NCBI RefSeq assembly: GCF_900107645.1
Contig: NZ_FNQN01000007.1
Location: forward strand, 62,001 to 126,000
Reading direction: 5' to 3'
DNA from: Desulfuromusa kysingii
GTDB taxonomy: Bacteria; Desulfobacterota; Desulfuromonadia; Desulfuromonadales; Geopsychrobacteraceae
DNA length: 64,000 bases
Shown: one piece after another, positions 1-64,000 of the stretch
How positions within the stretch are numbered: position 1 is the first letter of the stretch
Layout: every line of letters begins with the position of its first letter
Made by a program: the position numbers and the translations under genes
The notes under the pieces: generated by a model
Seen by the model: the letters and a program-made list of their open reading frames with translations, nothing else
Databases searched by the model: none
Told to the model about the DNA's origin: nothing

Positions 1-396
1 GATTAAACGGGGAAAAGGGAGAAAGTCTGGGGTCTGAGCCAGCAGGACATAATTCTGCAGGAAAATTGACATACCAATCGCACTGATTAAAGGAGATAAA
101 CGTGGTGCTCCCCGCAGTGGACGATAAGCAACTTTTTCCAAGGTATATCCGTAAGCACTGGCATAAATCACCGCAATGATCGCAGCCAGAATCAGAATAG
201 AAATACCACTGAGTCCATAAATCGTACAGACACCCGCAACAATCAAGGCGACAAAGGCGCCAATCATGTAAATTTCACCATGGGCAAAGTTAATCAATTG
301 GATGATGCCGTAGACCATCGTATAACCCAGAGCAATCAAGGCATAGATACTTCCCCGGGTTAAGCCACCAAAGAAAAGTTCTAGAAAATATTCCAT
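1..396 (-). CDS. livH: Branched-chain amino acid ABC transporter permease LivH (partial, 3' end outside window)
   Basis: The first 132 codons of a LivH-type inner-membrane permease are visible; the reading frame stays open to the window edge. The N-terminus (MEYFLELFFGGLTRGSIYAL) and the following stretch with GYTMVYGIIQLINFAHGE are the hallmark of LivH, one of two permeases forming the channel of the high-affinity Leu/Ile/Val importer. Hydrophobic segments dominate. It lies downstream of livK on the same strand, separated by 173 bases that contain a stem-loop, so the two are probably co-transcribed with reduced downstream expression. The ribosome site is weak. LivM, LivG and LivF would be expected just outside the window. 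Confidence 0.9.
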   Translation of the reverse strand, partial: MEYFLELFFGGLTRGSIYALIALGYTMVYGIIQLINFAHGEIYMIGAFVALIVAGVCTIYGLSGISILILAAIIAVIYASAYGYTLEKVAYRPLRGAPRLSPLISAIGMSIFLQNYVLLAQTPDFLPFPRLI

Positions 397-480
397 AGGA
401 TGTGAGTCTCGCAAAAATTAATCAATGAAAGGGACGATTTATGACTGGGGATTAAAAGATCGTCCTGCTACAACAAAATT

Positions 481-513
481 TCAGGGGACTGGCAAAGCAT
501 ACCAGCCCCCTGA
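481..513 (-). terminator. Intercistronic stem-loop between livK and livH
   Basis: Twelve base pairs close a 9-base loop (left arm 481-492, right arm 502-513). One pair is A/C as read on the plus strand but G-U in the minus-strand RNA, so the hairpin is intended for minus transcripts. The 3' flank is only moderately U-rich. It fits an attenuating or mRNA-stabilising hairpin that keeps the binding protein more abundant than the permease, as in malE-malF, better than a full terminator. Confidence 0.6.
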
Positions 514-569
514 GGGATCAGAAAGCAGCGCACAAGAAACGATACTAACGCTGTCCGTCGGACAATCTT

Positions 570-1685
570 CTATTGAAGTTCTTTGAAAGCACCATTTTCA
601 ACGGTATAAACCGAGAAACCAACACCTTCAGCGTCACCTTTGCTATCAAATTTAATTTTACCCACTGGAGTCTCAACATACTCCGTACGTAAGGCGTTAG
701 TTACCGCTTCGTAATCAGTGGAACCGGCTTTTTCAATAGCGTTCAGTAATGCCAGAGCGGCAGAATAACCTTCTTGGAAGAAAGCGCCAGGTTCTGCACC
801 ATATTCAGCTTGGAACTCTGCAGTTGCGGCGGCATTGAGAGCAATTTTCGAAAGGTCCCGAGGTCCGGTCATATAAGCGCCATTTGCAGCATCACCAGCA
901 ACCTTGAGGAAGCTGTCATCTTTAACTCCGTCGTCAGAAATAAAGACTGTTTTTAGACGTTTACGGCTCATTTGTGATACCAGTTTGGAAGCTTCAGGGT
1001 GATAACCACCAAAAATCAGAGCTTCAGCTTTGTTTCTGCGGACTTTCTGGACGATAGAAGAGTAATCCATCGCGCCAGGGGTAATACCTTCGAACAGGAC
1101 AACTTCAACTTTTCCTGATTCGTCCAGATATTGCTTGGCAAAGTCGGCAAATCCTTTGCCATAATCACCTTTGTCATGAATCACGGCAACTTTTTTAACA
1201 CCAAGAGTATTGATCGCAAAATCCACAGCTAATTTAGCCTGCATATCATCAGAAGCTATGGTTCTGAAGAAGTTTGGATAATCACCACTTTGGGTTAATG
1301 GTGGATTTGTTGCGGAAGGAGACATAACAGGAATTTTTGCATCTTTGTAGATACCGAGAGCAGCTTTGGTCGCTCCGGAACAAATATGTCCAAGAACAAC
1401 ATCAGCGCCATCAGTGACCAATTTTGTTGCTGTATTCGTCGCAATTTCAGGTTTACATTGATCATCTTGAATTAACAATTCAACTTGCTTCCCAAGAATG
1501 CCACCGTTAGCATTGACTTGCTTGACAACCAACTGAGCCGCTTTCATCGCAGGGATTCCGTAGGGAGCAAGGTCACCACTGTGGGGACCAGCGACACCAA
1601 GCTTAATGGTATCAGCAGCAAAACCAACCGTGATCATGCTGAGAGCAAGAGTTAATGTTGATATTAAAACTGTTATTTTTTTCAT
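570..1685 (-). CDS. livK: Branched-chain amino acid ABC transporter substrate-binding protein LivK
   Basis: Periplasmic binding protein (371 aa) that captures Leu/Ile/Val-type amino acids and delivers them to the Liv permease. A signal peptide spans residues 1-23 or so (KK, a hydrophobic core, then FAA). The mature start IKLGVAGPHSGDLAPYG and the internal VVLGHICSGATKAALGIY and PVMSPSATNP segments are typical of the type I periplasmic binding fold of the LivJ/LivK family. A strong ribosome site (GGAGG, 7 bases before ATG) sets the start. It is followed by livH in the same direction. The exact ligand cannot be read from sequence; related proteins in this family also bind amides or other amino acids. 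Confidence 0.93.
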   Translation of the reverse strand: MKKITVLISTLTLALSMITVGFAADTIKLGVAGPHSGDLAPYGIPAMKAAQLVVKQVNANGGILGKQVELLIQDDQCKPEIATNTATKLVTDGADVVLGHICSGATKAALGIYKDAKIPVMSPSATNPPLTQSGDYPNFFRTIASDDMQAKLAVDFAINTLGVKKVAVIHDKGDYGKGFADFAKQYLDESGKVEVVLFEGITPGAMDYSSIVQKVRRNKAEALIFGGYHPEASKLVSQMSRKRLKTVFISDDGVKDDSFLKVAGDAANGAYMTGPRDLSKIALNAAATAEFQAEYGAEPGAFFQEGYSAALALLNAIEKAGSTDYEAVTNALRTEYVETPVGKIKFDSKGDAEGVGFSVYTVENGAFKELQ

Positions 1686-1743
1686 GCGTGTGCCTCCTGT
1701 TTTTTATGGTTGGATAAATAAACAATGATTTATAGAGCTGCTA

Positions 1744-1772
1744 GATATAATTCAAAGCACCGAAGTGGTCAA
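1744..1772 (-). promoter_or_regulatory. Candidate sigma-70 promoter of livK
   Basis: On the minus strand TTGACC (1767-1772) and TATATC (1744-1749) are separated by exactly 17 bases. Transcription would start near 1737 and give a leader of about 50 bases with the GGAGG ribosome site. The -10 box is only a 4/6 match. Confidence 0.5.
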
Positions 1773-1805
1773 GAATAAACAGCATTTTATCCAGGCTTGG
1801 AGCAG

Positions 1806-1842
1806 AAAAACGGTAAAACATCAAATACTGTTTCTAACCGTT
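1806..1842 (-). terminator. Probable terminator after the DUF4388-like gene
   Basis: On the minus strand AACGGT...ACCGTT with an inner AAACA/TGTTT pairing and a 3-base bulge forms a hairpin followed by a short U run. It lies 15 bases after the stop codon of the 1857-2804 gene. The stem is AT-rich, so the call is modest. Confidence 0.45.
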
Positions 1843-1856
1843 CTATCCGTTACCAA

Positions 1857-2804
1857 TCAGCGGTCATGCTCATGTTGCTTTTTCATTTCTGCAATCATTG
1901 TTGAGATTTTCGTTTGCCCTGCGACTAACCGGGCAAGATGTTGAAGATCAAGGTAGAATTTTTCTAAATCTGCAGAGGTCATCTCTGCGCTCACTGCCGC
2001 AAAGGCTTTTTCAACCTGGGATACACCAAACTTACCAATATGATTCGCCGCGATGGTTTTAAAAACCGCTAACGTATGTTGACGCCGACTCGACTGGTCC
2101 TGCTCTTGAGAACGGATAGCTGTTTCTTCACGTTTACGTCTCTCTTCCATGAGGAGCTTACGAGTGCGTTGCCAGATAGGTCCCAAGTCTGCAGAACCCA
2201 TCAGATCCGCCAGAACAATTTCATCAGCACTACGAATCTCTAATACATCCAATCGAGCCCCAGGTAACAGAGCGACAGATCTTTCAATATCGGCTGAGGC
2301 TTCCATCTCAAGCCTGCCATCAAAACAAAAACCCAAGGCATAGCCCTGATCATAAAAAATAAGCGCCGTCTTGTCTTCCGCATAAACTCTTAGACAGGCG
2401 GTAAGACCCTCGTTTTTGATGTTTTCTAGCAGCGACCCTACGTCAAAATGGTTTAAATCCTCTCCCTTTTGCAAGTAACGACCATGGAGAAGAGCATGAA
2501 AACACAACACAAGATCCGGCGATAGCCGGTAGATATTCAAGACAGCGTTACCCAAAATCGAAATTTCAAAGACTTTTGCGATCGCATCATACGCAATCAA
2601 ACACTTTTCCCCATCTGTCCCGGCAAAGACCGCACTGATTAATTGTCCCCCCTGGAACAGGATAACCCCTGATCCCTGAGTGGCGTCAAACCGGAGATAG
2701 CCTGTAAAGTCCCCTTTCCGCAACTTTTCCATAGCTTCAGGGAGATTGATTCGTGCAGGATTAACTTTCTGCCTTACTGGGATGCCACGCGGCAAAAATA
2801 TCAT
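1857..2804 (-). CDS. DUF4388-like (PATAN-type) protein with two repeats
   Basis: A 315-aa soluble protein without signal peptide. Two related segments are visible. Residues about 30-65 carry GDFTGYLRF...GVILFQGGQLISAVF, and residues about 130-170 carry EGLTACLRVY...ALIFYDQGYALGFCF. The pattern G-x-h-x-h...h-h-F-x-x-G-x-h-h-x-A is that of DUF4388/PATAN domains, which are common in Geobacter and Myxococcus and often linked to signalling or gliding proteins. A charged helical stretch follows (about residues 205-235, RKREETAIRSQEQDQSSRRQ) and then a predicted helical C-terminus. A GGAG ribosome site 9 bases before the ATG supports the start. It sits alone between livK and the ABC-F gene. Function is unknown; the domain call is from pattern only. 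Confidence 0.6.
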   Translation of the reverse strand: MIFLPRGIPVRQKVNPARINLPEAMEKLRKGDFTGYLRFDATQGSGVILFQGGQLISAVFAGTDGEKCLIAYDAIAKVFEISILGNAVLNIYRLSPDLVLCFHALLHGRYLQKGEDLNHFDVGSLLENIKNEGLTACLRVYAEDKTALIFYDQGYALGFCFDGRLEMEASADIERSVALLPGARLDVLEIRSADEIVLADLMGSADLGPIWQRTRKLLMEERRKREETAIRSQEQDQSSRRQHTLAVFKTIAANHIGKFGVSQVEKAFAAVSAEMTSADLEKFYLDLQHLARLVAGQTKISTMIAEMKKQHEHDR

Positions 2805-2850
2805 TTTTTACAACTCCAGCCAACAATCAAGAGACGCAATATTCAGACAA

Positions 2851-4770
2851 TCATACTTGCAATTTTTCCCATTGTTGATACCAATTATCCAAACTGTCCT
2901 TTAACTTAGCATAATCGGCGCTGACCTGTCGCCAGTGGTCTTGATCCTGATAGGTCAACGGATCGGCCATTAATTGTTCCAATTTTACAAGCTGCTGCTC
3001 TAAAGTTTCAATCTTATTTTCTATTTTCGTGAGTTCTTTTTTCTGCTTCTGCTCTCGGCGTTGTTGCTCCTTACGCTCAGAGTGGGCCTGAATTCTACTT
3101 TGTTTATCGGTTGATGAATCGTCTTCGTCTGTTTTAGCGCTATGTTGTTCGACCCGCTGGCTGCTGTGACTAGAGTCCCCCAGCAATTGTTTTGCGCGGA
3201 GAAAATCTTCATAATTACCAAGATAGGATTCAACCTGGCCATGACCGACCTCTAGTATCCGGGTGGCCAACGCATCAACAAAGTAACGATCATGGGAAAC
3301 AAAAATAATTGTCCCCTGATACTTCTTCAATGAATCAAGCAAAATTTCTTTGGATTGTAAATCAAGGTGGTTCGTAGGCTCATCCAGCAGCAGCAGGTTT
3401 GCCGGACGCAGGAGTAATTTTGCCAACGCTAAACGATTACGTTCGCCACCAGACAGCACCTTAACCGATTTTTCAATATCATCACCTGAAAAGAGAAAGG
3501 AACCCAGAATATTACGCAGTTTTGGCACCATTGCGACTGGCGACTCAGCCATTATTTCGGTATATACATTGCGTTCTGGATTCAGTTCATCCGCCTGATT
3601 CTGAGCAAAATACGCTTGCTGCATATTATGACCTTCCAGTCTTTCCCCAGAAACAGGTGCTTCAACTCCGGCAAGCAGACGCATTAAAGTCGACTTCCCC
3701 GCACCGTTCGGTCCTACCAGTGCAAGTCGTTCCCCCTGTTCCACCTGAACATCGACATGCTGTAAAACTTTAAGAGAGCCATAATGTTGCGACGCCCGCT
3801 GCAAACCGACGATGATCCGTCCACCCTTTGGAGGGGTGGGAAAACTGAAAGCGATTTTTTTCCTCTGCGGAGGGAGAGATATCCGTTCAATCTTCTCTAA
3901 CTGCTTAACCCGGCTCTGTACCTGTGATGCCTTGTTGGCCTGATAACGAAACCGACTGATAAAGGCTTCAATCTTGGCGATCTCCTCATCCTGCTGTTGC
4001 TTGGCCGCCTTCAAAGCCATGATCCTTTCATCTCTGGCTTGAATGTAACGGCTATAATTCCCCGGATAGGTTGTCAATTGGCCGTTCCAGATTTCAACAA
4101 TGCGGGAGACAACCGAATCGAGAAAAAAACGGTCATGAGAAACCAGCACGATGGCATATGGGTAACTCAACAGATACTCTTCAAGCCAATCCCGTGCCGG
4201 CAGGTCAAGATGATTTGTCGGCTCATCCAGCAACAACAGATTGGGCTTTTGCAGGAGCAACTTGGCTAAGGCAATGCGCATCTGCCAGCCACCTGAAAAA
4301 TTGTCACAAGGCTTATTAAAGTCTTCAGTACTAAATCCAAGGCCATGAAGAACCCGACCAACCTCAGACTCCATCTGATAGCCGCCACGCTGTTCAAATA
4401 ACTGCTGTAACTCTGCGTAGCGCTCCAATTCCTCAGCATCTGCTGACTCTGCTATCGTACTTTCCAACTGACGCAACGTAGATTCCATCTGTTGCAAATC
4501 CGCCAAGGCACTCTGAGTTTCGATAAACAAGGAACTTCCCTTGTGTTCCAAGCCGTCCTGCGGCAAATACCCAAAGGTTGTCCCCTTAGCAATCTGCAGC
4601 ACCCCACCATCGCTTTCGACTAACCCCGCCAACAACTTAAGAAGTGTTGATTTACCCGCTCCGTTTTCACCACAGAGACCAATTCTGTCAGTAGGACGGA
4701 TATGCCAGTCTATTGCTGCAAAAATTCTTCTGTCAGCAAAAAACTTATCAATATTTTTCAGTTGCAGCAT
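2851..4770 (-). CDS. ABC-F family ATP-binding protein (Uup/YheS type)
   Basis: Cytosolic duplicated ATPase without membrane segments, about 639 aa. The first Walker A (GENGAGKST) lies near residues 35-43 and its signature (FSGGWQMRIALAKLLL) near 160. An arginine/glutamine-rich linker (about 240-300) comes next, the P-site tRNA interaction motif region of ABC-F proteins. The second Walker A (GPNGAGKST) is near 355 and its signature (LSGGERNRLALAKLLL) near 440, each followed by LLLLDEPTNHLDL. The last 80 residues are a Lys/Gln/Glu coiled coil, as in Uup and YheS. ABC-F proteins act on ribosomes to resolve stalled or early elongation states. An in-frame GTG two codons upstream (4776) is possible; the ATG at 4770 is better spaced from a weak GAG ribosome site. 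Confidence 0.9.
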   Translation of the reverse strand: MLQLKNIDKFFADRRIFAAIDWHIRPTDRIGLCGENGAGKSTLLKLLAGLVESDGGVLQIAKGTTFGYLPQDGLEHKGSSLFIETQSALADLQQMESTLRQLESTIAESADAEELERYAELQQLFEQRGGYQMESEVGRVLHGLGFSTEDFNKPCDNFSGGWQMRIALAKLLLQKPNLLLLDEPTNHLDLPARDWLEEYLLSYPYAIVLVSHDRFFLDSVVSRIVEIWNGQLTTYPGNYSRYIQARDERIMALKAAKQQQDEEIAKIEAFISRFRYQANKASQVQSRVKQLEKIERISLPPQRKKIAFSFPTPPKGGRIIVGLQRASQHYGSLKVLQHVDVQVEQGERLALVGPNGAGKSTLMRLLAGVEAPVSGERLEGHNMQQAYFAQNQADELNPERNVYTEIMAESPVAMVPKLRNILGSFLFSGDDIEKSVKVLSGGERNRLALAKLLLRPANLLLLDEPTNHLDLQSKEILLDSLKKYQGTIIFVSHDRYFVDALATRILEVGHGQVESYLGNYEDFLRAKQLLGDSSHSSQRVEQHSAKTDEDDSSTDKQSRIQAHSERKEQQRREQKQKKELTKIENKIETLEQQLVKLEQLMADPLTYQDQDHWRQVSADYAKLKDSLDNWYQQWEKLQV

Positions 4771-4881
4771 GGTCACAATCTCGCGGAGAATGAATATGAG
4801 TCTAGGTTTTTGAATCTGCAGGTTACCAACAATCGGAACTTGGTCTTATAGCACAACATCGCGGCAACCAAAAGAGCCGAT

Positions 4882-4914
4882 AAAAAAAGAGGCTCCATAA
4901 TTCATGGGAGCCTC
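4882..4914 (-). terminator. Rho-independent terminator of the cytidylate kinase-like gene
   Basis: GAGGCTCC / GGAGCCTC arms (4889-4896 and 4907-4914) are followed on the minus strand by seven U residues (4882-4888). It lies 40 bases after the stop codon of the 4954-5649 gene and upstream of the ABC-F gene, separating the two transcripts. Confidence 0.85.
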
Positions 4915-4953
4915 AAAAAAATCCACAAGGATGAAACGGCAATACCAGGGGGA

Positions 4954-5649
4954 CTAATTTACATAACGAACCATATATTCTTCCACCAACTCAGCGATTT
5001 TCTTCACCCCCAGATGGGCGTTATTTATGAGCAGATGATAAAGTAGCGGATCGGCAATATTGCCTTTAGCAAAACGGCGGATAAAGTCATCCCGCTGCTG
5101 TTGATGAGAAGCAATATACTTAGCCGCTTCCGTCTTGTTGAGCTGTTGTGATTTCATAATCTTTTGCACACGAAATTCAAGTGGCGCAACCAGCCTCAGA
5201 TTAATGCAATTGGATAAATCCTGGGTAACGAGAACACTCCCCCGTCCCACAAGAACACATTGACCACGCTTGGCGAAACTGCGGATGACTTCCCGCATAT
5301 GGGTAAAAACCTCCGTCTCTTCAGCCCGGCTACTGTCCAAAAACATAGAAAAGATAGCTTTAAGAGAAGACGGTGTGTCTTGTGATTTTTGTATCTGCTC
5401 AACTGAATATCCCGAAATTCTGGCAACCTCATCAATAATCTGCTGCCCAACAACAACCCAAGGTTCTCCCGCGACCTGGGCGTTGAGGCGTTTAATCAAC
5501 TCTTCAGCCAAGGCATAGGCCTCACAACCAAATTCCCGCGTAATAGTAAAACACGGGGCGGGATGTCTCTGATCTGCGACTAATTGCACTTGATGCCATG
5601 CCTTAAGTTTTTCTTCTTGCTGTAATGACCATAATTGATTAAATCCCAT
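4954..5649 (-). CDS. Cytidylate kinase-like family protein
   Basis: 231-aa soluble protein. The segment CFTITREFGCEAYALAEEL (about residues 33-52) is the divergent P-loop region of the cytidylate kinase-like family (PF13189, Cytidylate_kin2). It is followed by VVVGQQIIDEVAR and, near residue 125, QCVLVGRGSVLV and RLVAPLEFRVQKIM, which match the nucleoside-binding and lid regions of that family. These proteins are distinct from the essential CMP kinase Cmk, and their substrate is not established. AAAGGAGG 6 bases before the ATG at 5649 fixes the start; an upstream in-frame extension of 22 codons has no ribosome site. Single gene with its own terminator. Confidence 0.75.
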   Translation of the reverse strand: MGFNQLWSLQQEEKLKAWHQVQLVADQRHPAPCFTITREFGCEAYALAEELIKRLNAQVAGEPWVVVGQQIIDEVARISGYSVEQIQKSQDTPSSLKAIFSMFLDSSRAEETEVFTHMREVIRSFAKRGQCVLVGRGSVLVTQDLSNCINLRLVAPLEFRVQKIMKSQQLNKTEAAKYIASHQQQRDDFIRRFAKGNIADPLLYHLLINNAHLGVKKIAELVEEYMVRYVN

Positions 5650-6056
5650 AGACGCCTCCTTTGCGATCTTGACGATGTAAAACAAGCGAACAGCGTTTAT
5701 TTTAATTATAACCAATATCAGATAAAAAATAGTTTATTGGCTAATTTTCTAACAAGTTTCGCTGTAAGCGTGAAAAATATAGGGCGCCTGCTGATTAACG
5801 ATATCTACTATGAACAATATCTGGTATACTTCGAAGATTCAGTTGTAATGTATGCGTCTCCGCCTTATCAGCGTTGAGACCTGCAAAGTCAATACCTTTA
5901 TAGAATTCAATACCTCCATATTTAAAAGAGTAGATATAGAGGTTGTTAGTACGTCATTAGACCGGACACTTTATTGACCCCGCTTGCAGCGGAGAGGTCT
6001 CTGATAAAGAAACCGGCTTGAACCGCGACACGAACGCGGACAGAAAGGTTTATAAA
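5650..6056. other. Divergent intergenic region with hairpins in the RNase leader
   Basis: About 400 bases separate the minus-strand kinase-like gene from the plus-strand RNase gene. Just upstream of the RNase start are two short perfect hairpins on the plus strand: CCGCT/AGCGG (5980-5992) and CCGCG/CGCGG (6023-6039). RNase E genes often autoregulate through their 5' untranslated region, so these may matter. A short plus-strand open frame ending at 5877 (PPYQR) has no ribosome site or recognisable relative. I see no convincing sigma-70 promoter. Confidence 0.4.
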
Positions 6057-8624
6057 ATGAGCAAGAAGATGCTGATTAACGCATCGCACCCGGAAGAAAA
6101 CCGAGTCGCGATAGTCGTTGATGGAATTTTAAGCGAACTTGATATTGAGATCGCGGGACAAGAACAAAGCAAAGGAAACATTTATAAAGCAGTCGTTATC
6201 CGGGTTGAAACCGGACTTCAGGCTGCTTTTGTTGATTATGGTGCAGAAAAGCTCGGTTTTTTACAGATCGGCGAAGTTCACCCAGGAATTTATCCGCCGC
6301 GAGATGACACGAAAAGCCGCCCAAGGATCGCTGAGATTCTCCAACGCGGTCAAGAAATCCTGGTGCAAATCGTCAAAGAAGAGCGTGGCAACAAAGGTGC
6401 AGCGTTAACGACATTTCTGTCTATTCCCGGTCGCTATATGGTCTTGATGCCCGATAGTACGACGAAGGGAGTCTCCCGTAAAATCAGTGTTGATTCTGAG
6501 CGCAGAAGTCTGAAAAAGACTATGGCTGAACTTGAGCTACCAGAACAGATGGGTTACATCGTTCGTACAGCCGGGATCGGAAAAGACAAAGAGGAATTAA
6601 AACGTGACTTTGACTACCTGGTTCGCTTGTTTGAGGGGATCGTCGCGCGCAAAGATCAGATCAAAGCTCCAGCACAACTCTATCAGGAATCAAATCTGGC
6701 AATTCGTTCAATCAGAGATTACTTCAGTACTGAGATGGATGAAGTTCTTGTTGATGATCCCAAGGTTTTCCAAGACACCAGAGATTTCTTTTCGCTGGTT
6801 ATGCCCGAGCTGAAATACCTGGTTAAACGGCATCGCGAACGGCGCCCGATCTTTTCACGTTATCAGATAGAAGAACAAATTGAAGGTCTCGCCAAAAACC
6901 AGGCACCTCTACCTTCCGGTGGTTCAATTGTTATTGATCAGACAGAAGCTCTGGTGGCTATCGATGTCAATTCCGGGAAAATGTCTGGTGAAAGTGGGAT
7001 CGAAGCCACAGCGTTTAAAACCAACATGGAAGCAGCGACTGAGATCGGAAGACAACTACGGTTGCGAGATCTTGGTGGCTTAATTGTCATCGACTACATC
7101 GATATGCGCGATCGCAAAAACATTCGTGAAATTGAACAACAGATGCGTCGTGCATTAAAAGATGATAAAGCCAAAGTTTCGGTGGGAAGAATCAGTCAAT
7201 TCGGGCTTTTGGAATTAAGTCGACAACGCCTGAAACCGGTGTTAAGTGTTGGAGCTTACCTTGAGTGTCCACACTGTAAAGGGATCGGCAAGATAAAAAG
7301 TGTCGAAGCTCAGGCGGTATCCTTTCTACGCCAAGCACATACCGCTGCCGCTAAAGGACAGATTGGTCATATTGAAGCAAATGTTCCTACTGAAGTTGCA
7401 AATTACTTGCTTAACCAGAAACGAGCGACAATCACCGAGTTGGAACGACAACTGAATTTAAAAATTTCCCTGTTGGGGCAATCAGACCTTCTCCCTGGTG
7501 ACTTAGTCCTGAAAATTCATAAACGGGAAGCAGAAGCAGCGCCGTCAAGCGAGATCATGCCGGTTTCCCATGATAATCAAATTGAAAATGCCCTGGCAGC
7601 AGCTCAACTTGGAGAACAAGAGTCTCAAGAAGATCTTATTGCTGAGCCACCAAGTGAAACGACCAACCATGACGACAACGAAGTCGTCATCGATAAACCC
7701 AAAAAACGCCGTCGCCGTCGCCGTAAAAAACCGGCTTCCAGCAGTCAGGATCAACAAGAACAAAATAACTCAGAACAAACGGGAGGGGCACCAAAGGAAC
7801 TGGTAACAACGGCAGAAACACCTGCGACAGAAACCAAGGTGACCACAAATACCCAGAGCACCGATTTAAAACAGGAAGAGAGTCAACAGCAACAAAGTGA
7901 AAAAGCGGTGGAAGAAAAACCGAAATCACGACCACGCAGACGCAGCAGAAAAAAACCCGTTGAACCTGCTGAAACAAACACATCCGCAGCAACTTCTCCT
8001 TCAGATCAACAGGTCAAAGTTGAAGAGGTCACAGCAATAACAGCAGAAGTCACTGACACAACGCTGCAAACAGCCCCGGTCTCTGCTCCAGTTGAACAAA
8101 AACCAAAGCGCCGGCCACGCAGAACAACCAAAAAAGCAGCGACTACCGCGACTGACTCGCCTGAAATATCCAAAGCAGATAATGATTCACAAGAAACAAC
8201 ACCGGTTGTGACGAAGAACGAGTCAGCAACCACAGAAACTGCCCCTATAGAGCAAAAACCGAAACCACGTCGCAGCCCTAGAAAGACAGTCAAAAAAGCA
8301 GATAACGAAGCAGAAGCTGTCCCAGCAAAAGCAGAAGACGTGACCGAAGAAAAACCGAAGCCTCGTCGCAGAAGAACCACCAAGAAAGCAGCAGAAACGG
8401 GTCCAGACACCACAGAGGCTACTTCTGAGGACAAACCCGTTGAGGTAGAAAAACCCAAACGACGGCCTCGGAGAACAACAATAAAAGTTGTCGAGGCTGA
8501 AACGACAACCAGCACTGAACCAGAAAAACCCACAGCAACAGAAGAAAAACCGCAACCAAAACCACGCAAACGCCGGGCTCCATCCAAGAAAAAGACAGTG
8601 GAAGTTGACACCCCGGTTGATTAA
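6057..8624 (+). CDS. rne: Ribonuclease E/G (Rne/Rng family) with long basic repeat tail
   Basis: Endoribonuclease for rRNA maturation and mRNA decay, 855 aa. An S1 RNA-binding domain (about 35-120; NIYKAVVIRVETGLQAAFVDYG) precedes the RNase H-like catalytic core. Catalytic aspartates are D303 (AIDVNSG) and D346 (VIDYIDM), and the zinc-link cysteines are in CPHC at 404-407. These are the same residue numbers as in E. coli RNase E, which supports the ATG at 6057 (AAAGG 9 bases upstream) over a TTG 13 codons earlier. Residues from about 540 on are low-complexity Glu/Thr/Ala/Gln with seven spaced basic boxes of the form KPKxRPRRxxKK, probably unfolded and RNA- or partner-binding like the RNase E tail. 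Single gene with its own terminator. Confidence 0.92.
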   Translation: MSKKMLINASHPEENRVAIVVDGILSELDIEIAGQEQSKGNIYKAVVIRVETGLQAAFVDYGAEKLGFLQIGEVHPGIYPPRDDTKSRPRIAEILQRGQEILVQIVKEERGNKGAALTTFLSIPGRYMVLMPDSTTKGVSRKISVDSERRSLKKTMAELELPEQMGYIVRTAGIGKDKEELKRDFDYLVRLFEGIVARKDQIKAPAQLYQESNLAIRSIRDYFSTEMDEVLVDDPKVFQDTRDFFSLVMPELKYLVKRHRERRPIFSRYQIEEQIEGLAKNQAPLPSGGSIVIDQTEALVAIDVNSGKMSGESGIEATAFKTNMEAATEIGRQLRLRDLGGLIVIDYIDMRDRKNIREIEQQMRRALKDDKAKVSVGRISQFGLLELSRQRLKPVLSVGAYLECPHCKGIGKIKSVEAQAVSFLRQAHTAAAKGQIGHIEANVPTEVANYLLNQKRATITELERQLNLKISLLGQSDLLPGDLVLKIHKREAEAAPSSEIMPVSHDNQIENALAAAQLGEQESQEDLIAEPPSETTNHDDNEVVIDKPKKRRRRRRKKPASSSQDQQEQNNSEQTGGAPKELVTTAETPATETKVTTNTQSTDLKQEESQQQQSEKAVEEKPKSRPRRRSRKKPVEPAETNTSAATSPSDQQVKVEEVTAITAEVTDTTLQTAPVSAPVEQKPKRRPRRTTKKAATTATDSPEISKADNDSQETTPVVTKNESATTETAPIEQKPKPRRSPRKTVKKADNEAEAVPAKAEDVTEEKPKPRRRRTTKKAAETGPDTTEATSEDKPVEVEKPKRRPRRTTIKVVEAETTTSTEPEKPTATEEKPQPKPRKRRAPSKKKTVEVDTPVD

Positions 8625-8630
8625 AGCATA

Positions 8631-8663
8631 GCCCCGGATTCCAATTGGATTCGGGGCCTTTTA
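8631..8663 (+). terminator. Rho-independent terminator of the RNase E/G gene
   Basis: An 11-bp stem (8631-8641 with 8647-8657, including two G-U pairs) closes a 5-base loop and is followed by CTTTTA. It begins 7 bases after the stop codon. Confidence 0.85.
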
Positions 8664-8668
8664 TTGGG

Positions 8669-8809
8669 TCAATACTGACCTGACACTAAAACCTTCATCC
8701 AAATATTTAAGCAGCGGATAAATAAAGCAGAGATGTCCATAGAGCGAACACCACGTTGAGTGATGTGATGTTGATAGGTAGGAATAACCAGACGAACAAA
8801 ACGTACCAT
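8669..8809 (-). pseudogene. Relic of a Y1-type (IS200/REP-associated) transposase
   Basis: A 46-codon frame starts MVRFVRLVIPTYQHHITQRG and continues VRSMDI. That is the conserved N-terminus of REP-associated/IS200-like tyrosine transposases (basic-hydrophobic start, P-x-x-x-HH-[IV]-TQRG). The HH here is the expected metal-binding HUH-type pair. After SMDI the frame loses similarity and stops at 8669; an alternative frame there reads LLKYLDEGFSVRSV, suggesting a deletion or frameshift. The catalytic Tyr and the rest of the roughly 200-aa enzyme are missing. A GAGGGGGG ribosome-like run precedes the start. It lies in the gap between two convergent terminators, a common resting place for such remnants. 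Confidence 0.7.
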
Positions 8810-8944
8810 CACCCCCCTCTGAATTGACATCATTTTAGATATGGTGACAAGTGATCGATAGGTTAACGAAATCGTTCTGTTCCTACAAGTTTTTTAAATT
8901 GGTATTATGTTCCCGGAATATCTCGGTTGAACCCCCTGTTGAAC

Positions 8945-8987
8945 AATAAAAAGCCCGAAATCCAAATGGAAATCGGGCTTTTTATTG
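8945..8987 (-). terminator. Terminator of the dynamin-like GTPase gene (bidirectional)
   Basis: AAGCCCGA / TCGGGCTT arms with inner TCC/GGA pairs (8951-8980) are flanked by AATAAAA on the left and TTTTATT on the right. It can therefore end transcripts from either side; the gene ending at 9006 on the minus strand is the main client. Confidence 0.85.
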
Positions 8988-9005
8988 TTTAAGTTTCTGA
9001 GATTC

Positions 9006-10796
9006 TTATTCTCCCAGTTCACCACGAAGCTTCTGGATTTCTGCCTGAGCTTGCTTGAGCTTAATCTCACGACTCGCGGTTTCGTGAGCACTTGATTCAC
9101 TTTTTTGCAAGGCGACTTCCATTGCTTTACGCGTTGCGGTGATGGTTCTCCCCAGTTGCTCAGATAACTCTACCCCAAACTGGCAAAAGTTTTCGTCCAA
9201 CCCGCGGCGTAGAGCCCAGTTAATCTGCTCAACATTCTGATTGAGCAATTTTAAACCCTCTTCCCGTAACCTCTTCACGGTTCTTTTCCGGCGATATTTC
9301 TGGGTTAAAAATTTGCGCGATAATTTCTGCCCTAATGGGTCCATGTCAGAAATAAAAAGGTCATGGCTCCAACCCGAAATCTCAAATTTTGTGTAGGAAC
9401 GGCTGACACTTGGAGCATGATAAGGGATATCAAACAGCTCTGCAGCAATCCTCCTGACTTGCTCGACTATGCGTTGACTACGTTGTTGATGCAAAGCCAA
9501 CAACTCTGTCGCCTCTACTTGAATCACTTCAGCCACTTTGCGCATCGCTGGTGAGAAAAAAATTGGAAGCTCTTGCGCCAGCATTTCCCGGACCAAACGC
9601 TCAAGCTCTTCCGTATCGGCAACAGACTGAATAAGCTGATCCAGCTGGCTGATAATCTTCTGTTTAGCTTGAGATCGTACGGCTTCAACTTCCTGATTCA
9701 AACGTGCGACAACCCGCTTTAAATCACCAGACAAAACGTCGCTGGCGGCTTGTTTCTCCCGTTCTACATCGGGTAAAGATTGACGAAACTGCGTGATACG
9801 CTGCTTCAGTTCCTCTTCTGGCAACATCAGAGCTTTTAAAGATAGTTGCTGCTGCATATTGATATTATTGAGCTGATCGCTGGTACGACGTTGCAAGGAT
9901 GCTTGCAGAATCTGTTGTTTCTCCCGCGCAAAAAAATCGATTAAATTCCTCTCAACTTGTTCCATCCCACTGGTTTGCCAGCCTTTGAAATCGCCCGCTA
10001 AGCGAGCAGTCAGTCCCAAGCGTGCCGAGATTGGTAGCACCAAAGGAGCACCGTCGCATAGGGGAGCTAACTGATTCGCCAAAAACGTTAAAGAAGCATC
10101 TTTCTCTTTATCATCAAGATAATCGATCTTATTGAGCAAAAAAAACGTCCGCGGCAGATATTGTTTGATCTCTTTGAGATAATCGAGCTCTATTGCCGTA
10201 ATTGGTGGGTCGACCGAGACCAGAAAGATCGCTGCATCGCACTGAGGAAGCACTTGATAAGCCACGTCGGTATTGTGCTTATGAGTTGAACCGATTCCCG
10301 GAGTGTCTATTAACACAATCCCTTGCTTGAGAATATCAGCAGAATGACCAATATCAACCTGGGCAACATTACGATAATTTTCAGGATTACCTTTTTCAGT
10401 CACAAATTCAGTTAAAAAATCACCAACTGTCTGTCCAGATGAAGGGACAAAATTTACCGGTTCAGTTGCTGAATTAAAAACCACCTGGATAGTAATATCT
10501 TCTGCAGCGTTGATATAGGTTGGAATTGCAGTCGCTGGCAGGATGTCTGTTGGCAACAGTTCTTCCCCAAGCAAAGCATTCAAAAAAGTACTTTTCCCGC
10601 GTTTAAACTGACCGAGGACAGCAAGCCGGAACTTCCCTGCTAACAACCGTTGCTGAATGGATTCGATTTCTGTTCGTTCCTCAGCGTAATCACCTTCCAT
10701 GCCATCCAGGCACAGAAGTGCCCGGGTTAAAACACTGTCAAGATCAACACGATCTGAAGAGTTGCCAGATTTCACACTTGCTTGTTGTTCGTCCAT
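9006..10796 (-). CDS. Dynamin-family GTPase
   Basis: Large GTPase of 596 aa. The G1 motif is GQFKRGKST (62-70), a G2 Thr sits in PATAIPT (about 87-93), G3 is DTPG (164-167) and G4 is NKID (222-225). This set is characteristic of bacterial dynamin-like proteins. The C-terminal 300 residues are helical and charged, as expected for the stalk, ending in a coiled coil (ESSAHETASREIKLKQAQAE). There is no signal peptide or clear transmembrane helix. Bacterial dynamins remodel or protect membranes, but the role of this one cannot be read from context: it is a single gene, transcribed alone, between a transposase relic and cysK. Bacterial dynamins often come as adjacent pairs; no partner is present here. 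Confidence 0.85.
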   Translation of the reverse strand: MDEQQASVKSGNSSDRVDLDSVLTRALLCLDGMEGDYAEERTEIESIQQRLLAGKFRLAVLGQFKRGKSTFLNALLGEELLPTDILPATAIPTYINAAEDITIQVVFNSATEPVNFVPSSGQTVGDFLTEFVTEKGNPENYRNVAQVDIGHSADILKQGIVLIDTPGIGSTHKHNTDVAYQVLPQCDAAIFLVSVDPPITAIELDYLKEIKQYLPRTFFLLNKIDYLDDKEKDASLTFLANQLAPLCDGAPLVLPISARLGLTARLAGDFKGWQTSGMEQVERNLIDFFAREKQQILQASLQRRTSDQLNNINMQQQLSLKALMLPEEELKQRITQFRQSLPDVEREKQAASDVLSGDLKRVVARLNQEVEAVRSQAKQKIISQLDQLIQSVADTEELERLVREMLAQELPIFFSPAMRKVAEVIQVEATELLALHQQRSQRIVEQVRRIAAELFDIPYHAPSVSRSYTKFEISGWSHDLFISDMDPLGQKLSRKFLTQKYRRKRTVKRLREEGLKLLNQNVEQINWALRRGLDENFCQFGVELSEQLGRTITATRKAMEVALQKSESSAHETASREIKLKQAQAEIQKLRGELGE

Positions 10797-11016
10797 TTAT
10801 AATCCCTATAATCAACTCAGACAACGTCCTATACAGGATATTGAGAATAGCATATTTGCCAACGAATCAAAATTTCAGAGAAATTTGAGACTATTTATAA
10901 ATTAGAATGGATTTTCAAAGGCAAGATTATGATCCATGAAAGCAGGGCCGTCAACACCAGATGACGCGTGAAATCCTCGACTTTCTGATTTGATGATGAA
11001 GAACAACCCCTTTAGC

Positions 11017-11958
11017 TCAAATAAATAAATCACTACTTAGATAGCGTTCACCTGAATCTGGCAGGATAACAACAATATTCTTCCCTGCTAATTCAGGTTG
11101 TTTAGATAATCTGGCGGCTACCGCAGCAGCAGCACCACTCGAAATACCCGATAAGATTCCCTCTTCTCGGGCTAAGCGCCTGGCATATTCGTAAGCCTCA
11201 TCATTGCTGACCAATTCCACATGATCAACCAGAGCTAGATCAAGGGTCTCCGGGATGAACCCAGCACCTATCCCCTGAATTTTGTGTGGACCGGGTTGGA
11301 GCATTTCTCCGGCTAGATGTTGACTGATGACTGGGCTATCTTCTGGCTCCACAGCAACCGTCATCAGGGCTTTATTTTTTTCTTCTTTTATAAACTTTGA
11401 AATTCCGCTTATGGTTCCGCCAGTGCCAACTCCAGCCACAAGAACATCAACGTTGCCATCCGTATCTTCCCAGATTTCAGGCCCAGTCGTTTTAGCGTGA
11501 ATCTCAGGGTTTGCCGGATTTTTAAATTGGTGAAGCAGCAAATAACGCTCAGGGTACTCTTCTGCCATTTGTTCAGCTTCATGAACCGCTCCCGCCATCC
11601 CTTTACCGCCAGAGGTCAGAATCAATTTAGCTCCAAAGGCTTTGAGGACTTTACGGCGCTCTAAGCTCATCGTCTCAGGCATCGTTAAGGTTAAAGGTAT
11701 CCCCTTGGCAGCGGCCACAAAAGCCAGAGCGATACCGGTGTTACCGCTGGTTGGCTCCACAATTTCCATGCCCGGCTTCAGAGTTCCTTTTTGTAGCGCG
11801 TCTTGAATCATTGAAACACCAATACGACACTTGACCGAATACGCGGGGTTACGACCTTCAATCTTCCCATAGACTTGAGCTCTGCCAGAGCCGATGATTT
11901 TATTCAATCTGACTAAGGGGGTTCGACCTATTGAGAGAGTATTATCTGCATAAATCAT
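11017..11958 (-). CDS. cysK: Cysteine synthase A (O-acetylserine sulfhydrylase)
   Basis: PLP enzyme making cysteine from O-acetylserine and sulfide. The start [19 protein letters not shown] aligns with the family N-terminus. The PLP lysine is K43 in [17 protein letters not shown] (about 70) binds substrate and GTGGTISG (about 178) binds the PLP phosphate. The length of 313 aa is normal. The ATG at 11958 has a GGAG 11 bases upstream. An in-frame ATG at 11991 has a better-spaced GAGG and would add [11 protein letters not shown]; it cannot be excluded. Monocistronic, with no cysE adjacent. No obvious terminator follows. Confidence 0.93.
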
Positions 11959-12277
11959 CGCTATTTTTTCTCCTGTAATTCTAATAGCCATTAATTCCTC
12001 GCTAACATAAAGACTTAGCGAATTTGGTACTGGCACTTATCATATGTATTTGAAATATAGGCTAACACACTATGTGAGTCAAGAAAGCAGAATGAGAATG
12101 TCGCAAAAGATACCATCTTTACCGGGGAGAGAGTCATTGTTTTATAACATTTTTGCAGAATACAATCTAAAGAGGTGAAACTTTTTTCGATCAGAGAAAG
12201 GTCCGATGGCGAGAATAAAATTGCCGTACGGCATTTAATCGTACCGTACGGTAAAATCATGAATTTATTCGTTGTAA
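11959..12277. other. Gap upstream of cysK with twin palindromes
   Basis: A 319-base region between the Gly/Asn-rich gene and cysK. It contains the paired CCGTACGG palindromes (12223-12252) and a small AAAGAT/ATCTTT hairpin near 12106-12120. I see no coding sequence and no clear sigma-70 promoter for cysK. Confidence 0.5.
12216..12256 (-). terminator. Twin CCGTACGG palindromes: terminator or operator
   Basis: Two perfect 10-bp palindromes, GCCGTACGGC (12223-12232) and ACCGTACGGT (12243-12252), have centres exactly 20 bp apart. Since CCGTACGG is self-complementary, the copies can pair with each other into a hairpin. On the minus strand that hairpin is followed by AATTTTATT, 26 bases after the Gly/Asn-rich gene's stop, so a terminator is likely. 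The exact two-turn spacing also suits a dimeric regulator upstream of cysK. Confidence 0.5.
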
Positions 12278-12742
12278 CTATAAAGCACTAACAGCCTCTA
12301 CTGTTGTATCTACATGTGTCGTTGGATCCTGAACTTGGTCCTGAACTTGGTCCTGATCGTCATCAACAGCTGGCTCAAGTTGATTCTGATTTTGTACTCG
12401 AGCTTGAGTTCTGATTTGCGATTGAGTCTGACTCAATGATTGTGTTTGCAGACCTTGGACCTCAGCAGAGCTTCCACTCTGCATCCCTATTCCCGTTCCG
12501 TCACAACTGCCATCGGCAGATCCACCGCCATTGCCACCGCCATTGCCACCACCATTGCCACCACCATTGCCACCACCATTGCCACCACCATTGCCACCAC
12601 CATTGCCACCACCATTGCCATTTTGAGCAAAAGCAATACTTGAGGACAGGTGCCCTGATGAGAAATCAAATGCAACCGGGGTCAACACAAACAACAGCAT
12701 GACAGGCCATACGAGCAAGGACATTTTTAGAACGCTTCTCAT
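12278..12742 (-). CDS. Secreted Gly/Asn-repeat protein
   Basis: A 154-aa protein of unknown function. Residues 1-39 look like an export signal (basic start, hydrophobic 8-24, then SSSIAFAQ with AFA as a likely cleavage site). Eight NGGG units follow, encoded by a 12-bp tandem repeat. After them comes a short segment with a single cysteine (DGSCDGTG), then a Gln/Ser/Thr-rich stretch (TQSLSQTQSQIRTQARVQNQ) and an acidic Asp/Gln tail (DDDQDQVQDQVQDP). No catalytic motif or membrane anchor after the signal. The composition suggests an extracellular, unfolded or matrix-type protein. Transcribed alone with a probable terminator at 12216-12256. The signal and frame are convincing; no family was recognised. 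Confidence 0.6.
   Translation of the reverse strand: MRSVLKMSLLVWPVMLLFVLTPVAFDFSSGHLSSSIAFAQNGNGGGNGGGNGGGNGGGNGGGNGGGNGGGNGGGSADGSCDGTGIGMQSGSSAEVQGLQTQSLSQTQSQIRTQARVQNQNQLEPAVDDDQDQVQDQVQDPTTHVDTTVEAVSAL
12529..12624. repeat. Eight-copy 12-bp tandem repeat inside the Gly/Asn-rich gene
   Basis: Unit ATTGCCACCACC (plus strand), repeated with CATT at 12529, 12541, 12553, 12565, 12577, 12589, 12601 and 12613. Copies are nearly identical at the DNA level, with only the first units varying (ACCGCC for ACCACC). This points to recent slippage-type expansion, and each unit adds one NGGG block without a frameshift. Confidence 0.9.
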
Positions 12743-12823
12743 TTTTTTCTCCTTCGTTTGGGTTTAGTAACGCGTCTATTTGATAACTACAACGTCCCCA
12801 CGAAGAATAAGTTTACAAATGAG

Positions 12824-13507
12824 CTACATTTTCACCTTTTTTCGCAAAAATAAAACAATGGCCCCTTCTCCACCATATTGTTTTGGCGACCTTGTCCATT
12901 CAACGACATATTTTTTTCCCCCAGAAGACAAAAAATGCTCAACTTCATCACGCAAAACAGCTGTACCGCTCTCGGAGTGCAATCCTTTTCCAGTAATAAC
13001 CAAAACAGTCTGCCGACCTTGGTGTAGGGAATCTTTGAGAAAGAGCGTTAACTTTTGAACCACTTCAGAGCGTTGACAACCATGTAGATCCAAAGAGGCT
13101 TCAGGAGACAACTTCCCCCGCTTAAGCTGTTTTATCCGGCGTTGTTCCGCCGTAGGCTGTAAATCATGGTCAGGAAGGTTATCGCGAAAGCTGACGGTTA
13201 ATTCACTCATCGCAGTCAAAAAGATCTCTTCATCTGTCACCGGCTCTGAATGCAGAGGCGTTGAGCTTTCGGAAGAATCGGCAAAGGGTTCATTTTCAGA
13301 GTCAGTATCCATGTTGAGTTTTTTTACTCCCAGCATCTCCATCTCGTCAGAAAAAGTTCCAATAACCTCTGTCGATGACTGTTTTTTTTCAGGAATTTCC
13401 GTTTTATTTATTTCTGGAGCAGAAAAAACAAACCCCTTCAGATCACTAAAGGGGTCGCTATTATATTCACGTTTTTTCGATTTAACTTTGGTTCTTTTTT
13501 TAGCCAT
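12824..13507 (-). CDS. Smr domain protein
   Basis: 227 aa. The C-terminal 90 residues form an Smr (small MutS-related) domain. LDLHG lies near residue 140, TGKGLHSESGTAVLRDEV near 175, and GGEGAIVLFLRKK closes the domain. Smr domains nick DNA or RNA; single-domain Smr proteins have been tied to RNA cleavage and to rescue of collided ribosomes. The first 130 residues are charged and low in complexity (Lys-rich start, then acidic/Ser-rich), probably flexible. The TPR-like gene ends its upstream neighbour's frame 9 bases before this start, so the two form an operon. Substrate not determinable from sequence. Confidence 0.85.
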   Translation of the reverse strand: MAKKRTKVKSKKREYNSDPFSDLKGFVFSAPEINKTEIPEKKQSSTEVIGTFSDEMEMLGVKKLNMDTDSENEPFADSSESSTPLHSEPVTDEEIFLTAMSELTVSFRDNLPDHDLQPTAEQRRIKQLKRGKLSPEASLDLHGCQRSEVVQKLTLFLKDSLHQGRQTVLVITGKGLHSESGTAVLRDEVEHFLSSGGKKYVVEWTRSPKQYGGEGAIVLFLRKKVKM

Positions 13508-13516
13508 GCGTCACTC

Positions 13517-14239
13517 TCAGCGTAAAACTTGTTTGCGTCGCCCAGTCATAGCTTTGGTCTGCTTCTTAATAATTGCCCCCTGCTTTTCCAGATGGAACTG
13601 ATACCACATATCTCCAAAGCCTTTCATCTTCATTTTCTTGCCGGCCTCCAGCAGAGCCATATTCTCCTGTAATCTTTCATCGCTGGTTTTAGCAATACCT
13701 TTTTTCAAAATTTCGATGGCTTTAGTCCGCTCACCAATACGATCCATACAAAAAGCGTAGACAGCATAGACCATGGGTTCTTTGCGATTCCCGGAAACAG
13801 CTTTACCGAACGTTTCAACCATTTTCGTCGGTTTGTTTTTCTTCATATAAGTAACAGCCAACATGGAGGTGCTGACCCAGTTACGGACAAAACCCTTTTC
13901 CAGAAAGGGGGTCGCCTCTTTAAACTCACGCTTGAGGTAATGAATAGTTCCAATTTGCGAATTGATCTGCTGCTTGACATAGATTTGCCACGGACCATAT
14001 TTCATCCCGCTTTTCAGTTCGGTTATGGCTTTATCACTCCGATTGGCCATCATGTCCTTTTGAGCAACCTCCATCAACGCACCAACTTTTTTCATGACGA
14101 TTCGAGTAATCAAAATGAACACGACCGCAAACACGACCGCAGAGACAACCATAATTATCCACTGATTGGGAGTGACAAAGCGCACCATCAAAGCGGCTGT
14201 AAGGGCAGAACAAGCAAGTGAAATCAAGATATTAAGCAT
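13517..14239 (-). CDS. Membrane-anchored TPR-like protein
   Basis: 240 aa. Two hydrophobic helices (about residues 3-20 and 27-46) precede a cytosolic helical domain of paired helices with spacing like tetratricopeptide repeats (KAITELKSGMKYGPW, KEATPFLEKGFVRNW, KAIEILKKGIAKTSDERLQ). The end is strongly basic (KKQTKAMTGRRKQVLR). AAAGGA 8 bases before the ATG supports the start. It lies 9 bases upstream of the Smr gene and is probably co-transcribed. TPR-type domains are protein-protein scaffolds; no partner can be named. I recognise the architecture but not a defined family. Confidence 0.6.
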   Translation of the reverse strand: MLNILISLACSALTAALMVRFVTPNQWIIMVVSAVVFAVVFILITRIVMKKVGALMEVAQKDMMANRSDKAITELKSGMKYGPWQIYVKQQINSQIGTIHYLKREFKEATPFLEKGFVRNWVSTSMLAVTYMKKNKPTKMVETFGKAVSGNRKEPMVYAVYAFCMDRIGERTKAIEILKKGIAKTSDERLQENMALLEAGKKMKMKGFGDMWYQFHLEKQGAIIKKQTKAMTGRRKQVLR

Positions 14240-14382
14240 TGAGACAATCCTTTTACAGATAGGCAGCAGATAAGATCGAAAACGCCATATTCAAGCGCTG
14301 AACCTTATCAATCTGCGTCGAAAATGTCAAAACAAACAGAGCATTCATCTTTCAATATTATTGAGAATCGTCGCGGTTGGTA

Positions 14383-15978
14383 TTAACTGGCTGACACCAT
14401 TAAGGTCAGTTTTTGTCCTGGACGGAGAATGTGCTCTTGAGAGAGTTCATTCCAACGCAGAATTTGTTCTGTTGCAATATTAAATTGCCGACCAATATCC
14501 CAAAGAGTATCACCAGGAACAACATGGTAGATCATTTTCCGGGATGGCCCCTGCTGCGTTTGTGTTTTTGCGACAGTACGTGCCCCGGACTTGGACACGA
14601 CAAGAATCTGGCCTGGACGGAGCAGGTTACTCCAACCCAGCTTATTCCAGATACGCAATTCTTTCTGAGTGACATTATTTTTTTGAGCGATTGACCACAG
14701 GCTGTCGCCCTTACGTACTTTATAAATTTTACGGCGACTGCGGACATAACTGTCCTGCAATGAATTTTTGGGGAGGTCTGTGTAACCTTGTTTCAGTGGC
14801 AAGATCAAGTTTTGACCAATTTGCAAAGCTCTGGGGTTACTAATATTATTCAATGCAATAATGTCATCGACACGAATATGATATTTACGCGCCAGAACCT
14901 GCAAGGTGTCCCCCGATTTAATTTGATGTCGATGGTAACTGGCGCGCTGGTCTTCAGGAAGCTGAGCGTAAGCTGATCGTACTTGTGTTGCGCTTCCAAA
15001 CGGCACTCTGAGTTGATAATTTTTCACTCCTGGGGGGGTACACCAGCGCTTTAATTCAGGATTCAGTTCTTTCAATTCGGCATAGGTTATGCCACAAAAT
15101 TCAGCAATTATTTCAAGATCAGTGCTTGTTTCCAGAGTAACGGTTTCATATTCAAGAGGTGGGCTTAATTTCAAATCTGTGAAACCATAAGCATACGGGT
15201 CCTTAACAATATAAAGCGCCGCCAATAATTTGGGTAAATAATTTTTGGTCTCTTCCCGCAACACAGCTCCTTCTGTTAACACCCAGAAGTCACGACTGCC
15301 GCTCTTTTTAATCGATCTGCGCACTTTCCCGCCGCCGGCATTATAGGCAGCGACCGCCAAAAACCAATCACCATCAAAGCGTTTATACAAATATTTTAGA
15401 TGCTTAGCCGCTGCTCGTGTTGATTTTTCCAGATCTAAGCGTCCGTCTTGCCACCAATCATTCTGCAAGCCATAGAGCTGTCCAGTACTCTCAATAAACT
15501 GCCAAGGCCCAGCAGCATGAGCCCAACTATAAGCCCGCACGTTGAACCCTGATTCAATCATCGCCAAATAGGCTAAATCGAGGGGAATCCCCTCGTCAGC
15601 AAAAACAAGTTGGATTTTGGGTACATAGCGACTTGCCCTTTCAAGCCAGTGAGCAAAGGTTCTCTTGTTGGCGCCACTATACCTTTGAATCAACTTATCA
15701 ACCCGAGGATGTGTCGCTAAAGGAAAGTCACCAAAATATGGGAGAGGGGTATTGACTTGTAAATAATCGGTGATTGGCTCTGGCAGAAAATCGGGACCAG
15801 ATAACTCATATTTTTCTGAGACTGGCGCTGGATTCGGCACATGAACAGGAACAACGGCAACAACTTCCTGTGGTTTTTCTACTGTCACTTGCTTATTGGA
15901 AAGGTTCCCCAGCATCTGGGTCGAAGGCTGACAACCAAAGCAAAAAAACAACAAGAGATATGCAAACCATTTTTTCAT
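14383..15978 (-). CDS. mltD: Lytic murein transglycosylase with three LysM domains (MltD type)
   Basis: Peptidoglycan-cleaving lipoprotein of 531 aa. The signal peptide ends in a slightly atypical lipobox (CFGC, lipidated Cys 16). The SLT domain (about 115-240) has the catalytic Glu in AMIESGFN (E142), then SWAHAAGPWQFI and AVAAYNAGGG, all diagnostic of family 1 transglycosylases. Three LysM modules follow, near residues 350-395, 415-460 and 483-527 (each with GDTL/GDSL and a PGQ or IGQ turn), binding the glycan. This is the MltD domain order. GGAG 6 bases before the ATG fixes the start. Apparently monocistronic between hflX and the TPR/Smr pair. Confidence 0.92.
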   Translation of the reverse strand: MKKWFAYLLLFFCFGCQPSTQMLGNLSNKQVTVEKPQEVVAVVPVHVPNPAPVSEKYELSGPDFLPEPITDYLQVNTPLPYFGDFPLATHPRVDKLIQRYSGANKRTFAHWLERASRYVPKIQLVFADEGIPLDLAYLAMIESGFNVRAYSWAHAAGPWQFIESTGQLYGLQNDWWQDGRLDLEKSTRAAAKHLKYLYKRFDGDWFLAVAAYNAGGGKVRRSIKKSGSRDFWVLTEGAVLREETKNYLPKLLAALYIVKDPYAYGFTDLKLSPPLEYETVTLETSTDLEIIAEFCGITYAELKELNPELKRWCTPPGVKNYQLRVPFGSATQVRSAYAQLPEDQRASYHRHQIKSGDTLQVLARKYHIRVDDIIALNNISNPRALQIGQNLILPLKQGYTDLPKNSLQDSYVRSRRKIYKVRKGDSLWSIAQKNNVTQKELRIWNKLGWSNLLRPGQILVVSKSGARTVAKTQTQQGPSRKMIYHVVPGDTLWDIGRQFNIATEQILRWNELSQEHILRPGQKLTLMVSAS

Positions 15979-16072
15979 TTAGGGCTCCAGACAACTTTAC
16001 AACTATAAAAATTAATTCAAACTAATGGCAAGGTAGCGAAAAGATCATATTAAGTCAAGGCCATCAACATGA

Positions 16073-17710
16073 CTACAGCATAGAGATCTCTTCTTCAGGC
16101 CAAAACCTTTGTTGCATTTCAGCTAACAAAGGACCAAAGCTGTCACGTTTCAACGCTGAAACGGCGATAGCATGATAACGGCGGCAAAAATGGGGTAAAT
16201 CGTCTGCTGAGACATGATCAATCTTATTAAAAACCAAGAGCCGCTGGTGAATGCCAAGATCCAGAGAATCAAGAATTTTATCAACTGACTTAATCTGCTC
16301 ATCAAACCGGGGATTAGAGAGGTCAACCAGATGGAGCAACAAGTCAGCATCTTCGAGCTCTTCCAATGTTGCTTTAAATGCTCCAATCAGGCTTGGTGGC
16401 AGATCGCGGATAAAGCCGACAGTATCAGTAATGATCACCTCTCTGTCGAGAGGAAAACGGAGCCGTCTGGTGGCCGTATCGAGGGTCGCAAACAGCAGAT
16501 CTTCGGTCAGCACATCACTTTGGGTCAACGCATTGAGCAAAGTCGATTTTCCTGCATTGGTGTAACCGACGATAGAGACGATCGGCAACCCGGCACGAAT
16601 CCTTTTCTGGCGTCTCTGCACACGACCACGCCCAAGGGAATCAAGCTGTTTTTCTAAACGCCTAATTTTGTCACGAATTCTTCGACGGTCGGTCTCTAAC
16701 TTGGTTTCACCGGGGCCTCTCCCGCCGATCCCCCCCATGAGACGCGACATAGCCGTCCCTTTTCCTGACAAGCGCGGCAGGATATATTTTAATTGCGCCA
16801 GTTCAACCTGCACTTTTCCATCTCTGGACTGAGCCCGCTTGGCAAAAATGTCCAATATTAACTGACTGCGATCAATAACCTTCATTTCGGTGATTTCAGA
16901 AATGGATCGGACTTGATTCGGCGATAAATCTTGATCAAACACCAGCAATGTCGCACGTTGTTGGAGCGCCCGGATGATAATGTCCCGTAACTTCCCCTCA
17001 CCGACAAGAAAGCGGGGATTCAATTTACGCGGGCGTTGAATCACCTTGTCAATAACAACCAGATTTGCTGTTTTCGCCAGTTCATCCAATTCAGCCATGG
17101 AATCTTCAACCTGCTGCCGACTCCCTTGCCCAACGGAAATAAGCAGTGCCCTCTCCCGCCCGTCTGCAAGATCAAATGTTTCGGCAGAGACGCGCTCCAT
17201 CTCCTGATCCAACGCATGGATGAACGCCGAAAAATCAAGTTCAAAACGGTAAAAGTCTTTGTTGTCAACGATTTCAATTTGAGATTTTCTCTTTGTTGGC
17301 AGCAAGTGCGCATAGGAAAAATGGGTAGGCAAACCATCTTCACCGACGCCGATAATGGCCATCGCGTCTAAACGCAATAGCTCCAGATCGGTTAAATCGT
17401 CACGACTTAAGGGTTCTTGCTTTAAGTGTGTGTGGACACAGCGCAGGCCCCGCAAACCACTGCGGCCCAAGCTATAGCGGGATAGGTCAGGAATGACAAT
17501 CTCCCGATCATCACCGACAATAACGCTGTGAATAACGCCACGACGGTCGATAATCAGCCCCAGTTGACGTTGTAATTCTCTGGATAGTTCGGTGAGGTAA
17601 CGGGCCAACTCGACAGAAATCATCTCTGTTACAGCAATTTTACGCCGCAAAATTCGCTCCAGAGATTTAATTTGGCTGGCCTTTAAACCACCTGTTTTCC
17701 CTTCAATCAT
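16073..17710 (-). CDS. hflX: GTPase HflX, long form with N-terminal extension
   Basis: Ribosome-splitting GTPase of 545 aa, about 120 longer than E. coli HflX. The HflX core starts near residue 190 (ALLISVG) and carries GPGETKLETDRR, the Gly-rich subfamily signature. The G domain has G1 GYTNAGKST (382-390), G3 DTVG (429-432) and G4 NKID (495-498). The first 180 residues are an extra domain seen in long HflX proteins. In it RCVHTHLKQEPLSRDDL resembles a JAMM/MPN metal-site motif (H93, H95, S102, D104/D105), with Leu in place of the usual Pro after the second His. AGGA 7 bases before the ATG supports the start. Transcribed after a terminator that follows fabI. Confidence 0.93.
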   Translation of the reverse strand: MIEGKTGGLKASQIKSLERILRRKIAVTEMISVELARYLTELSRELQRQLGLIIDRRGVIHSVIVGDDREIVIPDLSRYSLGRSGLRGLRCVHTHLKQEPLSRDDLTDLELLRLDAMAIIGVGEDGLPTHFSYAHLLPTKRKSQIEIVDNKDFYRFELDFSAFIHALDQEMERVSAETFDLADGRERALLISVGQGSRQQVEDSMAELDELAKTANLVVIDKVIQRPRKLNPRFLVGEGKLRDIIIRALQQRATLLVFDQDLSPNQVRSISEITEMKVIDRSQLILDIFAKRAQSRDGKVQVELAQLKYILPRLSGKGTAMSRLMGGIGGRGPGETKLETDRRRIRDKIRRLEKQLDSLGRGRVQRRQKRIRAGLPIVSIVGYTNAGKSTLLNALTQSDVLTEDLLFATLDTATRRLRFPLDREVIITDTVGFIRDLPPSLIGAFKATLEELEDADLLLHLVDLSNPRFDEQIKSVDKILDSLDLGIHQRLLVFNKIDHVSADDLPHFCRRYHAIAVSALKRDSFGPLLAEMQQRFWPEEEISML

Positions 17711-17719
17711 TAAAGCATC

Positions 17720-17766
17720 CTAAAACACAAAGAAGGGACAAACCAAGCATGACTTTGTCCCTTCTT
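17720..17766 (-). terminator. Rho-independent terminator of fabI
   Basis: A perfect 13-bp stem (17730-17742 with 17754-17766) closes an 11-base loop, 54 bases after the fabI stop. On the minus strand it is followed by GTGTTTTA. It separates fabI from hflX. Confidence 0.75.
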
Positions 17767-17819
17767 CATTCTATCTTTTCATATCAAGCAGGCTGGATAA
17801 AGAGTCGTCCCCAACTTTG

Positions 17820-18587
17820 TTAACCCGCAGCAATATTGAATCCGGCATCGACATAATGAATTTCACCGGTAACCCCAGATGAAAGATCAGACAACATATA
17901 GAGCGCAGCCTTACCAACCTCATCTTGATTGACCAGACGCTTCAAAGGAGCCCGTTCTTCTGCAACACTGAGCTTTCTCTTAAAATCGGCAATACCTGCA
18001 GCAGCCAAGGTCTTAATCGGACCTGCAGAAATAGCATTGACCCGAATTCCTTTTTCACCTAACTCCGCAGCCAGATAACGGACGGAGGACTCCAAAGCCG
18101 CTTTCGCCACACCCATCACATTATACGCAGGGACTGCACGTACCGATCCAAGATAGGTCATGGTGACGATGCTCCCGCCCTCTTTCAAAACAGGGAGGGC
18201 ACAGCGGGTCATAGAGACAAGTGAATAAGCGCTGACATCCAGTGCCAGACGGAAACCATCGCGACTGGTTTGACTGAAGGGGCGCTTCAAGTCTTCCCGG
18301 TTTGCAAAAGCCAGAGCATGAACGACAAAATCAATTTTCCCCCATTGCTTCTCTAACTCGCTAAAAACTGCGACTATTTCCTCTTCATTCTGCACATCAC
18401 AAGGGAGGATAATTGAAGAATCGACACTTTCAGCCAAAGGTCGTACCCGTTTCTCTAATGCTTCATTGAGATAGGTAAATGCCAAGTCGGCACCCGCAGC
18501 ACGCAACTGCTTGGCAACCCCCCAAGCAATGCTTTTTTCATTCGCTACCCCAAAAATAACACCCCGTTTTCCACTCATTAATCCCAT
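17820..18587 (-). CDS. fabI: Enoyl-[acyl-carrier-protein] reductase (NADH) FabI
   Basis: Last step of each fatty acid elongation round, reducing enoyl-ACP with NADH. It is a short-chain dehydrogenase fold of 255 aa. The cofactor loop is GVANEKSIAWG (about 13-23). The FabI signature Y-x(6)-K is in AYNVMGVAKAALE, with the second conserved Tyr in TYLGSVRAVP ten residues earlier. NAISAGPIKTLAAAGI matches the substrate-binding loop of FabI. GGAG 11 bases before the ATG at 18587 and alignment of MSGKRGVIFG with the family favour this start over a longer upstream frame. Single gene, divergent from leuC. Confidence 0.95.
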   Translation of the reverse strand: MGLMSGKRGVIFGVANEKSIAWGVAKQLRAAGADLAFTYLNEALEKRVRPLAESVDSSIILPCDVQNEEEIVAVFSELEKQWGKIDFVVHALAFANREDLKRPFSQTSRDGFRLALDVSAYSLVSMTRCALPVLKEGGSIVTMTYLGSVRAVPAYNVMGVAKAALESSVRYLAAELGEKGIRVNAISAGPIKTLAAAGIADFKRKLSVAEERAPLKRLVNQDEVGKAALYMLSDLSSGVTGEIHYVDAGFNIAAG

Positions 18588-18720
18588 AATTCTAATCTCT
18601 CCTAGATTATTTTTAAAATAACTTCTCTTTTTAACAAAAGAATAGAGAGAAGGCAAGTAGCTTGCAGGCAGGATAATCCCTTGGATAGCCATTGAAAATG
18701 ACTTAATTTCGTTTCTCCCC

Positions 18721-18750
18721 GAGACAAAATAATAGAAATTGGTTTACAAT
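18721..18750 (+). promoter_or_regulatory. Candidate promoter of leuCD
   Basis: GAGACA (18721-18726) and TACAAT (18745-18750) are separated by 18 bases. The start would lie near 18757 and leave a leader of only about 20 bases, with no room for a leucine leader peptide or T-box. The -35 is a 4/6 match. Confidence 0.4.
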
Positions 18751-18778
18751 ATGTGAACACTACAAACAGGAGTACAAC

Positions 18779-20188
18779 ATGGACAAGACCCTTTATGACA
18801 AGCTCTGGGACAATCATATCGTTGATCAAGATAAAAACGGGACCTGCCTGCTCTATATTGACCGTCAGCTGTTACATGAGGTCACCTCACCTCAGGCTTT
18901 TGAAGGACTCCGTTTGGCGGACCGTAAACCCTGGAGGATTGATGCGAACCTTGCTGTGCCAGATCATAATGTGCCCACTGATGACCGCAGCCAAGAGATC
19001 GCTGACCCCATCTCCCGTCTTCAGGTTGAAACCCTCGATAACAATTGTCAGGAGTTTGGGATTACTGAGTTCACGATGAACGATCCACGTCAAGGAATCG
19101 TCCACGTGATCGGCCCGGAACAAGGAGCCACCCTCCCCGGCATGACTATTGTCTGCGGTGATTCACACACCGCGACCCATGGTGCCTTTGGAGCACTGGC
19201 CTTTGGTATCGGAACATCCGAAGTGGAACACGTGCTAGCAACCCAATGCCTGATTCAAAAAAAGTCCAAGGCAATGCTGATAGAGGTCAATGGTGATCTA
19301 CCTCCTGGATTAACAGCAAAAGATATCGTTCTGGCTATTATTGGTCGCATCGGCACCGCTGGGGGAACCGGCTACACCATCGAATTTGGCGGCTCGACCA
19401 TCCGTAGCCTATCCATGGAAGGACGTATGACTATCTGCAACATGGCGATCGAAGCTGGAGCACGGGCAGGGATCATGGGAGTCGATCAAACCACCATCGA
19501 TTATATTAAAGGGCGTCCATTTGCTCCAACAGGTGCTCTTTGGGATCAAGCTGTCGACTCTTGGAAACAATTACACAGTGATCCAGGTGCCAGATTTGAC
19601 CAGACAGTTCAGATTGATGCACGCGACTTGCAGCCTCAAGTCACTTGGGGAACATCACCCGAAATGGTCGTCTCCATTGATGGCAAAGTCCCAGACCCTG
19701 CGGCCGAAGCACAAAAGATGAAACAAGAGGGGTTTCAAGCGGCTCTCACCTACATGGGATTAACTCCCGGGACTCTGATGACAGATATCTATCCCGATAA
19801 AGTCTTCATTGGCTCCTGCACCAATGGCCGTATTGAAGACTTGCGTGCCGCGGCATCGATAGCGAAAGGACGGAAGCTGGCAAAGAATATCAAATTGGCT
19901 TTAGTTGTCCCTGGCTCAGGATTGGTCAAAAAACAGGCAGAAGCAGAAGGTCTGGACAAAATTTTTATCGCTGCGGGATTCGAATGGCGGGAACCGGGTT
20001 GCTCCATGTGTCTTGCCATGAACAATGATCGTCTTGATCCGGAAGAACGTTGCGCCTCGACATCAAACCGTAACTTTGAGGGCCGTCAAGGTCAAGGAGG
20101 CCGCACTCATTTGGTCAGCCCTGCCATGGCTGCAGCAGCAGCAGTCACGGGCCATTTTGTCGACGTTCGCCAACTGGAGGTGATGTAA
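18779..20188 (+). CDS. leuC: 3-Isopropylmalate dehydratase large subunit LeuC
   Basis: Fe-S isomerase subunit of leucine synthesis, converting 2-isopropylmalate to 3-isopropylmalate with LeuD. At 469 aa it is the bacterial-type length. The aconitase-family [4Fe-4S] ligands are in GSCTNGR (about 344) and CSMCLAMN (about 405). [16 protein letters not shown] and [17 protein letters not shown] are LeuC hallmarks. CAGGAG 6 bases before the ATG fixes the start. The stop codon overlaps the leuD start (TAATG), so the two subunits are translationally coupled. Confidence 0.97.
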
Positions 20189-20838
20189 TGGAAAAGTTCA
20201 CTCAACTCACAGGATTGGTTGCTCCTCTCGACCGATCCAACATTGATACAGATGCTATCATCCCAAAACAATTCTTGAAATCCATTAAAAGAACAGGCTT
20301 TGGCCCCTATCTTTTTGACGAATGGCGTTATCTCGATCATGGGGAACCAGACATGGACTGTTCTGACCGCCCCTTGAATCCCGATTTCATTCTCAATCAC
20401 CCCCGTTATCAGGGCGCACAAATTTTACTGGCGCGTGATAATTTTGGTTGTGGGTCTTCTCGTGAGCATGCTCCCTGGGCACTGCTTGATTACGGCTTCA
20501 GAGTCATCATTGCTCCCAGCTTTGCGGATATATTTTATAACAACTGTTTCAAAAACGGGATCTTACCCATCGTCCTTGATACGGACAACATTGATGAACT
20601 TTTCACCGCAGTCATGGATCAACCCGGTTATAAAATCGAGGTCAACCTGGAAACGACTTCACTGACCTCGCCCAACGGCAAAATGTACAGCTTTGAAGTC
20701 GACCCTTTTCGTCGACACTGCCTCTTAAATGGCTTGGACGATATCGGTTTGACTTTGGAAAAAGTTGACAAAATCACCGCTTACGAAGATTCTCATCGTC
20801 TGGCCAACCCCTGGCTCTTTGGTCTCAACTCACACTGA
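20188..20838 (+). CDS. leuD: 3-Isopropylmalate dehydratase small subunit LeuD
   Basis: Swivelling small subunit partnering LeuC, 216 aa. [19 protein letters not shown] opens the domain, and [16 protein letters not shown] (about 82-97) is the diagnostic substrate-binding loop; [13 protein letters not shown] follows. The start ATG overlaps the leuC stop by one base. The remaining leucine genes (leuA, leuB) are not in the window. A terminator follows directly. Confidence 0.97.
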
Positions 20839-20849
20839 TAAAATCCTTC

Positions 20850-20881
20850 AAGCTGTCGCTCTAACAGGACAGCTTTTTTTA
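20850..20881 (+). terminator. Rho-independent terminator of leuCD
   Basis: AAGCTGTC (20850-20857) pairs with GACAGCTT (20868-20875), followed by a run of T to 20880. It lies 12 bases after the leuD stop. Confidence 0.88.
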
Positions 20882-20968
20882 CAGCCACGAACATTACCAT
20901 TCTTGTCAAGTTTCTGCTAAAATCATCTGACCTGACAGTTTTCCTTTAGACAGCAAAGGGTTATATCG

Positions 20969-23833
20969 ATGCTTGCCAAAGATTACCAGAGCTTTCATGA
21001 TGCAATTTCTAAATCGATCGCGAAGCAGAATATCATCACGGATCCACTCTTGACGGTAGCTTTTGGGACCGATGCCAGTTTTTACCGCATGATTCCCCAA
21101 ATTGTTGTCAATGTCGAAACAGAAGAGGAGGTCCAAATTATTCTTCAGGAGGCTAGCCGTCGCCAACTTGCGGTCACATTTCGTGCCGCGGGAACCAGCC
21201 TCTCGGGTCAAGCGATTACAGACAGTATTCTCGTCCGGCTGGGAAAAGGCTGGCAGAATTATAAGATCTTTGACAAAGCTCGAAAAATCCAACTGCAACC
21301 AGGAATTATCGGTAGCCAGGCAAATCGCTTTCTTGCCGAATTTGGTAAAAAGATCGGCCCTGACCCCGCCTCAATTGATAGCGCCAAGATTGGCGGAATC
21401 CTGGCTAACAACGCGAGCGGCATGTGCTGTGGCGTTGCTGAAAACAGCTACCAGACCCTCGACAGCTTGCGCATGATCCTTGCGGATGGCACCGTTGTTG
21501 ACACCGCCGATGACACAAGTCGCGCGCAATTCAAACGCAGTCATGCACATATTCTAGAAGGTCTGACCACACTGCGTCATAACGTGTTGAGTGATCAGAA
21601 TCTAACTGATCGAATCCGTTACAAATACAAAATTAAAAACACCACTGGCTACAGCTTGAATGCTTTGATCGACTTCAAAGATCCCTTCGCCATTATGCAA
21701 CAGCTCATGGTTGGTTCAGAAGGAACTCTGGGTTTTATCTCTGAAGTGATCTACAAAACCGTGATCGAACACAAACACAAAGCCAGCGCGCTGATTCTCT
21801 TCCCCGATGTCCCCACCGCTTGTAGCGCTGTGCCGCTTCTGCGTGATGGGCTACCTGTCGCAGCAGCCGAGTTGATGGATCGTGCCGGGTTGGCTTCAGT
21901 CGAACATGAACCGGGCATGCCGGACTATCTCGCCGGACTGGGTGAAACAGTCACTGCACTGTTAGTCGAAACACGCGCAAACAGCGCCAGTCAACTCAGA
22001 AAACAAATTCAACAGATTCAGGCATCGCTGGCTAAAATCAAGACGATCGGCTCCATTGAATTCACTGATGACCCGCTAAAATATAAAGTTTATTGGAATA
22101 TTCGCAAAGGACTCTTCCCGGCGGTTGGAGCTGTCCGTGACACTGGAAAGACCGTTATCATTGAAGATGTCGCCTTTCCGGCTCAACATCTGGCCGCAGC
22201 GGCTCTTGATCTGCAATCGCTATTCAAAAAATATCAATACCACGAGGCCATCATCTTTGGCCATGCCCTGGAAGGCAATCTGCACTTTGTCTTTACGCAA
22301 GATTTCTCTATTACAGACGAAGTGATCCGCTATCGCAACTTTATGGATGAAGTTGTCACCATGGTCGTAGAAAAATATGACGGATCGCTGAAAGCGGAAC
22401 ATGGCACTGGCCGGAATATGGCTCCATTTGTAGAGAAAGAATGGGGCACCGCAGCATATCAGCTCATGCGACAGATTAAGTCTTTATTTGATCCTGATGG
22501 TCTTCTGAATCCGGGCGTCATTATCAATGAAGATGCCGAAGCCCATATCAAGAACCTGAAGCCATTACCCGCCACCCATGAATTGGTGGATAAATGCATT
22601 GAGTGCGGTTTCTGTGAACCGGTCTGCCCATCACGCAACCTCTCTTTTACTCCCCGGCAACGGATTGTTAGCCGCCGTGAAATTAGTCGTCAGATGACTG
22701 CAAATGCCTCCTCCAGTGAAGTCGGAGCGCTGCTCAAATCCTACCAATATCCAGGACAGGAAACCTGTGCTGCCGATGGTTTGTGTGGTACGAAATGCCC
22801 GGTCGGAATCGACACTGGAAAGATGGTCAAGGCACTGCGTGAAGAAGCCAATGGTGAGCTGGCCAACCTGGTTGCTGACTGGGTTGCTAGAAACTTTAAA
22901 GGGGTTGCTAGAACGATCAACACAACCCTGGTAGCTGTTGACAAAGTTCACCAGTTAACCGGGACGGCTTTCATGGAGCAAGCTTCATCAACAGCTCGTT
23001 CTCTGTCTGCAAACAAATTGCCACTGTGGAATAGGGAGATGCCATCGGGAGTGAAGAAAATTCAACCGGAAAAGGTGAATCCTGAGAACCCGTTGCAAGT
23101 GGTATATTTCCCGGCCTGTCCCAGTCGCTGCATGAGCGGTCCCGCCCGCGGAGAAACAGAAGTAGAAGATTTGCCACAGAAAACGGTATCACTTTTGAAG
23201 AAAGCCGGCTATCAAATCCTCTACCCTGAAAATCTGGAAGCCCTCTGTTGCGGACAAGCATTTGAAAGCAAAGGCTTCTATAAACAGGCAGCAGAAAAAA
23301 GTGAGCAGTTAAACCGTGCTCTGTTATCAGTATCGGCAGAAGGGGAAATCCCTGTCCTCTGCGACACCAGCCCCTGTTTGTTGCGGATGAAAGAGAATCT
23401 TGATCCCAAGTTGAAGCTCTACGAACCGATAGAGTTTGTTCTCGACTATCTGCTGGACAAGCTTAACTTTACCCCTATTGATGCCAAGGTTGCGTTGCAT
23501 ATCACCTGTAGTTCCCGAAAAATGGGGCTAGATCAGCAGCTCAAAATTCTCGCCCAATCATGCGCGACTGAGGTTGTGATTCCAGAGGATATCTATTGCT
23601 GTGGCTTTGCTGGTGATCGGGGATTTAATTATCCAGAATTGAATGCCACGGCATTAGAGGATTTAAAACGACAGGTTAAAGGCTGTGATGCCGGATACTC
23701 TACCAGTAAGACTTGTGAAATCGGGCTATCAGTTCACGGGAACATCCCCTATCGTTCAATCCTCTATCTGGTCGATGCGGCGACAACTGCACGGAGAAAA
23801 AACAAAGAGACAGCCGTCAATAACACTCTATGA
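20969..23833 (+). CDS. FAD-linked oxidase/Fe-S fusion, probable respiratory D-lactate dehydrogenase
   Basis: A 954-aa fusion. The N-terminal FAD-binding domain of the VAO/PCMH fold (about 40-260; TFRAAGTSLSGQAI and GGILANNASGM) is followed by the FAD-oxidase C domain with HALEGNLHFVF and LKAEHGTGRN. A ferredoxin-type region has CIECGFCEPVCPS (about 539) and CAADGLCGTKCPVG (about 598). Two CCG-type segments (ALCCGQAFESKG and YCCGFAGDRG) close the protein. This order matches the D-lactate dehydrogenases of the Dld-II type, which feed electrons to the quinone pool. 2-Hydroxyglutarate or glycolate oxidation cannot be excluded. AAGGG 8 bases before the ATG. No lactate permease is adjacent. Confidence 0.82.
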   Translation: MLAKDYQSFHDAISKSIAKQNIITDPLLTVAFGTDASFYRMIPQIVVNVETEEEVQIILQEASRRQLAVTFRAAGTSLSGQAITDSILVRLGKGWQNYKIFDKARKIQLQPGIIGSQANRFLAEFGKKIGPDPASIDSAKIGGILANNASGMCCGVAENSYQTLDSLRMILADGTVVDTADDTSRAQFKRSHAHILEGLTTLRHNVLSDQNLTDRIRYKYKIKNTTGYSLNALIDFKDPFAIMQQLMVGSEGTLGFISEVIYKTVIEHKHKASALILFPDVPTACSAVPLLRDGLPVAAAELMDRAGLASVEHEPGMPDYLAGLGETVTALLVETRANSASQLRKQIQQIQASLAKIKTIGSIEFTDDPLKYKVYWNIRKGLFPAVGAVRDTGKTVIIEDVAFPAQHLAAAALDLQSLFKKYQYHEAIIFGHALEGNLHFVFTQDFSITDEVIRYRNFMDEVVTMVVEKYDGSLKAEHGTGRNMAPFVEKEWGTAAYQLMRQIKSLFDPDGLLNPGVIINEDAEAHIKNLKPLPATHELVDKCIECGFCEPVCPSRNLSFTPRQRIVSRREISRQMTANASSSEVGALLKSYQYPGQETCAADGLCGTKCPVGIDTGKMVKALREEANGELANLVADWVARNFKGVARTINTTLVAVDKVHQLTGTAFMEQASSTARSLSANKLPLWNREMPSGVKKIQPEKVNPENPLQVVYFPACPSRCMSGPARGETEVEDLPQKTVSLLKKAGYQILYPENLEALCCGQAFESKGFYKQAAEKSEQLNRALLSVSAEGEIPVLCDTSPCLLRMKENLDPKLKLYEPIEFVLDYLLDKLNFTPIDAKVALHITCSSRKMGLDQQLKILAQSCATEVVIPEDIYCCGFAGDRGFNYPELNATALEDLKRQVKGCDAGYSTSKTCEIGLSVHGNIPYRSILYLVDAATTARRKNKETAVNNTL

Positions 23834-23890
23834 CAAAATGGCATCGAGACAGAGTGCGCAACAGTTGAATATCGTTTCAGGCTTCAGAGA

Positions 23891-25603
23891 TCAACTCTGG
23901 GATGAGGTCACCGCACCTTTTGATGCCGAAGAGACAAGTTTAGCGTACTTGCCCAAGACTCCATGGTTATAACGCTGCGGTGGTTCCTGCCAGTTTTTTT
24001 GCCGCAGCACGAACTCTTGCTCATCGATAACAAGGTTGAGTTCTTGTTTATCAAGATTGATCTCAATACAATCCCCCTCCTCGACCAAAGCTAGATTTCC
24101 TCCGGCCTGGGCTTCCGGAGCAACATGGCCGATCATGATCCCGTGAGTGCCACCGGAAAAACGGCCGTCGGTAATCAGGGCAACACTCTCACCTAGCCCG
24201 GCACCCATCAGTGCAGCTGACGGGGACAACATCTCCCTCATTCCCGGCCCACCTTTGGGGCCTTCATAACGAATGACAATGATATCTTTAGGGACGATGT
24301 GACCACTCAGAATCGCACTCAAAGCCTCTTCTTCACGATCAAAAACTCGCGCAGGCCCACTCATGCTGTTTAAATCTTTGCCGCTCTGCTTAAGGACACA
24401 ACCTTCTGGGGCAAGATTGCCATAGAGGATCCGAATATGTCGGCCTGCTGGAGCATAGGGAGCGTCAATGGGGAAACAAACATCCTGGTCGGCAGGGAGA
24501 TCAGGCGCTGAAACTAAATTCTCGGCAATTGTTTGACCTGTCACGGTTAAACAATCGCCGTGAAGAAAACCCGCATCCAAAAGAACTTTCATTACCATCG
24601 GCACACCACCAAGCTCATGGAGATCATTCATCAGATACCGCCCGAAGGGTTTAAAATTACCTAGCAAGGGGACCTTGGCAGTGATTTTTGAAATATCTTT
24701 GAGAGTCAAAGGCACATGAGCTTCATTGGCCAAAGCCAAAAGATGCAAAACCGCATTGGTCGATCCCCCCAGTGCCCAAGCAACTGTTAAGGCATTTTCA
24801 AAAGCTTTACGGGTCATGATCTGCCGAGCGGTGGTCCCCTTTTGGAGTAATTTTATCAGGGCCCGGGCACTGTCTCCGGCATCTTGACTCTTATCAGCAG
24901 AAATATGGTTGCTCCGATCAACCGCCATATTCGATGCAGAACCTGTCATGCTCATCCCTAGCGCTTCTATAGCTGAAGCCATCGTATTGGCGGTATACAT
25001 TCCGCCACAAGAGCCGGCGCCAGGGCACGCTCGACACTCAATCTCATGCAGTTCTTCAGCGTCAATTTTTCCGGCCGAATGGGCACCAATACCTTCAAAA
25101 GCACTGACAATATTCAGTTCCTGCTTGCCATGTTGTCCCGGCAAAATACTGCCACCATACAGCGTCAAACCAACCAGATCATTGCGCGCGATAGGCATTA
25201 ATGCCGCAGGAATAGTTTTGTCGCATCCAGACAGGGTCATGACACCATCAACTTGATAACCTTCAGTCATCAATTCAATCGCATCAGCAATCACTTCACG
25301 ACTGACCAGCGAATATTTCATCGCCTCGGTTCCCATGGAGATTCCATCAGAAACCACGGGAGTTCCGAAAATAATCGCCTTACCTCCAGCAGCCTCTATT
25401 TCATGCTGTACCAGATCGCCTAAATCTCGAATATGATCGTTGCATGGCGTGCCGTTGGTATAAGGAACCGCCACCGCAATAACCGGCTTGGAAAAATCTT
25501 CTTCCGTGAACCGCACAGCTCGTAACATGGTCCGTGAAGCCGTCCGTTCCACCCAGCTTGATTTCCCCCGTTCCCCAATAATTTGACGACTGCGTCTTTT
25601 CAT
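23891..25603 (-). CDS. ilvD: Dihydroxy-acid dehydratase IlvD
   Basis: Fe-S dehydratase giving the 2-keto acid precursors of valine and isoleucine, 570 aa. Cluster ligands are in GTPCNDHI (about C53), [10 protein letters not shown] (about C126) and [16 protein letters not shown] (about C199). [20 protein letters not shown] is the conserved C-terminal signature. AAAAGG 7 bases before the ATG. It is third in the ilvB-ilvN-ilvD operon, 24 bases after ilvN. The C-terminus runs to within 57 bases of the convergent dehydrogenase gene, with no terminator seen between. Confidence 0.97.
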
Positions 25604-25627
25604 AGGTAGGCCTTTTAGGTCTTACTT

Positions 25628-26098
25628 CTATTTTTCCAGCGCTGTCACTCCAGTTCTGGCAATCTCAATGATATGCTCTTGTCCGACTTCATCAAGAAAG
25701 GCATCAATCCGACGTGTTGAACCGACAATCTGCAGGATATGAACATCCTCACCCTTTTGTTCTAAAATTTCAAAGTTATAACGTTCGGTAAAATCCTGGA
25801 GATGGGCGACATCGACTTCTAGCTTTACGATCGCAACCTCTCGCCAATAGCTATGATCGGTGTCCAGTTCCTTAGCAGAAATAACCTCAGTGAATTTTTC
25901 CAGTTGCTTGATAATCTGGGTGACACGGGTCTGATCATCTTCTCTTAAAGTGATTGTCATGCGACTGACTCCAGGAATACGCGAACGACAAACGGTTAAG
26001 GTATCAACATTATACATTTTTTTACGAATCAACATTGAGACCTTGTTCAATACTCCGGGGTTATCAAGTGTGAAAGCTAAAATAGCGCGTCTTTTCAT
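25628..26098 (-). CDS. ilvN: Acetolactate synthase small (regulatory) subunit IlvN/IlvH
   Basis: 156 aa. An ACT domain (residues 4-75; LAFTLDNPGVLNKVSMLIR, then NVDTLTVCRS) binds the feedback inhibitor valine. The C-terminal half (KLEVDVAHLQDFTERYNFEI, ITGGS-like region near 125-150) activates the catalytic subunit. The start overlaps the ilvB stop by 4 bases (ATGA), giving the 1:1 coupling usual for this pair. Confidence 0.95.
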   Translation of the reverse strand: MKRRAILAFTLDNPGVLNKVSMLIRKKMYNVDTLTVCRSRIPGVSRMTITLREDDQTRVTQIIKQLEKFTEVISAKELDTDHSYWREVAIVKLEVDVAHLQDFTERYNFEILEQKGEDVHILQIVGSTRRIDAFLDEVGQEHIIEIARTGVTALEK

Positions 26099-27861
26099 GC
26101 TGCATCCCCCTCTCCGGCCAAGTCTTTATCTATTTTTTGCGGATGTTTGACAATCATATCCTCAAATCCGCCCCCTGAAGGGACCATCGGCAACACAACT
26201 TCTGTAGGGTCACAAATAAACTCAAGGACCATCGGCCCCTGATGATCAATAGCCTCTTGCAAAGCTGGGGTCACATCTTCCAAATTTTCAACTTTCCGAT
26301 GGGGAATGCCATATGCCTGAGCTAGAAGCTTAAAATCAGGGCTTTGCATCGGAGTACCCGCATAACAACCATCAAAAAAGAAGGTCTGCCATTGCCGCAC
26401 CATCCCCAGATAACCGTTATTGAGGATAATAATCTTTACGTCGATGTTGTGTTCCATAATGGTCCCCAGTTCCTGGGCATTCATCTGAAAACCACCATCA
26501 CCACTGATCGACCAGACCCGTTCATCGGGACGAGCCAGTTTGACACCGACGGCCATCGGTAAGGAACAACCCATGGTTCCAGCTCCGCCGGAGGCATACC
26601 AACTGTTATTGGTCTGATAATTGTAAAAACGGGCTGCCATCATCTGATGCTGACCAACGTCTGACACAATCAGATCTCGCCCTTGAGTGACCTCTGAGAG
26701 TTGATGAATAATTGTCTTCATCAGTAATTTGTTACCAGTGCCGACACCATGGGCAATTTCAGCGGCAAGACTTTCTGCCATCACATTACGGAAAACGTCA
26801 ATCGTCTCCAACCAACGTCGTCGCGGCTTGAAGGTTACCATCGGGTCATCAAGCAAAACATGCAGTGTTCGATAGACATCAGCGTTGATTGCCACTGAGG
26901 TCCTGACATTTTTATCAATCTCTGAAGGATCAATTTCAACATGAATGACATCTGCATTCTGAGCATATTCGTTCAGTTTTCCAGTCACCCGGTCATCAAA
27001 ACGCATACCAAAAGAAATCAGCAGATCAGCTTCGAGAATAGCTCGGTTGGCTTCAACCGTACCGTGCATACCCATCATCCCCAGGCTCAAAGGGTGGTCG
27101 GCGGGCATTGCCGATAAGCCATGCAAGGTAAACGCCACAGGGATATTGACTTTTTCGGCAAACTTTTGCAGCAACTGACCGGCATTACTGTTAATCACCC
27201 CATGACCACAGAACATGACCGGACGTTCACTTCTGTTGATCAGCTCAATCGCCCGCTGCAAGGGTTCACGCTCGGGAGTTGGAGAATAGAAATAGCCAGG
27301 AAGATGGGGGCGAAAAGCAACCGGATCGAACTGATAGTCATGACTGACCTGTGCATTTTGCACATCTTTAGGAATATCAATCACCACCGGCCCACCCCGT
27401 CCGGTGGTAGCGACATAGAATCCTTCATGGATGGTCTTTTCAATGTCATCAGCATACAAAGGCATGTAGGTTTGTTTACAGATCGGCATCATCACCCCGA
27501 CGACATCACTCTCCTGGAATGCGTCTGTTGCAATCACCCCAGTTGCAACCTGTCCGGTAATCGCCAGCATCGGGATTGAATCCATATGAGCATCAGCAAT
27601 ACCGGTCACCAGGTTCATCGCCCCAGGTCCGGATGTCGACATACAGACACCAATCTGCGGATGACCTGTTGACAATGATGCCCGTGAAACCCCCTGAGCC
27701 ATAAATGCGGCCCCCTGTTCATGCCTGGACATAACAAAGGTAAAATTTTCAAGCTTCTCCATCTCGTCAAAAACCGGCATAATCGCACCACCAGTATAGC
27801 CAAAGATGTATTTAACTCCGCGATCTTTAAGCGCCTTGAGTAATAATTTTTTTCCTGTCAT
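26095..27861 (-). CDS. ilvB: Acetolactate synthase large (catalytic) subunit IlvB/IlvI
   Basis: TPP- and FAD-dependent enzyme committing pyruvate to branched-chain amino acids, 588 aa. The TPP glutamate lies in MSRHEQGAAFMAQG (about E48). The central domain has GMMGMHGTVEAN and FGMRFDDRVTGK, and the TPP-binding motif is GDGGFQMNAQELGT (about 450) through NNGYLGMVRQWQ. AGAGG 5 bases before the ATG. First gene of ilvBND; ilvC is not in the window. The 130-base upstream region is AT-rich and shows no leader peptide with runs of branched-chain codons. Confidence 0.97.
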   Translation of the reverse strand: MTGKKLLLKALKDRGVKYIFGYTGGAIMPVFDEMEKLENFTFVMSRHEQGAAFMAQGVSRASLSTGHPQIGVCMSTSGPGAMNLVTGIADAHMDSIPMLAITGQVATGVIATDAFQESDVVGVMMPICKQTYMPLYADDIEKTIHEGFYVATTGRGGPVVIDIPKDVQNAQVSHDYQFDPVAFRPHLPGYFYSPTPEREPLQRAIELINRSERPVMFCGHGVINSNAGQLLQKFAEKVNIPVAFTLHGLSAMPADHPLSLGMMGMHGTVEANRAILEADLLISFGMRFDDRVTGKLNEYAQNADVIHVEIDPSEIDKNVRTSVAINADVYRTLHVLLDDPMVTFKPRRRWLETIDVFRNVMAESLAAEIAHGVGTGNKLLMKTIIHQLSEVTQGRDLIVSDVGQHQMMAARFYNYQTNNSWYASGGAGTMGCSLPMAVGVKLARPDERVWSISGDGGFQMNAQELGTIMEHNIDVKIIILNNGYLGMVRQWQTFFFDGCYAGTPMQSPDFKLLAQAYGIPHRKVENLEDVTPALQEAIDHQGPMVLEFICDPTEVVLPMVPSGGGFEDMIVKHPQKIDKDLAGEGDAA

Positions 27862-27993
27862 AGCAACCTCTGCTGACTTCTAGATAAATAAACAAATACA
27901 AACCTCAAAAGTTAACAAAAAAAGTAACATATCGCCCAATGTTTTTATATATTATTATTCTCCTATGTCCACCAATATTGACTTGATTGCTAC

Positions 27994-29580
27994 TCAGCCA
28001 TCAGATTCTGCATCGCTCTCAGCAAAAATTTCCGCCTCAATATTATTTGCCATGACCCGTATTGGACTTAAAGGGAGGTAACGAAGTTCTCCATCGCGGG
28101 TATTTTCGATAATTGAAATCGCTCCAGTGCGTTCAATTTTATTTTCAGCGGTGACCTTACCCAAGGTCATACAAACGCCCTCCATAATTTTTTTGGTGAC
28201 ATTGATTTTAGGGTTTTTGGTACTGAATTTCTGCGGTCTAGAAGCTTCAATTTCAGCTTGAAAGCGGTTTTTTTCTTGATGTAACCTGAGTAGTTTTTCC
28301 TTGAGTACAGTCAGCCTTAACCTGACGGTGTTGCTATTCCCCTGTTTTTTCAGGAGGAGCCGATTGAGCGGTTCCAACGCATTATTGATCGCCTTAATCT
28401 GTCGAACTACACTTCTCAACTGATCATGTAAGTAATCGAAACGGTCAGTATCGGGGAAATACACCCCCGCGACTAACTCGGTTTTCTGACCGGAACTGGT
28501 CCCTAGAATTTTTGCTTCGATTCCTTCCATCGCCGTACACTGACCACCAATAATCGCCCCTTGCTCAACGATAATCTTCCCTGTTGATTTAACCTGTGAA
28601 TTGCGTAGCTCTCGAGTGACATAAACATCACCATAGCACTGAACCTTGACCTGATTAAGATAATTGACATACAGATCACCATGGCAAATAATCTGCCCGA
28701 TCTCTTTTCCGGCCATGCTAAAGATCTCTACGGAACCCGACGATTCAATGTGACAGGCACCGACCGCACCAGCGATTTTTATCCCTTTCGTTGACCTGAC
28801 ATCAAAAGCATCGGGGACATCGCCTTTAATATCCACAAAGCCATTAAAATTAATATTGCCCACCGACAAATCGACATCACCGGGAATAATCAGCTGATCG
28901 ACCACCGATAGGGTTTGTTTTTCAAATATTGCCCGCCCCGACTTTTGAGCAAAAGCCGCGCGATTGTCATATTTTAGAGTGACACCTTCTCCCGCGAGTA
29001 ATTTAAAAGGCTTACCGCGCTCTGCGGCAACAGGGAGGCCGAAGACATTCATTCCAGTCACACCATCCTTGGGAGAATGGACCACACCGAGTTTTTGTCC
29101 GACTTCAATTTCACTATAAGCGTTTAAGTTCCGAAGATCGATATGCCCCTCTTCATCTTCTTTGAACTCTGTCTCTTCACCAGAGATTTTAACTGTTAAT
29201 TCAAACCAGCCATTGGCTCCTGCAACGGGTTCGATCCCTCGCGCTAGAATGGCTGGTTCGGGCTCAATACCCATATCGATTGCTGCACAAAACAGGTACA
29301 CCGCAGGATAATCAATGGTTTCTTTAATCTTATTTTGCTGCAGAAAGCCGATGAGATCAGGAGGGGTCAGCAGAGCCTTGGAACCGGGACCAATCCGGTC
29401 AGCCAGAGTTGAAATATCGTTAAGCTCGGCCTCTGAAAGGAGAATCTCAAACTGCGCCAGACAGCCAATCTTATTATTGACAAAACTGAAACTTAATTTA
29501 TATTGCGAATTCTCTTCAACAAAAAAAAGCTCTGGGTCGGCACCGTTGTGAGAATTCTCTTTTCCGCGAGTGTCGCTCAT
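27994..29580 (-). CDS. DUF342/FapA family protein
   Basis: 528 aa. The N-terminal region (about 60-180) fits the FapA N-terminal domain, with EVGQKLGVVHSPKDGVTGMNVFG near 155-180. The central part (about 220-400) is a series of short beta turns with IPGDVDLSVGNINFNGFVDIKGDV and repeated GDVYV/GDLYV motifs, the right-handed beta-helix of DUF342. A coiled coil (about 400-470) follows. DUF342 proteins are common near motility genes in this group; roles are mostly undefined. GGGGGGTGAG just before the ATG at 29580 fixes the start; a longer frame has no ribosome site. Located behind the terminator of the chemoreceptor gene. Confidence 0.8.
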   Translation of the reverse strand: MSDTRGKENSHNGADPELFFVEENSQYKLSFSFVNNKIGCLAQFEILLSEAELNDISTLADRIGPGSKALLTPPDLIGFLQQNKIKETIDYPAVYLFCAAIDMGIEPEPAILARGIEPVAGANGWFELTVKISGEETEFKEDEEGHIDLRNLNAYSEIEVGQKLGVVHSPKDGVTGMNVFGLPVAAERGKPFKLLAGEGVTLKYDNRAAFAQKSGRAIFEKQTLSVVDQLIIPGDVDLSVGNINFNGFVDIKGDVPDAFDVRSTKGIKIAGAVGACHIESSGSVEIFSMAGKEIGQIICHGDLYVNYLNQVKVQCYGDVYVTRELRNSQVKSTGKIIVEQGAIIGGQCTAMEGIEAKILGTSSGQKTELVAGVYFPDTDRFDYLHDQLRSVVRQIKAINNALEPLNRLLLKKQGNSNTVRLRLTVLKEKLLRLHQEKNRFQAEIEASRPQKFSTKNPKINVTKKIMEGVCMTLGKVTAENKIERTGAISIIENTRDGELRYLPLSPIRVMANNIEAEIFAESDAESDG

Positions 29581-29663
29581 ACTCACCCCCCGATAGACAA
29601 AAACCTGGCAAACGATTTTATTTTTTCCTACCAACACATTAGAGTGGAATTTCGAAAGCTTAA

Positions 29664-29716
29664 CAAAAAATCCGTATCTGATAATCACCAATATTAAGTC
29701 ATTATCAGATACGGAT
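29664..29716 (-). terminator. Terminator of the chemoreceptor gene
   Basis: A perfect 16-bp inverted repeat (29670-29685 with 29701-29716) closes a 15-base loop and is followed on the minus strand by TTTTTTG. It lies about 75 bases after the chemoreceptor stop. It overlaps the region upstream of the DUF342 gene, so it could also act there. Confidence 0.78.
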
Positions 29717-29790
29717 CAATTATAACAGGCATTGAACAGTTTATCAGGGGGGCCAATCTTTACCCCCAACTACTTTTAAACTGACAAGGT

Positions 29791-32079
29791 TCAGAATTTG
29801 CCAAACTCATCATCATCCAGCTTAATTTCAAGCTTTCCTGCTGGGACTTCCATCGCTCCCCAACCTGATTGTGTCGTATGAGATGGCACAGCAGCAGGTG
29901 TTGTTTTCAATTGTGGTTTCACCTTTGGAGCAGGAGACACGTTTTGAGATATGCCGGTGAGGGTAAAACGGCTAAGCATATGCTTAAGGTGTGCCGATTG
30001 ACTTGATAGTTCTTCAGCCGACGCAGCAGATTCTTCTGCGGTCGCCGTGCTTTGTTGCACCGCGGAATCAATCTGCCCTAAACCTTGATTGATTTGTGAG
30101 ATACCCTGAGCTTGCTCATTGCTGGCAACAGCGATTTCCGCAACCAGGTCCGTGACTTTAGTGATTGAAGTCACAATGCCGTCCAGAGCTTCTGATGTTT
30201 TTTCAGCTATTTCAGCTCCATTTTTAGTTTTTTCAACCGATCCTTCAATTAATTGGGCAGTTTCTTCAGCAGCCTTAGCGCTACGGGCAGCAAGGTTGCG
30301 CACCTCCTCAGCGACGACCGCAAAACCTTTACCATGTTGACCGGCACGGGCGGCCTCAACCGCAGCATTCAGGGCCAAGAGATTGGTCTGAAAAGCGATC
30401 TCATCAATAACCTTGATGATCTTGCTGATATTCTGACCGGCAACATTGATTTCAGTCATGGCAGCCACCATCTCACCCATCCGCTCACTCCCGGCCCTGG
30501 CTGCATCCTGGGCACCCGTTGCAAGGGTACTAGCGGCACCAGCATTTTCTGCACTTTGCTGCGTTTGACTGCCGATTTCATTCATTGAGCTACTGATTTC
30601 TTCAAGTGAGGCCGCCGATTCAGTCGCCCCTTGAGATAGAGTCTGCGCTGTATCGGAAACTTGTACACTGCCGGAATCAATCTGATCAGAGGCCCTGTGA
30701 ACTTCACCCAATACTTCATTCAAATTAACGACCATGTTCTGAAAGGCTTTCCCCATGGTATCCTGATCAGAGGCAACCAAAACTTGAACTTGCAGATTCC
30801 CTTGAGCAATCTGAGTCGCCTCTTCAGCTTTGATTTTCAAACTGTCGGTCATTTTGTTGATCGCATCTGACAAGACGCCCACCTCATCTTTGCTTTGATA
30901 GTCAATAGATTCTGACAAATCCCCCAAAGCAATCCGTTGTGCTGCATCTACTGCCATCTGTAACGGTCCGATGACAATCCGGGTCACATAAAAAATAGTT
31001 GCGAACAGAATCATAACCAGAACCAATGCACCAGCTCCGAAACTCCAGTTGATTGAACTCATACTTTTTGTCCCAGACTCGTGAACTCCAGCGATTAAGG
31101 ACGTCAATTTGGACATATCGTAAACAAGAGCCGCGACACCCACAGTCTTTCCTGAAAAATCAGTAATGGGGAAGGTCGACACAAATTGGTTACCGACGGC
31201 TTTCTGACTTTCTTGGTTACGGCCGGAATCCAGCAGAGCCGATGTTAACACCGAATCGGTGATATTTTTGTCAGTTGATGAGGTGAAAACATATTTATCA
31301 TCGAGGACCGGATTCTTCTTTGGATCCTGTAGTTTTGTGGCAATAGGTAATAGATCCGACAGCATATACACGGCTATCTGATAATCATTATTGACATGAT
31401 TCGCTTCAAGGACATCTCCAAAAGAGACCAACACTTCACAAGATCCAAGATGATCACCGGAGTGATTTGAAACAGCTGAGAGGCCGCGAATCGCAAATCC
31501 ACTTCGTCCAATTTCAATACCGCTGAGAGGCTTATGATCACCATCATTGATCAACAATACGGTTTTACGAAACGTTGTAAGATCATCAGAGATATCGATC
31601 TTCTTCCCGTTTCGCACTGTCTGCCAACCATCACGCCACAAGCGCACTAAACTACGTCCGTTAGGAGTATGGAAATGGACATTTAATGTGGGGTTACCTG
31701 TTTGTTTTTTATATCCAGCAATATAGGGGGCCATCACTTTGCGCAATTGTTCTCGTGCCATTTGCATTTCGTGATCGTTCTCATCATCCATGTTTCCCAG
31801 TCCAGCAAGTCGATAAGCCGTTTGTACGTCCGGTATCTCCGAGAAGATTGAAGCCATATCAAGCGCTTCTTTTCCTGACTCATCAATTCCCCTGTAGATG
31901 GTCTCTTTACGGGCTTTTGCGGTAGTGGACAAAACCTCATTTGCGTAACTGACAAAAGACTCTTCCTGTTGAGTAACGAGTCCTTTCACTGTCATATTTA
32001 CGGCAATAAGAGCAATGACCACTGACACAACAACCAGGCAGGTTATCGGCAAAATAAATTTACTGCGTATTCTCATCAT
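29791..32079 (-). CDS. Methyl-accepting chemotaxis protein with Cache-type sensor domain
   Basis: 762-aa receptor. A first transmembrane helix (about 8-30) and a second (about 345-367, [21 protein letters not shown]) enclose a 310-residue periplasmic domain, resembling a double Cache sensor ([28 protein letters not shown]). A HAMP domain (about 370-420) follows, then the signalling domain with the hairpin tip [20 protein letters not shown]. The C-terminus ends DDDEFGKF without a recognisable CheR-binding NWETF pentapeptide. GGAGG precedes two consecutive ATGs; the second (32076) is better spaced. No other chemotaxis genes adjoin it, and the ligand is unknown. Confidence 0.9.
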
Positions 32080-32479
32080 CTACCTCCGAGAAAGTTCAAC
32101 ATTAAGATATGCTACTATTCATAGCGCCTAGGTAAACTAACAAAAACAGCACTAAAATAACAGTATTTTAATTTTTCTCAGCTAATCATTCTTTAGCTGG
32201 AGAGATTCTCTGGCAAGATAATGTACAGGGAATTTTGGAGGTGGGATGCGTACTATCGGCCAAAACCATCAATGTCAGACACAATCTAACAAAAACAGGA
32301 TAGAGACCATGACTGAGCCATCGTCTCTTTTAATTTTTAATCGCTTTGCCCCGTCGAGGACGCAACGGGCATAAACGGATAGACGGCGGGCATAATGAAA
32401 GAATCCTTCCACAAGCGCCTAATATGGTGTAAGCCTGAAATCTTTCGTTATGAAGATGCCATCGTTAAGCTGAAAGGGT
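32080..32479. other. Gap between chemoreceptor and DtxR/FeoA genes
   Basis: 400 bases. A hairpin TTTCTCAGCTAA / TTAGCTGGAGAGA with one bulge occupies 32174-32205. A 13-bp direct repeat CTAACAAAAACAG occurs at 32137-32149 and 32286-32298. An AGAGAC/GTCTCT hairpin followed by TTTTAATTTTT (plus strand) lies at about 32301-32340 and would be a terminator only for a plus-strand transcript. No gene was recognised. Confidence 0.5.
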
Positions 32480-33133
32480 TCAAACGGGTCGCCGGACATG
32501 AATTTCCCGTGCGAGGGTGTCATCTACAGCAAATTGAGACTGTCCGACTTTAAAAATATAACTAGGGAATTTTTGCACCAAAAGAAGCTGACTCCCTGGT
32601 AGAACCCCCATACTCATGAGTTTCTGCATTTTTTTGTCGTCGCTTGCGGAGAGGTAGGCGATTTCTCCGGACTCTCCGGACTTCAGCTCTGTCAGCGCAA
32701 CAATTCCAGGCTCTCCCTGCTGGCGGGCTTTAATGCAACATTCACCCGGTGGAATGGGGTTTCCATGGGGACAAGTCGTGGGATGATTCAATAAGGTGCA
32801 CAACTTCGTATCAACTCCCTGACGCAGGAGATGTTCAAATTCACAGGCTTGTTCATTGCCTTCATCACCAGAAATGCCAAGAATATCCATGGTTAAGCGT
32901 TCCGCCAGACGGTGTCGACGCACGGTCATCTGCGCATCTGGACGACCTTCTCTGCGGAGATAGACACGATCACCCTTGATTTCGACATAGGAGCGCTGGA
33001 TTAATTCCACAAGTTCTTCAGTATCACGATTAAGATTTAGACTCGTCAGGAGACAACCGACATTATCCCCCTCAACTGTCATCACCCAGAGGGATTCAAG
33101 TATTTCTTCAGCGTTTTGTGAAAGTCTTGCCAT
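32480..33133 (-). CDS. DtxR-family metal-dependent regulator with C-terminal FeoA domain
   Basis: 217 aa. An N-terminal winged-helix-like region (1-65) is shorter and more divergent than in DtxR. The dimerisation/metal domain is clear: VRRHRLAERL (H74), ACEFEH (C97, E100, H101) and CPHGNPIP (121-128). Compared with DtxR, ligand H98 is Asn (N93) and M10 aligns with Glu. An FeoA/SH3-like domain fills 145-213 (ELKSGESGEIAYL, MSMGVLPGSQLLLVQK). Its gene is last in fur-feoB-zinc ribbon-dtxR, starting 2 bases after the previous stop. It probably senses Fe(II) or Mn(II) and either regulates feo genes or acts as the FeoA partner of FeoB. Family placement is firm; DNA binding is uncertain. Confidence 0.82.
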   Translation of the reverse strand: MARLSQNAEEILESLWVMTVEGDNVGCLLTSLNLNRDTEELVELIQRSYVEIKGDRVYLRREGRPDAQMTVRRHRLAERLTMDILGISGDEGNEQACEFEHLLRQGVDTKLCTLLNHPTTCPHGNPIPPGECCIKARQQGEPGIVALTELKSGESGEIAYLSASDDKKMQKLMSMGVLPGSQLLLVQKFPSYIFKVGQSQFAVDDTLAREIHVRRPV

Positions 33134-33135
33134 GG

Positions 33136-33318
33136 CTATTTATCCTTTTCTTTCTTTGACAAAAAACGACCTAAAAACTTTCCTGGGGCGGGATTAGCAT
33201 AACCACAATAAGGGCAATGAATTTTGCGACAACCGCCAAAACACTGGCCACAATTCGCCTGTCCTTCAGGTACGCCGACCACGTCATCAATGTTTTTGTG
33301 ACAAAAACCACAAATCAC
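33136..33318 (-). CDS. Small zinc-ribbon protein of the feo operon
   Basis: 60 aa. Starts at GTG, overlapping the feoB stop (GTGA). Eight of its first 38 residues are Cys or His able to bind metal: C3, C6, C23, C26, C30, H34, C35 and C38, arranged as CxxC, CxxC and CPYC. That suits one or two zinc-ribbon knuckles or an Fe(II)-binding site. The tail is basic (GKFLGRFLSKKEKDK). Position between feoB and the DtxR/FeoA gene suggests a role in Fe(II) uptake, possibly in place of FeoC, which is absent. No known function is claimed. Confidence 0.65.
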   Translation of the reverse strand: MICGFCHKNIDDVVGVPEGQANCGQCFGGCRKIHCPYCGYANPAPGKFLGRFLSKKEKDK

Positions 33319-35273
33319 GCCAAAAGACCTGTCATCAGCAAAAACTTGTTAAGAAACCAACCAGACGAAAATGCCATTATCGTCACAAAAATAAAGATCA
33401 TCATCGCAACTTTAACCCCTCGCTCCTTGAGCATCACCAAAAACTGGGCCACACAAGGGACAAACAAGGTTAAAGTCACTGCCGCAACAGTTAATTGGGT
33501 AACAGATAATAAACCGGAAGACTGGAGATCATAAAGACCTGCGGCACCAAAATCACGACGAAAAAAACCGAAGACAAAGGCGGTGGTAACCTCCACGGGA
33601 AGACCAATAGCTCTGACAATCGGTGAGAATAGATGGATAACATTATCCAAAGTTCCAGTCATTTTACCAGCCCAGAGCACCACAGATGCGAACAAGAACA
33701 AAGGGAGGATTTCGACAAAGTAACTCTGCATCCGGGTTAGGGTTTTCACCATCACATTCCGTAACTGTGGCAGCCTGAGTGGAGGGATTTCCATATAAAA
33801 GACCGGACTCTCCCCGGGTAATATCTTCGCCGCCAGAAATCCGATGAAAAGAAAAAGAAAAGTCAGGAACACCGTCCAGACCAAAAGGGCGTGAGGTTCT
33901 GCAGAGAGGAGACCCAGGATAACTCCCAGTTGAGCGCTGCAAGGAATAGCTAGAGCTAAAAGCATGGTCGCAATAATTCGTTCACGTTTTGTTTCCAGAG
34001 TCCGCGTCACCAAAGTTGCCATGGTATCACAACCGAATCCGAGGACAATGGGAATGACAGCCCGGCCAGATAGTCCAATCTTTTTAAACAGCCGATCAAC
34101 CAACAGGGCTAGGCGGGGAAAGTATCCAGTATCCTCCAGTAATGAAAATACCAGAAAAAAAGTTCCGACGATTGGCAACACTAAAGCCACAGCATAACGA
34201 ATACCCAACGTCCAGACACCGTATTCACCTACCACCAGCTCAAATAACCAATGCGCCGTGAGATATTTTTCAGCTAAATGGACGATGGGTGGATTGACAT
34301 AATTTTCAAAAACATTTCCTTCAAGAAAATCAACCAGAGTTCCCGCTCCAAAACCACCGACAAACTTATACAACCCCAGATAGACAACCAAAAGTAAAAT
34401 GGGTGCCCCAGTCAGCGGATTCATCATCCAACTGGAAAGTTTTTCAGAAAAAGACTCTGTCTCCTCCTGTGATTGCGTGACCACCCCCTGAAGCACCTGT
34501 TTACACACTTTTCTCCGCTCTAAGCTGATTTGCAGGTTCAGGTCGGCCCTTCGACGAAAAGAAATTTCACGAGTGGCTTCTGTCAACAGCTGGAAGCTAC
34601 TTTCTGTCTCTTCAACAGAAATCAAATCCTGGATGTCATCATCCTTCTGCATCAACAAAAGACTTGTTGCACGCCGACTTAAACGATAACGGCCACCAAT
34701 CAAGTTGGCAATCTGACAAATATCCTGCTCCAGATCTTGAGCATAAATAAAAGGCTTATTCGCGACGACTGCATATTCAGAGATCGTCTGGCGCAATGCA
34801 TCCAAGCCCATCTTCCGTTTCATGACCGCACCAACCACAGGAATACCGAGATTTTGTTGTAACAGGTTGAGATCGATTTGCATCCCGAGTCGTTCCGCCT
34901 CATCCAGAATATTGACAACAAGAATCACCGGCAAATCGGCTTCAATCAATTGCAATGTCATGGGCAACATGCGTTCAAGGTTGCGTGCATCGATGACATG
35001 AATCACAACATGTGGATCTTCTGTTAACAGAATTTTACGTGCTACCCGTTCCTCTTCAGTAATGGGCATCATTGAGTACATCCCTGGAGTATCCAGGATT
35101 TCATAAGACTGCCCGACGAGTGAACAATGGCCACGTGAAACTTCAACGGAAGTTCCGGGATAATTTGAGACTGTCGTGTAGGCTCCAGTAAGAGCATTAA
35201 AAACCACACTTTTACCAACGTTCGGGTTGCCAACAAGGACCACTTTAAGGGCAGAAGTTTGCGTATCAGGCAT
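33315..35273 (-). CDS. feoB: Ferrous iron transporter FeoB
   Basis: Inner-membrane Fe(II) transporter, 652 aa. The cytosolic G domain has G1 GNPNVGKS (15-22), a G2-region PGTSVEVSRG, G3 DTPGMYSM and a G4-type NILDEAERLG. Two Gate-type membrane regions follow from about residue 285, with FGCDTMATLVTRTLETKRER between them and a C-terminal LFVPCVAQ segment. At 652 aa it is shorter than E. coli FeoB (773), in line with other feoBs. It starts 21 bases after fur and overlaps the zinc-ribbon gene by 4. A separate feoA is not seen before it; the FeoA domain is in the last operon gene. Confidence 0.95.
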   Translation of the reverse strand: MPDTQTSALKVVLVGNPNVGKSVVFNALTGAYTTVSNYPGTSVEVSRGHCSLVGQSYEILDTPGMYSMMPITEEERVARKILLTEDPHVVIHVIDARNLERMLPMTLQLIEADLPVILVVNILDEAERLGMQIDLNLLQQNLGIPVVGAVMKRKMGLDALRQTISEYAVVANKPFIYAQDLEQDICQIANLIGGRYRLSRRATSLLLMQKDDDIQDLISVEETESSFQLLTEATREISFRRRADLNLQISLERRKVCKQVLQGVVTQSQEETESFSEKLSSWMMNPLTGAPILLLVVYLGLYKFVGGFGAGTLVDFLEGNVFENYVNPPIVHLAEKYLTAHWLFELVVGEYGVWTLGIRYAVALVLPIVGTFFLVFSLLEDTGYFPRLALLVDRLFKKIGLSGRAVIPIVLGFGCDTMATLVTRTLETKRERIIATMLLALAIPCSAQLGVILGLLSAEPHALLVWTVFLTFLFLFIGFLAAKILPGESPVFYMEIPPLRLPQLRNVMVKTLTRMQSYFVEILPLFLFASVVLWAGKMTGTLDNVIHLFSPIVRAIGLPVEVTTAFVFGFFRRDFGAAGLYDLQSSGLLSVTQLTVAAVTLTLFVPCVAQFLVMLKERGVKVAMMIFIFVTIMAFSSGWFLNKFLLMTGLLA

Positions 35274-35294
35274 AAAACGGTAAACCTTTAATTA

Positions 35295-35744
35295 TCAACG
35301 TTGTGAAGGATTCACAGATGAATCAGAGCACTTAGAACATAGGCCGTAGAGCTCATGACGGTGCCTTTCAATTTTAAAATTAAACTTGGCGGCAACTTCT
35401 TGCTGAAGTTGCTCGATTTGTGGATTCGTAAACTCAACAATCAGACCGCAGTTGGTACAAACCAAATGATCATGATGCTGATCAACATGCGAAGGCTCAT
35501 AACGCATCTGCCCATCGCCAAAATCAACTTCAATAGCAATTCCACATTCAGCAAATAATTTGAGAGTGCGGTGGACTGTTGCATAACCAATCTGAGGATG
35601 TTTTTTTCGCAGTTTTAAATAGAGATCTTCGGTAGAATAATGAGATTTTGAGTTCAGGAAGTCCTCAAGAATCATCATCCTCTGGTTGGTATTTTTTAAC
35701 CCTCGACGGCGTACATAATCTTTAAAAATAGAGACATTGTCCAT
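35295..35744 (-). CDS. fur: Fur-family metal-responsive regulator
   Basis: 149 aa. Winged helix (about 10-75; NTNQRMMILEDFL, YATVHRTLKLFAECGIA), then the dimerisation domain. HHDH (90-93) provides regulatory-site ligands and two CxxC pairs, C96/C99 and C136/C139, form the structural zinc site. Family members include Fur, Zur and PerR; the operon with feoB makes iron the likely signal. GGAGG 8 bases before the ATG at 35744 is preferred to an in-frame ATG 12 codons earlier. A Fur-box-like dyad overlaps the region 25-39 bases before the start, consistent with self-control. Confidence 0.88.
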   Translation of the reverse strand: MDNVSIFKDYVRRRGLKNTNQRMMILEDFLNSKSHYSTEDLYLKLRKKHPQIGYATVHRTLKLFAECGIAIEVDFGDGQMRYEPSHVDQHHDHLVCTNCGLIVEFTNPQIEQLQQEVAAKFNFKIERHRHELYGLCSKCSDSSVNPSQR

Positions 35745-35768
35745 CTTGACCACCTCCGCAGTGAGTGT

Positions 35769-35783
35769 TGAAAATGACATTCA
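35769..35783. promoter_or_regulatory. Possible Fur box upstream of fur-feoB
   Basis: TGAAAATGACATTCA matches the 7-1-7 Fur consensus TGATAATNATTATCA at 10 of 14 positions, as counted by eye. It lies 25-39 bases before the fur start codon. This is a weak pattern match. Confidence 0.35.
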
Positions 35784-35855
35784 GAAGCTAAAGGAAGAGC
35801 TGAGAAAGATCAAGAAGAAACTGGTAAACTGCGGAATCAGCAGGTTAAAAAGGCA

Positions 35856-36608
35856 TCAGCCTAAAGCTGGTGGAAAAATCTGATAGAGGAAAGTAGCTAT
35901 CCGGCTAAACATATCAAAAAACAACAAAACGCCGGCAACCATCAGCAAGACTCCGGTTAGGATCTCGACAATACGGATATATTTTTTAAATCTATCGAAA
36001 AAGCTCAGAAATGAATGGAACAACAACCCAGAGATTAAAAAAGGGACCCCCAAACCCGCTGAATAGCTGGTTAATAACAGGATTCCTTGACTGATCCCAC
36101 CGGTACTGCCGGCAGCAATCGCCAGAATAGCTCCAAGAATCGGACCGATACAAGGGGTCCATCCTGCCGCAAACGCTATACCAACGAGAAAAGTACCAAT
36201 AAAACCAGCAGGCTTATTGCGTAACTGAATCCGTTTTTCTCCTAATAAGAGACCAAAGTGAAACAACCCACTCAAATGAATTCCAAATAAAAAAATTAGC
36301 ACACCACCGATTTTTTGGATAATGCCCAAGCCATCGAGTAGGTAAGCCTGAAAGGAGCTTGAAGCAAACCCTGCGAGACCACCGAGAGTGATAAATATTG
36401 CAGAAAAACCAGAGATAAAGACCAATGAATGGAACACAACGGTCCAACGAATTGCGGAGCTGCCACCAGGCTGGTTCAATTGCGCAAAAGATAGCCCGGA
36501 GATATAGGTCAGATAGGACGGTATCAGCGGCATGACACAGGGAGAAAAAAAAGAAAGTAATCCTGCTACAAACGCAATCCAAAGGGTCACATCAGTCCCA
36601 ATTGCCAT
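35856..36608 (-). CDS. ccdA: Cytochrome c biogenesis protein CcdA (DsbD transmembrane family)
   Basis: 250 aa with about six membrane helices. The redox Cys pair are in FFSPCVMPLIPSYLTY (C24) and GWTPCIGPILGA (about C159), the defining features of CcdA/DsbD-type electron carriers, which pass reductant from cytosolic thioredoxin to the periplasm. It starts 19 bases after the thioredoxin-like lipoprotein gene and would reduce that protein. Third gene of the deg-tlpA-ccdA operon. Confidence 0.9.
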   Translation of the reverse strand: MAIGTDVTLWIAFVAGLLSFFSPCVMPLIPSYLTYISGLSFAQLNQPGGSSAIRWTVVFHSLVFISGFSAIFITLGGLAGFASSSFQAYLLDGLGIIQKIGGVLIFLFGIHLSGLFHFGLLLGEKRIQLRNKPAGFIGTFLVGIAFAAGWTPCIGPILGAILAIAAGSTGGISQGILLLTSYSAGLGVPFLISGLLFHSFLSFFDRFKKYIRIVEILTGVLLMVAGVLLFFDMFSRIATFLYQIFPPALG

Positions 36609-36626
36609 AGAAATTACGACCCCTTG

Positions 36627-37163
36627 TTAACCATTTAGAAGAAAATTGATGAGTTCGAAAGTTGCTCCTGATAACCAGTTGCGCCCGCCAATAATCTTTT
36701 CAACAACGACACCGTTGCGATCAATAATAAAGCTTTCTGGGTAGCGGAAAACACCATAAGTATTCTGGGCAACACTTTCACTGTCTAACAATATGGGAAA
36801 ACTATAGGGTGTTTTTTGCAGAAATTGAGTCACGGCCTGTTGACCGTTCTCTTCGACATTGACTGCTAACAAAACTAACCCTTTGCTTTCCAAATCACGA
36901 TGGAGTTGCTCCATAGAAGGCATCTCTTCACGACAAGGGGGACACCAGGTCGCCCAAAAATTGAGAATGACGACTTTCCCTTTAAACTGCGACAGGGTGA
37001 CCGCCTCCCCTTGCATATTGGTCAAGGTCAAATCCGGTGCTACCTGGCCGATGAGTCCTCCTCTGGGTACAGGTTGTTCCGAACTTGAATTATCACAGCC
37101 GAGCAACAAAAAAGCGGTAAGAAGACAGACAATGGAAAGATGAAGTACGTGAGATATTTTCAT
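36627..37163 (-). CDS. TlpA/ResA-type thioredoxin-like lipoprotein
   Basis: 178 aa. A signal peptide ends in the lipobox LLLGC (C23). The thioredoxin fold has WCPPC (C73, C76) after VVILNFWAT, and a Pro in FRYPESFI near 143 as cis-Pro. These are membrane-tethered reductants for apocytochrome c haem sites or other periplasmic disulfides. AAAGG 8 bases before the ATG at 37163 sets the start; a longer upstream frame overlaps the deg gene and is less likely. Sits 10 bases after deg and before ccdA, its likely electron donor. Confidence 0.9.
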   Translation of the reverse strand: MKISHVLHLSIVCLLTAFLLLGCDNSSSEQPVPRGGLIGQVAPDLTLTNMQGEAVTLSQFKGKVVILNFWATWCPPCREEMPSMEQLHRDLESKGLVLLAVNVEENGQQAVTQFLQKTPYSFPILLDSESVAQNTYGVFRYPESFIIDRNGVVVEKIIGGRNWLSGATFELINFLLNG

Positions 37164-37173
37164 TTTATTTCCT

Positions 37174-38484
37174 TTACGGGAGTTCAACGCGGTAGCCAAC
37201 ATTGCCCCTGACAACAGTAAATGTCAACGGTCGGCGTCCCAGACGATATTCAATAACTTGTTTATATTCGGTTAAGTTCGCAACTCTCACATTGTCGACT
37301 TTAATAATCTGATCACCCCGTTGCAAACCCACTTTATCAGCAACCGAACCGGCAATAACCTTATTAATATAGACCCCATCTCTGCGCTGATAGAGGTCAA
37401 AACCAAAAACCCGCCGAGTATAAGACAACTCATAACCTAGTGGCAATGATTCTAACTCAACAATCTTTGTTAACCGTTTTGCTCCACGCAACAAGGAGAT
37501 CTTAAGACGATCTCCCGGGGTATAAGTTTGCCGCAAGGAAAAGTATTGTTCCGGAAAAGCAACGGCAACACCATCAATTTTTAAAATAACATCTGCCTCC
37601 AAGAGGCCGGCCTTTTGGGCGGGCGACCCTGCTTGGATCTCCTCGATCAAAACGCCCCCTGTACCATGTGATTTAACATAGGTGGGGCTAACAGCCCCGA
37701 CAAGAAGCCCCATAAACCCAGGACGCACTCGGCCATGATTGATCAGATCACTCAGCACACGCTTTGCTGTATTAATCGGGATGGCAAAACCTATCCCCTG
37801 AGCCTGCGTAGCCATCGCAGTATTTATCCCAATGAGTTCACCATTAATGTTGATCAGAGGCCCCCCCGAATTTCCGGGATTAATCAAGGCATCCGATTGG
37901 ATAAAAACCGCCGAGTGCTGCTGGTCAATCTGGATGCGTCGCTGCAGAGAACTAATGATGCCTGTGGTGATCGAGTGCCCCAATCCCAGCGGATTACCAA
38001 TCGCGATTATGGTTTCCCCCAGTAATAAATCATCGGATCGACCTAGAGGCAGAAAGGGGTAATCCCCCGCTTCTACTATTTTTAAAATTGCCAGATCAAT
38101 ACGGTTATCCTTACCGATTAATTGCGCTTCAAGTTCAGGTTGATCATCGGACAGCGCAATAAAAATCTTTGAGGCCTTATCGACCACATGTGCATTGGTT
38201 AAGATATGGCCTTCGGCATCAATAATAACTCCTGAACCGAGAGATTGAGTTTTATAACTTTGCGCTGGTAGCAAATCTCGAAAATACTGCTCAAAGATTG
38301 AATCCCCAAAGCCAAAGAAGCGGCTATTTCGCCGTTGAACCAGTTTTTCAGTACGGATATTGACAACTGCTTCCCGGGCTTTTGAAACCGCATCAACGAC
38401 CGGAGTCCGTCTCTGAGCAGCAAAACAACTCGTCGAAACAAAAGCGATAAGGGTTATTATAAATAGCATTCGGCGAATCATCAT
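37174..38484 (-). CDS. Periplasmic HtrA/Deg-type serine protease
   Basis: 436 aa with a signal peptide (residues 1-22, ending SCFAA). The trypsin-like domain has the catalytic triad H99 (LTNAHVV), D130 (NRIDLAIL) and S206 (NPGNSGGPL). Two PDZ domains follow: about 250-345 (GGVLIEEIQAGSPAQKAGL) and 370-436 (GVYINKVIAGSVADKVGL). HtrA/DegP-type proteases refold or destroy damaged envelope proteins. AAAGG before the two consecutive ATGs supports the start at 38484; an 18-codon upstream extension has no ribosome site. First gene of an operon with tlpA and ccdA. Confidence 0.92.
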   Translation of the reverse strand: MMIRRMLFIITLIAFVSTSCFAAQRRTPVVDAVSKAREAVVNIRTEKLVQRRNSRFFGFGDSIFEQYFRDLLPAQSYKTQSLGSGVIIDAEGHILTNAHVVDKASKIFIALSDDQPELEAQLIGKDNRIDLAILKIVEAGDYPFLPLGRSDDLLLGETIIAIGNPLGLGHSITTGIISSLQRRIQIDQQHSAVFIQSDALINPGNSGGPLININGELIGINTAMATQAQGIGFAIPINTAKRVLSDLINHGRVRPGFMGLLVGAVSPTYVKSHGTGGVLIEEIQAGSPAQKAGLLEADVILKIDGVAVAFPEQYFSLRQTYTPGDRLKISLLRGAKRLTKIVELESLPLGYELSYTRRVFGFDLYQRRDGVYINKVIAGSVADKVGLQRGDQIIKVDNVRVANLTEYKQVIEYRLGRRPLTFTVVRGNVGYRVELP

Positions 38485-38848
38485 AATACTCACACCTTTA
38501 ATCGTCAGGCATTGTTTTTCGAAATGGTAGTGGAACATATATCGGGGAATCTGCTATAATTTTACAGTTTTTCTGGTTTCTATAGGGCTGGTGAAACGTG
38601 GCTTTCATTCATATTGTTGTGGCATTCTGTAGAAGAACAACCACCCTTTTGAAGACACTTTTTCAAATACCAGTTACGTATAACATTCTACACAAAGGCA
38701 ACTCCCGTGTCGATGGTAACAGAAAAACAGCTGGAGTAACGTCTAATCTCAAACAGATAATCCTCCGCCAACAATTATTAATACATTTCAACAAGATAGC
38801 AGCACCTGACGGGTTAAACTATCTGGATTGATTGCGCTTGGAGCCATA
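38485..38848 (+). other. Divergent gap with a consensus extended -10 promoter
   Basis: TGCTATAAT (38552-38560) is a perfect extended -10 on the plus strand; no good -35 is needed with it. The start would be near 38567, about 280 bases before the AEC transporter start. Within that leader is a GTG-initiated 77-codon frame (38598-38831) ending 18 bases before the transporter. It resembles no protein I know and has only a distant AGGG. It may be noise or a leader ORF. Confidence 0.4.
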
Positions 38849-39793
38849 ATGCAACCGTTTATTGAAACACTGACCATTGTCCTTCCTATTTTTATCGTTA
38901 TTGGCCTAGGCACCCTGTTAAAACAGCTACGCCTCTTTGATGAAGCCTTTCTCCAACAAACCAACCGGCTGGTCTACGTTATCTTTTTGCCGCTGCTCCT
39001 TTTTCATAAAATCGGTAAAGCTGACTTTTCCAGCTCTTTTAATGCCCCCTTAGTCATCGGATCAACTCTGGTTGTGGCGCTAGGCTTCGCCCTCGCCTAT
39101 TTCTATAGTGGTAAGTGTCAGTATTCACCAGCCATACGTGGCAGCTTTAGTCAGGGTGCTTTTCGTGGTAATTTGGCCTATATTGGCCTGGCGATATGCC
39201 TGAATGCGTACGGAGACGTCGGCCTGACTAAAGCAGGGGTTTTGATGGGATTTCTGGTTCCTGTTCTCAACCTATTTGCAATCCTTGCGCTCCTTTTACC
39301 TCACCATGGTCATGATGATAAAAAGACGCCAAACTTGGTTGTACAAGCGATCCTGAACCCACTGATTATTGCTTCATTCCTCGGAATTATCTGGAGCTAC
39401 TGGCAACTGCCAATCCCGGTCATAATCGATCGGTCTATCGACATCACCACCGGGTTAGCGTTACCCTTAGCACTGCTTGCAATTGGTGGGAGCTTCTCCC
39501 TGAGAAGACTCAAGGGAGATCTAAAACTTGCGGGTATCGCCAGCATTATCAAACTTGCAGTACTGCCACTATTAACATTCTTGATCCTTGTCCCCATGCA
39601 TGTTTCCGGTTCAGATCTGGGCATCGGGATTTTAATTGCAGGAACTCCTGCTGCAACAGCAACTTATATTATGGCACTGCAGATGAAGGGGGATGCGGAA
39701 CTTGCCGGTTCAATCGTGATGTTATCAACATTGGCGTCCGCCTTCAGCTACACGGTGATCCTTTTGCTTTTTAAAAGCTACGGCCTCCTATAA
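38849..39793 (+). CDS. AEC family transporter (auxin efflux carrier-like)
   Basis: 314 aa, almost entirely hydrophobic with about ten predicted membrane segments. N-terminal IVLPIFIVIGLGTLLKQL, central GSFSQGAFRGNLAYIGLAI and the C-terminal LIAGTPAATATYIMALQMKGD repeat are typical of the AEC/MdcF family, which moves malonate, malate or other organic acids in bacteria. GGAG 6 bases before the ATG at 38849 is preferred to the ATG at 38828. Substrate unknown. Followed by a methyltransferase gene after 20 bases on the same strand. Confidence 0.88.
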   Translation: MQPFIETLTIVLPIFIVIGLGTLLKQLRLFDEAFLQQTNRLVYVIFLPLLLFHKIGKADFSSSFNAPLVIGSTLVVALGFALAYFYSGKCQYSPAIRGSFSQGAFRGNLAYIGLAICLNAYGDVGLTKAGVLMGFLVPVLNLFAILALLLPHHGHDDKKTPNLVVQAILNPLIIASFLGIIWSYWQLPIPVIIDRSIDITTGLALPLALLAIGGSFSLRRLKGDLKLAGIASIIKLAVLPLLTFLILVPMHVSGSDLGIGILIAGTPAATATYIMALQMKGDAELAGSIVMLSTLASAFSYTVILLLFKSYGLL

Positions 39794-39813
39794 CCACAAC
39801 TTCCGGGATTGAC

Positions 39814-40407
39814 ATGAAAGATCGTTACCACCCTTTTGATATCGGCAAACGCTTTTCAGTCGTACCAGCAGCCGAATTTCCAGTCGCAAACAACCGGATC
39901 AAACTGGTTATGGATAGGGGCGCTTTTGGATCCGGTGAGCATGAAACCACCCAAAGCTGCCTGGAAATTCTTGAGAACCTTCCTCTACAGGAAGCGCAGA
40001 AAAGTCTCGATCTTGGCAGTGGGACCGCAATCTTAACAATCGCAAAGCAATTGCTACATCCAGGTCAGGCATGGTGCATCGACATTGAGGAATCTGCCAT
40101 CATAAGCGGTCGAAGAAATTGCCGACTGAATAAGGTCGATAATGATATTACTCACGTCTGCGGCACGTTAGAACAACTCGAGGAGACAAATTTCAATCTA
40201 ATTCTCGCTAATATTTATGGGGATATCCTCTTGGATGTTGCCGGGCAGCTGGTCAACAAAGCTGAGACGGGAGCGCTGTTGTTGCTTTCAGGAATATTGT
40301 GGGAATACAACTTTGATGTCAGACAGAAATATCAGAAACTTGGGTGCAAGCTGATCAAAAACTGTTTATTAAGTGAATACAGCACTATTCTTATGCAGAA
40401 AACTTAA
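39814..40407 (+). CDS. PrmA-like class I SAM methyltransferase (short)
   Basis: 197 aa. GAFGSGEHETTQSCL (about 38-52) and LDLGSGTAILTIA (about 66-78, SAM motif I) followed by LILANIYGDILLDVA (about 128) match the catalytic part of ribosomal protein L11 methyltransferase PrmA, which has GTGxHxTT and LANIL motifs. PrmA is about 290 aa; here the N-terminal L11-recognition domain is missing and motif-IV reads NIYG. It is probably a PrmA-like enzyme with another target. Its stop codon shares bases with that of the convergent diguanylate cyclase gene. Confidence 0.75.
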   Translation: MKDRYHPFDIGKRFSVVPAAEFPVANNRIKLVMDRGAFGSGEHETTQSCLEILENLPLQEAQKSLDLGSGTAILTIAKQLLHPGQAWCIDIEESAIISGRRNCRLNKVDNDITHVCGTLEQLEETNFNLILANIYGDILLDVAGQLVNKAETGALLLLSGILWEYNFDVRQKYQKLGCKLIKNCLLSEYSTILMQKT

Positions 40408-42017
40408 CGACTTGCATTCCAGCATACAGTCTTGTTTCGACCCTGTTCTTTGGCATGGTAGAGAGCCTGATCAGCAAAATTGAAAAGCTTTTCCCGATCA
40501 TCGGTGTCTTGCGGAAAAACTGAAACCCCTGCTGAAATATTCACCTGAACCTTAACCCCTTGCGAAAACAACTGTAACTCCGCCACTCCAATCCGTAACC
40601 GTTCAGCGACTTCATACGCGCCGGAAAGAGCGGTATCTTCAAGTAATACGGCAAACTCTTCTCCACCGATTCTGGCTGCCAAATCACCAGTCCTGACAAT
40701 CGTGTTGAGTTGTTTGGCCACTTTCTGGATGACGACATCTCCAAAAGAATGTCCATAGGTATCATTCACCCTCTTAAAATAATCAATATCACACATAATG
40801 AGGCTAAAAGACCCTCCACGCCGCCGTGCTCGTTCGGACATGGCAACAAAGGCACGTTGAAATGCACGACGGTTGGCAATTCCAGTCAGAGTATCAGTTA
40901 CAACAAGTTGTTGAATTTGCTCATGTGAACGGGCAAGATCAATTTTGATTGCGACCTGTGCAGCCACCATTTCCAGCATTTCACGGGTATTTCGGGTGAT
41001 CAAATTTTCGTCATTAGCTGCAATAATCACCACTCCTGATACCGGCCTGTCATCCTGCAATAGTGGGACAACCAAGACCGAGCAGTAGCGATCAAAAAGC
41101 TTCAAACCATTAACCACAGGAGCACGTCCGCGATGAAAAGGTTTTTCTGGCAACGTTCGTCGATATTTAACCACTTGCCCAACCAGAGAATCCTCTAACA
41201 CATACAGCTGCGGATCCTTATCTACGGAATCATCTTCCAAATCAGTCCCAGCAATATAACAAAACTGATGATGATCTTCATGAATCAGACTGATAGCGAA
41301 GATATCTGCGCTTACGATTAACCCGACTGCCTGCCTCGCAGCCAGAAAGACAGATTTCATATCTAATCCAGAATTGAGAGTTTTCAACCCATCAAAAACT
41401 AATTGCAGCGTCCGCCGTTCAATATCCGTAAACAACAAATCTCGTGACAGGGCTAAAGAACGCAAAATTTGTTCACCCGTCGCAGAGATTAATTGTTGCT
41501 GCATCAAAGTCCACTGGTCTGTGGAGACACGATCGACACATAAAATCCCAAAATCTCGCGCTTTATTATGCGAAACGCAACGATCCCCTAATGTCAGGCC
41601 ATAAAAACTACCAACCGGATGAGGGGCTAAATAATATGGAATCGCTGGTGAACTCGACCGATATGGAGCCAATGAAATATGATCGCGATCTTTTAACGCA
41701 CCAAGGATTCCAACTCCAAAGGGGATAACACCACGGATATTATCTCGTTGCTGGCTTGAAAGGGCATAGATTGAAACATCCCCAGTCTCAGGAACAGACC
41801 AGAGAAGGACGGCAGAGGTGGCATTCAGTGCTGAGCGTAATATCTGCAACTGGAGCTCAACACCTTTCTGAAACTGATGAACAACTTTGAGTCGATCGTC
41901 GCAAAGTAACGCGCTATTTTTAATCAGATAAAAGGGTAATGCATTATTGGCAACATAATCTTCATCATCGCAGGTCTTGTTGCCTTCCCCGATCAGCTTA
42001 TTAAACCAATTCACCAT
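40404..42017 (-). CDS. GAF-GGDEF diguanylate cyclase
   Basis: 537 aa, cytosolic. A GAF-like sensor occupies about 205-370 (DMKSVFLAARQAVGLIVSADIFA, VAAQVAIKIDLA). The GGDEF domain follows, with the active-site motif GGEEF (451-455), DYFKRVNDTYGHSFGD and the inhibitory I-site RTGD just before it. It therefore should make c-di-GMP and be product-inhibited. The N-terminal 200 residues look like another, unassigned sensory module. Convergent with the methyltransferase gene: both stop codons use the same TTAA. Confidence 0.9.
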   Translation of the reverse strand: MVNWFNKLIGEGNKTCDDEDYVANNALPFYLIKNSALLCDDRLKVVHQFQKGVELQLQILRSALNATSAVLLWSVPETGDVSIYALSSQQRDNIRGVIPFGVGILGALKDRDHISLAPYRSSSPAIPYYLAPHPVGSFYGLTLGDRCVSHNKARDFGILCVDRVSTDQWTLMQQQLISATGEQILRSLALSRDLLFTDIERRTLQLVFDGLKTLNSGLDMKSVFLAARQAVGLIVSADIFAISLIHEDHHQFCYIAGTDLEDDSVDKDPQLYVLEDSLVGQVVKYRRTLPEKPFHRGRAPVVNGLKLFDRYCSVLVVPLLQDDRPVSGVVIIAANDENLITRNTREMLEMVAAQVAIKIDLARSHEQIQQLVVTDTLTGIANRRAFQRAFVAMSERARRRGGSFSLIMCDIDYFKRVNDTYGHSFGDVVIQKVAKQLNTIVRTGDLAARIGGEEFAVLLEDTALSGAYEVAERLRIGVAELQLFSQGVKVQVNISAGVSVFPQDTDDREKLFNFADQALYHAKEQGRNKTVCWNASR

Positions 42018-42033
42018 CTATCAAATTCCAAAT

Positions 42034-42062
42034 AAAAAAAAGGCGGATCACAATGATCCGCC
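42034..42062 (-). terminator. Rho-independent terminator of sdhCAB
   Basis: GGCGGATCA (42042-42050) pairs perfectly with TGATCCGCC (42054-42062) around a 3-base loop and is followed on the minus strand by eight U. It lies 36 bases after the sdhB stop. Confidence 0.9.
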
Positions 42063-42097
42063 CTTTATAACAAATTAACAATGTAGAAACTCGTTAT

Positions 42098-42853
42098 TTA
42101 TGCATCTGTAGATGTTGGGATCATAGTTTTCAGATATTCACGGTTCAGTTTCGCGATAAATTTGACACTGATCCCTTTAGGACACGCAGCTTCACATTCA
42201 TAGTGATTAGTGCAGTTACCAAAGCCCTCATCAAGAATAGCCTGAGTCATAGCAAGAACACGTTTCCTCGCTTCAGGTTTACCTTGAGGCAAAGCAGCTA
42301 ATTGAGCAACCTTAGCACTGGTAAAAAGCATAGCTGAACTATTTGGACATGCAGCAATACAAGCACCACAACCAATACATTCAGCGGCATCCATAGCATA
42401 ATCTGCAGTGGGCTTAGGAATCAACATTGCGTTAGCATCATCAACACCACCAGTGTGACATGATGTGTAACCCCCAGCTTGCATAATAACGTCAAGTGAT
42501 GAACGATCAACGATCAAATCTTTTTGAATCGGGAAAGCTTTAGCTCTCCATGGCTCGATAAAGATTTCATCACCATCGTTATACTGGCGCATATGCAATT
42601 GACAAACGGTGGTTTTCTCCTGCTTGCCATGTGGGCGACCATTAATGACCTGTGAACACATGCCGCAGATACCTTCACGACAATCATGATCAAACGCAAT
42701 GGGATCTTTTCCAGATTTAATCAACCCATCATTAACCTCATCCAGCATTTCCAGAAACGACATGTCTGGACTGACATTCTTAGCTGGATAGGTCTCCAAT
42801 TTACCTTTATCTTGTGGCCCTTTTTGGCGCCATACATGCAGTGTAAGATCCAT
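42098..42853 (-). CDS. sdhB: Succinate dehydrogenase/fumarate reductase iron-sulfur subunit
   Basis: 251 aa. The N-terminal plant-type [2Fe-2S] domain has CREGICGMC, and the C-terminal domain has CIGCGACIAACP ([4Fe-4S]) and CEAACPKGI ([3Fe-4S]). It passes electrons between the flavoprotein and the haem b subunit. The start overlaps the sdhA stop by one base (TAATG) behind a GAGGAG ribosome site. In Geobacter-type bacteria the same complex is known to work in both directions, so frdB is an equal name. Confidence 0.96.
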   Translation of the reverse strand: MDLTLHVWRQKGPQDKGKLETYPAKNVSPDMSFLEMLDEVNDGLIKSGKDPIAFDHDCREGICGMCSQVINGRPHGKQEKTTVCQLHMRQYNDGDEIFIEPWRAKAFPIQKDLIVDRSSLDVIMQAGGYTSCHTGGVDDANAMLIPKPTADYAMDAAECIGCGACIAACPNSSAMLFTSAKVAQLAALPQGKPEARKRVLAMTQAILDEGFGNCTNHYECEAACPKGISVKFIAKLNREYLKTMIPTSTDA

Positions 42854-44772
42854 TATTTATAACTCCTCACAGCAAGCTTAACTCGTTCAAATTTCAAAGG
42901 TTCTTTATGTAATTCAGGTTTAACCCCAACACCTTTGAACTCCCAGGCAGCAACATAACTGAAATTCTCATCGTCACGCATTGCTTCACCTTCATCGGTC
43001 TGATGCTCAGTACGGAAATGACCACCGCATGATTCCTCACGATTCAACGCATCCTCAGTCAGAACTTCTGCGAACTCTAGGAAATCTGCCAAGCGTCCGG
43101 CATTTTCCAATTGTTGGTTGAGATCTTTGCCACTTCCTGGCACGTTGACATTATTCCAGAACTCATCACGCAGCTCAGGGATAAGCTTGAGGGCATTCTT
43201 CAGGCTGGCATCATTACGTGCCATACCGACATTTTCCCACATAATGTTACCAAGCTGTTTGTGCAATTCACTGACAGTTTTCTTGCCTTTGATTGCCAAC
43301 AATTTGTCAATTTGAGTTTCAACACCTTCAACAGACTTTTTGAATTCGGGGTGATCCTCTTTGACAGCCCCCGGATTTCTGATTGAAGCCAGATATGGAG
43401 CAATAGTGTAAGGAATAACAAAATATCCATCAGCCAGGCCCTGCATCAGGGCTGAAGCACCAAGACGGTTCGCACCATGAACGGAGAAGTTCGCTTCACC
43501 GAGGACAAACAGGCCAGGGATATTGCTTTGACATTCATAATCAACCCACAGACCGCCCATATTATAGTGAGGAGCAGGGTAGATACGCATGGGACGCTCA
43601 TAACCGTTTTCATCAGTGATTTTTTCGTACATATCAAACAAGTTGCCATAACGCTCTTGGATAGTTTTCTTACCAACACGCTTGATAGCTTCTTCAAAAT
43701 CAAGAAATACTCCACGCTTACCTTCACCGACACCGCGACCATCATCACAGGCTTCTTTGGCTGAACGTGATGAAATATCCCGTGGAGCCAAGTTACCATA
43801 AGAAGGATACTTACGTTCCAGATAGTAATCACGGTCCTCTTCAGGAATCTCACTGGGGTGTTTTTCACAATCAGCGGCATTTTTCGGTACCCAGATACGA
43901 CCATCATTACGCAAGGACTCTGACATTAGAGTCAGCTTGGATTGATGCTCACCGTGAACGGGGATACAGGTCGGATGGATCTGAGTGTAACAAGGGTTAG
44001 CTATATAGGCACCTTTTTTGACAGCTTTCCAAATCGCCGTAACACTACTGCCCATGGCATTTGTGGAAAGATTGAAGACGTTTACATAACCACCGGTTGC
44101 CAGAATCACTGCATCGCCCCAATGGGATTCGATTTCACCAGTCATCAGATTACGGACGGTAATCCCTTTAGCAACGCCATCAACAACAACCAGATCCAGC
44201 ATCTCAGTCCGTGGATGCATGGTGACCGTTTTGTTTTTAATCTGCCGTGAAAGAGCTGAATAAGCGCCAAGTAGTAATTGCTGTCCGGTTTGACCACGAG
44301 CATAAAATGTCCGTGAAACTTGAGCACCACCGAAAGAGCGATTATCAAGATAACCAGCATAGTCACGAGCAAATGGAATACCCTGTGCGACACATTGATC
44401 TATGATGTTGTTGGACACTTGGGCCAGACGCCAGACATCGGCTTCACGGGAGCGAAAGTCACCACCCTTAACCGTATCATAAAAAAGTCGATAGATACTG
44501 TCGCCATCGCTAGGATAGTTTTTCGCAGCGTTGATCCCACCCTGAGCAGCGATACTGTGCGCCCGGCGAGGGCTATCCTGATAGCAGAAACAGTCGACAT
44601 TATAACCAAGTTCACCAAGGCTTGCTGCCCCAGCGCCGCCGGCCAAGCCACTGCCGACAACAATAATTTTATACTTTCTTTTGTTGGATGGATTGACCAA
44701 CTTCATTTCTTCGCGGTATCTATCCCACGAGGTATCTACCTGACCTGTAGGTGCTTTTCCGTCTAATATCAC
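42853..44772 (-). CDS. sdhA: Succinate dehydrogenase/fumarate reductase flavoprotein subunit
   Basis: 639 aa. FAD-binding [19 protein letters not shown] (39-57), then the covalent-FAD histidine H72 in [15 protein letters not shown]. The dicarboxylate site is marked by [18 protein letters not shown]. It starts at GTG (44770-44772) behind AGGGGG, 6 bases upstream. The sequence type groups with single-cytochrome (SdhC of about 220 aa) complexes. Second gene of sdhCAB, 10 bases after sdhC. Confidence 0.96.
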
Positions 44773-44782
44773 AATAAGCCCC

Positions 44783-45454
44783 CTATTTCACAATGCGAGC
44801 GAGAAGTAGTAATGGAATAGCGATATATGCCAGTCCGTAAGCGATAGCCACAATTTTGCCAATATAGGTCACTTTATCCTGGCTGGAACCAGTGCTCAGA
44901 CCCAAGGTCTGCACCCAACTGGAAAGACCGTGGAATATGTGCAGAGTTAAAGCAATCATCGCCACAATGTAAACCAAGGAGATAAACACTTTCTGGAAAC
45001 TCAGTGTCACCATAGTAAAAACATCCAGGTGACCATCAACCAATGGCAGGTTCTGTGCGGAGATTTCTGGGTTAGTAATCTGCACAGTGAAATGAAGGAG
45101 ATGATAAAGCAAAAAAGCCAGAATAATCAGACCCGTGAAAACCATGGTTTTAGCTGAAAACGTAGTCACCAAAGTTTTTTGAATAGCATAGTTGTCTGGC
45201 GTAGCAGCGCGGTTTTCTAAATAAAGCTGCACACCAAAGGTAATGTGAACCGCAAACAAGAGCAACATGACTAGGCGAAATACCCAGACCAATGGACCCA
45301 AGTCATGCAGATGTTTAGCATAGGCATTAATCGCATCGGCACCAGCAAAGACCGACAAGTTGCCAAGGAGATGGACAGTTATAAAGCCAACCAGCATTAA
45401 TCCGGTCACTGCCATCAGAATCTTTCTTCCCACAGTACTTTTAAACAGATTCAT
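44783..45454 (-). CDS. sdhC: Succinate dehydrogenase/fumarate reductase cytochrome b subunit
   Basis: 223 aa with five membrane helices. It is of the b558 type found in type-B complexes: one subunit carries both haems, with His in helices near [11 protein letters not shown] (about H28), [20 protein letters not shown] and [12 protein letters not shown]. First gene of the operon. A long leader separates it from a candidate promoter. No SdhD is present, as expected for this type. Confidence 0.94.
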
Positions 45455-45700
45455 AGTTAAATATCCCTCGAGAATGTGAAACGATTGTCAATCAGGGTTT
45501 ATCTCCCAAATTCAATCACCAAAGGTAGTAAGGTATTCTGGTCCAGCACGCCTCTCCTCCTGAAACTGAACCATGTAATGTTGCTCTGGCGGACCCCGCC
45601 ACGAACTTATCCTCCCGCTCATTTTCGACATCCTTTCGGAGTCAAAGCAAAACTCCAGCTCTAAAACAGGGTTATCAGAACTCACAGTAAAATATAGATC

Positions 45701-45713
45701 GTATACTGTATAC
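45701..45713. promoter_or_regulatory. Dyad GTATACTGTATAC overlapping the sdhCAB -10
   Basis: A perfect 6-1-6 inverted repeat overlapping the candidate -10 by four bases, a place a repressor would use. Operators of GntR-type repressors often have this form. In Geobacter the repressor HgtR controls central-metabolism genes; whether this site matches its motif I cannot say. Confidence 0.4.
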
Positions 45714-45804
45714 TAAATATCCCTATAAAATTAAACAAAAAAATCTATAAATATGGAATTTCTAATCCGTTATCGCGAAATGCAGTCCAGACGCTTCATA
45801 CCCA

Positions 45805-45838
45805 TTAAAATGACCGGAAAAGTCATAGCTTTTCCGGT
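45805..45838 (-). terminator. Rho-independent terminator of valS
   Basis: ACCGGAAAAG (45813-45822) pairs perfectly with CTTTTCCGGT (45829-45838) around a 6-base loop. On the minus strand it is followed by CATTTTAATG, a moderate U run. It lies 13 bases after the valS stop. Confidence 0.75.
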
Positions 45839-45850
45839 CTCGGCTAGAAT

Positions 45851-48508
45851 CTACCTCAGAGCCAATATTTTTTCCAAACTCTGTTGTAATACACCCATCT
45901 TCTCTTTGGCAGCTTGCAATTTTGCTCGATCTTTTTCGAGTACTTGAGCCGGGGCATTGGCAACAAATTTTTCATTTGCCAATTTCTTCTCAAAAAAGCT
46001 GACATCCTTCTGGACTTTCTCTATCTCTTTATTCAAACGTGATTCTTCTTCAGCGACATTAACTAAATCAGCCAATGAAATCAGGACTTCAACCTCTCCA
46101 GCAACTTGTGTAGACGCTTGCTTCGGCCGCTCCACGGCAACTCCAACGATAAGCTCTTCGACTCGTGCTAAGGAACAGATATAGTCCTGACCAGCCAGCA
46201 TCGCCTGAACAACCGAATCAGATTTACAATCAAGGATCACTTTAATTCTTTTCCCGGGGGGGACGTCAAGCTCACCACGAACATTCCGGATGGCGCGAAT
46301 GACTTCCATAATCCGTTCCATGTCGGCAACAATAGTGGCATCTGTCGCAATCAACGCTGTCGTTGGATAACTCGCCTGCATAATTGAATCATGACCACGC
46401 TCTCCGGGGAGGGCGTGCCAGATCTCTTCAGTGACAAACGGTAAAATTGGATGCAGCATGCGCAATAAACCCTCCAAGACAGTAAATAAGACCGTCTGTG
46501 TGCATTTGCGAACCGCAACGTTATCGCCATACAAATTATCTTTACTCAATTCAATGTACCAAGCACAGACTTCGTGCCAAGTGAAGGAATAAAGGATGCT
46601 GGCCGCATCATTAAACTTATAACTTTCAAGAGCCTTATTGACTTCTTCTGCAGCCACTCCATAGCGTTGCAAAATCCATTGATCGGCATGAGATAAGGGT
46701 AAATCAGCTAAACTGATTTCAGTTGGGGTAAAGTCTTCCAGATTCATCAAAGTAAAGCGACTGGCATTCCAGAGTTTGTTGACAAAATTCCGATAGCCAC
46801 CGATTCGATCTGTTGACAGCTTGATATCTCGTCCCATCGCGGCAAAAGCACAGAGAGTATAACGAAAGGCATCGGCCCCATACTCATCAACAATAGTCAA
46901 CGGATCAATCACGTTGCCCTTGCTCTTACTCATTTTCTGTCCATGTGCATCACGCACCAGAGCATGGATATAGACTTCTTTAAAGGGGACCTGCTGCATA
47001 AATTTAGTCCCCATCATCATCATTCGTGCAACCCAGAAAAAGAGGATATCAAACCCGGTGACCAGGCAACTGGTCGGATAAAATTTTTGCAGGGTTTGTG
47101 TCTGCTCAGGCCACCCCATGGTAGAAAACGGCCACAAAGCAGAGGAGAACCAGGTATCAAGGACATCCGTCTCCTGATGCAAATTAGTGCTGCCACAATG
47201 CTTACATTCAGAGACATCTTCCCGCGAGACGGTTATCTCTCCACAATCATCGCAAAACCAAGCCGGAATACGATGTCCCCACCAGATTTGCCGACTGACA
47301 CACCAGTCTTGAATGTTGTACATCCATTCATAGTAGGTCTTCTCCCATTGTGGTGGAACGATCTTGGTTTCGCCAGACTCAACCGCCTTGATGGCTTCAG
47401 CGGCCAATGATTTTACTGCGACATACCACTGTTTACTCATATACGGTTCAATAGTGGTCCGACAGCGATAACATTCACCAACAGCATTCGTGTAATCCTC
47501 AATTTTCTCAACGAAACCCTGTGAATCCAGATCGGCGACAACTTTGTCCCGCGCGGCGAGGCTTGACATTCCGACATAAGACCCACCGTTCTCGTTGATC
47601 AACCCTGACTCATCAAGCACATTAATGAATTCAAGATTGTGTCGCTTGCCGATTTCAAAATCGTTAAAATCGTGAGCTGGCGTAATTTTAACGGCACCAC
47701 TTCCAAACTCCATATCAACATATTCATCAGCTATAATTGGGATTTCTCGTCCCATCAGCGGCAACAAAATCTTCTTCCCGATCAGATGTTGATAGCGCTC
47801 ATCATCTGGATGGACAGCGACTGCAGTATCCCCCAGCATGGTTTCTGGTCGCGTTGTTGCAACGATCAAATATTGATCTGTCCCCATCACAGGATATCGT
47901 AAATGCCACAAACTCCCCTTTTTGTCCTCATGCTCAACCTCGAGGTCAGACAGGGCAGTATGACAGCGGGGGCACCAGTTAATCAGACGATTATCCCGGT
48001 AAATCAAGCCATCATCGTAGAGGCTGACAAAAACCTCACGAACCGCCGTAGACAGCCCTTCGTCCATCGTAAAACGTTCCCGCTCCCAGTCACAGGAAGC
48101 GCCAAGACGTTTTAGCTGATTGATGATCTGGCCACCGGATTCTTCACGCCACTTCCAGACTCGCTGAATGAAGGCCTCACGGCCCAAATCATGTCGATCC
48201 TTATTTTCTGCAGCCAGCTGTTTTTCAACAATATTCTGTGTTGCGATCCCGGCATGGTCTGTCCCCGGCATCCAGAGGACTTCATAACCAGACATCCGTT
48301 TCCAACGGCAGAGGATATCTTGCAATGTATTATTTAGTGCGTGCCCCATATGCAGCACACCCGTGACATTAGGGGGAGGAATGACAATTGAATAAGGGGG
48401 TTTCTGAGACTTTTCATCCGCATGAAAGTCGCCCCGTTTTTCCCAAACATCAAACCATTTTTTTTCAACTTCGCCGGGGTCGTACCCCTTACTGAGTTCT
48501 ATCTTCAT
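45851..48508 (-). CDS. valS: Valyl-tRNA synthetase
   Basis: Class I synthetase charging tRNA-Val, 885 aa. HIGH-type motif HMGH in PNVTGVLHMGHALN (about 53-56), the editing domain with ATTRPETMLGDTAVAVHP, and KMSKSKGNVID (about 525). The C-terminal Val-tRS coiled coil (about 815-885; ISLADLVNVAEEESRLNKEI) binds the tRNA. Length and order are normal. AAGGA precedes the ATG by about 10 bases. Flanked by terminators on both sides, so expressed as a single gene. Confidence 0.97.
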   Translation of the reverse strand: MKIELSKGYDPGEVEKKWFDVWEKRGDFHADEKSQKPPYSIVIPPPNVTGVLHMGHALNNTLQDILCRWKRMSGYEVLWMPGTDHAGIATQNIVEKQLAAENKDRHDLGREAFIQRVWKWREESGGQIINQLKRLGASCDWERERFTMDEGLSTAVREVFVSLYDDGLIYRDNRLINWCPRCHTALSDLEVEHEDKKGSLWHLRYPVMGTDQYLIVATTRPETMLGDTAVAVHPDDERYQHLIGKKILLPLMGREIPIIADEYVDMEFGSGAVKITPAHDFNDFEIGKRHNLEFINVLDESGLINENGGSYVGMSSLAARDKVVADLDSQGFVEKIEDYTNAVGECYRCRTTIEPYMSKQWYVAVKSLAAEAIKAVESGETKIVPPQWEKTYYEWMYNIQDWCVSRQIWWGHRIPAWFCDDCGEITVSREDVSECKHCGSTNLHQETDVLDTWFSSALWPFSTMGWPEQTQTLQKFYPTSCLVTGFDILFFWVARMMMMGTKFMQQVPFKEVYIHALVRDAHGQKMSKSKGNVIDPLTIVDEYGADAFRYTLCAFAAMGRDIKLSTDRIGGYRNFVNKLWNASRFTLMNLEDFTPTEISLADLPLSHADQWILQRYGVAAEEVNKALESYKFNDAASILYSFTWHEVCAWYIELSKDNLYGDNVAVRKCTQTVLFTVLEGLLRMLHPILPFVTEEIWHALPGERGHDSIMQASYPTTALIATDATIVADMERIMEVIRAIRNVRGELDVPPGKRIKVILDCKSDSVVQAMLAGQDYICSLARVEELIVGVAVERPKQASTQVAGEVEVLISLADLVNVAEEESRLNKEIEKVQKDVSFFEKKLANEKFVANAPAQVLEKDRAKLQAAKEKMGVLQQSLEKILALR

Positions 48509-48623
48509 TACGGGTAAATCCTTGAATAAATATGGAGTTAAAATATGGAGTTAGTTTGAACCTGTTACAAATAATTACAAAGAAAAGGGTGATGAGTCTT
48601 ATCCCATTTCATCTGGGCAGAAA

Positions 48624-48670
48624 CAATAAAGGGGGGCAGCAAGGAAGTCAAGATTTCCCTGCTGCCCCCC
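48624..48670 (-). terminator. Strong terminator of the CheW-CheW-response regulator operon
   Basis: A 16-bp stem (48631-48646 with 48655-48670, one G-U pair on the minus strand) starting with six G-C pairs and followed by CTTTATTG. It lies 38 bases after the response regulator stop and isolates valS from the upstream operon. Confidence 0.88.
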
Positions 48671-48708
48671 GTAGTGGAGGACCGTCAATAGCCCCATGAA
48701 GCTATGCG

Positions 48709-50475
48709 TTATTCACCTGCTTTAATTTTACGGATTTCTTCCTTAATCATCGCTTCAGCTAAATCAGGAACAACTTCCCATGCGATCTTTTCAACCATTT
48801 CACTGGCAATTTTCTCAATCATCGGTCCAGCGACCTGGGCGACAACCGCTTTTAATTCCTCTTCTGAAAGCTCGCGTAATTGTTGTTCAATATGCTCCGT
48901 AGCAGAAACTTCAGCTTCTGGAGCTAAATTATTAGCGGCAACGGCACTAACAACATCGGCGGTCACAGCGACATCGCTTTGATCATCCGCAGCGGCATCA
49001 AAATAGAAGCCTTCCTCTTCGACGACCTCTACAGCGTCCTCTAACTCAGCAACTTGTTCTACGTCTGGAACCTCTGCAATAGGGGGTTCGACCTCTTCAG
49101 CTACGCAAACTTCGGAAACCACAACCTCGTCTGCAACAATCTCATCCTCTTGGAGGTCAAGAATATCCTCCTCGCTAGAATTGTCGCTGCTCACCTCTGC
49201 AACAAAGGGCTCTTCTTCATCTGCCAACGCAGAATCGAGTTCTTCTTCCTGCAACTCGATAATGCCTGTGTCCTCATCTGCTAAATCGTCAGCCAACTCA
49301 AGAGGTTCAAACTCTTCTCCAAGATACGGATCTTCACTCTTAGGCTCTGCAGTAAAAGCAACTGGTTCATCTGTCACTGCTGCAGTTTCAAATCCCTGAT
49401 CAACAATATCATCAGCAGCTAAATCAACTGGAGCAGCTTCGGTTTCTACAGAAGCGAAAGCATCCGCCCCTGCATTATCACGTACAGCTTCTACGGCAAG
49501 AGGATCCTCCTGCTGACTGTCTTCTTCAGCAGGTGAAGAGGACAACTCTTCAGCTCCCCCGGCGACTGCCACTTGAGGATCCACCTCGGGTTCGTTGTAA
49601 ACTGAGAAATCTACCGCTTCAAAATCTTCCAGAGGTTCTTCTGAAACGACATCCGTCACTGCCTCCGGTTGTACCCCCAAGTCAGTACCAAAAGCTGGTT
49701 CCGAATGAGGTTCTTCAATAAAGCTTGATTCCTGCTGGACAACGGGATCTTCATGTATGTCAGCATCAGTTGCGGTTGCAGGGAAAGCCACTTCTTCATT
49801 TGCCTCAATACTGGCTTCAGCTGCAACTTCTGGAGCCATAACATCGGCGGCAAAAGAGACCTCCTCTTCAGTATCACTGCCGATTGGGGCTTCTGGGCTC
49901 TGAAGATCTTCTTCTGCAAAAGAGACAGTATCCCAAATATCATCGGGAGACTCTTCGGCAACCCCAGCGGCTGTGGCCCCCAACTCTTCAACAGCATCCA
50001 GACCAAGTATCGACTCATTGACGTCACCCTGATCCTGAATTTCGATATTGTCTTGCTCTTTTGCGTCTTCAACGGGAGCAGGAGCAATACCAGCCATCCT
50101 TACGGGTTCAGCTTCAAGAAGTTGAGAAACTTTATCGAGAAGAGCCTGTGATTCAAATGGTTTGGTCAGCCAACCATCGGCACAGACTTCACCGGCCTTG
50201 ACCTCGTCAAAGTGGTCAAAAGCTCCAGGCAGAAGTAAAACAGAAGTATTTGCAAGTTTCGGCTCACTTTTAATCGCGCGACAGAGCTCAAAACCATCTT
50301 TACCCGGCATAGATATATCGGCAAGAACCAGATCAGGAGACTCTTCCAGAGCTTTACGGAAAGCACTGTCACCATTATCAGTCATTTCAAGCTGATATTC
50401 TTCCGTGGAGAAGATAATACCGACGACTTTCTGAATAGTAATACTATCATCGGCCAACAGTAATTTTTTCATCAT
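48709..50475 (-). CDS. Response regulator with long acidic linker and conserved C-terminal helices
   Basis: 588 aa. A REC domain (1-120) has D9/D10, the phospho-acceptor D53 (VLADISMPGKDG) and the KPFE lysine near 107. A linker of about 400 residues follows, extremely rich in Glu, Asp, Ala and Val and lacking domains. The last 55 residues are ordered amphipathic helices (LSEEELKAVVAQVAGPMIEK, then IAWEVVPDLAEAMIKEEIRK). Related regulators with this C-terminal tail occur in Geobacter and Myxococcus. Its start overlaps the stop of the second CheW-like gene (ATGATGA). The output is not DNA binding by any visible domain; a docking role is more likely. Confidence 0.8.
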   Translation of the reverse strand: MMKKLLLADDSITIQKVVGIIFSTEEYQLEMTDNGDSAFRKALEESPDLVLADISMPGKDGFELCRAIKSEPKLANTSVLLLPGAFDHFDEVKAGEVCADGWLTKPFESQALLDKVSQLLEAEPVRMAGIAPAPVEDAKEQDNIEIQDQGDVNESILGLDAVEELGATAAGVAEESPDDIWDTVSFAEEDLQSPEAPIGSDTEEEVSFAADVMAPEVAAEASIEANEEVAFPATATDADIHEDPVVQQESSFIEEPHSEPAFGTDLGVQPEAVTDVVSEEPLEDFEAVDFSVYNEPEVDPQVAVAGGAEELSSSPAEEDSQQEDPLAVEAVRDNAGADAFASVETEAAPVDLAADDIVDQGFETAAVTDEPVAFTAEPKSEDPYLGEEFEPLELADDLADEDTGIIELQEEELDSALADEEEPFVAEVSSDNSSEEDILDLQEDEIVADEVVVSEVCVAEEVEPPIAEVPDVEQVAELEDAVEVVEEEGFYFDAAADDQSDVAVTADVVSAVAANNLAPEAEVSATEHIEQQLRELSEEELKAVVAQVAGPMIEKIASEMVEKIAWEVVPDLAEAMIKEEIRKIKAGE

Positions 50476-50942
50476 TGATGCCTCCTCGCACCACCAGTAT
50501 CAGACCGGCTGTTCCAAAAACCTTGGGTCAGTTCTATGGCTAGAAAATTAATATCCAAAATATTATATTCGATACGTTGATAAACGAACTTGGCTACAGT
50601 TCCAAACTCTTTTTCTTTAGCAGTCACAACCTCTGACAAGGTCCCCTTTTGTTCAGAGACAATCCGGCCAGTCACTTCAGCAGGAAGAGCAACCGTACCA
50701 TATTCTGAATCAATAAGGACCTGGTAACCTTGTTTTGTCACTTCGTGACGCAAATCTTCTTTTTGTATCCAGCTCAAATCAAGCAACGGAACCAACTGGT
50801 CATCATCAACTAAGACCGCTGCAACCGCTCCGGGTAGACGGGGTAACGGGTAAGCCTCTAAGCCCTGCTTGATCTTTTGAATTTGCAATAGCGAAAGTGC
50901 ATAATTCAGCGTCCCGAACCGGAAAAGACCATAGCGCTTCAT
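50472..50942 (-). CDS. CheW-like domain protein (second of pair)
   Basis: 156 aa filled by a single CheW-like domain (about 1-135; LFRFGTLNYALSLLQIQKI, PLPRLPGAVAAVLVDDDQLVPLLDLSWI). CheW couples chemoreceptors to the CheA kinase, or serves as adaptor in Frz-type pathways. The pattern is divergent from E. coli CheW. It overlaps the first CheW-like gene and the response regulator gene by 4 bases each. No CheA is nearby. Confidence 0.78.
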   Translation of the reverse strand: MKRYGLFRFGTLNYALSLLQIQKIKQGLEAYPLPRLPGAVAAVLVDDDQLVPLLDLSWIQKEDLRHEVTKQGYQVLIDSEYGTVALPAEVTGRIVSEQKGTLSEVVTAKEKEFGTVAKFVYQRIEYNILDINFLAIELTQGFWNSRSDTGGARRHQ

Positions 50943-51385
50943 ACGGCAACAGCACTCGATCCATAGTAGCGTTCAGGCTCAAAAACAATAACAGGTTCCT
51001 GATTTAATAATTTAATCTGGGAGTAAAATCCCGTCGCAGAAGTCTTTAAAAGAAATGGGATTTCACAGGGCTTAAAACTTTCCGCAGCAAATAACTCATC
51101 GGCCTGATCAACTAACAGGGCCCAATTCCCCTCAAAACCACGTAAAATAACAGCGACCTTATCTTGTAACCTCAGAGTTGAAGAAATATCCAGAATTAAT
51201 GCCGGGTCAACGGCAGGAATCCAAGACTTACGAAATTTCAATGCCGATACGATCCCCTGGCGCATGTCACTCCGCCCAGGATCAATGTCATTTTTTATTT
51301 GATCAACGACTTCAACAACATCAGTCAGTTCGAGCAAGAAACCCATCCTCCCCAAACGAAAAACAAGTCTCCGGTTACAGCTCAT
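50939..51385 (-). CDS. CheW-like domain protein (first of pair)
   Basis: 148 aa from ATG 51385. RRLVFRLGRMGFLLELTDVVEVV begins a CheW-type beta-barrel domain and GIVSALKFRKSWIPAVDPALIL matches the second half. An upstream ATG (51454) would add 23 residues but has no ribosome site and lies inside a candidate promoter. AGGGAG 10 bases before 51385 favours the short form. First gene of the trio. Confidence 0.72.
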   Translation of the reverse strand: MSCNRRLVFRLGRMGFLLELTDVVEVVDQIKNDIDPGRSDMRQGIVSALKFRKSWIPAVDPALILDISSTLRLQDKVAVILRGFEGNWALLVDQADELFAAESFKPCEIPFLLKTSATGFYSQIKLLNQEPVIVFEPERYYGSSAVAV

Positions 51386-51444
51386 CAATGATATGCTCCC
51401 TAAAACTGATCGAACCCCTTGATTTTCCAAGGAAAGCGCCTCAA

Positions 51445-51473
51445 AAGCTAGCATAGAGATTAGAGACTGTCAA
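51445..51473 (-). promoter_or_regulatory. Candidate promoter of the CheW-CheW-response regulator operon
   Basis: TTGACA (51468-51473, perfect -35) and TAGCTT (51445-51450, weak -10) on the minus strand are 17 bases apart. A start near 51438 lies before the ATG at 51385 but after the ATG at 51454, supporting the shorter protein. Confidence 0.45.
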
Positions 51474-51507
51474 GTTTTATAATAAAGCTCCAATAAACTC
51501 TTACACA

Positions 51508-52548
51508 TCAAATACTTTTCCATGGTTGCGGTAAAAAGCATTCTCGATACAAAGACAGCGCGAAACGATCTGTCATCCCGGCAATAAAATCAGCGACAGA
51601 GATCTCCAACGGATCACCTGGGAAGCGTCGCCCTCCATATTGCAGAAAGGCATCTGGATCATCACAAAAGTAATGAAACAGCTCACGTACCAGATGAGCA
51701 GCCTTATTAAACTCCGACTGGACCGATTCGGCACGGTACACATGCTCAAACAGCCAAGACCTTAACGCCCGAATCCCTTCATCCATCTCTCTTGAAAGGC
51801 GAATCTGGGAACCATCCTCAATCATTGATTGTCCAATCAAATCTTTGATCATCCGATCGATCCGGCAAGAATGACGCAATCCGATCAAGTTGGAAATATC
51901 GTTAGGGATATCTGCAGCCTCGATAACATGTCCGCGAATTGCATCATCAAGATCATGACTGGTGTAAGCAATAATATCGGCCAGCCTCACGACTTGCCCC
52001 TCCAATGTTTTCGCCCGGGAATGGACATCAGGGGTCAACAACCCCCCTTGCCCCTTAGAATGCTTTAAAATACCATCGCGGACCTCATAGGTTAGGTTAA
52101 GCCCCTTCCCCTCTTTCTCCAAGACATCGACAACCCTTAAACTTTGCTGCACATGGTGAAAGCCACCAGGGACTAATTCATTCAACACCCGCTCACCAAC
52201 ATGCCCAAATGGCGTGTGACCAAGATCGTGTCCCAGAGAAATCGCTTCAGTAAGATCTTCGTTTAACCGTAACGCCCTCGAGACAGTCCGTGCGACCTGA
52301 GACACTTCAAGTGTATGTGTCAAACGGGTCCGATAATGATCTCCTACTGGGGAGAGAAAAACCTGCGTTTTATACTTCAGCCGCCTGAAAGCCTTACAAT
52401 GTAAAATGCGGTCTCTATCATGCTGAAAAACCGTCCTGATTGTACATTTCTTAGCTGGATACACCCTTCCAGAACTTTTTGAACTTAAGCAAGCATGAGA
52501 TGAAAGAAATTGTCGCTCAGAATCTTCCAATGACTCTCGTATATCCAT
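51508..52548 (-). CDS. dgt: Deoxyguanosinetriphosphate triphosphohydrolase-like protein
   Basis: HD-domain dNTPase of 346 aa, removing triphosphate from dNTPs to control pool size and fidelity. The HD motif is RLTHTLEV (H78) then GHDLGHTPFGHVGE (H107/D108), and a C-terminal D in LADIIAYTSHDLDDAIRG. The family N-terminus SSGRVYPAKKCTIRTVFQHDRDRILHCKAF aligns well. AGG 7 bases before the ATG at 52548. Divergent from mucR. Confidence 0.9.
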   Translation of the reverse strand: MDIRESLEDSERQFLSSHACLSSKSSGRVYPAKKCTIRTVFQHDRDRILHCKAFRRLKYKTQVFLSPVGDHYRTRLTHTLEVSQVARTVSRALRLNEDLTEAISLGHDLGHTPFGHVGERVLNELVPGGFHHVQQSLRVVDVLEKEGKGLNLTYEVRDGILKHSKGQGGLLTPDVHSRAKTLEGQVVRLADIIAYTSHDLDDAIRGHVIEAADIPNDISNLIGLRHSCRIDRMIKDLIGQSMIEDGSQIRLSREMDEGIRALRSWLFEHVYRAESVQSEFNKAAHLVRELFHYFCDDPDAFLQYGGRRFPGDPLEISVADFIAGMTDRFALSLYRECFLPQPWKSI

Positions 52549-52669
52549 AAAGGAACCTATCATTATGTAATAAATCTGACCGTTACGAGTTAGAAATCTA
52601 TTTGTTTAACTATGAGATTGTTATTCAACCGCGTAATAGGTTGACACTTATTTACTTTTATTGTTGCTT

Positions 52670-52709
52670 TACCTTAAATTCTATTCTAAGAATAATTTTC
52701 GTTAAGGTA
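52670..52709. promoter_or_regulatory. Nested dyads in the dgt/mucR divergent region
   Basis: An outer inverted repeat TACCTTAA (52670-52677) / TTAAGGTA (52702-52709) surrounds an inner TATTCTAAGAATA palindrome (52682-52694) with nearly the same centre. A perfect -35-like TTGACA lies at 52641. MucR/Ros proteins bind AT-rich sites and often repress themselves, so this is a possible operator. Confidence 0.4.
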
Positions 52710-52767
52710 TTTAAGTGGGGTTACTTGTAACATATTCCACTATTCATCCTCACAGGAGAAAATAAGT

Positions 52768-53190
52768 ATGACAACTATCATGGAAATGGCCGCGGATATT
52801 ATTGCTGCTCATGCATCAACAACCCCTATGTCCAAAGAGGAACTCATTGCAGAACTAAACGAAGTCCATTCTGCCCTATCGGCTCTAGAAAAAGGGGAAA
52901 CAATAGAGACGGAAACAACAATTGAAGAGACCCCCGCTGTCAGCAGAAAAAAAGCTTTCGGTAAAGATAAAATCTACTGCATGATCTGTGGTAAAGGATT
53001 TAAAACTCTCTCCCGACATCTAAAAACAGCTCACGAAATGACCGCCTCAGAGTACCGAAAACAATTTGACATTCCGCGCAGTCAATCGCTGGCATCAAAA
53101 AACTATTCGGAAAGCCGTCGGCAAATGGCCTTCGATCGTGACCTTGCCGGTAATCTGGCCAGGGCTCGCGCCGAAAAAAAACAAAAATAA
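52768..53190 (+). CDS. MucR/Ros family transcriptional regulator
   Basis: 140 aa. The C-terminal half carries the Ros/MucR zinc finger: C-x2-C-x9-H-x3-H in YCMICGKGFKTLSRHLKTAH (about 72-91), then HEMTASEYRKQFDIP, and a basic tail (RARAEKKQK). The N-terminal 65 residues are a helical multimerisation-type region. MucR proteins act as H-NS-like binders of AT-rich DNA in alphaproteobacteria; Desulfuromonadales also have them. AGGAG 9 bases before the ATG. Single gene followed by a terminator. Confidence 0.9.
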   Translation: MTTIMEMAADIIAAHASTTPMSKEELIAELNEVHSALSALEKGETIETETTIEETPAVSRKKAFGKDKIYCMICGKGFKTLSRHLKTAHEMTASEYRKQFDIPRSQSLASKNYSESRRQMAFDRDLAGNLARARAEKKQK

Positions 53191-53203
53191 CCGTTCTGCC
53201 TAT

Positions 53204-53237
53204 AAAAAAAGGCGACCATTATTGGGCGCCTTTTTTT
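53204..53237. terminator. Bidirectional terminator between mucR and the DUF2914 gene
   Basis: AAAAAAAGGCG (53204-53214) pairs with CGCCTTTTTTT (53227-53237), so a G-C core is flanked by A and T runs in both directions. It ends mucR on the plus strand and the DUF2914 gene on the minus strand. Confidence 0.88.
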
Positions 53238-53249
53238 ATACAATACTTT

Positions 53250-53639
53250 CTACTCCAGCATGAATGGTATCGCTGCGATCTCATTTCCGCCACCATCGAG
53301 AATAACAACCCTCCATTGACCTGCCCACTGAGGTAAAAAACGCTTGGATGAATAAGTCCGCCAGTCAGAAGATCTAACGGGCAATGTGACCCGTGCCAGC
53401 TCGGCATCCTGATAGTACCAAACGTGGGTCACCTCGGTATCCTTTTGTGCCCCTATTATGCGGGTAAAACAAAACAATTTACCAAAATCGGCCCGGTAGG
53501 ATTCAATCCTGTCAACCGGCAACTGATTCTCAATGGCCGAAGTAATCGTTCCATCAGCGACCCGCAGGCTATCCGCTTGTGCAAAAGACAATGTTGTCCC
53601 GATAAACACAAGGATTATCGATATAAATAGGTTTTTCAA
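53250..53639 (-). CDS. DUF2914 family secreted protein
   Basis: 129 aa from a TTG start (53637-53639, GGGGG 8 bases upstream); a GTG at 53645 is an alternative. A signal peptide (KNLFISIILVFIGTTLSFAQA) is followed by a DUF2914 domain, with GKLFCFTRIIGAQ, VTHVWYYQDAELARVTLPVR and WAGQWRVVILDGGGNEIA. These are typical of the family, which is short, periplasmic and of unknown role. A still longer frame would overlap deoB by 83 bases and is unlikely. Last of the argJ-deoB-DUF2914 run. Confidence 0.78.
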   Translation of the reverse strand: MKNLFISIILVFIGTTLSFAQADSLRVADGTITSAIENQLPVDRIESYRADFGKLFCFTRIIGAQKDTEVTHVWYYQDAELARVTLPVRSSDWRTYSSKRFLPQWAGQWRVVILDGGGNEIAAIPFMLE

Positions 53640-53652
53640 TGCCACAACCCCC

Positions 53653-54861
53653 TTATCTAAGGTTAGAGAGAAAACTTTGACCTGTCTGTAAAGCAATATG
53701 AAAGTTATCAGCCACCGTCGCACCGACATCAGCAAAAGACTGTCGGATACCTAAGTTCTGTGGAACTGAAATAGCAGCGGAATAAAGGAGCAATGGAACA
53801 TACTCACGACTATGGTCGGTCCCTGAAGTTGTGGGATCACAACCATGATCGGCAGTAATGATCAATAAATCATCACTCTTCATTTTACCCAATAGCTCCG
53901 GCAACCAGGAATCAAACTCTTGCAACGCCGTGGCAAAACCGACACTATCTAAACGGTGTCCATACAGCATATCAAAATCTACCAGGTTGGTCATGATCAG
54001 CCCGCGATTTATTTCATCCAGAGCAGTTAGAGTCCTGCTCATCCCCTCGTGGTTGTTGCGGGTCGATAATGAATGTGTTATCCCCTCTCCGGCAAAAAGA
54101 TCTCCAATTTTACCGATTGCGTAGGTGTTCAACCCTTTTCTCTTCAATAGTTCAAGCACTGTCTGACTTTTCGGTTTGCATGGAAAGTCATGGCGCCCTG
54201 AAGTGCGATAGAAATTGGTTGCGTCTGTCCCCCTGAATGGACGTGCAATGACCCGGCAAACATTGTAAGGGTGAAGAATTTTTTCTGCCTGCCGGCAAAT
54301 GGTATAGAGACGTTCTGGCGAGACGACATCTTCGTGGGCAGCAATCTGAAACACTGAATCGGTACTGGTATAAACAATTGGGCGTCCGGTTTGCAAATGC
54401 TCTTCACCCAGAGAGATGAGGATATCTGTGCCACTAGAAGCAATATTACCGAGTGGTTTCAACCCTGTCTCGTCGATAAAAGCATTAATAATTGCTTCGG
54501 GAAAGCCATCAGGAAATACCGCAAACGGACGATCAAGAACGACACCAGTGAGTTCCCAATGGCCGGTAACAGAATCTTTCCCTGCACTCTTTTCAGCCAT
54601 TTTCCCCCAACAACCAGCGGGAGATGACACCTTGGTAACGCCGGCAATTGACGTTACATGCCCCAGCCCCAGCTGTTCTAGATGGGGTAAGTTCAAACCA
54701 CCAGCAACCTGAGCAACATGCTGCAGTGTCGCAGCGTCCTGATCACCATAATCACCAGAATCGGGAGATGCTCCGGCACCAACACCATCCAAGACGATCA
54801 GAATAACCCGTTTAAAGTTGTTATCCTGACGACTATTTTTCACATCAGCTAAAGGCATCAT
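53653..54861 (-). CDS. deoB: Phosphopentomutase
   Basis: Alkaline-phosphatase-fold enzyme interconverting ribose/deoxyribose 1- and 5-phosphates in nucleoside salvage, 402 aa. Metal and phosphate sites are in VILIVLDGVGAGASPDSGDYGD (split across about 19-40), KDSVTGHWEL (about 95, catalytic Thr region) and ITADHGCDPTTSGTDHSREY (about 335). The start overlaps the argJ stop (ATGA). No other nucleoside salvage genes are adjacent. Confidence 0.94.
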   Translation of the reverse strand: MMPLADVKNSRQDNNFKRVILIVLDGVGAGASPDSGDYGDQDAATLQHVAQVAGGLNLPHLEQLGLGHVTSIAGVTKVSSPAGCWGKMAEKSAGKDSVTGHWELTGVVLDRPFAVFPDGFPEAIINAFIDETGLKPLGNIASSGTDILISLGEEHLQTGRPIVYTSTDSVFQIAAHEDVVSPERLYTICRQAEKILHPYNVCRVIARPFRGTDATNFYRTSGRHDFPCKPKSQTVLELLKRKGLNTYAIGKIGDLFAGEGITHSLSTRNNHEGMSRTLTALDEINRGLIMTNLVDFDMLYGHRLDSVGFATALQEFDSWLPELLGKMKSDDLLIITADHGCDPTTSGTDHSREYVPLLLYSAAISVPQNLGIRQSFADVGATVADNFHIALQTGQSFLSNLR

Positions 54862-56048
54862 GACCGATAATCAGAATTTATTTTGACATATTCATAGCTA
54901 AGATCAGAGGTATAATAGCTGGCCTCAGCCTCACCTTGGTGCAGATCAATCGTGACAACAAATTCATCAAGTTGCAACACCTTGGTCGCTTCAGCTTCAC
55001 TCTCTCCGCCGCAAGCCAGACCATTGACCGCAACAGGAACCTGGTTAAAGCTGATATCGATTCGATCAGGATTCACATCAACGCCAGAATAACCCACAGC
55101 AGCGATGATTCTGCCCCAATTCGCGTCCTCACCGAAAAAAGCTGTTTTCACCAGTGATGATGTCGCCACCGAGCGGGCAACCTTCCGAGCTGATTCTACA
55201 TTTGAACCGCCAACAACCTTAATTTTAACTAATTTCGTCGCCCCTTCACCATCACGGACAATCATTTTCGCAAGGTCGAGAAGAACCTCATCAAGATGCT
55301 GACAGAATATCTCTGCCTCAGGCGTATCAGCTTCAATCCGTTTGCCATCAGAAGAGCCGTTGGCGAGTAATAGAACCATGTCGTTAGTAGAGGTATCGCC
55401 ATCGACAGTAATTGAATTGAAGCTTTTTTTAACCGCCTGTTGGAGCGCCGAATTGAGTAAATCTAGGCTCACCTGTGCATCGGTTAAAACAAAACCGAGC
55501 ATCGTTGCCATATTCGGATGAATCATCCCGGCCCCTTTTGCCATCCCCAGGACTTTATAACCTTGCTCTCCATATTCAGTTGCTGATGCAACCTTAGAGA
55601 AAGCATCCGTCGTCATGATCGCTTCTGCAACAACCTGAGCGTGGTCGGCAGACAAGCCAGCAACAAGCTCAGAAATGCCATCCACAAACGGGGACAGAGG
55701 GAGCAACTCACCAATCACTCCGGTAGAAGCAAGTGAGACAAGGTCGGTTGAAATTTGCAACTCTCCCGCCAGCAATTCCATGGTTGCTTCAGCCACGCGA
55801 AGCCCTTCAGCTCCTGTGCAAGCATTCGCGTTCCCACTATTAACGAGGATCGCTTGACATTTCCCTTTGGCGATTCTTGGTTTCGTCAGGATTAACGGCG
55901 CAGCGACCACTTTATTTTGGGTAAACACTCCGGCACAATTAGCAGGAGAATCAGAAACAATGAGACCTAAGTCCAGTTTTCCCGTTTTTTTAATCCCACT
56001 TGCCATTCCGGAGAAACGGAACCCGGCAGGGACATCGATAAGATCCAT
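54858..56048 (-). CDS. argJ: Bifunctional ornithine acetyltransferase/N-acetylglutamate synthase ArgJ
   Basis: 396 aa. Auto-cleaving Ntn-type enzyme: the nucleophile T182 lies in HPNMATMLGF, cleavage being between A181 and T182. GMASGIKKTGKLDLGLI at the start, LVNSGNANACTGAEG near 70 and GEDANWGRIIAAVGYSG near 280 are ArgJ hallmarks. It recycles the acetyl group of arginine synthesis; whether it also makes N-acetylglutamate cannot be read here. GAG lies 6 bases before the ATG. Followed without a gap by deoB. Confidence 0.95.
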   Translation of the reverse strand: MDLIDVPAGFRFSGMASGIKKTGKLDLGLIVSDSPANCAGVFTQNKVVAAPLILTKPRIAKGKCQAILVNSGNANACTGAEGLRVAEATMELLAGELQISTDLVSLASTGVIGELLPLSPFVDGISELVAGLSADHAQVVAEAIMTTDAFSKVASATEYGEQGYKVLGMAKGAGMIHPNMATMLGFVLTDAQVSLDLLNSALQQAVKKSFNSITVDGDTSTNDMVLLLANGSSDGKRIEADTPEAEIFCQHLDEVLLDLAKMIVRDGEGATKLVKIKVVGGSNVESARKVARSVATSSLVKTAFFGEDANWGRIIAAVGYSGVDVNPDRIDISFNQVPVAVNGLACGGESEAEATKVLQLDEFVVTIDLHQGEAEASYYTSDLSYEYVKINSDYRS

Positions 56049-56118
56049 ATCTTGCTCACATTCGTTCAGGGTAAAAGCGTTTAAATATCAACACCAACTA
56101 GAATAGAATGAATAACTA

Positions 56119-57816
56119 TCAACAGTTCAACAATCTATTGTAAGTGTTCTCAGTCGGCAACATCAGCCCAAAACAAGTTCCCTCGTCAGTGACTTCTTCG
56201 AGGAAAATATCTCCCCTCATCCGGTCAACGACAACCTTGACTAAGGCTAGACCAATCCCGACGCCGTGGGGTTTTTCCGTATCAATATCCCCGAGCTGAG
56301 TATAAGAGTCAAAGATTGTCTCATGGGCCTTAATAGGCACAGTCTGGCCATCATTAAAGACTTGCAGATGAACATACTCCAGACCTTCAAGTTCTTCCAC
56401 TGTCGCAGTAATTTTAACTCGTCCACCATCCCGATTAAATTTGACCGCATTATCAATCAGAGAATTAAAAGCCATGCCGAATTTTTCCTGATCACCATAA
56501 ATCTCTGGCAAATCATCCTGTATATTGATTTCTGCGACGAGATTTCGTTCATTCATTTTGGAGTTAAAATACTGGAAAGAATCTGCAATAGACCAAGGAA
56601 CCCCGAACGACTTCCAACGCCACACCTCACGTTCTGATTCGATGGAAAACAACCGCAACATTCCGGTAATTAACCTCTCCAGACGTTTTCCTTCACCGTG
56701 CACCTGCAGCAAATTATCCTTAACTTCCTCCTCCGAAAGTTTGTTGAAAAAAGTCAGAGAGAGGTCGATATAGCCCATAATAGAGGTTAACGGCGTTTTC
56801 AATTCATGAGACAGGTTACAAACCAGACGGGTGCGTGCTCTATTGACCCGAACCAGATCTTCATTCGTCCGCTCAAGCTCCAAGGCTTGCTGGCGTAAAT
56901 TATTAACCAGTTCGAAGTTTTCCATCGCCAGTGACACCTGGTTGGCAATCGCCACCAGAAGGTTCTGATCTTCCAAATCAAAAGGTTCGCCAGATTTTTT
57001 ATTGTTAACGTTGATCACCCCGACAAATTCATCACGAACATAAATTGGAACCGAGAGCAATGATTGATTCTTATAGCGTAAACCACCCTCAAGCCGTTTA
57101 AAACGACCGTCCTGATCGATATTCGGGACGAGAACCGCCTCCCCGGTAGCAAGGACATGGCCGGAGATCCCTTCGCCTGAGGCAACCTTGACAGAGCCGA
57201 CAATCTCTGGAGTCAATCCATGAGCAGCAGCAATATGCAGCATCCCATCATCTTTAAGGAGCATCAGTGAAGCGACGTCAACTCCTGTAGAATGGACAAT
57301 CGAGTCCAGTATCTGGTCAAATAGCTCCTGCAAACCATTCCCGGAGCTGGCGGTTTCCCCAACCTTTTTAAGGAGAATAAGATCGGCCATTCTCCGCTGC
57401 GCTTCAAGTCTGGATTCATTTTGATGAACTGCCTGGAAGTAGGAACTGATGCCGAGTTTCGCCGCCTGCAGTACTTCTTCTTGGGAAAAAGGCTTGACCA
57501 AGTAGTCGAGAGCCCGCTCCCGCAATACTTGACGAGCAACGTCAAAATCCTGTTGCCCGGAGATCATGATAACCTGAATTTCTGGTGTATGTTGCTTGAT
57601 CATCCGCAACACATTGACGCCATGAATATCAGGTAAAGAGACATCACAAAAAACCACAGCAACTTTTTCCTGATCCAGCATCTTAGTGATGCCAGATCCT
57701 GATTCTGATCGGAGCACCGGGTATTCCAGAGGCTCAAGGATATCTTCCAAAAGGTCCAGAATCAGTGGAGCATCATCGATCAATAAAATTGCTGGTGTTA
57801 ATGATTTCTCTGTCAT
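56119..57816 (-). CDS. Response regulator-GAF-histidine kinase hybrid
   Basis: 565 aa, no membrane segment. A receiver domain (1-130) has D15/D16, phospho-acceptor D58 (VFCDVSLPD) and KPF near 108. A GAF domain (about 170-310; SLLSVPIYVRDEFVGVINVNNK) follows. HisKA has the phospho-His in VCNLSHELKTPLTSIMGY (about H338), and the HATPase_c domain has the N-box FNSLIDNAVKFN and glycine box PHGVGIGLALVKVVVDRM. It should respond to another kinase and then phosphorylate downstream partners. It begins 15 bases after secA on the same strand, so may be co-transcribed. Confidence 0.88.
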   Translation of the reverse strand: MTEKSLTPAILLIDDAPLILDLLEDILEPLEYPVLRSESGSGITKMLDQEKVAVVFCDVSLPDIHGVNVLRMIKQHTPEIQVIMISGQQDFDVARQVLRERALDYLVKPFSQEEVLQAAKLGISSYFQAVHQNESRLEAQRRMADLILLKKVGETASSGNGLQELFDQILDSIVHSTGVDVASLMLLKDDGMLHIAAAHGLTPEIVGSVKVASGEGISGHVLATGEAVLVPNIDQDGRFKRLEGGLRYKNQSLLSVPIYVRDEFVGVINVNNKKSGEPFDLEDQNLLVAIANQVSLAMENFELVNNLRQQALELERTNEDLVRVNRARTRLVCNLSHELKTPLTSIMGYIDLSLTFFNKLSEEEVKDNLLQVHGEGKRLERLITGMLRLFSIESEREVWRWKSFGVPWSIADSFQYFNSKMNERNLVAEINIQDDLPEIYGDQEKFGMAFNSLIDNAVKFNRDGGRVKITATVEELEGLEYVHLQVFNDGQTVPIKAHETIFDSYTQLGDIDTEKPHGVGIGLALVKVVVDRMRGDIFLEEVTDEGTCFGLMLPTENTYNRLLNC

Positions 57817-57831
57817 AGAGTTATCTTATTC

Positions 57832-60528
57832 CTATTTTCCACAACATTTCTTATATTTCTTGCCGCTACCACAAGGACAGGGATCATTGCGGCCGATTTT
57901 GTCCTCTTCACGAATTGTCGGTTTCTTTGTCTTCTCTTCTTCATCGACCCGGTTCATCGATATTTTCTGCTGCTGCCGTTGCCGTTGAGCTTCGAGCTTT
58001 TCAACATCTTCCTCACGCGCTAACTGGATACGGAAAATCTTCTGCAGAACCTCCTCGCGCACCCGCCCCATCATCTCCATAAACAAAGCATAAGCTTCCC
58101 GCTTGTACTCTTCCTTGGGATTCTTCTGCCCATAACCTCGCAGACCGATCCCCTCTTTCAAGTAATCGACTGAAAGCAGATGATCTTTCCACTGAGAATC
58201 AATGGTCTGCAGCAATAATATCCGCATCAATTGCCCCATGACCGGGGTGGTGAACTCATCTTCTTTCTCTTGCAGACGGCGTTCTGCCTGATTTATCAGC
58301 AACTCTTCCAGTTCCTCACGTCTGGTTCGCGCCAGATCGACACTGCTTAAATCTGGGGTAAAATTGAACTGATTGAAAAAATCACTGCTCAGTCGAGTCA
58401 AATCCCAGTCCGCTGCGGCCCCTTTATCAGGGCAAAATGTCACAACCATATCGGCAACGGTATCGGCAACAATCCCCTTGAACGTATCCTGTAGCTGTTC
58501 TCCACCAAGAACCTCACGCCGCTGCGTATAAATAACATCCCGCTGCCGGTTCATGACGTCGTCATATTCAATAAGGTGCTTACGAATATCGAAGTTATGC
58601 CCCTCAACTTTTTTCTGCGCGTTCTCTATCGCCCGGCTGATAATCCCATGCTCAATCGGTTCTCCTTCGGGGATTTTCAGCTTATCCATAACAAATGCAA
58701 CCCGCTGGGAACCAAAAATGCGCAGCAGATCATCTTCGAGGCTGAGATAAAAGTGGCTTTTCCCCGGGTCGCCCTGGCGGCCTGAACGGCCACGCAACTG
58801 ATTATCAATCCGCCGGGATTCATGGCGTTCCGTCCCCAGGATATAAAGGCCACCGGCATCGAGGACATCTTGCCGATCGGCCTGGCAGCGTTCCACGAAT
58901 TGCGGCAGAAGTTCATTGAAGCGCGCTTCCGGATCTTCAGCACCCGCAGCTTCCGCTCGCGCCATCATTTCCGGGTTACCACCAAGAACGATATCAGTCC
59001 CACGACCGGCCATATTGGTGGCGATTGTCACCGCCCCTTTACTCCCGGCCTGGGCAACGATATAAGCCTCACGTTCATGTTGCTTAGCGTTCAAAACATT
59101 GTGTGGAATGCCACGTTTTTTAAGCAGGGCGGAAAGAACTTCAGATTTGTCGATCGTTATTGTCCCAACCAGGACCGGCTGATCATTTTTGTGGCATGCG
59201 ACGATATCTTCAACCACGGCAAGAAACTTTTCTTTTTCGGTCTTATAGATCACATCAGCTTTGTCGATCCGCTGCATCGGCCTATTGGTTGGAATGACAA
59301 CCACATCAAGGCCATAAATTTCGTTAAATTCAACAGCTTCAGTTTCAGCAGTACCGGTCATCCCTGCCAGTTTTTCATACATCCGGAAATAGTTCTGGAA
59401 AGTGATCGTCGCCAACGTTTGGTTCTCACTGGCAATCTTCACCCCCTCTTTGGCTTCAACAGCCTGATGTAAACCATCACTCCAGCGCCGTCCGGGCATC
59501 AAACGTCCGGTAAACTCATCAACGATCTGCACCTCGCCATCCTGAACCACATAATCTACGTCGCGCTTAAACAGAGCATGGGCTTTCAACGCCTGATTCA
59601 CATGATGCAGAATCTCAATATTTTGCGGCTCATATAAATTATCGATATGCAGGAGCTTTTCCACCTTGGAGACCCCTGCCTCAGTCAAAGCTGCTGACTT
59701 CGCTTTTTCATCGACAGTGAATTCACCCGTGTGCCGCTTAGTCGACTGACCGATTTTCCCATCCCGCTCTTCAATAACCTCACCTTTTTGCAAGTGGGGA
59801 ATAATCTGGTCGACCTTCTCGTAGAGATCGCTGGAAGATTCGCTTGGTCCTGAAATAATTAACGGGGTTCTCGCTTCATCAATCAGAATGGAATCGACCT
59901 CATCGACGATGGCATAATGGAGATCTCTTTGGACATATTCATCCAGATCAAACTTCATATTGTCGCGTAAATAATCGAAGCCAAATTCATTATTTGTTCC
60001 ATAGGTAATATCTGCGGCATAAGCAGCTTTACGCTGCACATCATTTAAGCCGTGGACAATGCAATCAACTGTCAGACCAAGAAATCGATAAAGTTTCCCC
60101 ATCCATTCGGCATCACGCTTGGCGAGGTAATCATTGACGGTAACAACATGCACCCCTTTACCGGTCAAAGCATTGAGATATATCGGCAAGGTTGCCATCA
60201 GCGTTTTCCCCTCACCGGTTTTCATTTCCGCGATCTTGCCGCCGTTAAGCACCATCCCGCCAATCAACTGAACGTTGAAGGGGCGTAACCCAAGAACTCG
60301 CTTGCTGGCCTCACGAACGACAGCAAAAGCCTCGGGCAGTAACTGATCGAGAACCTCTCCAGCCGCCAACCGTTTGCGAAATTCTTCGGTTTTCGCTTTT
60401 AATTGTTCATCAGTTAAAACCTCAAATTCCGCCTCATGAGAATTAATCTGCTCGACCAGTGGCTGCATTTTTTTAAGATCACGGTCATTTTTACTGCCAA
60501 CTACTTTCTTAATAAATTTACCAATCAT
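57832..60528 (-). CDS. secA: Protein translocase ATPase SecA
   Basis: Motor of the Sec pathway, 898 aa. Walker A is [10 protein letters not shown] (101-110), the DEAD-like box is [19 protein letters not shown] (about 207-225), and the second helicase domain has [14 protein letters not shown]. The extreme C-terminus carries the SecB/zinc motif C-x-C-x8-CC ([15 protein letters not shown]). The ATG at 60528 aligns with the family start [24 protein letters not shown] lies 11 bases before it. An in-frame ATG six codons earlier is less likely. Followed by the hybrid kinase gene. Confidence 0.96.
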
Positions 60529-60746
60529 TACAAAAAATACTCCCAAAATCCCTGCGGCCTAAAATACCGACAAGGCTGATTATTTAAAGTCAACTTATAA
60601 ATGTCTGGCTACAAACCCACTGACTCATTAGCTACGCGGGCACGAATCGACGGCATAGTAGCACAGGAAAAGAAGCACCCACAAGTATTTAAGAAAGGGC
60701 AAAACGTTGGAATTATCAGAAGTTGTAGGACTATAGAGAGGAAGAA

Positions 60747-61613
60747 TTAAAGGGTTTTACGTGGATCAATAGGAACTCCGTTCAAACGTAGCTCATAATG
60801 GAGATGCGAACCCGTCGAGCGGCCGGTGTTACCAACCTGAGAAATCATATCACCCCGCTTGACACGCTGCCCAGCCTTCACCAAGACTTTCGAATTATGA
60901 GCAAAAATAGTACGGTAACCATAACCATGGTCAATAACAACCATCTTGCCGTAATCACGAGAATAACGGACTCGCGAGACAATTCCATCGGCTGTCGCCA
61001 CTACCGGCGTCCCGGTATTGGCTGCAATATCCAGCCCCTCATGCATAACCTGCCTGCCCGAAAAAGGTGACTTACGCATCCCAAAATAGGATGTTAACCA
61101 ACCCTTGGTGGGCCAACCCTTAGGAGTGGCACGACTGAGCGAAACCTGATCATTTAACAGATTGCGGACACCCTCCTGACTTTGACGTCGGAGCTCGATT
61201 GCAACCTGCAGTTTGTTGATCTGACGTTGAATGGCATCAACGTCTTCCATAGGATCAAATTCTTGAATCCCACCGATAGCAACAGGAACATCTTCAGGCA
61301 ATGCTTCTAACGCTGCCAGCTGTCTGACGCGCGCTTCAGATTCTGCAAGGTCATTCATTTGTTGCTGCACGTTATTTAAATCTGCGGTGAGGGATAATAA
61401 GGTTTGCTGCTGTTCGATGTTGGACAGTCGAAGTTGCTGCAATTCAGCATAATCCATATTGAAATTGAAATATTGGTAAGCAAAAAAGACAGAAAACCCC
61501 ACAGACAAACAACAACCACAGATTGCTGCTTTGACCATCCCACTGTGGAGACGCAAACTGCTGACCTTGCGGTTTTCTTCGGGAATGATTATAAGCGAGA
61601 AACGTCTTGCCAA
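60747..61613 (-). CDS. M23 family metallopeptidase (membrane-anchored)
   Basis: 288 aa starting at TTG (61611-61613) with GGAG 9 bases upstream. One membrane helix (about 28-47) is followed by a coiled coil (about 50-160) and a C-terminal M23/LytM peptidase domain (about 185-285). Zinc ligands are seen in HEGLDIAANTGTPV (H-x3-D) and GSHLHYEL (HLH). Such proteins cut peptidoglycan cross-links or activate amidases. It is transcribed before secA; no terminator is seen between. Confidence 0.9.
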   Translation of the reverse strand: MARRFSLIIIPEENRKVSSLRLHSGMVKAAICGCCLSVGFSVFFAYQYFNFNMDYAELQQLRLSNIEQQQTLLSLTADLNNVQQQMNDLAESEARVRQLAALEALPEDVPVAIGGIQEFDPMEDVDAIQRQINKLQVAIELRRQSQEGVRNLLNDQVSLSRATPKGWPTKGWLTSYFGMRKSPFSGRQVMHEGLDIAANTGTPVVATADGIVSRVRYSRDYGKMVVIDHGYGYRTIFAHNSKVLVKAGQRVKRGDMISQVGNTGRSTGSHLHYELRLNGVPIDPRKTL

Positions 61614-61746
61614 AACAACTGACTCCCAATAAATAGTGACAACGCTTTTAAAATTACCTTACACTAATAACACAACCCTAAGGTTTCCCCCAACCTTTTT
61701 ATTACGCCACGTCGTTTAGCCGCGGCTGAATCGTTGCTATCGCCAC

Positions 61747-63423
61747 TCAGTCGGCCACCAACGCCAGAGAACTCTCAATCAACTCACGGGCATGAACCAA
61801 TGTTTGTGCGCTCACCTGAGAACCGCTGAGCATCCGCGCCATTTCAGCAACTCGGGCTTCCGGAGTCAACAGCATCAAACCTGTAGTTGTCCGACCATGT
61901 TTCTCCTCTTTGGCAACCTGATAGTGTTGATTTGCAAACGCAGCGACTTGCGGTAAATGGGTCACACAAAGCACTTGCAGATCCTTGCCTAAACGGCTGA
62001 TTTTTTCACCCACTGCGGTTGCCGCTTCACCACCGATTCCGGCATCGACCTCATCAAAGATCAAAGTCCTGATCCCATCACCTTCAGGAATACTCCGTTT
62101 AAGGGCCAGCATAATCCGTGACAGTTCTCCGCCGGAAGCAATCTTGGCGAGTGGTTGAGCCTCCTCGCCGGGGTTTGCTGCCAAATAGAATTCTCCCCGC
62201 TCTAACCCGTCGAGAGACGGCTCCTCCAAAGGGAAAAACCGGATCTCAAAGTTAGCTCGTGCCATCGCCAGATCTGCAAGCTCTTGCTCTACTTTTTCAG
62301 TCAGCTTAAGCCCTGCTTTTTGTCGTTGCAAACTGAGGCGCTGACCAGCATCAAGGGTCACCTTGTTCTGGTCCGCCAATTGTCGCTGCAATTGCTCTCG
62401 CCGCCCTTCGATATCAGTTAAATCAGCCATCTCTGCAGTGATCTGGTCCAGATATTCAAATAATGCAGAAATCGTCGGCGCATACTTCATCTTCAAGCCA
62501 GACAATAATGCGAGCCGGTCCTCAACCTGTTGTTGCCGTTGTGGTTCAAAGTCCAATTTTTCGGCATATTCTCGTAATTCTGAAGCAATATCTTCCAGGC
62601 TATAGAGATTGGTCTGCAATGATTTCGCCAAAGCACCCAAGTGGGGATCAATGGTCTCAAGATTCTCAAGTTGTCCGGCAACAACGGCGATTCGCTCACA
62701 CACCGCATCTTGTCCAGCATAAAGGTATTCATAACCGCTTGAGGTCGCAGCCGTTAACTTCCCGGCGTGAAGCAACAGGGTCCGCTCCTGTTCCAATGCT
62801 TCATCCTCATCGGGTTGAAGATTGGCCCCCTGAAGCTCCTGTTGTTGAAATCGGAGCATATCCAGCCGCTGCTGTCGCTCCCGTTCAGCAAGATCCAAAC
62901 GGTCCAGGTCATTTTTAAGCTGCTGGTATGTGGCAAAAGCAGAGCGGTAATCTTGCAGTGGTCCCTGTAAACCGGCAAAATTGTCCAATAACTGCAGATG
63001 GGTTTCGTTGCGTTGTAAGTTTTGATGTTCATGCTGACCATAAATGTTGACCAGACTGCTGACAAATTCACGCAATTGTGCCAAAGAAACCGGAGACCCA
63101 TTCATAAAGATCCGGTTTTTCCCGGAACGTGAAATAATCCTCCGAACCAACAGCTCATGACCATCTTCCAGGCCAGCGGCAACAAGTTTCGTTTCCAAAT
63201 GGGGTGCGCCACTGAGATCAAATATTGCTTCGACGGATGCTTCTTTTTCTCCGGTACGAATTATCTCGCCGCGTGCCCGCCCGCCCAGCAAAAGATTAAC
63301 AGCATCAACAATGATCGATTTGCCCGCACCTGTTTCCCCCGTTAACACATTGAAACCAGCGCTAAATGTGGCGTGCATGTTTTCAATAATAGCAAAGTTT
63401 TTTATGATCAGGTCGGTCAACAT
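61747..63423 (-). CDS. recN: DNA repair protein RecN
   Basis: SMC-like ATPase for double-strand break repair, 558 aa. Walker A GETGAGKS (29-36) is in VLTGETGAGKSIIVDAVNLLLG, the ABC signature is LASGGELSRIMLALKRSI and Walker B is TLIFDEVDAGIGGEAA. A central coiled coil of about 300 residues lies between. It starts 8 bases after nadK, as in many related genomes where nadK-recN form an operon. Confidence 0.96.
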   Translation of the reverse strand: MLTDLIIKNFAIIENMHATFSAGFNVLTGETGAGKSIIVDAVNLLLGGRARGEIIRTGEKEASVEAIFDLSGAPHLETKLVAAGLEDGHELLVRRIISRSGKNRIFMNGSPVSLAQLREFVSSLVNIYGQHEHQNLQRNETHLQLLDNFAGLQGPLQDYRSAFATYQQLKNDLDRLDLAERERQQRLDMLRFQQQELQGANLQPDEDEALEQERTLLLHAGKLTAATSSGYEYLYAGQDAVCERIAVVAGQLENLETIDPHLGALAKSLQTNLYSLEDIASELREYAEKLDFEPQRQQQVEDRLALLSGLKMKYAPTISALFEYLDQITAEMADLTDIEGRREQLQRQLADQNKVTLDAGQRLSLQRQKAGLKLTEKVEQELADLAMARANFEIRFFPLEEPSLDGLERGEFYLAANPGEEAQPLAKIASGGELSRIMLALKRSIPEGDGIRTLIFDEVDAGIGGEAATAVGEKISRLGKDLQVLCVTHLPQVAAFANQHYQVAKEEKHGRTTTGLMLLTPEARVAEMARMLSGSQVSAQTLVHARELIESSLALVAD

Positions 63424-63431
63424 AGCTACAA

Positions 63432-64000
63432 TTAACGCTCTCCCCAGCTCAGTTTGGTGCGTAATATCTCAAAATAATCCTTATTAGGGCTACTCACTAG
63501 TCGAGTACGAGATTCTGATCGGCGGACTTCAACCCGGTCGCCGGGAAACAGTTTATGTCCCACCTGACCATCCGCAGTGAAGAACACCACATCGTCTTCA
63601 AACTTGACTTCGATCTCAATAACTGAACGGCTCCAGACCATAATGGGACGGTTCGTCAACATATGTGGGCAGATAGGAGTGATGAGCAAGCTATTGATAT
63701 CGGGATAGATAATTGGACCACCGGCAGCCAGATTGTAACCCGTTGAGCCAGTCGGGGTTGAAACAATCAGACCGTCTGCTTTATAGCAGCTCAAATAACG
63801 ACCATCGACATGGGTTTCCATATCGATAATCCTGGCTAGAGCCCCCTTGTTAATAACAATATCGTTGACGACAGTATACTGACCGATAACTTTACCCGCG
63901 CGATGGATGAAGGCATCAATCATCATCCGATCAGAAACGTTATAATCTCCCGTGATCAAACGCTCCAGCATCTCAGGAAGTTCATCACGGGTGATCTCGG
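63432..64000 (-). CDS. nadK: NAD kinase (partial, N-terminus outside window)
   Basis: The frame continues past an internal ATG (63971) to the window edge (EITRDELPEM in frame), so the true start is upstream of the window. The catalytic region VSTPTGSTGYNLAAGGPII, the NE/D motif region NDIVINKG and the PICPHMLTNRPIMV stretch are characteristic of NadK, which phosphorylates NAD to NADP. About 190 residues of the C-terminal part are present. Confidence 0.94.
   Translation of the reverse strand, partial: EITRDELPEMLERLITGDYNVSDRMMIDAFIHRAGKVIGQYTVVNDIVINKGALARIIDMETHVDGRYLSCYKADGLIVSTPTGSTGYNLAAGGPIIYPDINSLLITPICPHMLTNRPIMVWSRSVIEIEVKFEDDVVFFTADGQVGHKLFPGDRVEVRRSESRTRLVSSPNKDYFEILRTKLSWGER

Follow-up and report, generated by a model that had tools for sequence, protein, structure and literature searches.

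A DtxR-like/FeoA fusion protein that pairs with one type of FeoB and lacks a recognisable DNA-binding helix-turn-helix

The window, meaning here the whole 64,000-nucleotide stretch of the Desulfuromusa kysingii genome that was analysed (contig NZ_FNQN01000007.1, positions 62,001 to 126,000), carries a feo operon that includes a gene for a DtxR-like protein fused to FeoA. What sets this protein apart is the subfamily to which it belongs, whose members appear to have kept the primary metal site of DtxR, lost the helix-turn-helix (HTH), gained a set of cysteine and histidine residues and end in a FeoA domain. It is very probable that the fusion fills the place of FeoA for its FeoB and, on a reading that is judged probable overall, it would be a FeoA subunit mounted on a DtxR metal sensor that no longer binds DNA, through which Fe(II) would gate a distinct type of FeoB. 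The sequence-only reading of this gene had left it open whether the protein serves FeoB, regulates, or does both; service to FeoB is now favoured, whereas regulation by DNA binding is disfavoured.

On the minus strand the genes run in the order fur, feoB, a small gene for a CxxC protein and the fusion gene (Table 1). The frames of feoB and the CxxC gene overlap by 4 bp, and 2 bp separate the end of the latter from the fusion gene. The next large ORF downstream on this strand (29791-32079), chemoreceptor-like by reading alone, lies 400 bp from the fusion gene, a distance that makes it reasonable to regard the fusion gene as the last of the operon, as had originally been proposed; a terminator scan found none between the two. 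Genes of this type are presumably those that go by the name ideR in Geobacter. At the opposite end of the operon, fur probably starts at codon 13 of its longest ORF, where the start is preceded by GGAGGTG. This longest frame (35295-35780 in the window) is likely to begin 12 codons too early, as its initial codons overlap the Fur box and the ribosome-binding site precedes codon 13.

Table 1. Positions in the window of the genes, protein domains and regulatory site of the operon, with the basis of each assignment
Feature	Position	Strand	Basis
DtxR-like/FeoA fusion protein, 217 aa	32480..33133	-	ORF, Pfam, AlphaFold2, homologous loci
FeoA (SH3-like) domain, residues 144-217	32483..32704	-	PF04023, 51.2 bits; match to 3e19_B
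DtxR metal-binding/dimerisation domain, residues 62-135	32729..32950	-	PF02742, ligand counts, fold match
C112, H117, C121, C132, C133 set, residues 112-133	32735..32800	-	99/99 aligned members each
Short winged-helix domain without recognisable DNA-binding HTH, residues 1-61	32951..33133	-	PF01325 absent
60-aa CxxC protein, seven Cys	33136..33318	-	Between feoB and the fusion gene
FeoB, fusion-associated type, 652 aa	33315..35273	-	TIGR00437, 438 bits; FeoB tree
Fur regulator	35295..35744	-	Pfam FUR, 125.9 bits; alignment
Fur box, delta-proteobacterial type, 3 mismatches	35768..35784		Before the operon

Pfam recognises the DtxR metal-binding domain PF02742 at residues 62-128 of the fusion (77.2 bits) and the FeoA domain PF04023 at residues 146-214 (cut-off 23 bits), and yields no match to the DtxR HTH family PF01325 up to an E-value of 1 anywhere in the 217 residues. 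The best NCBIfam matches are DtxR and MntR, both far under their cut-offs, and the fusion is the only protein in the D. kysingii genome with PF02742 above cut-off. Its length and the C-terminal position of its FeoA domain distinguish it from a small free-standing FeoA. Membership of the FeoC family was ruled out, there being no Pfam match to PF09012 up to an E-value of 1.

The AlphaFold2 model of the fusion (mean pLDDT 88.5) has an N-terminal domain with helices at residues 6-21, 29-32 and 39-46 and a wing of two strands (50-53 and 56-59), followed by the DtxR helical domain and then a C-terminal beta domain. A structure search matched the first two domains to DtxR, IdeR and MntR structures (8pw0_A: Z 15.9, rmsd 2.0 over 126 residues; 1g3t_B: Z 15.6, rmsd 2.5 over 130), such that the predicted winged-helix fold is kept but shortened; that the winged helix is short had already been read from the sequence. 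The C-terminus matches the FeoA structure 3e19_B (Z 13.6, rmsd 1.4 over 73).

The HTH is degenerate across the whole subfamily, and not in the D. kysingii protein alone. A scan of genome contigs found 33 fusion loci, mostly in Desulfuromonadales and relatives of Geobacter, together with one Nitrospirae and one Dehalococcoidales MAG. The proteins of 31 of these loci align over their whole length, and of the other two L042 is a broken copy and L043 only a fragment. An artefact or a frameshifted HTH in a single genome was considered and rejected, as the same N-terminus is present in these 31. Further loci came from PF02742 searches of 395 genomes of the phylum, 201 from the phylum to which the Dehalococcoidales genome belongs and 100 from that of the Nitrospirae one. 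The loci are not a random sample, 30 being the best PF02742 scorers of the 395 genomes and 60 being chosen by hand from among the further matches listed; the 30 loci from the Dehalococcoidales phylum were likewise the best scorers, a choice that favours canonical proteins, and the absence of the subfamily there therefore says nothing about that phylum.

The DtxR proteins split into two kinds, one with a cysteine motif (resembling C-x8-C-P-H-G-x-x-I-P-x-G-x-C-C) and a FeoA domain but no HTH, the other with an HTH but no such motif, referred to here as canonical. With the HTH threshold set at an E-value of 1e-3, the entries examined comprised 128 with the motif and no HTH (124 distinct, as four contigs appear twice: L026/L075, L033/L074, L027/L076 and L032/L079), none with both and 50 with an HTH only, L134-L137 having been omitted as repeats. 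Five entries had neither (L042, L043, L112, L190 and L195), of which L190 and L195 are member-like and fail the motif. The motif-bearing entries nearest the threshold were L092 (E 0.001) and L189 (0.0016), and 24 of the 128 gave some HTH score at an E-value of 1 or below, against 7e-12 for the weakest canonical entry. Homologs that join intact ligands to a canonical HTH were sought within the subfamily, and none of the 128 fell under 1e-3. The HTH model behind this split was built from 17 canonical entries and is circular for those 17, whereas the Pfam PF01325 results and the entries from the Dehalococcoidales phylum are free of that circularity. PF01325 matches one of 51 non-redundant members (E 0.009) compared with 17 of 18 canonical proteins, while Pfam finds the FeoA domain in 51/51 and 10/18, respectively. 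In a tree made by a quick method from the 134 columns left after removal of the HTH and cysteine positions, 17 of the 18 canonical proteins share one starred branch, the eighteenth, L112, being a long-branched permease fusion.

The character of the N-terminal domain has changed along with its signature. Over the HTH segment (residues 22-48), mean net charge is -3.3 in the 51 members and +4.6 in the 18 canonical proteins, with positive values in 1/51 and 16/18; over the whole N-terminal domain the means are -7.3 and +0.5 (positive in 0/51 and 8/18). Mean conservation of the HTH segment is 1.43 bits in the subfamily versus 2.62 bits in the canonical proteins, and is also lower for helix 1 (2.45 versus 2.91) and the wing (1.9 versus 2.56), but is higher for the metal domain (2.91 versus 2.57) and the FeoA domain (2.52 versus 2.25), with the caveat that the smaller canonical set (18 against 51) by itself raises the canonical scores; L042, L043, L059 and L119 were omitted from the conservation set. 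These features make loss of DNA binding by the subfamily likely, though not proven, because the winged-helix fold remains. DNA recognition by IdeR works through indirect readout (PMC8464063, in part), and with its winged helix kept the fusion could therefore still contact DNA in a non-classical way.

By contrast with the HTH, the primary metal site appears to have been retained. In what we take to be the DtxR numbering (Met10, H79, E83, H98, C102, E105 and H106), fusion residues H74, E78, C97, E100 and H101 align with H79, E83, C102, E105 and H106 of DtxR and IdeR, in agreement with the earlier claim that the site is kept at H74, C97, E100 and H101. Across 99 aligned subfamily members E10, E78, C97, E100 and H101 are always present, and H74 and E13 occur in 98 each; within the set of 51, E10 and W16 are invariant. 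E10 stands at the position of Met10 and N93 at that of His98, where the 99 members have Glu (54), Asn (29), Asp (12), His (3) or Lys (1), the first three of these accounting for 95. Both substitutions had been singled out in the sequence-only reading, and both are indeed there, but they fail as a distinguishing mark. The 18 canonical relatives, 17 of which carry an HTH, have Asp (16) or Asn (2) at the Met10 position, and only 3/18 have His at the His98 position and only 5/18 retain E83. Since acids also occupy these positions in canonical relatives whose HTH is intact, the changes are ordinary for the DtxR superfamily, and altered ligands were rejected as the key feature of the fusion. In the alignment with IdeR, the stretch that presumably supplies the ancillary site with its third-domain ligands lies opposite a gap in the fusion.

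More specific to the subfamily is the set of residues that follows, in a pattern like CxLLxHPxxCPHGxxIPxGxCC at residues 112-133. C112, H117, C121, C132 and C133 are each found in all 99 aligned members; the four cysteines belonged to the motif by which these members were selected, and H117 did not. Among the canonical relatives C121 is common (16/18), as is C132 (14/18), and H117 is rare (2/18), so that C112 and C133 are peculiar to the subfamily, as H117 very nearly is. The set could possibly form an extra metal or Fe-S site. This set, the CxxC partner gene and the Fur box are all absent from the earlier account of the locus. Some canonical DtxR proteins of the phylum (e.g. L128, L130 and L108) have a cysteine segment of their own (CPRGG...C...) after the metal domain.

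The pairing of the fusion with one type of FeoB is well supported. A FeoB gene adjoins the fusion gene, on the same strand and within 450 bp on either side, in 114 of the 128 subfamily entries as against 6 of the 50 canonical ones; in L088 and L105 it lies downstream of the fusion gene. As the subfamily looks like a single clade, these 128 co-occurrences are not independent of one another. Fourteen subfamily entries have no adjacent FeoB: five are at contig ends (L017, L052, L059, L188 and L196), L025 is counted here because its FeoB is fragmented, and eight have room but no FeoB nearby (L106, L119, L122, L168-L171 and L180). In L025 (2341-4992) both fur and feoB are broken into many short frames, the fusion gene being intact; the breaks are perhaps sequencing errors in this MAG contig. 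L168-L171 and L180 come from genomes of the Nitrospirae phylum in which the fusion gene lies away from feoB, and the ORF before the fusion gene in L168, L170 and L180 looks, by reading, like ribonuclease HII.

The complement to this pairing is the lack of any other FeoA. A search of the stretches around the 128 subfamily entries, whose flanks vary in length and can be as short as 2 bp upstream, yielded no ORF for a free FeoA; applied to canonical loci it does detect free FeoAs, among them those of three of the six loci that have an adjacent FeoB. The D. kysingii operon holds no other FeoA, in agreement with the original remark that no separate FeoA is present, and the two free FeoAs of this genome each lie directly beside another FeoB. 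A free FeoA located elsewhere in the D. kysingii genome and pairing with the fusion-linked FeoB was looked for, not found, and rejected on the same grounds. In a FeoB tree, also made by a quick method, a branch marked 100* splits 37 fusion-linked FeoBs from six that are not linked to a fusion, among them the two other FeoBs of D. kysingii, which have free FeoAs.

A census of the class extended this picture to 58 genomes of at least 95% completeness, in which 116 matches to FeoA were assigned by location to the FeoBs listed (threshold E 1e-25 for FeoB; one fragment entry, from G718, omitted). Frame length (200 aa) was the sole criterion separating fusions from free FeoAs, and the type of FeoB was judged by the reach of the alignment. 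Fifty-five of the 63 long FeoA frames lie beside fusion-type FeoB, three beside classical FeoB and five are unlinked, while the 53 short frames lie beside classical FeoB in 47 cases, beside FeoBs counted as fusion-type in three and are unlinked in three. Thirty genomes have only fusion-type FeoB; short FeoA is missing from 27 of these, and exactly one FeoA domain is present in 26. The three genomes with short FeoA are G717, whose 61-aa frame may come from a split fusion, together with G718 and G728, where free FeoAs lie near FeoBs only 40% identical to the fusion-type FeoB of D. kysingii. Only classical FeoB is present in five genomes, two of them without a long FeoA frame and three with one that is unlinked. 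Eight genomes in which the fusion is unlinked were inspected: four (G016, G612, G602 and G665) possess one FeoB (at E 1e-30) and one FeoA domain, which is that of the fusion; G638 and G688 have extra classical FeoBs with free FeoAs of their own; G210 combines three FeoBs with four FeoA domains; and contig ends interrupt the arrangement in G314.

Transcription of the operon is associated with a different regulator. Using the delta-proteobacterial consensus from PMC545781 (in part), a Fur box with four or fewer mismatches is found near the start of fur in 25 of the 27 loci that bear this gene, L034 (6 mismatches) and L041 (5) being those without a good box, and between 0 and 7 of 100 letter shuffles match as well at each locus. 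Matches across the window number 2 versus 4.06 expected and are not above chance, and so the call rests on position and conservation. In a 12-sequence promoter alignment, within which L023 is poorly aligned, the Fur box is the only fully invariant block. A CTTGAT-like stretch upstream of it is nearly invariant in the same alignment and may be a promoter element; no second operator was seen near the box in these 12 sequences, which is weak evidence. As fur2-feoB1-R and feoB1-R operons with such boxes are listed in PMC545781 (in part), the operon type and its control by Fur were already known.

In the mechanism judged probable, Fur would govern the iron-dependent transcription of the operon through this box, and the fusion would act at the protein level, its FeoA domain docking on FeoB as is thought to occur with free FeoA. 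Fe(II) would bind the retained DtxR site (E10, C97, E100 and H101, with H74 and E78 nearby) and shift the FeoA domain, as metal shifts the third domain of IdeR, with the effect that import by FeoB would be adjusted to the iron of the cytosol. A second metal or Fe-S site would probably come from the extra Cys/His set together with the CxxC protein. The FeoA fold is of the same kind as the SH3-like third domain of IdeR. Because the fusion has a gap where IdeR presumably carries its third-domain ligands, gating may differ from that of IdeR. In IdeR it is chiefly the ancillary-site metal that ties the third domain to the rest of the protein, and this domain moves with metal binding (PMC10317159, in part), and in a natural FeoA-FeoB fusion FeoA stabilises GTP-bound FeoB (PMC8980893, in part). 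That the cargo is iron is an assumption, since the substrate of Geobacter FeoB-1 is called unassigned (PMC2700814, in part). A more elaborate version, in which a repressor would have turned into a subunit of a widespread type of FeoB and would provide iron feedback at the pump, acting as a regulator that resembles FeoA and FeoC and sharing a second, cysteine-rich metal or Fe-S site with the CxxC partner while Fur acts on the DNA, is put forward tentatively, and is slightly more doubtful than not.

The association with FeoB, which is the strongest of the results, would also be expected if the DtxR part of the fusion were a scaffold only, with structural metal sites and no sensing of iron. Variation at position 93 and the gap at what we take to be the third-domain ligand stretch of IdeR fit this alternative. 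However, the ligands of the primary site are invariant in 99/99 members while the segment that would read DNA has drifted, and a bare scaffold, not obviously in need of an invariant ligand set, is for that reason disfavoured and considered unlikely. Less credible again is an iron-dependent, IdeR-like transcriptional repressor that also carries FeoA, although the DtxR fold with its winged helix, the DtxR and MntR matches in NCBIfam, far under cut-off as they are, and the status of the fusion as the only PF02742 protein above cut-off in its genome would all suit such a role. A canonical DtxR protein with FeoA domains, PgMntR, does bind DNA (PMC4805248, in part), and the 'R' of the feoB1-R operons is taken to mean regulator (PMC545781, in part). 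This repressor is rendered improbable by the absence of the HTH model from 50 of 51 members, the acidic HTH segment and the lack of a conserved recognition helix, by an upstream region whose only fully invariant block is the Fur box, and by the distribution of the fusion, which follows the type of FeoB and the need for a FeoA.

The conserved Cys/His set and the seven-cysteine partner gene accompanying 55 of the 128 subfamily entries could alternatively be viewed as the carriers of an iron or Fe-S chaperone, the fusion receiving iron from FeoB. As the partner was not found by pattern in the other 73 entries, some of which are misses or contig ends, and no enzyme or carrier lies above cut-off among the family matches listed, a chaperone is the least plausible of these alternatives and very improbable.

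The preferred reading, that of a sensor-bearing FeoA subunit of FeoB, places the fusion between several known systems. It resembles DtxR and IdeR in the fold of its first two domains, in the matched ligands C102, E105 and H106 and in the ancillary H79 and E83, but differs in having no recognisable HTH, an acidic winged helix, Glu in place of Met10, the extra Cys/His set, the FeoA domain and the link to FeoB. With free-standing FeoA it shares the PF04023 domain, the FeoA fold and pairing with a FeoB, except that its FeoA sits behind a DtxR metal-sensor module and that fusion-type FeoB, unlike classical FeoB, usually has no free FeoA gene adjacent. PgMntR, which has twin FeoA domains and a metal site with features of both Mn and Fe sites, has the same DtxR plus FeoA architecture but binds promoter DNA, whereas the fusion has lost the HTH (PMC4805248, in part). 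Canonical DtxR proteins beside FeoB in L155 and L156 apparently have two FeoA domains by reading, like PgMntR. The likeness to gamma-proteobacterial FeoC, a winged-helix protein of the feo operon with no shown DNA binding (PMC7762939, in part), is an analogy only; the fusion has no FeoC match, is of another size and has a metal domain and a fused FeoA.

By layout, Fur box and possession of FeoB-1 without feoA, the feoB1-R operons of Geobacter and Desulfuromonas are of the same type (PMC545781, in part). FeoB-1 lies apart from the characterised FeoBs, and feoA genes are named only for FeoB-2, in the available portion of PMC2700814. What these portions of PMC545781 and PMC2700814 say of feoB1-R describes no HTH loss, FeoA role or cysteine set, and a literature search with most subscription papers outside its coverage found no description of the subfamily as FeoA or as HTH-less. 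The action of FeoA on FeoB has been called enigmatic (PMC8980893, in part) and a direct interaction of the two is said not to have been shown (PMC7762939, in part). As the subfamily joins FeoA to a well-understood Fe(II) switch, gating of FeoB by iron becomes directly testable. The fusion may be the missing FeoA for FeoB-1 and, if the preferred reading is true, the cell may sense iron at the pump itself instead of at the gene; a caution would also follow, that Geobacter-type 'iron-dependent repressor' genes like that of the fusion need not encode DNA-binding regulators.

The small gene between feoB and the fusion gene is a candidate third component. The protein of the window has its cysteines at C3, C6, C23, C26, C30, C35 and C38 (CxxC...CxxC...C...CPxCGY) and no Pfam or NCBIfam match above cut-off, there being a weak match to the Pfam double zinc ribbon under cut-off; its structure model is of uncertain fold (mean pLDDT 75.6, pTM 0.53). 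The seven-cysteine pattern occurs in 0/50 canonical entries and in at least the 55 subfamily entries mentioned above, a lower bound since phmmer also finds the gene in L025, L027 and L032. One Nitrospirae and one Dehalococcoidales genome are among the entries that have it. The seven cysteines are invariant in 36 aligned sequences by construction, because the pattern requires them. L112 (2388-3944, plus strand) is another example of a transporter linked to a DtxR sensor: it combines a metal-type ABC permease with a DtxR metal domain and has no recognisable HTH. G386:C116 has a frame of similar length.
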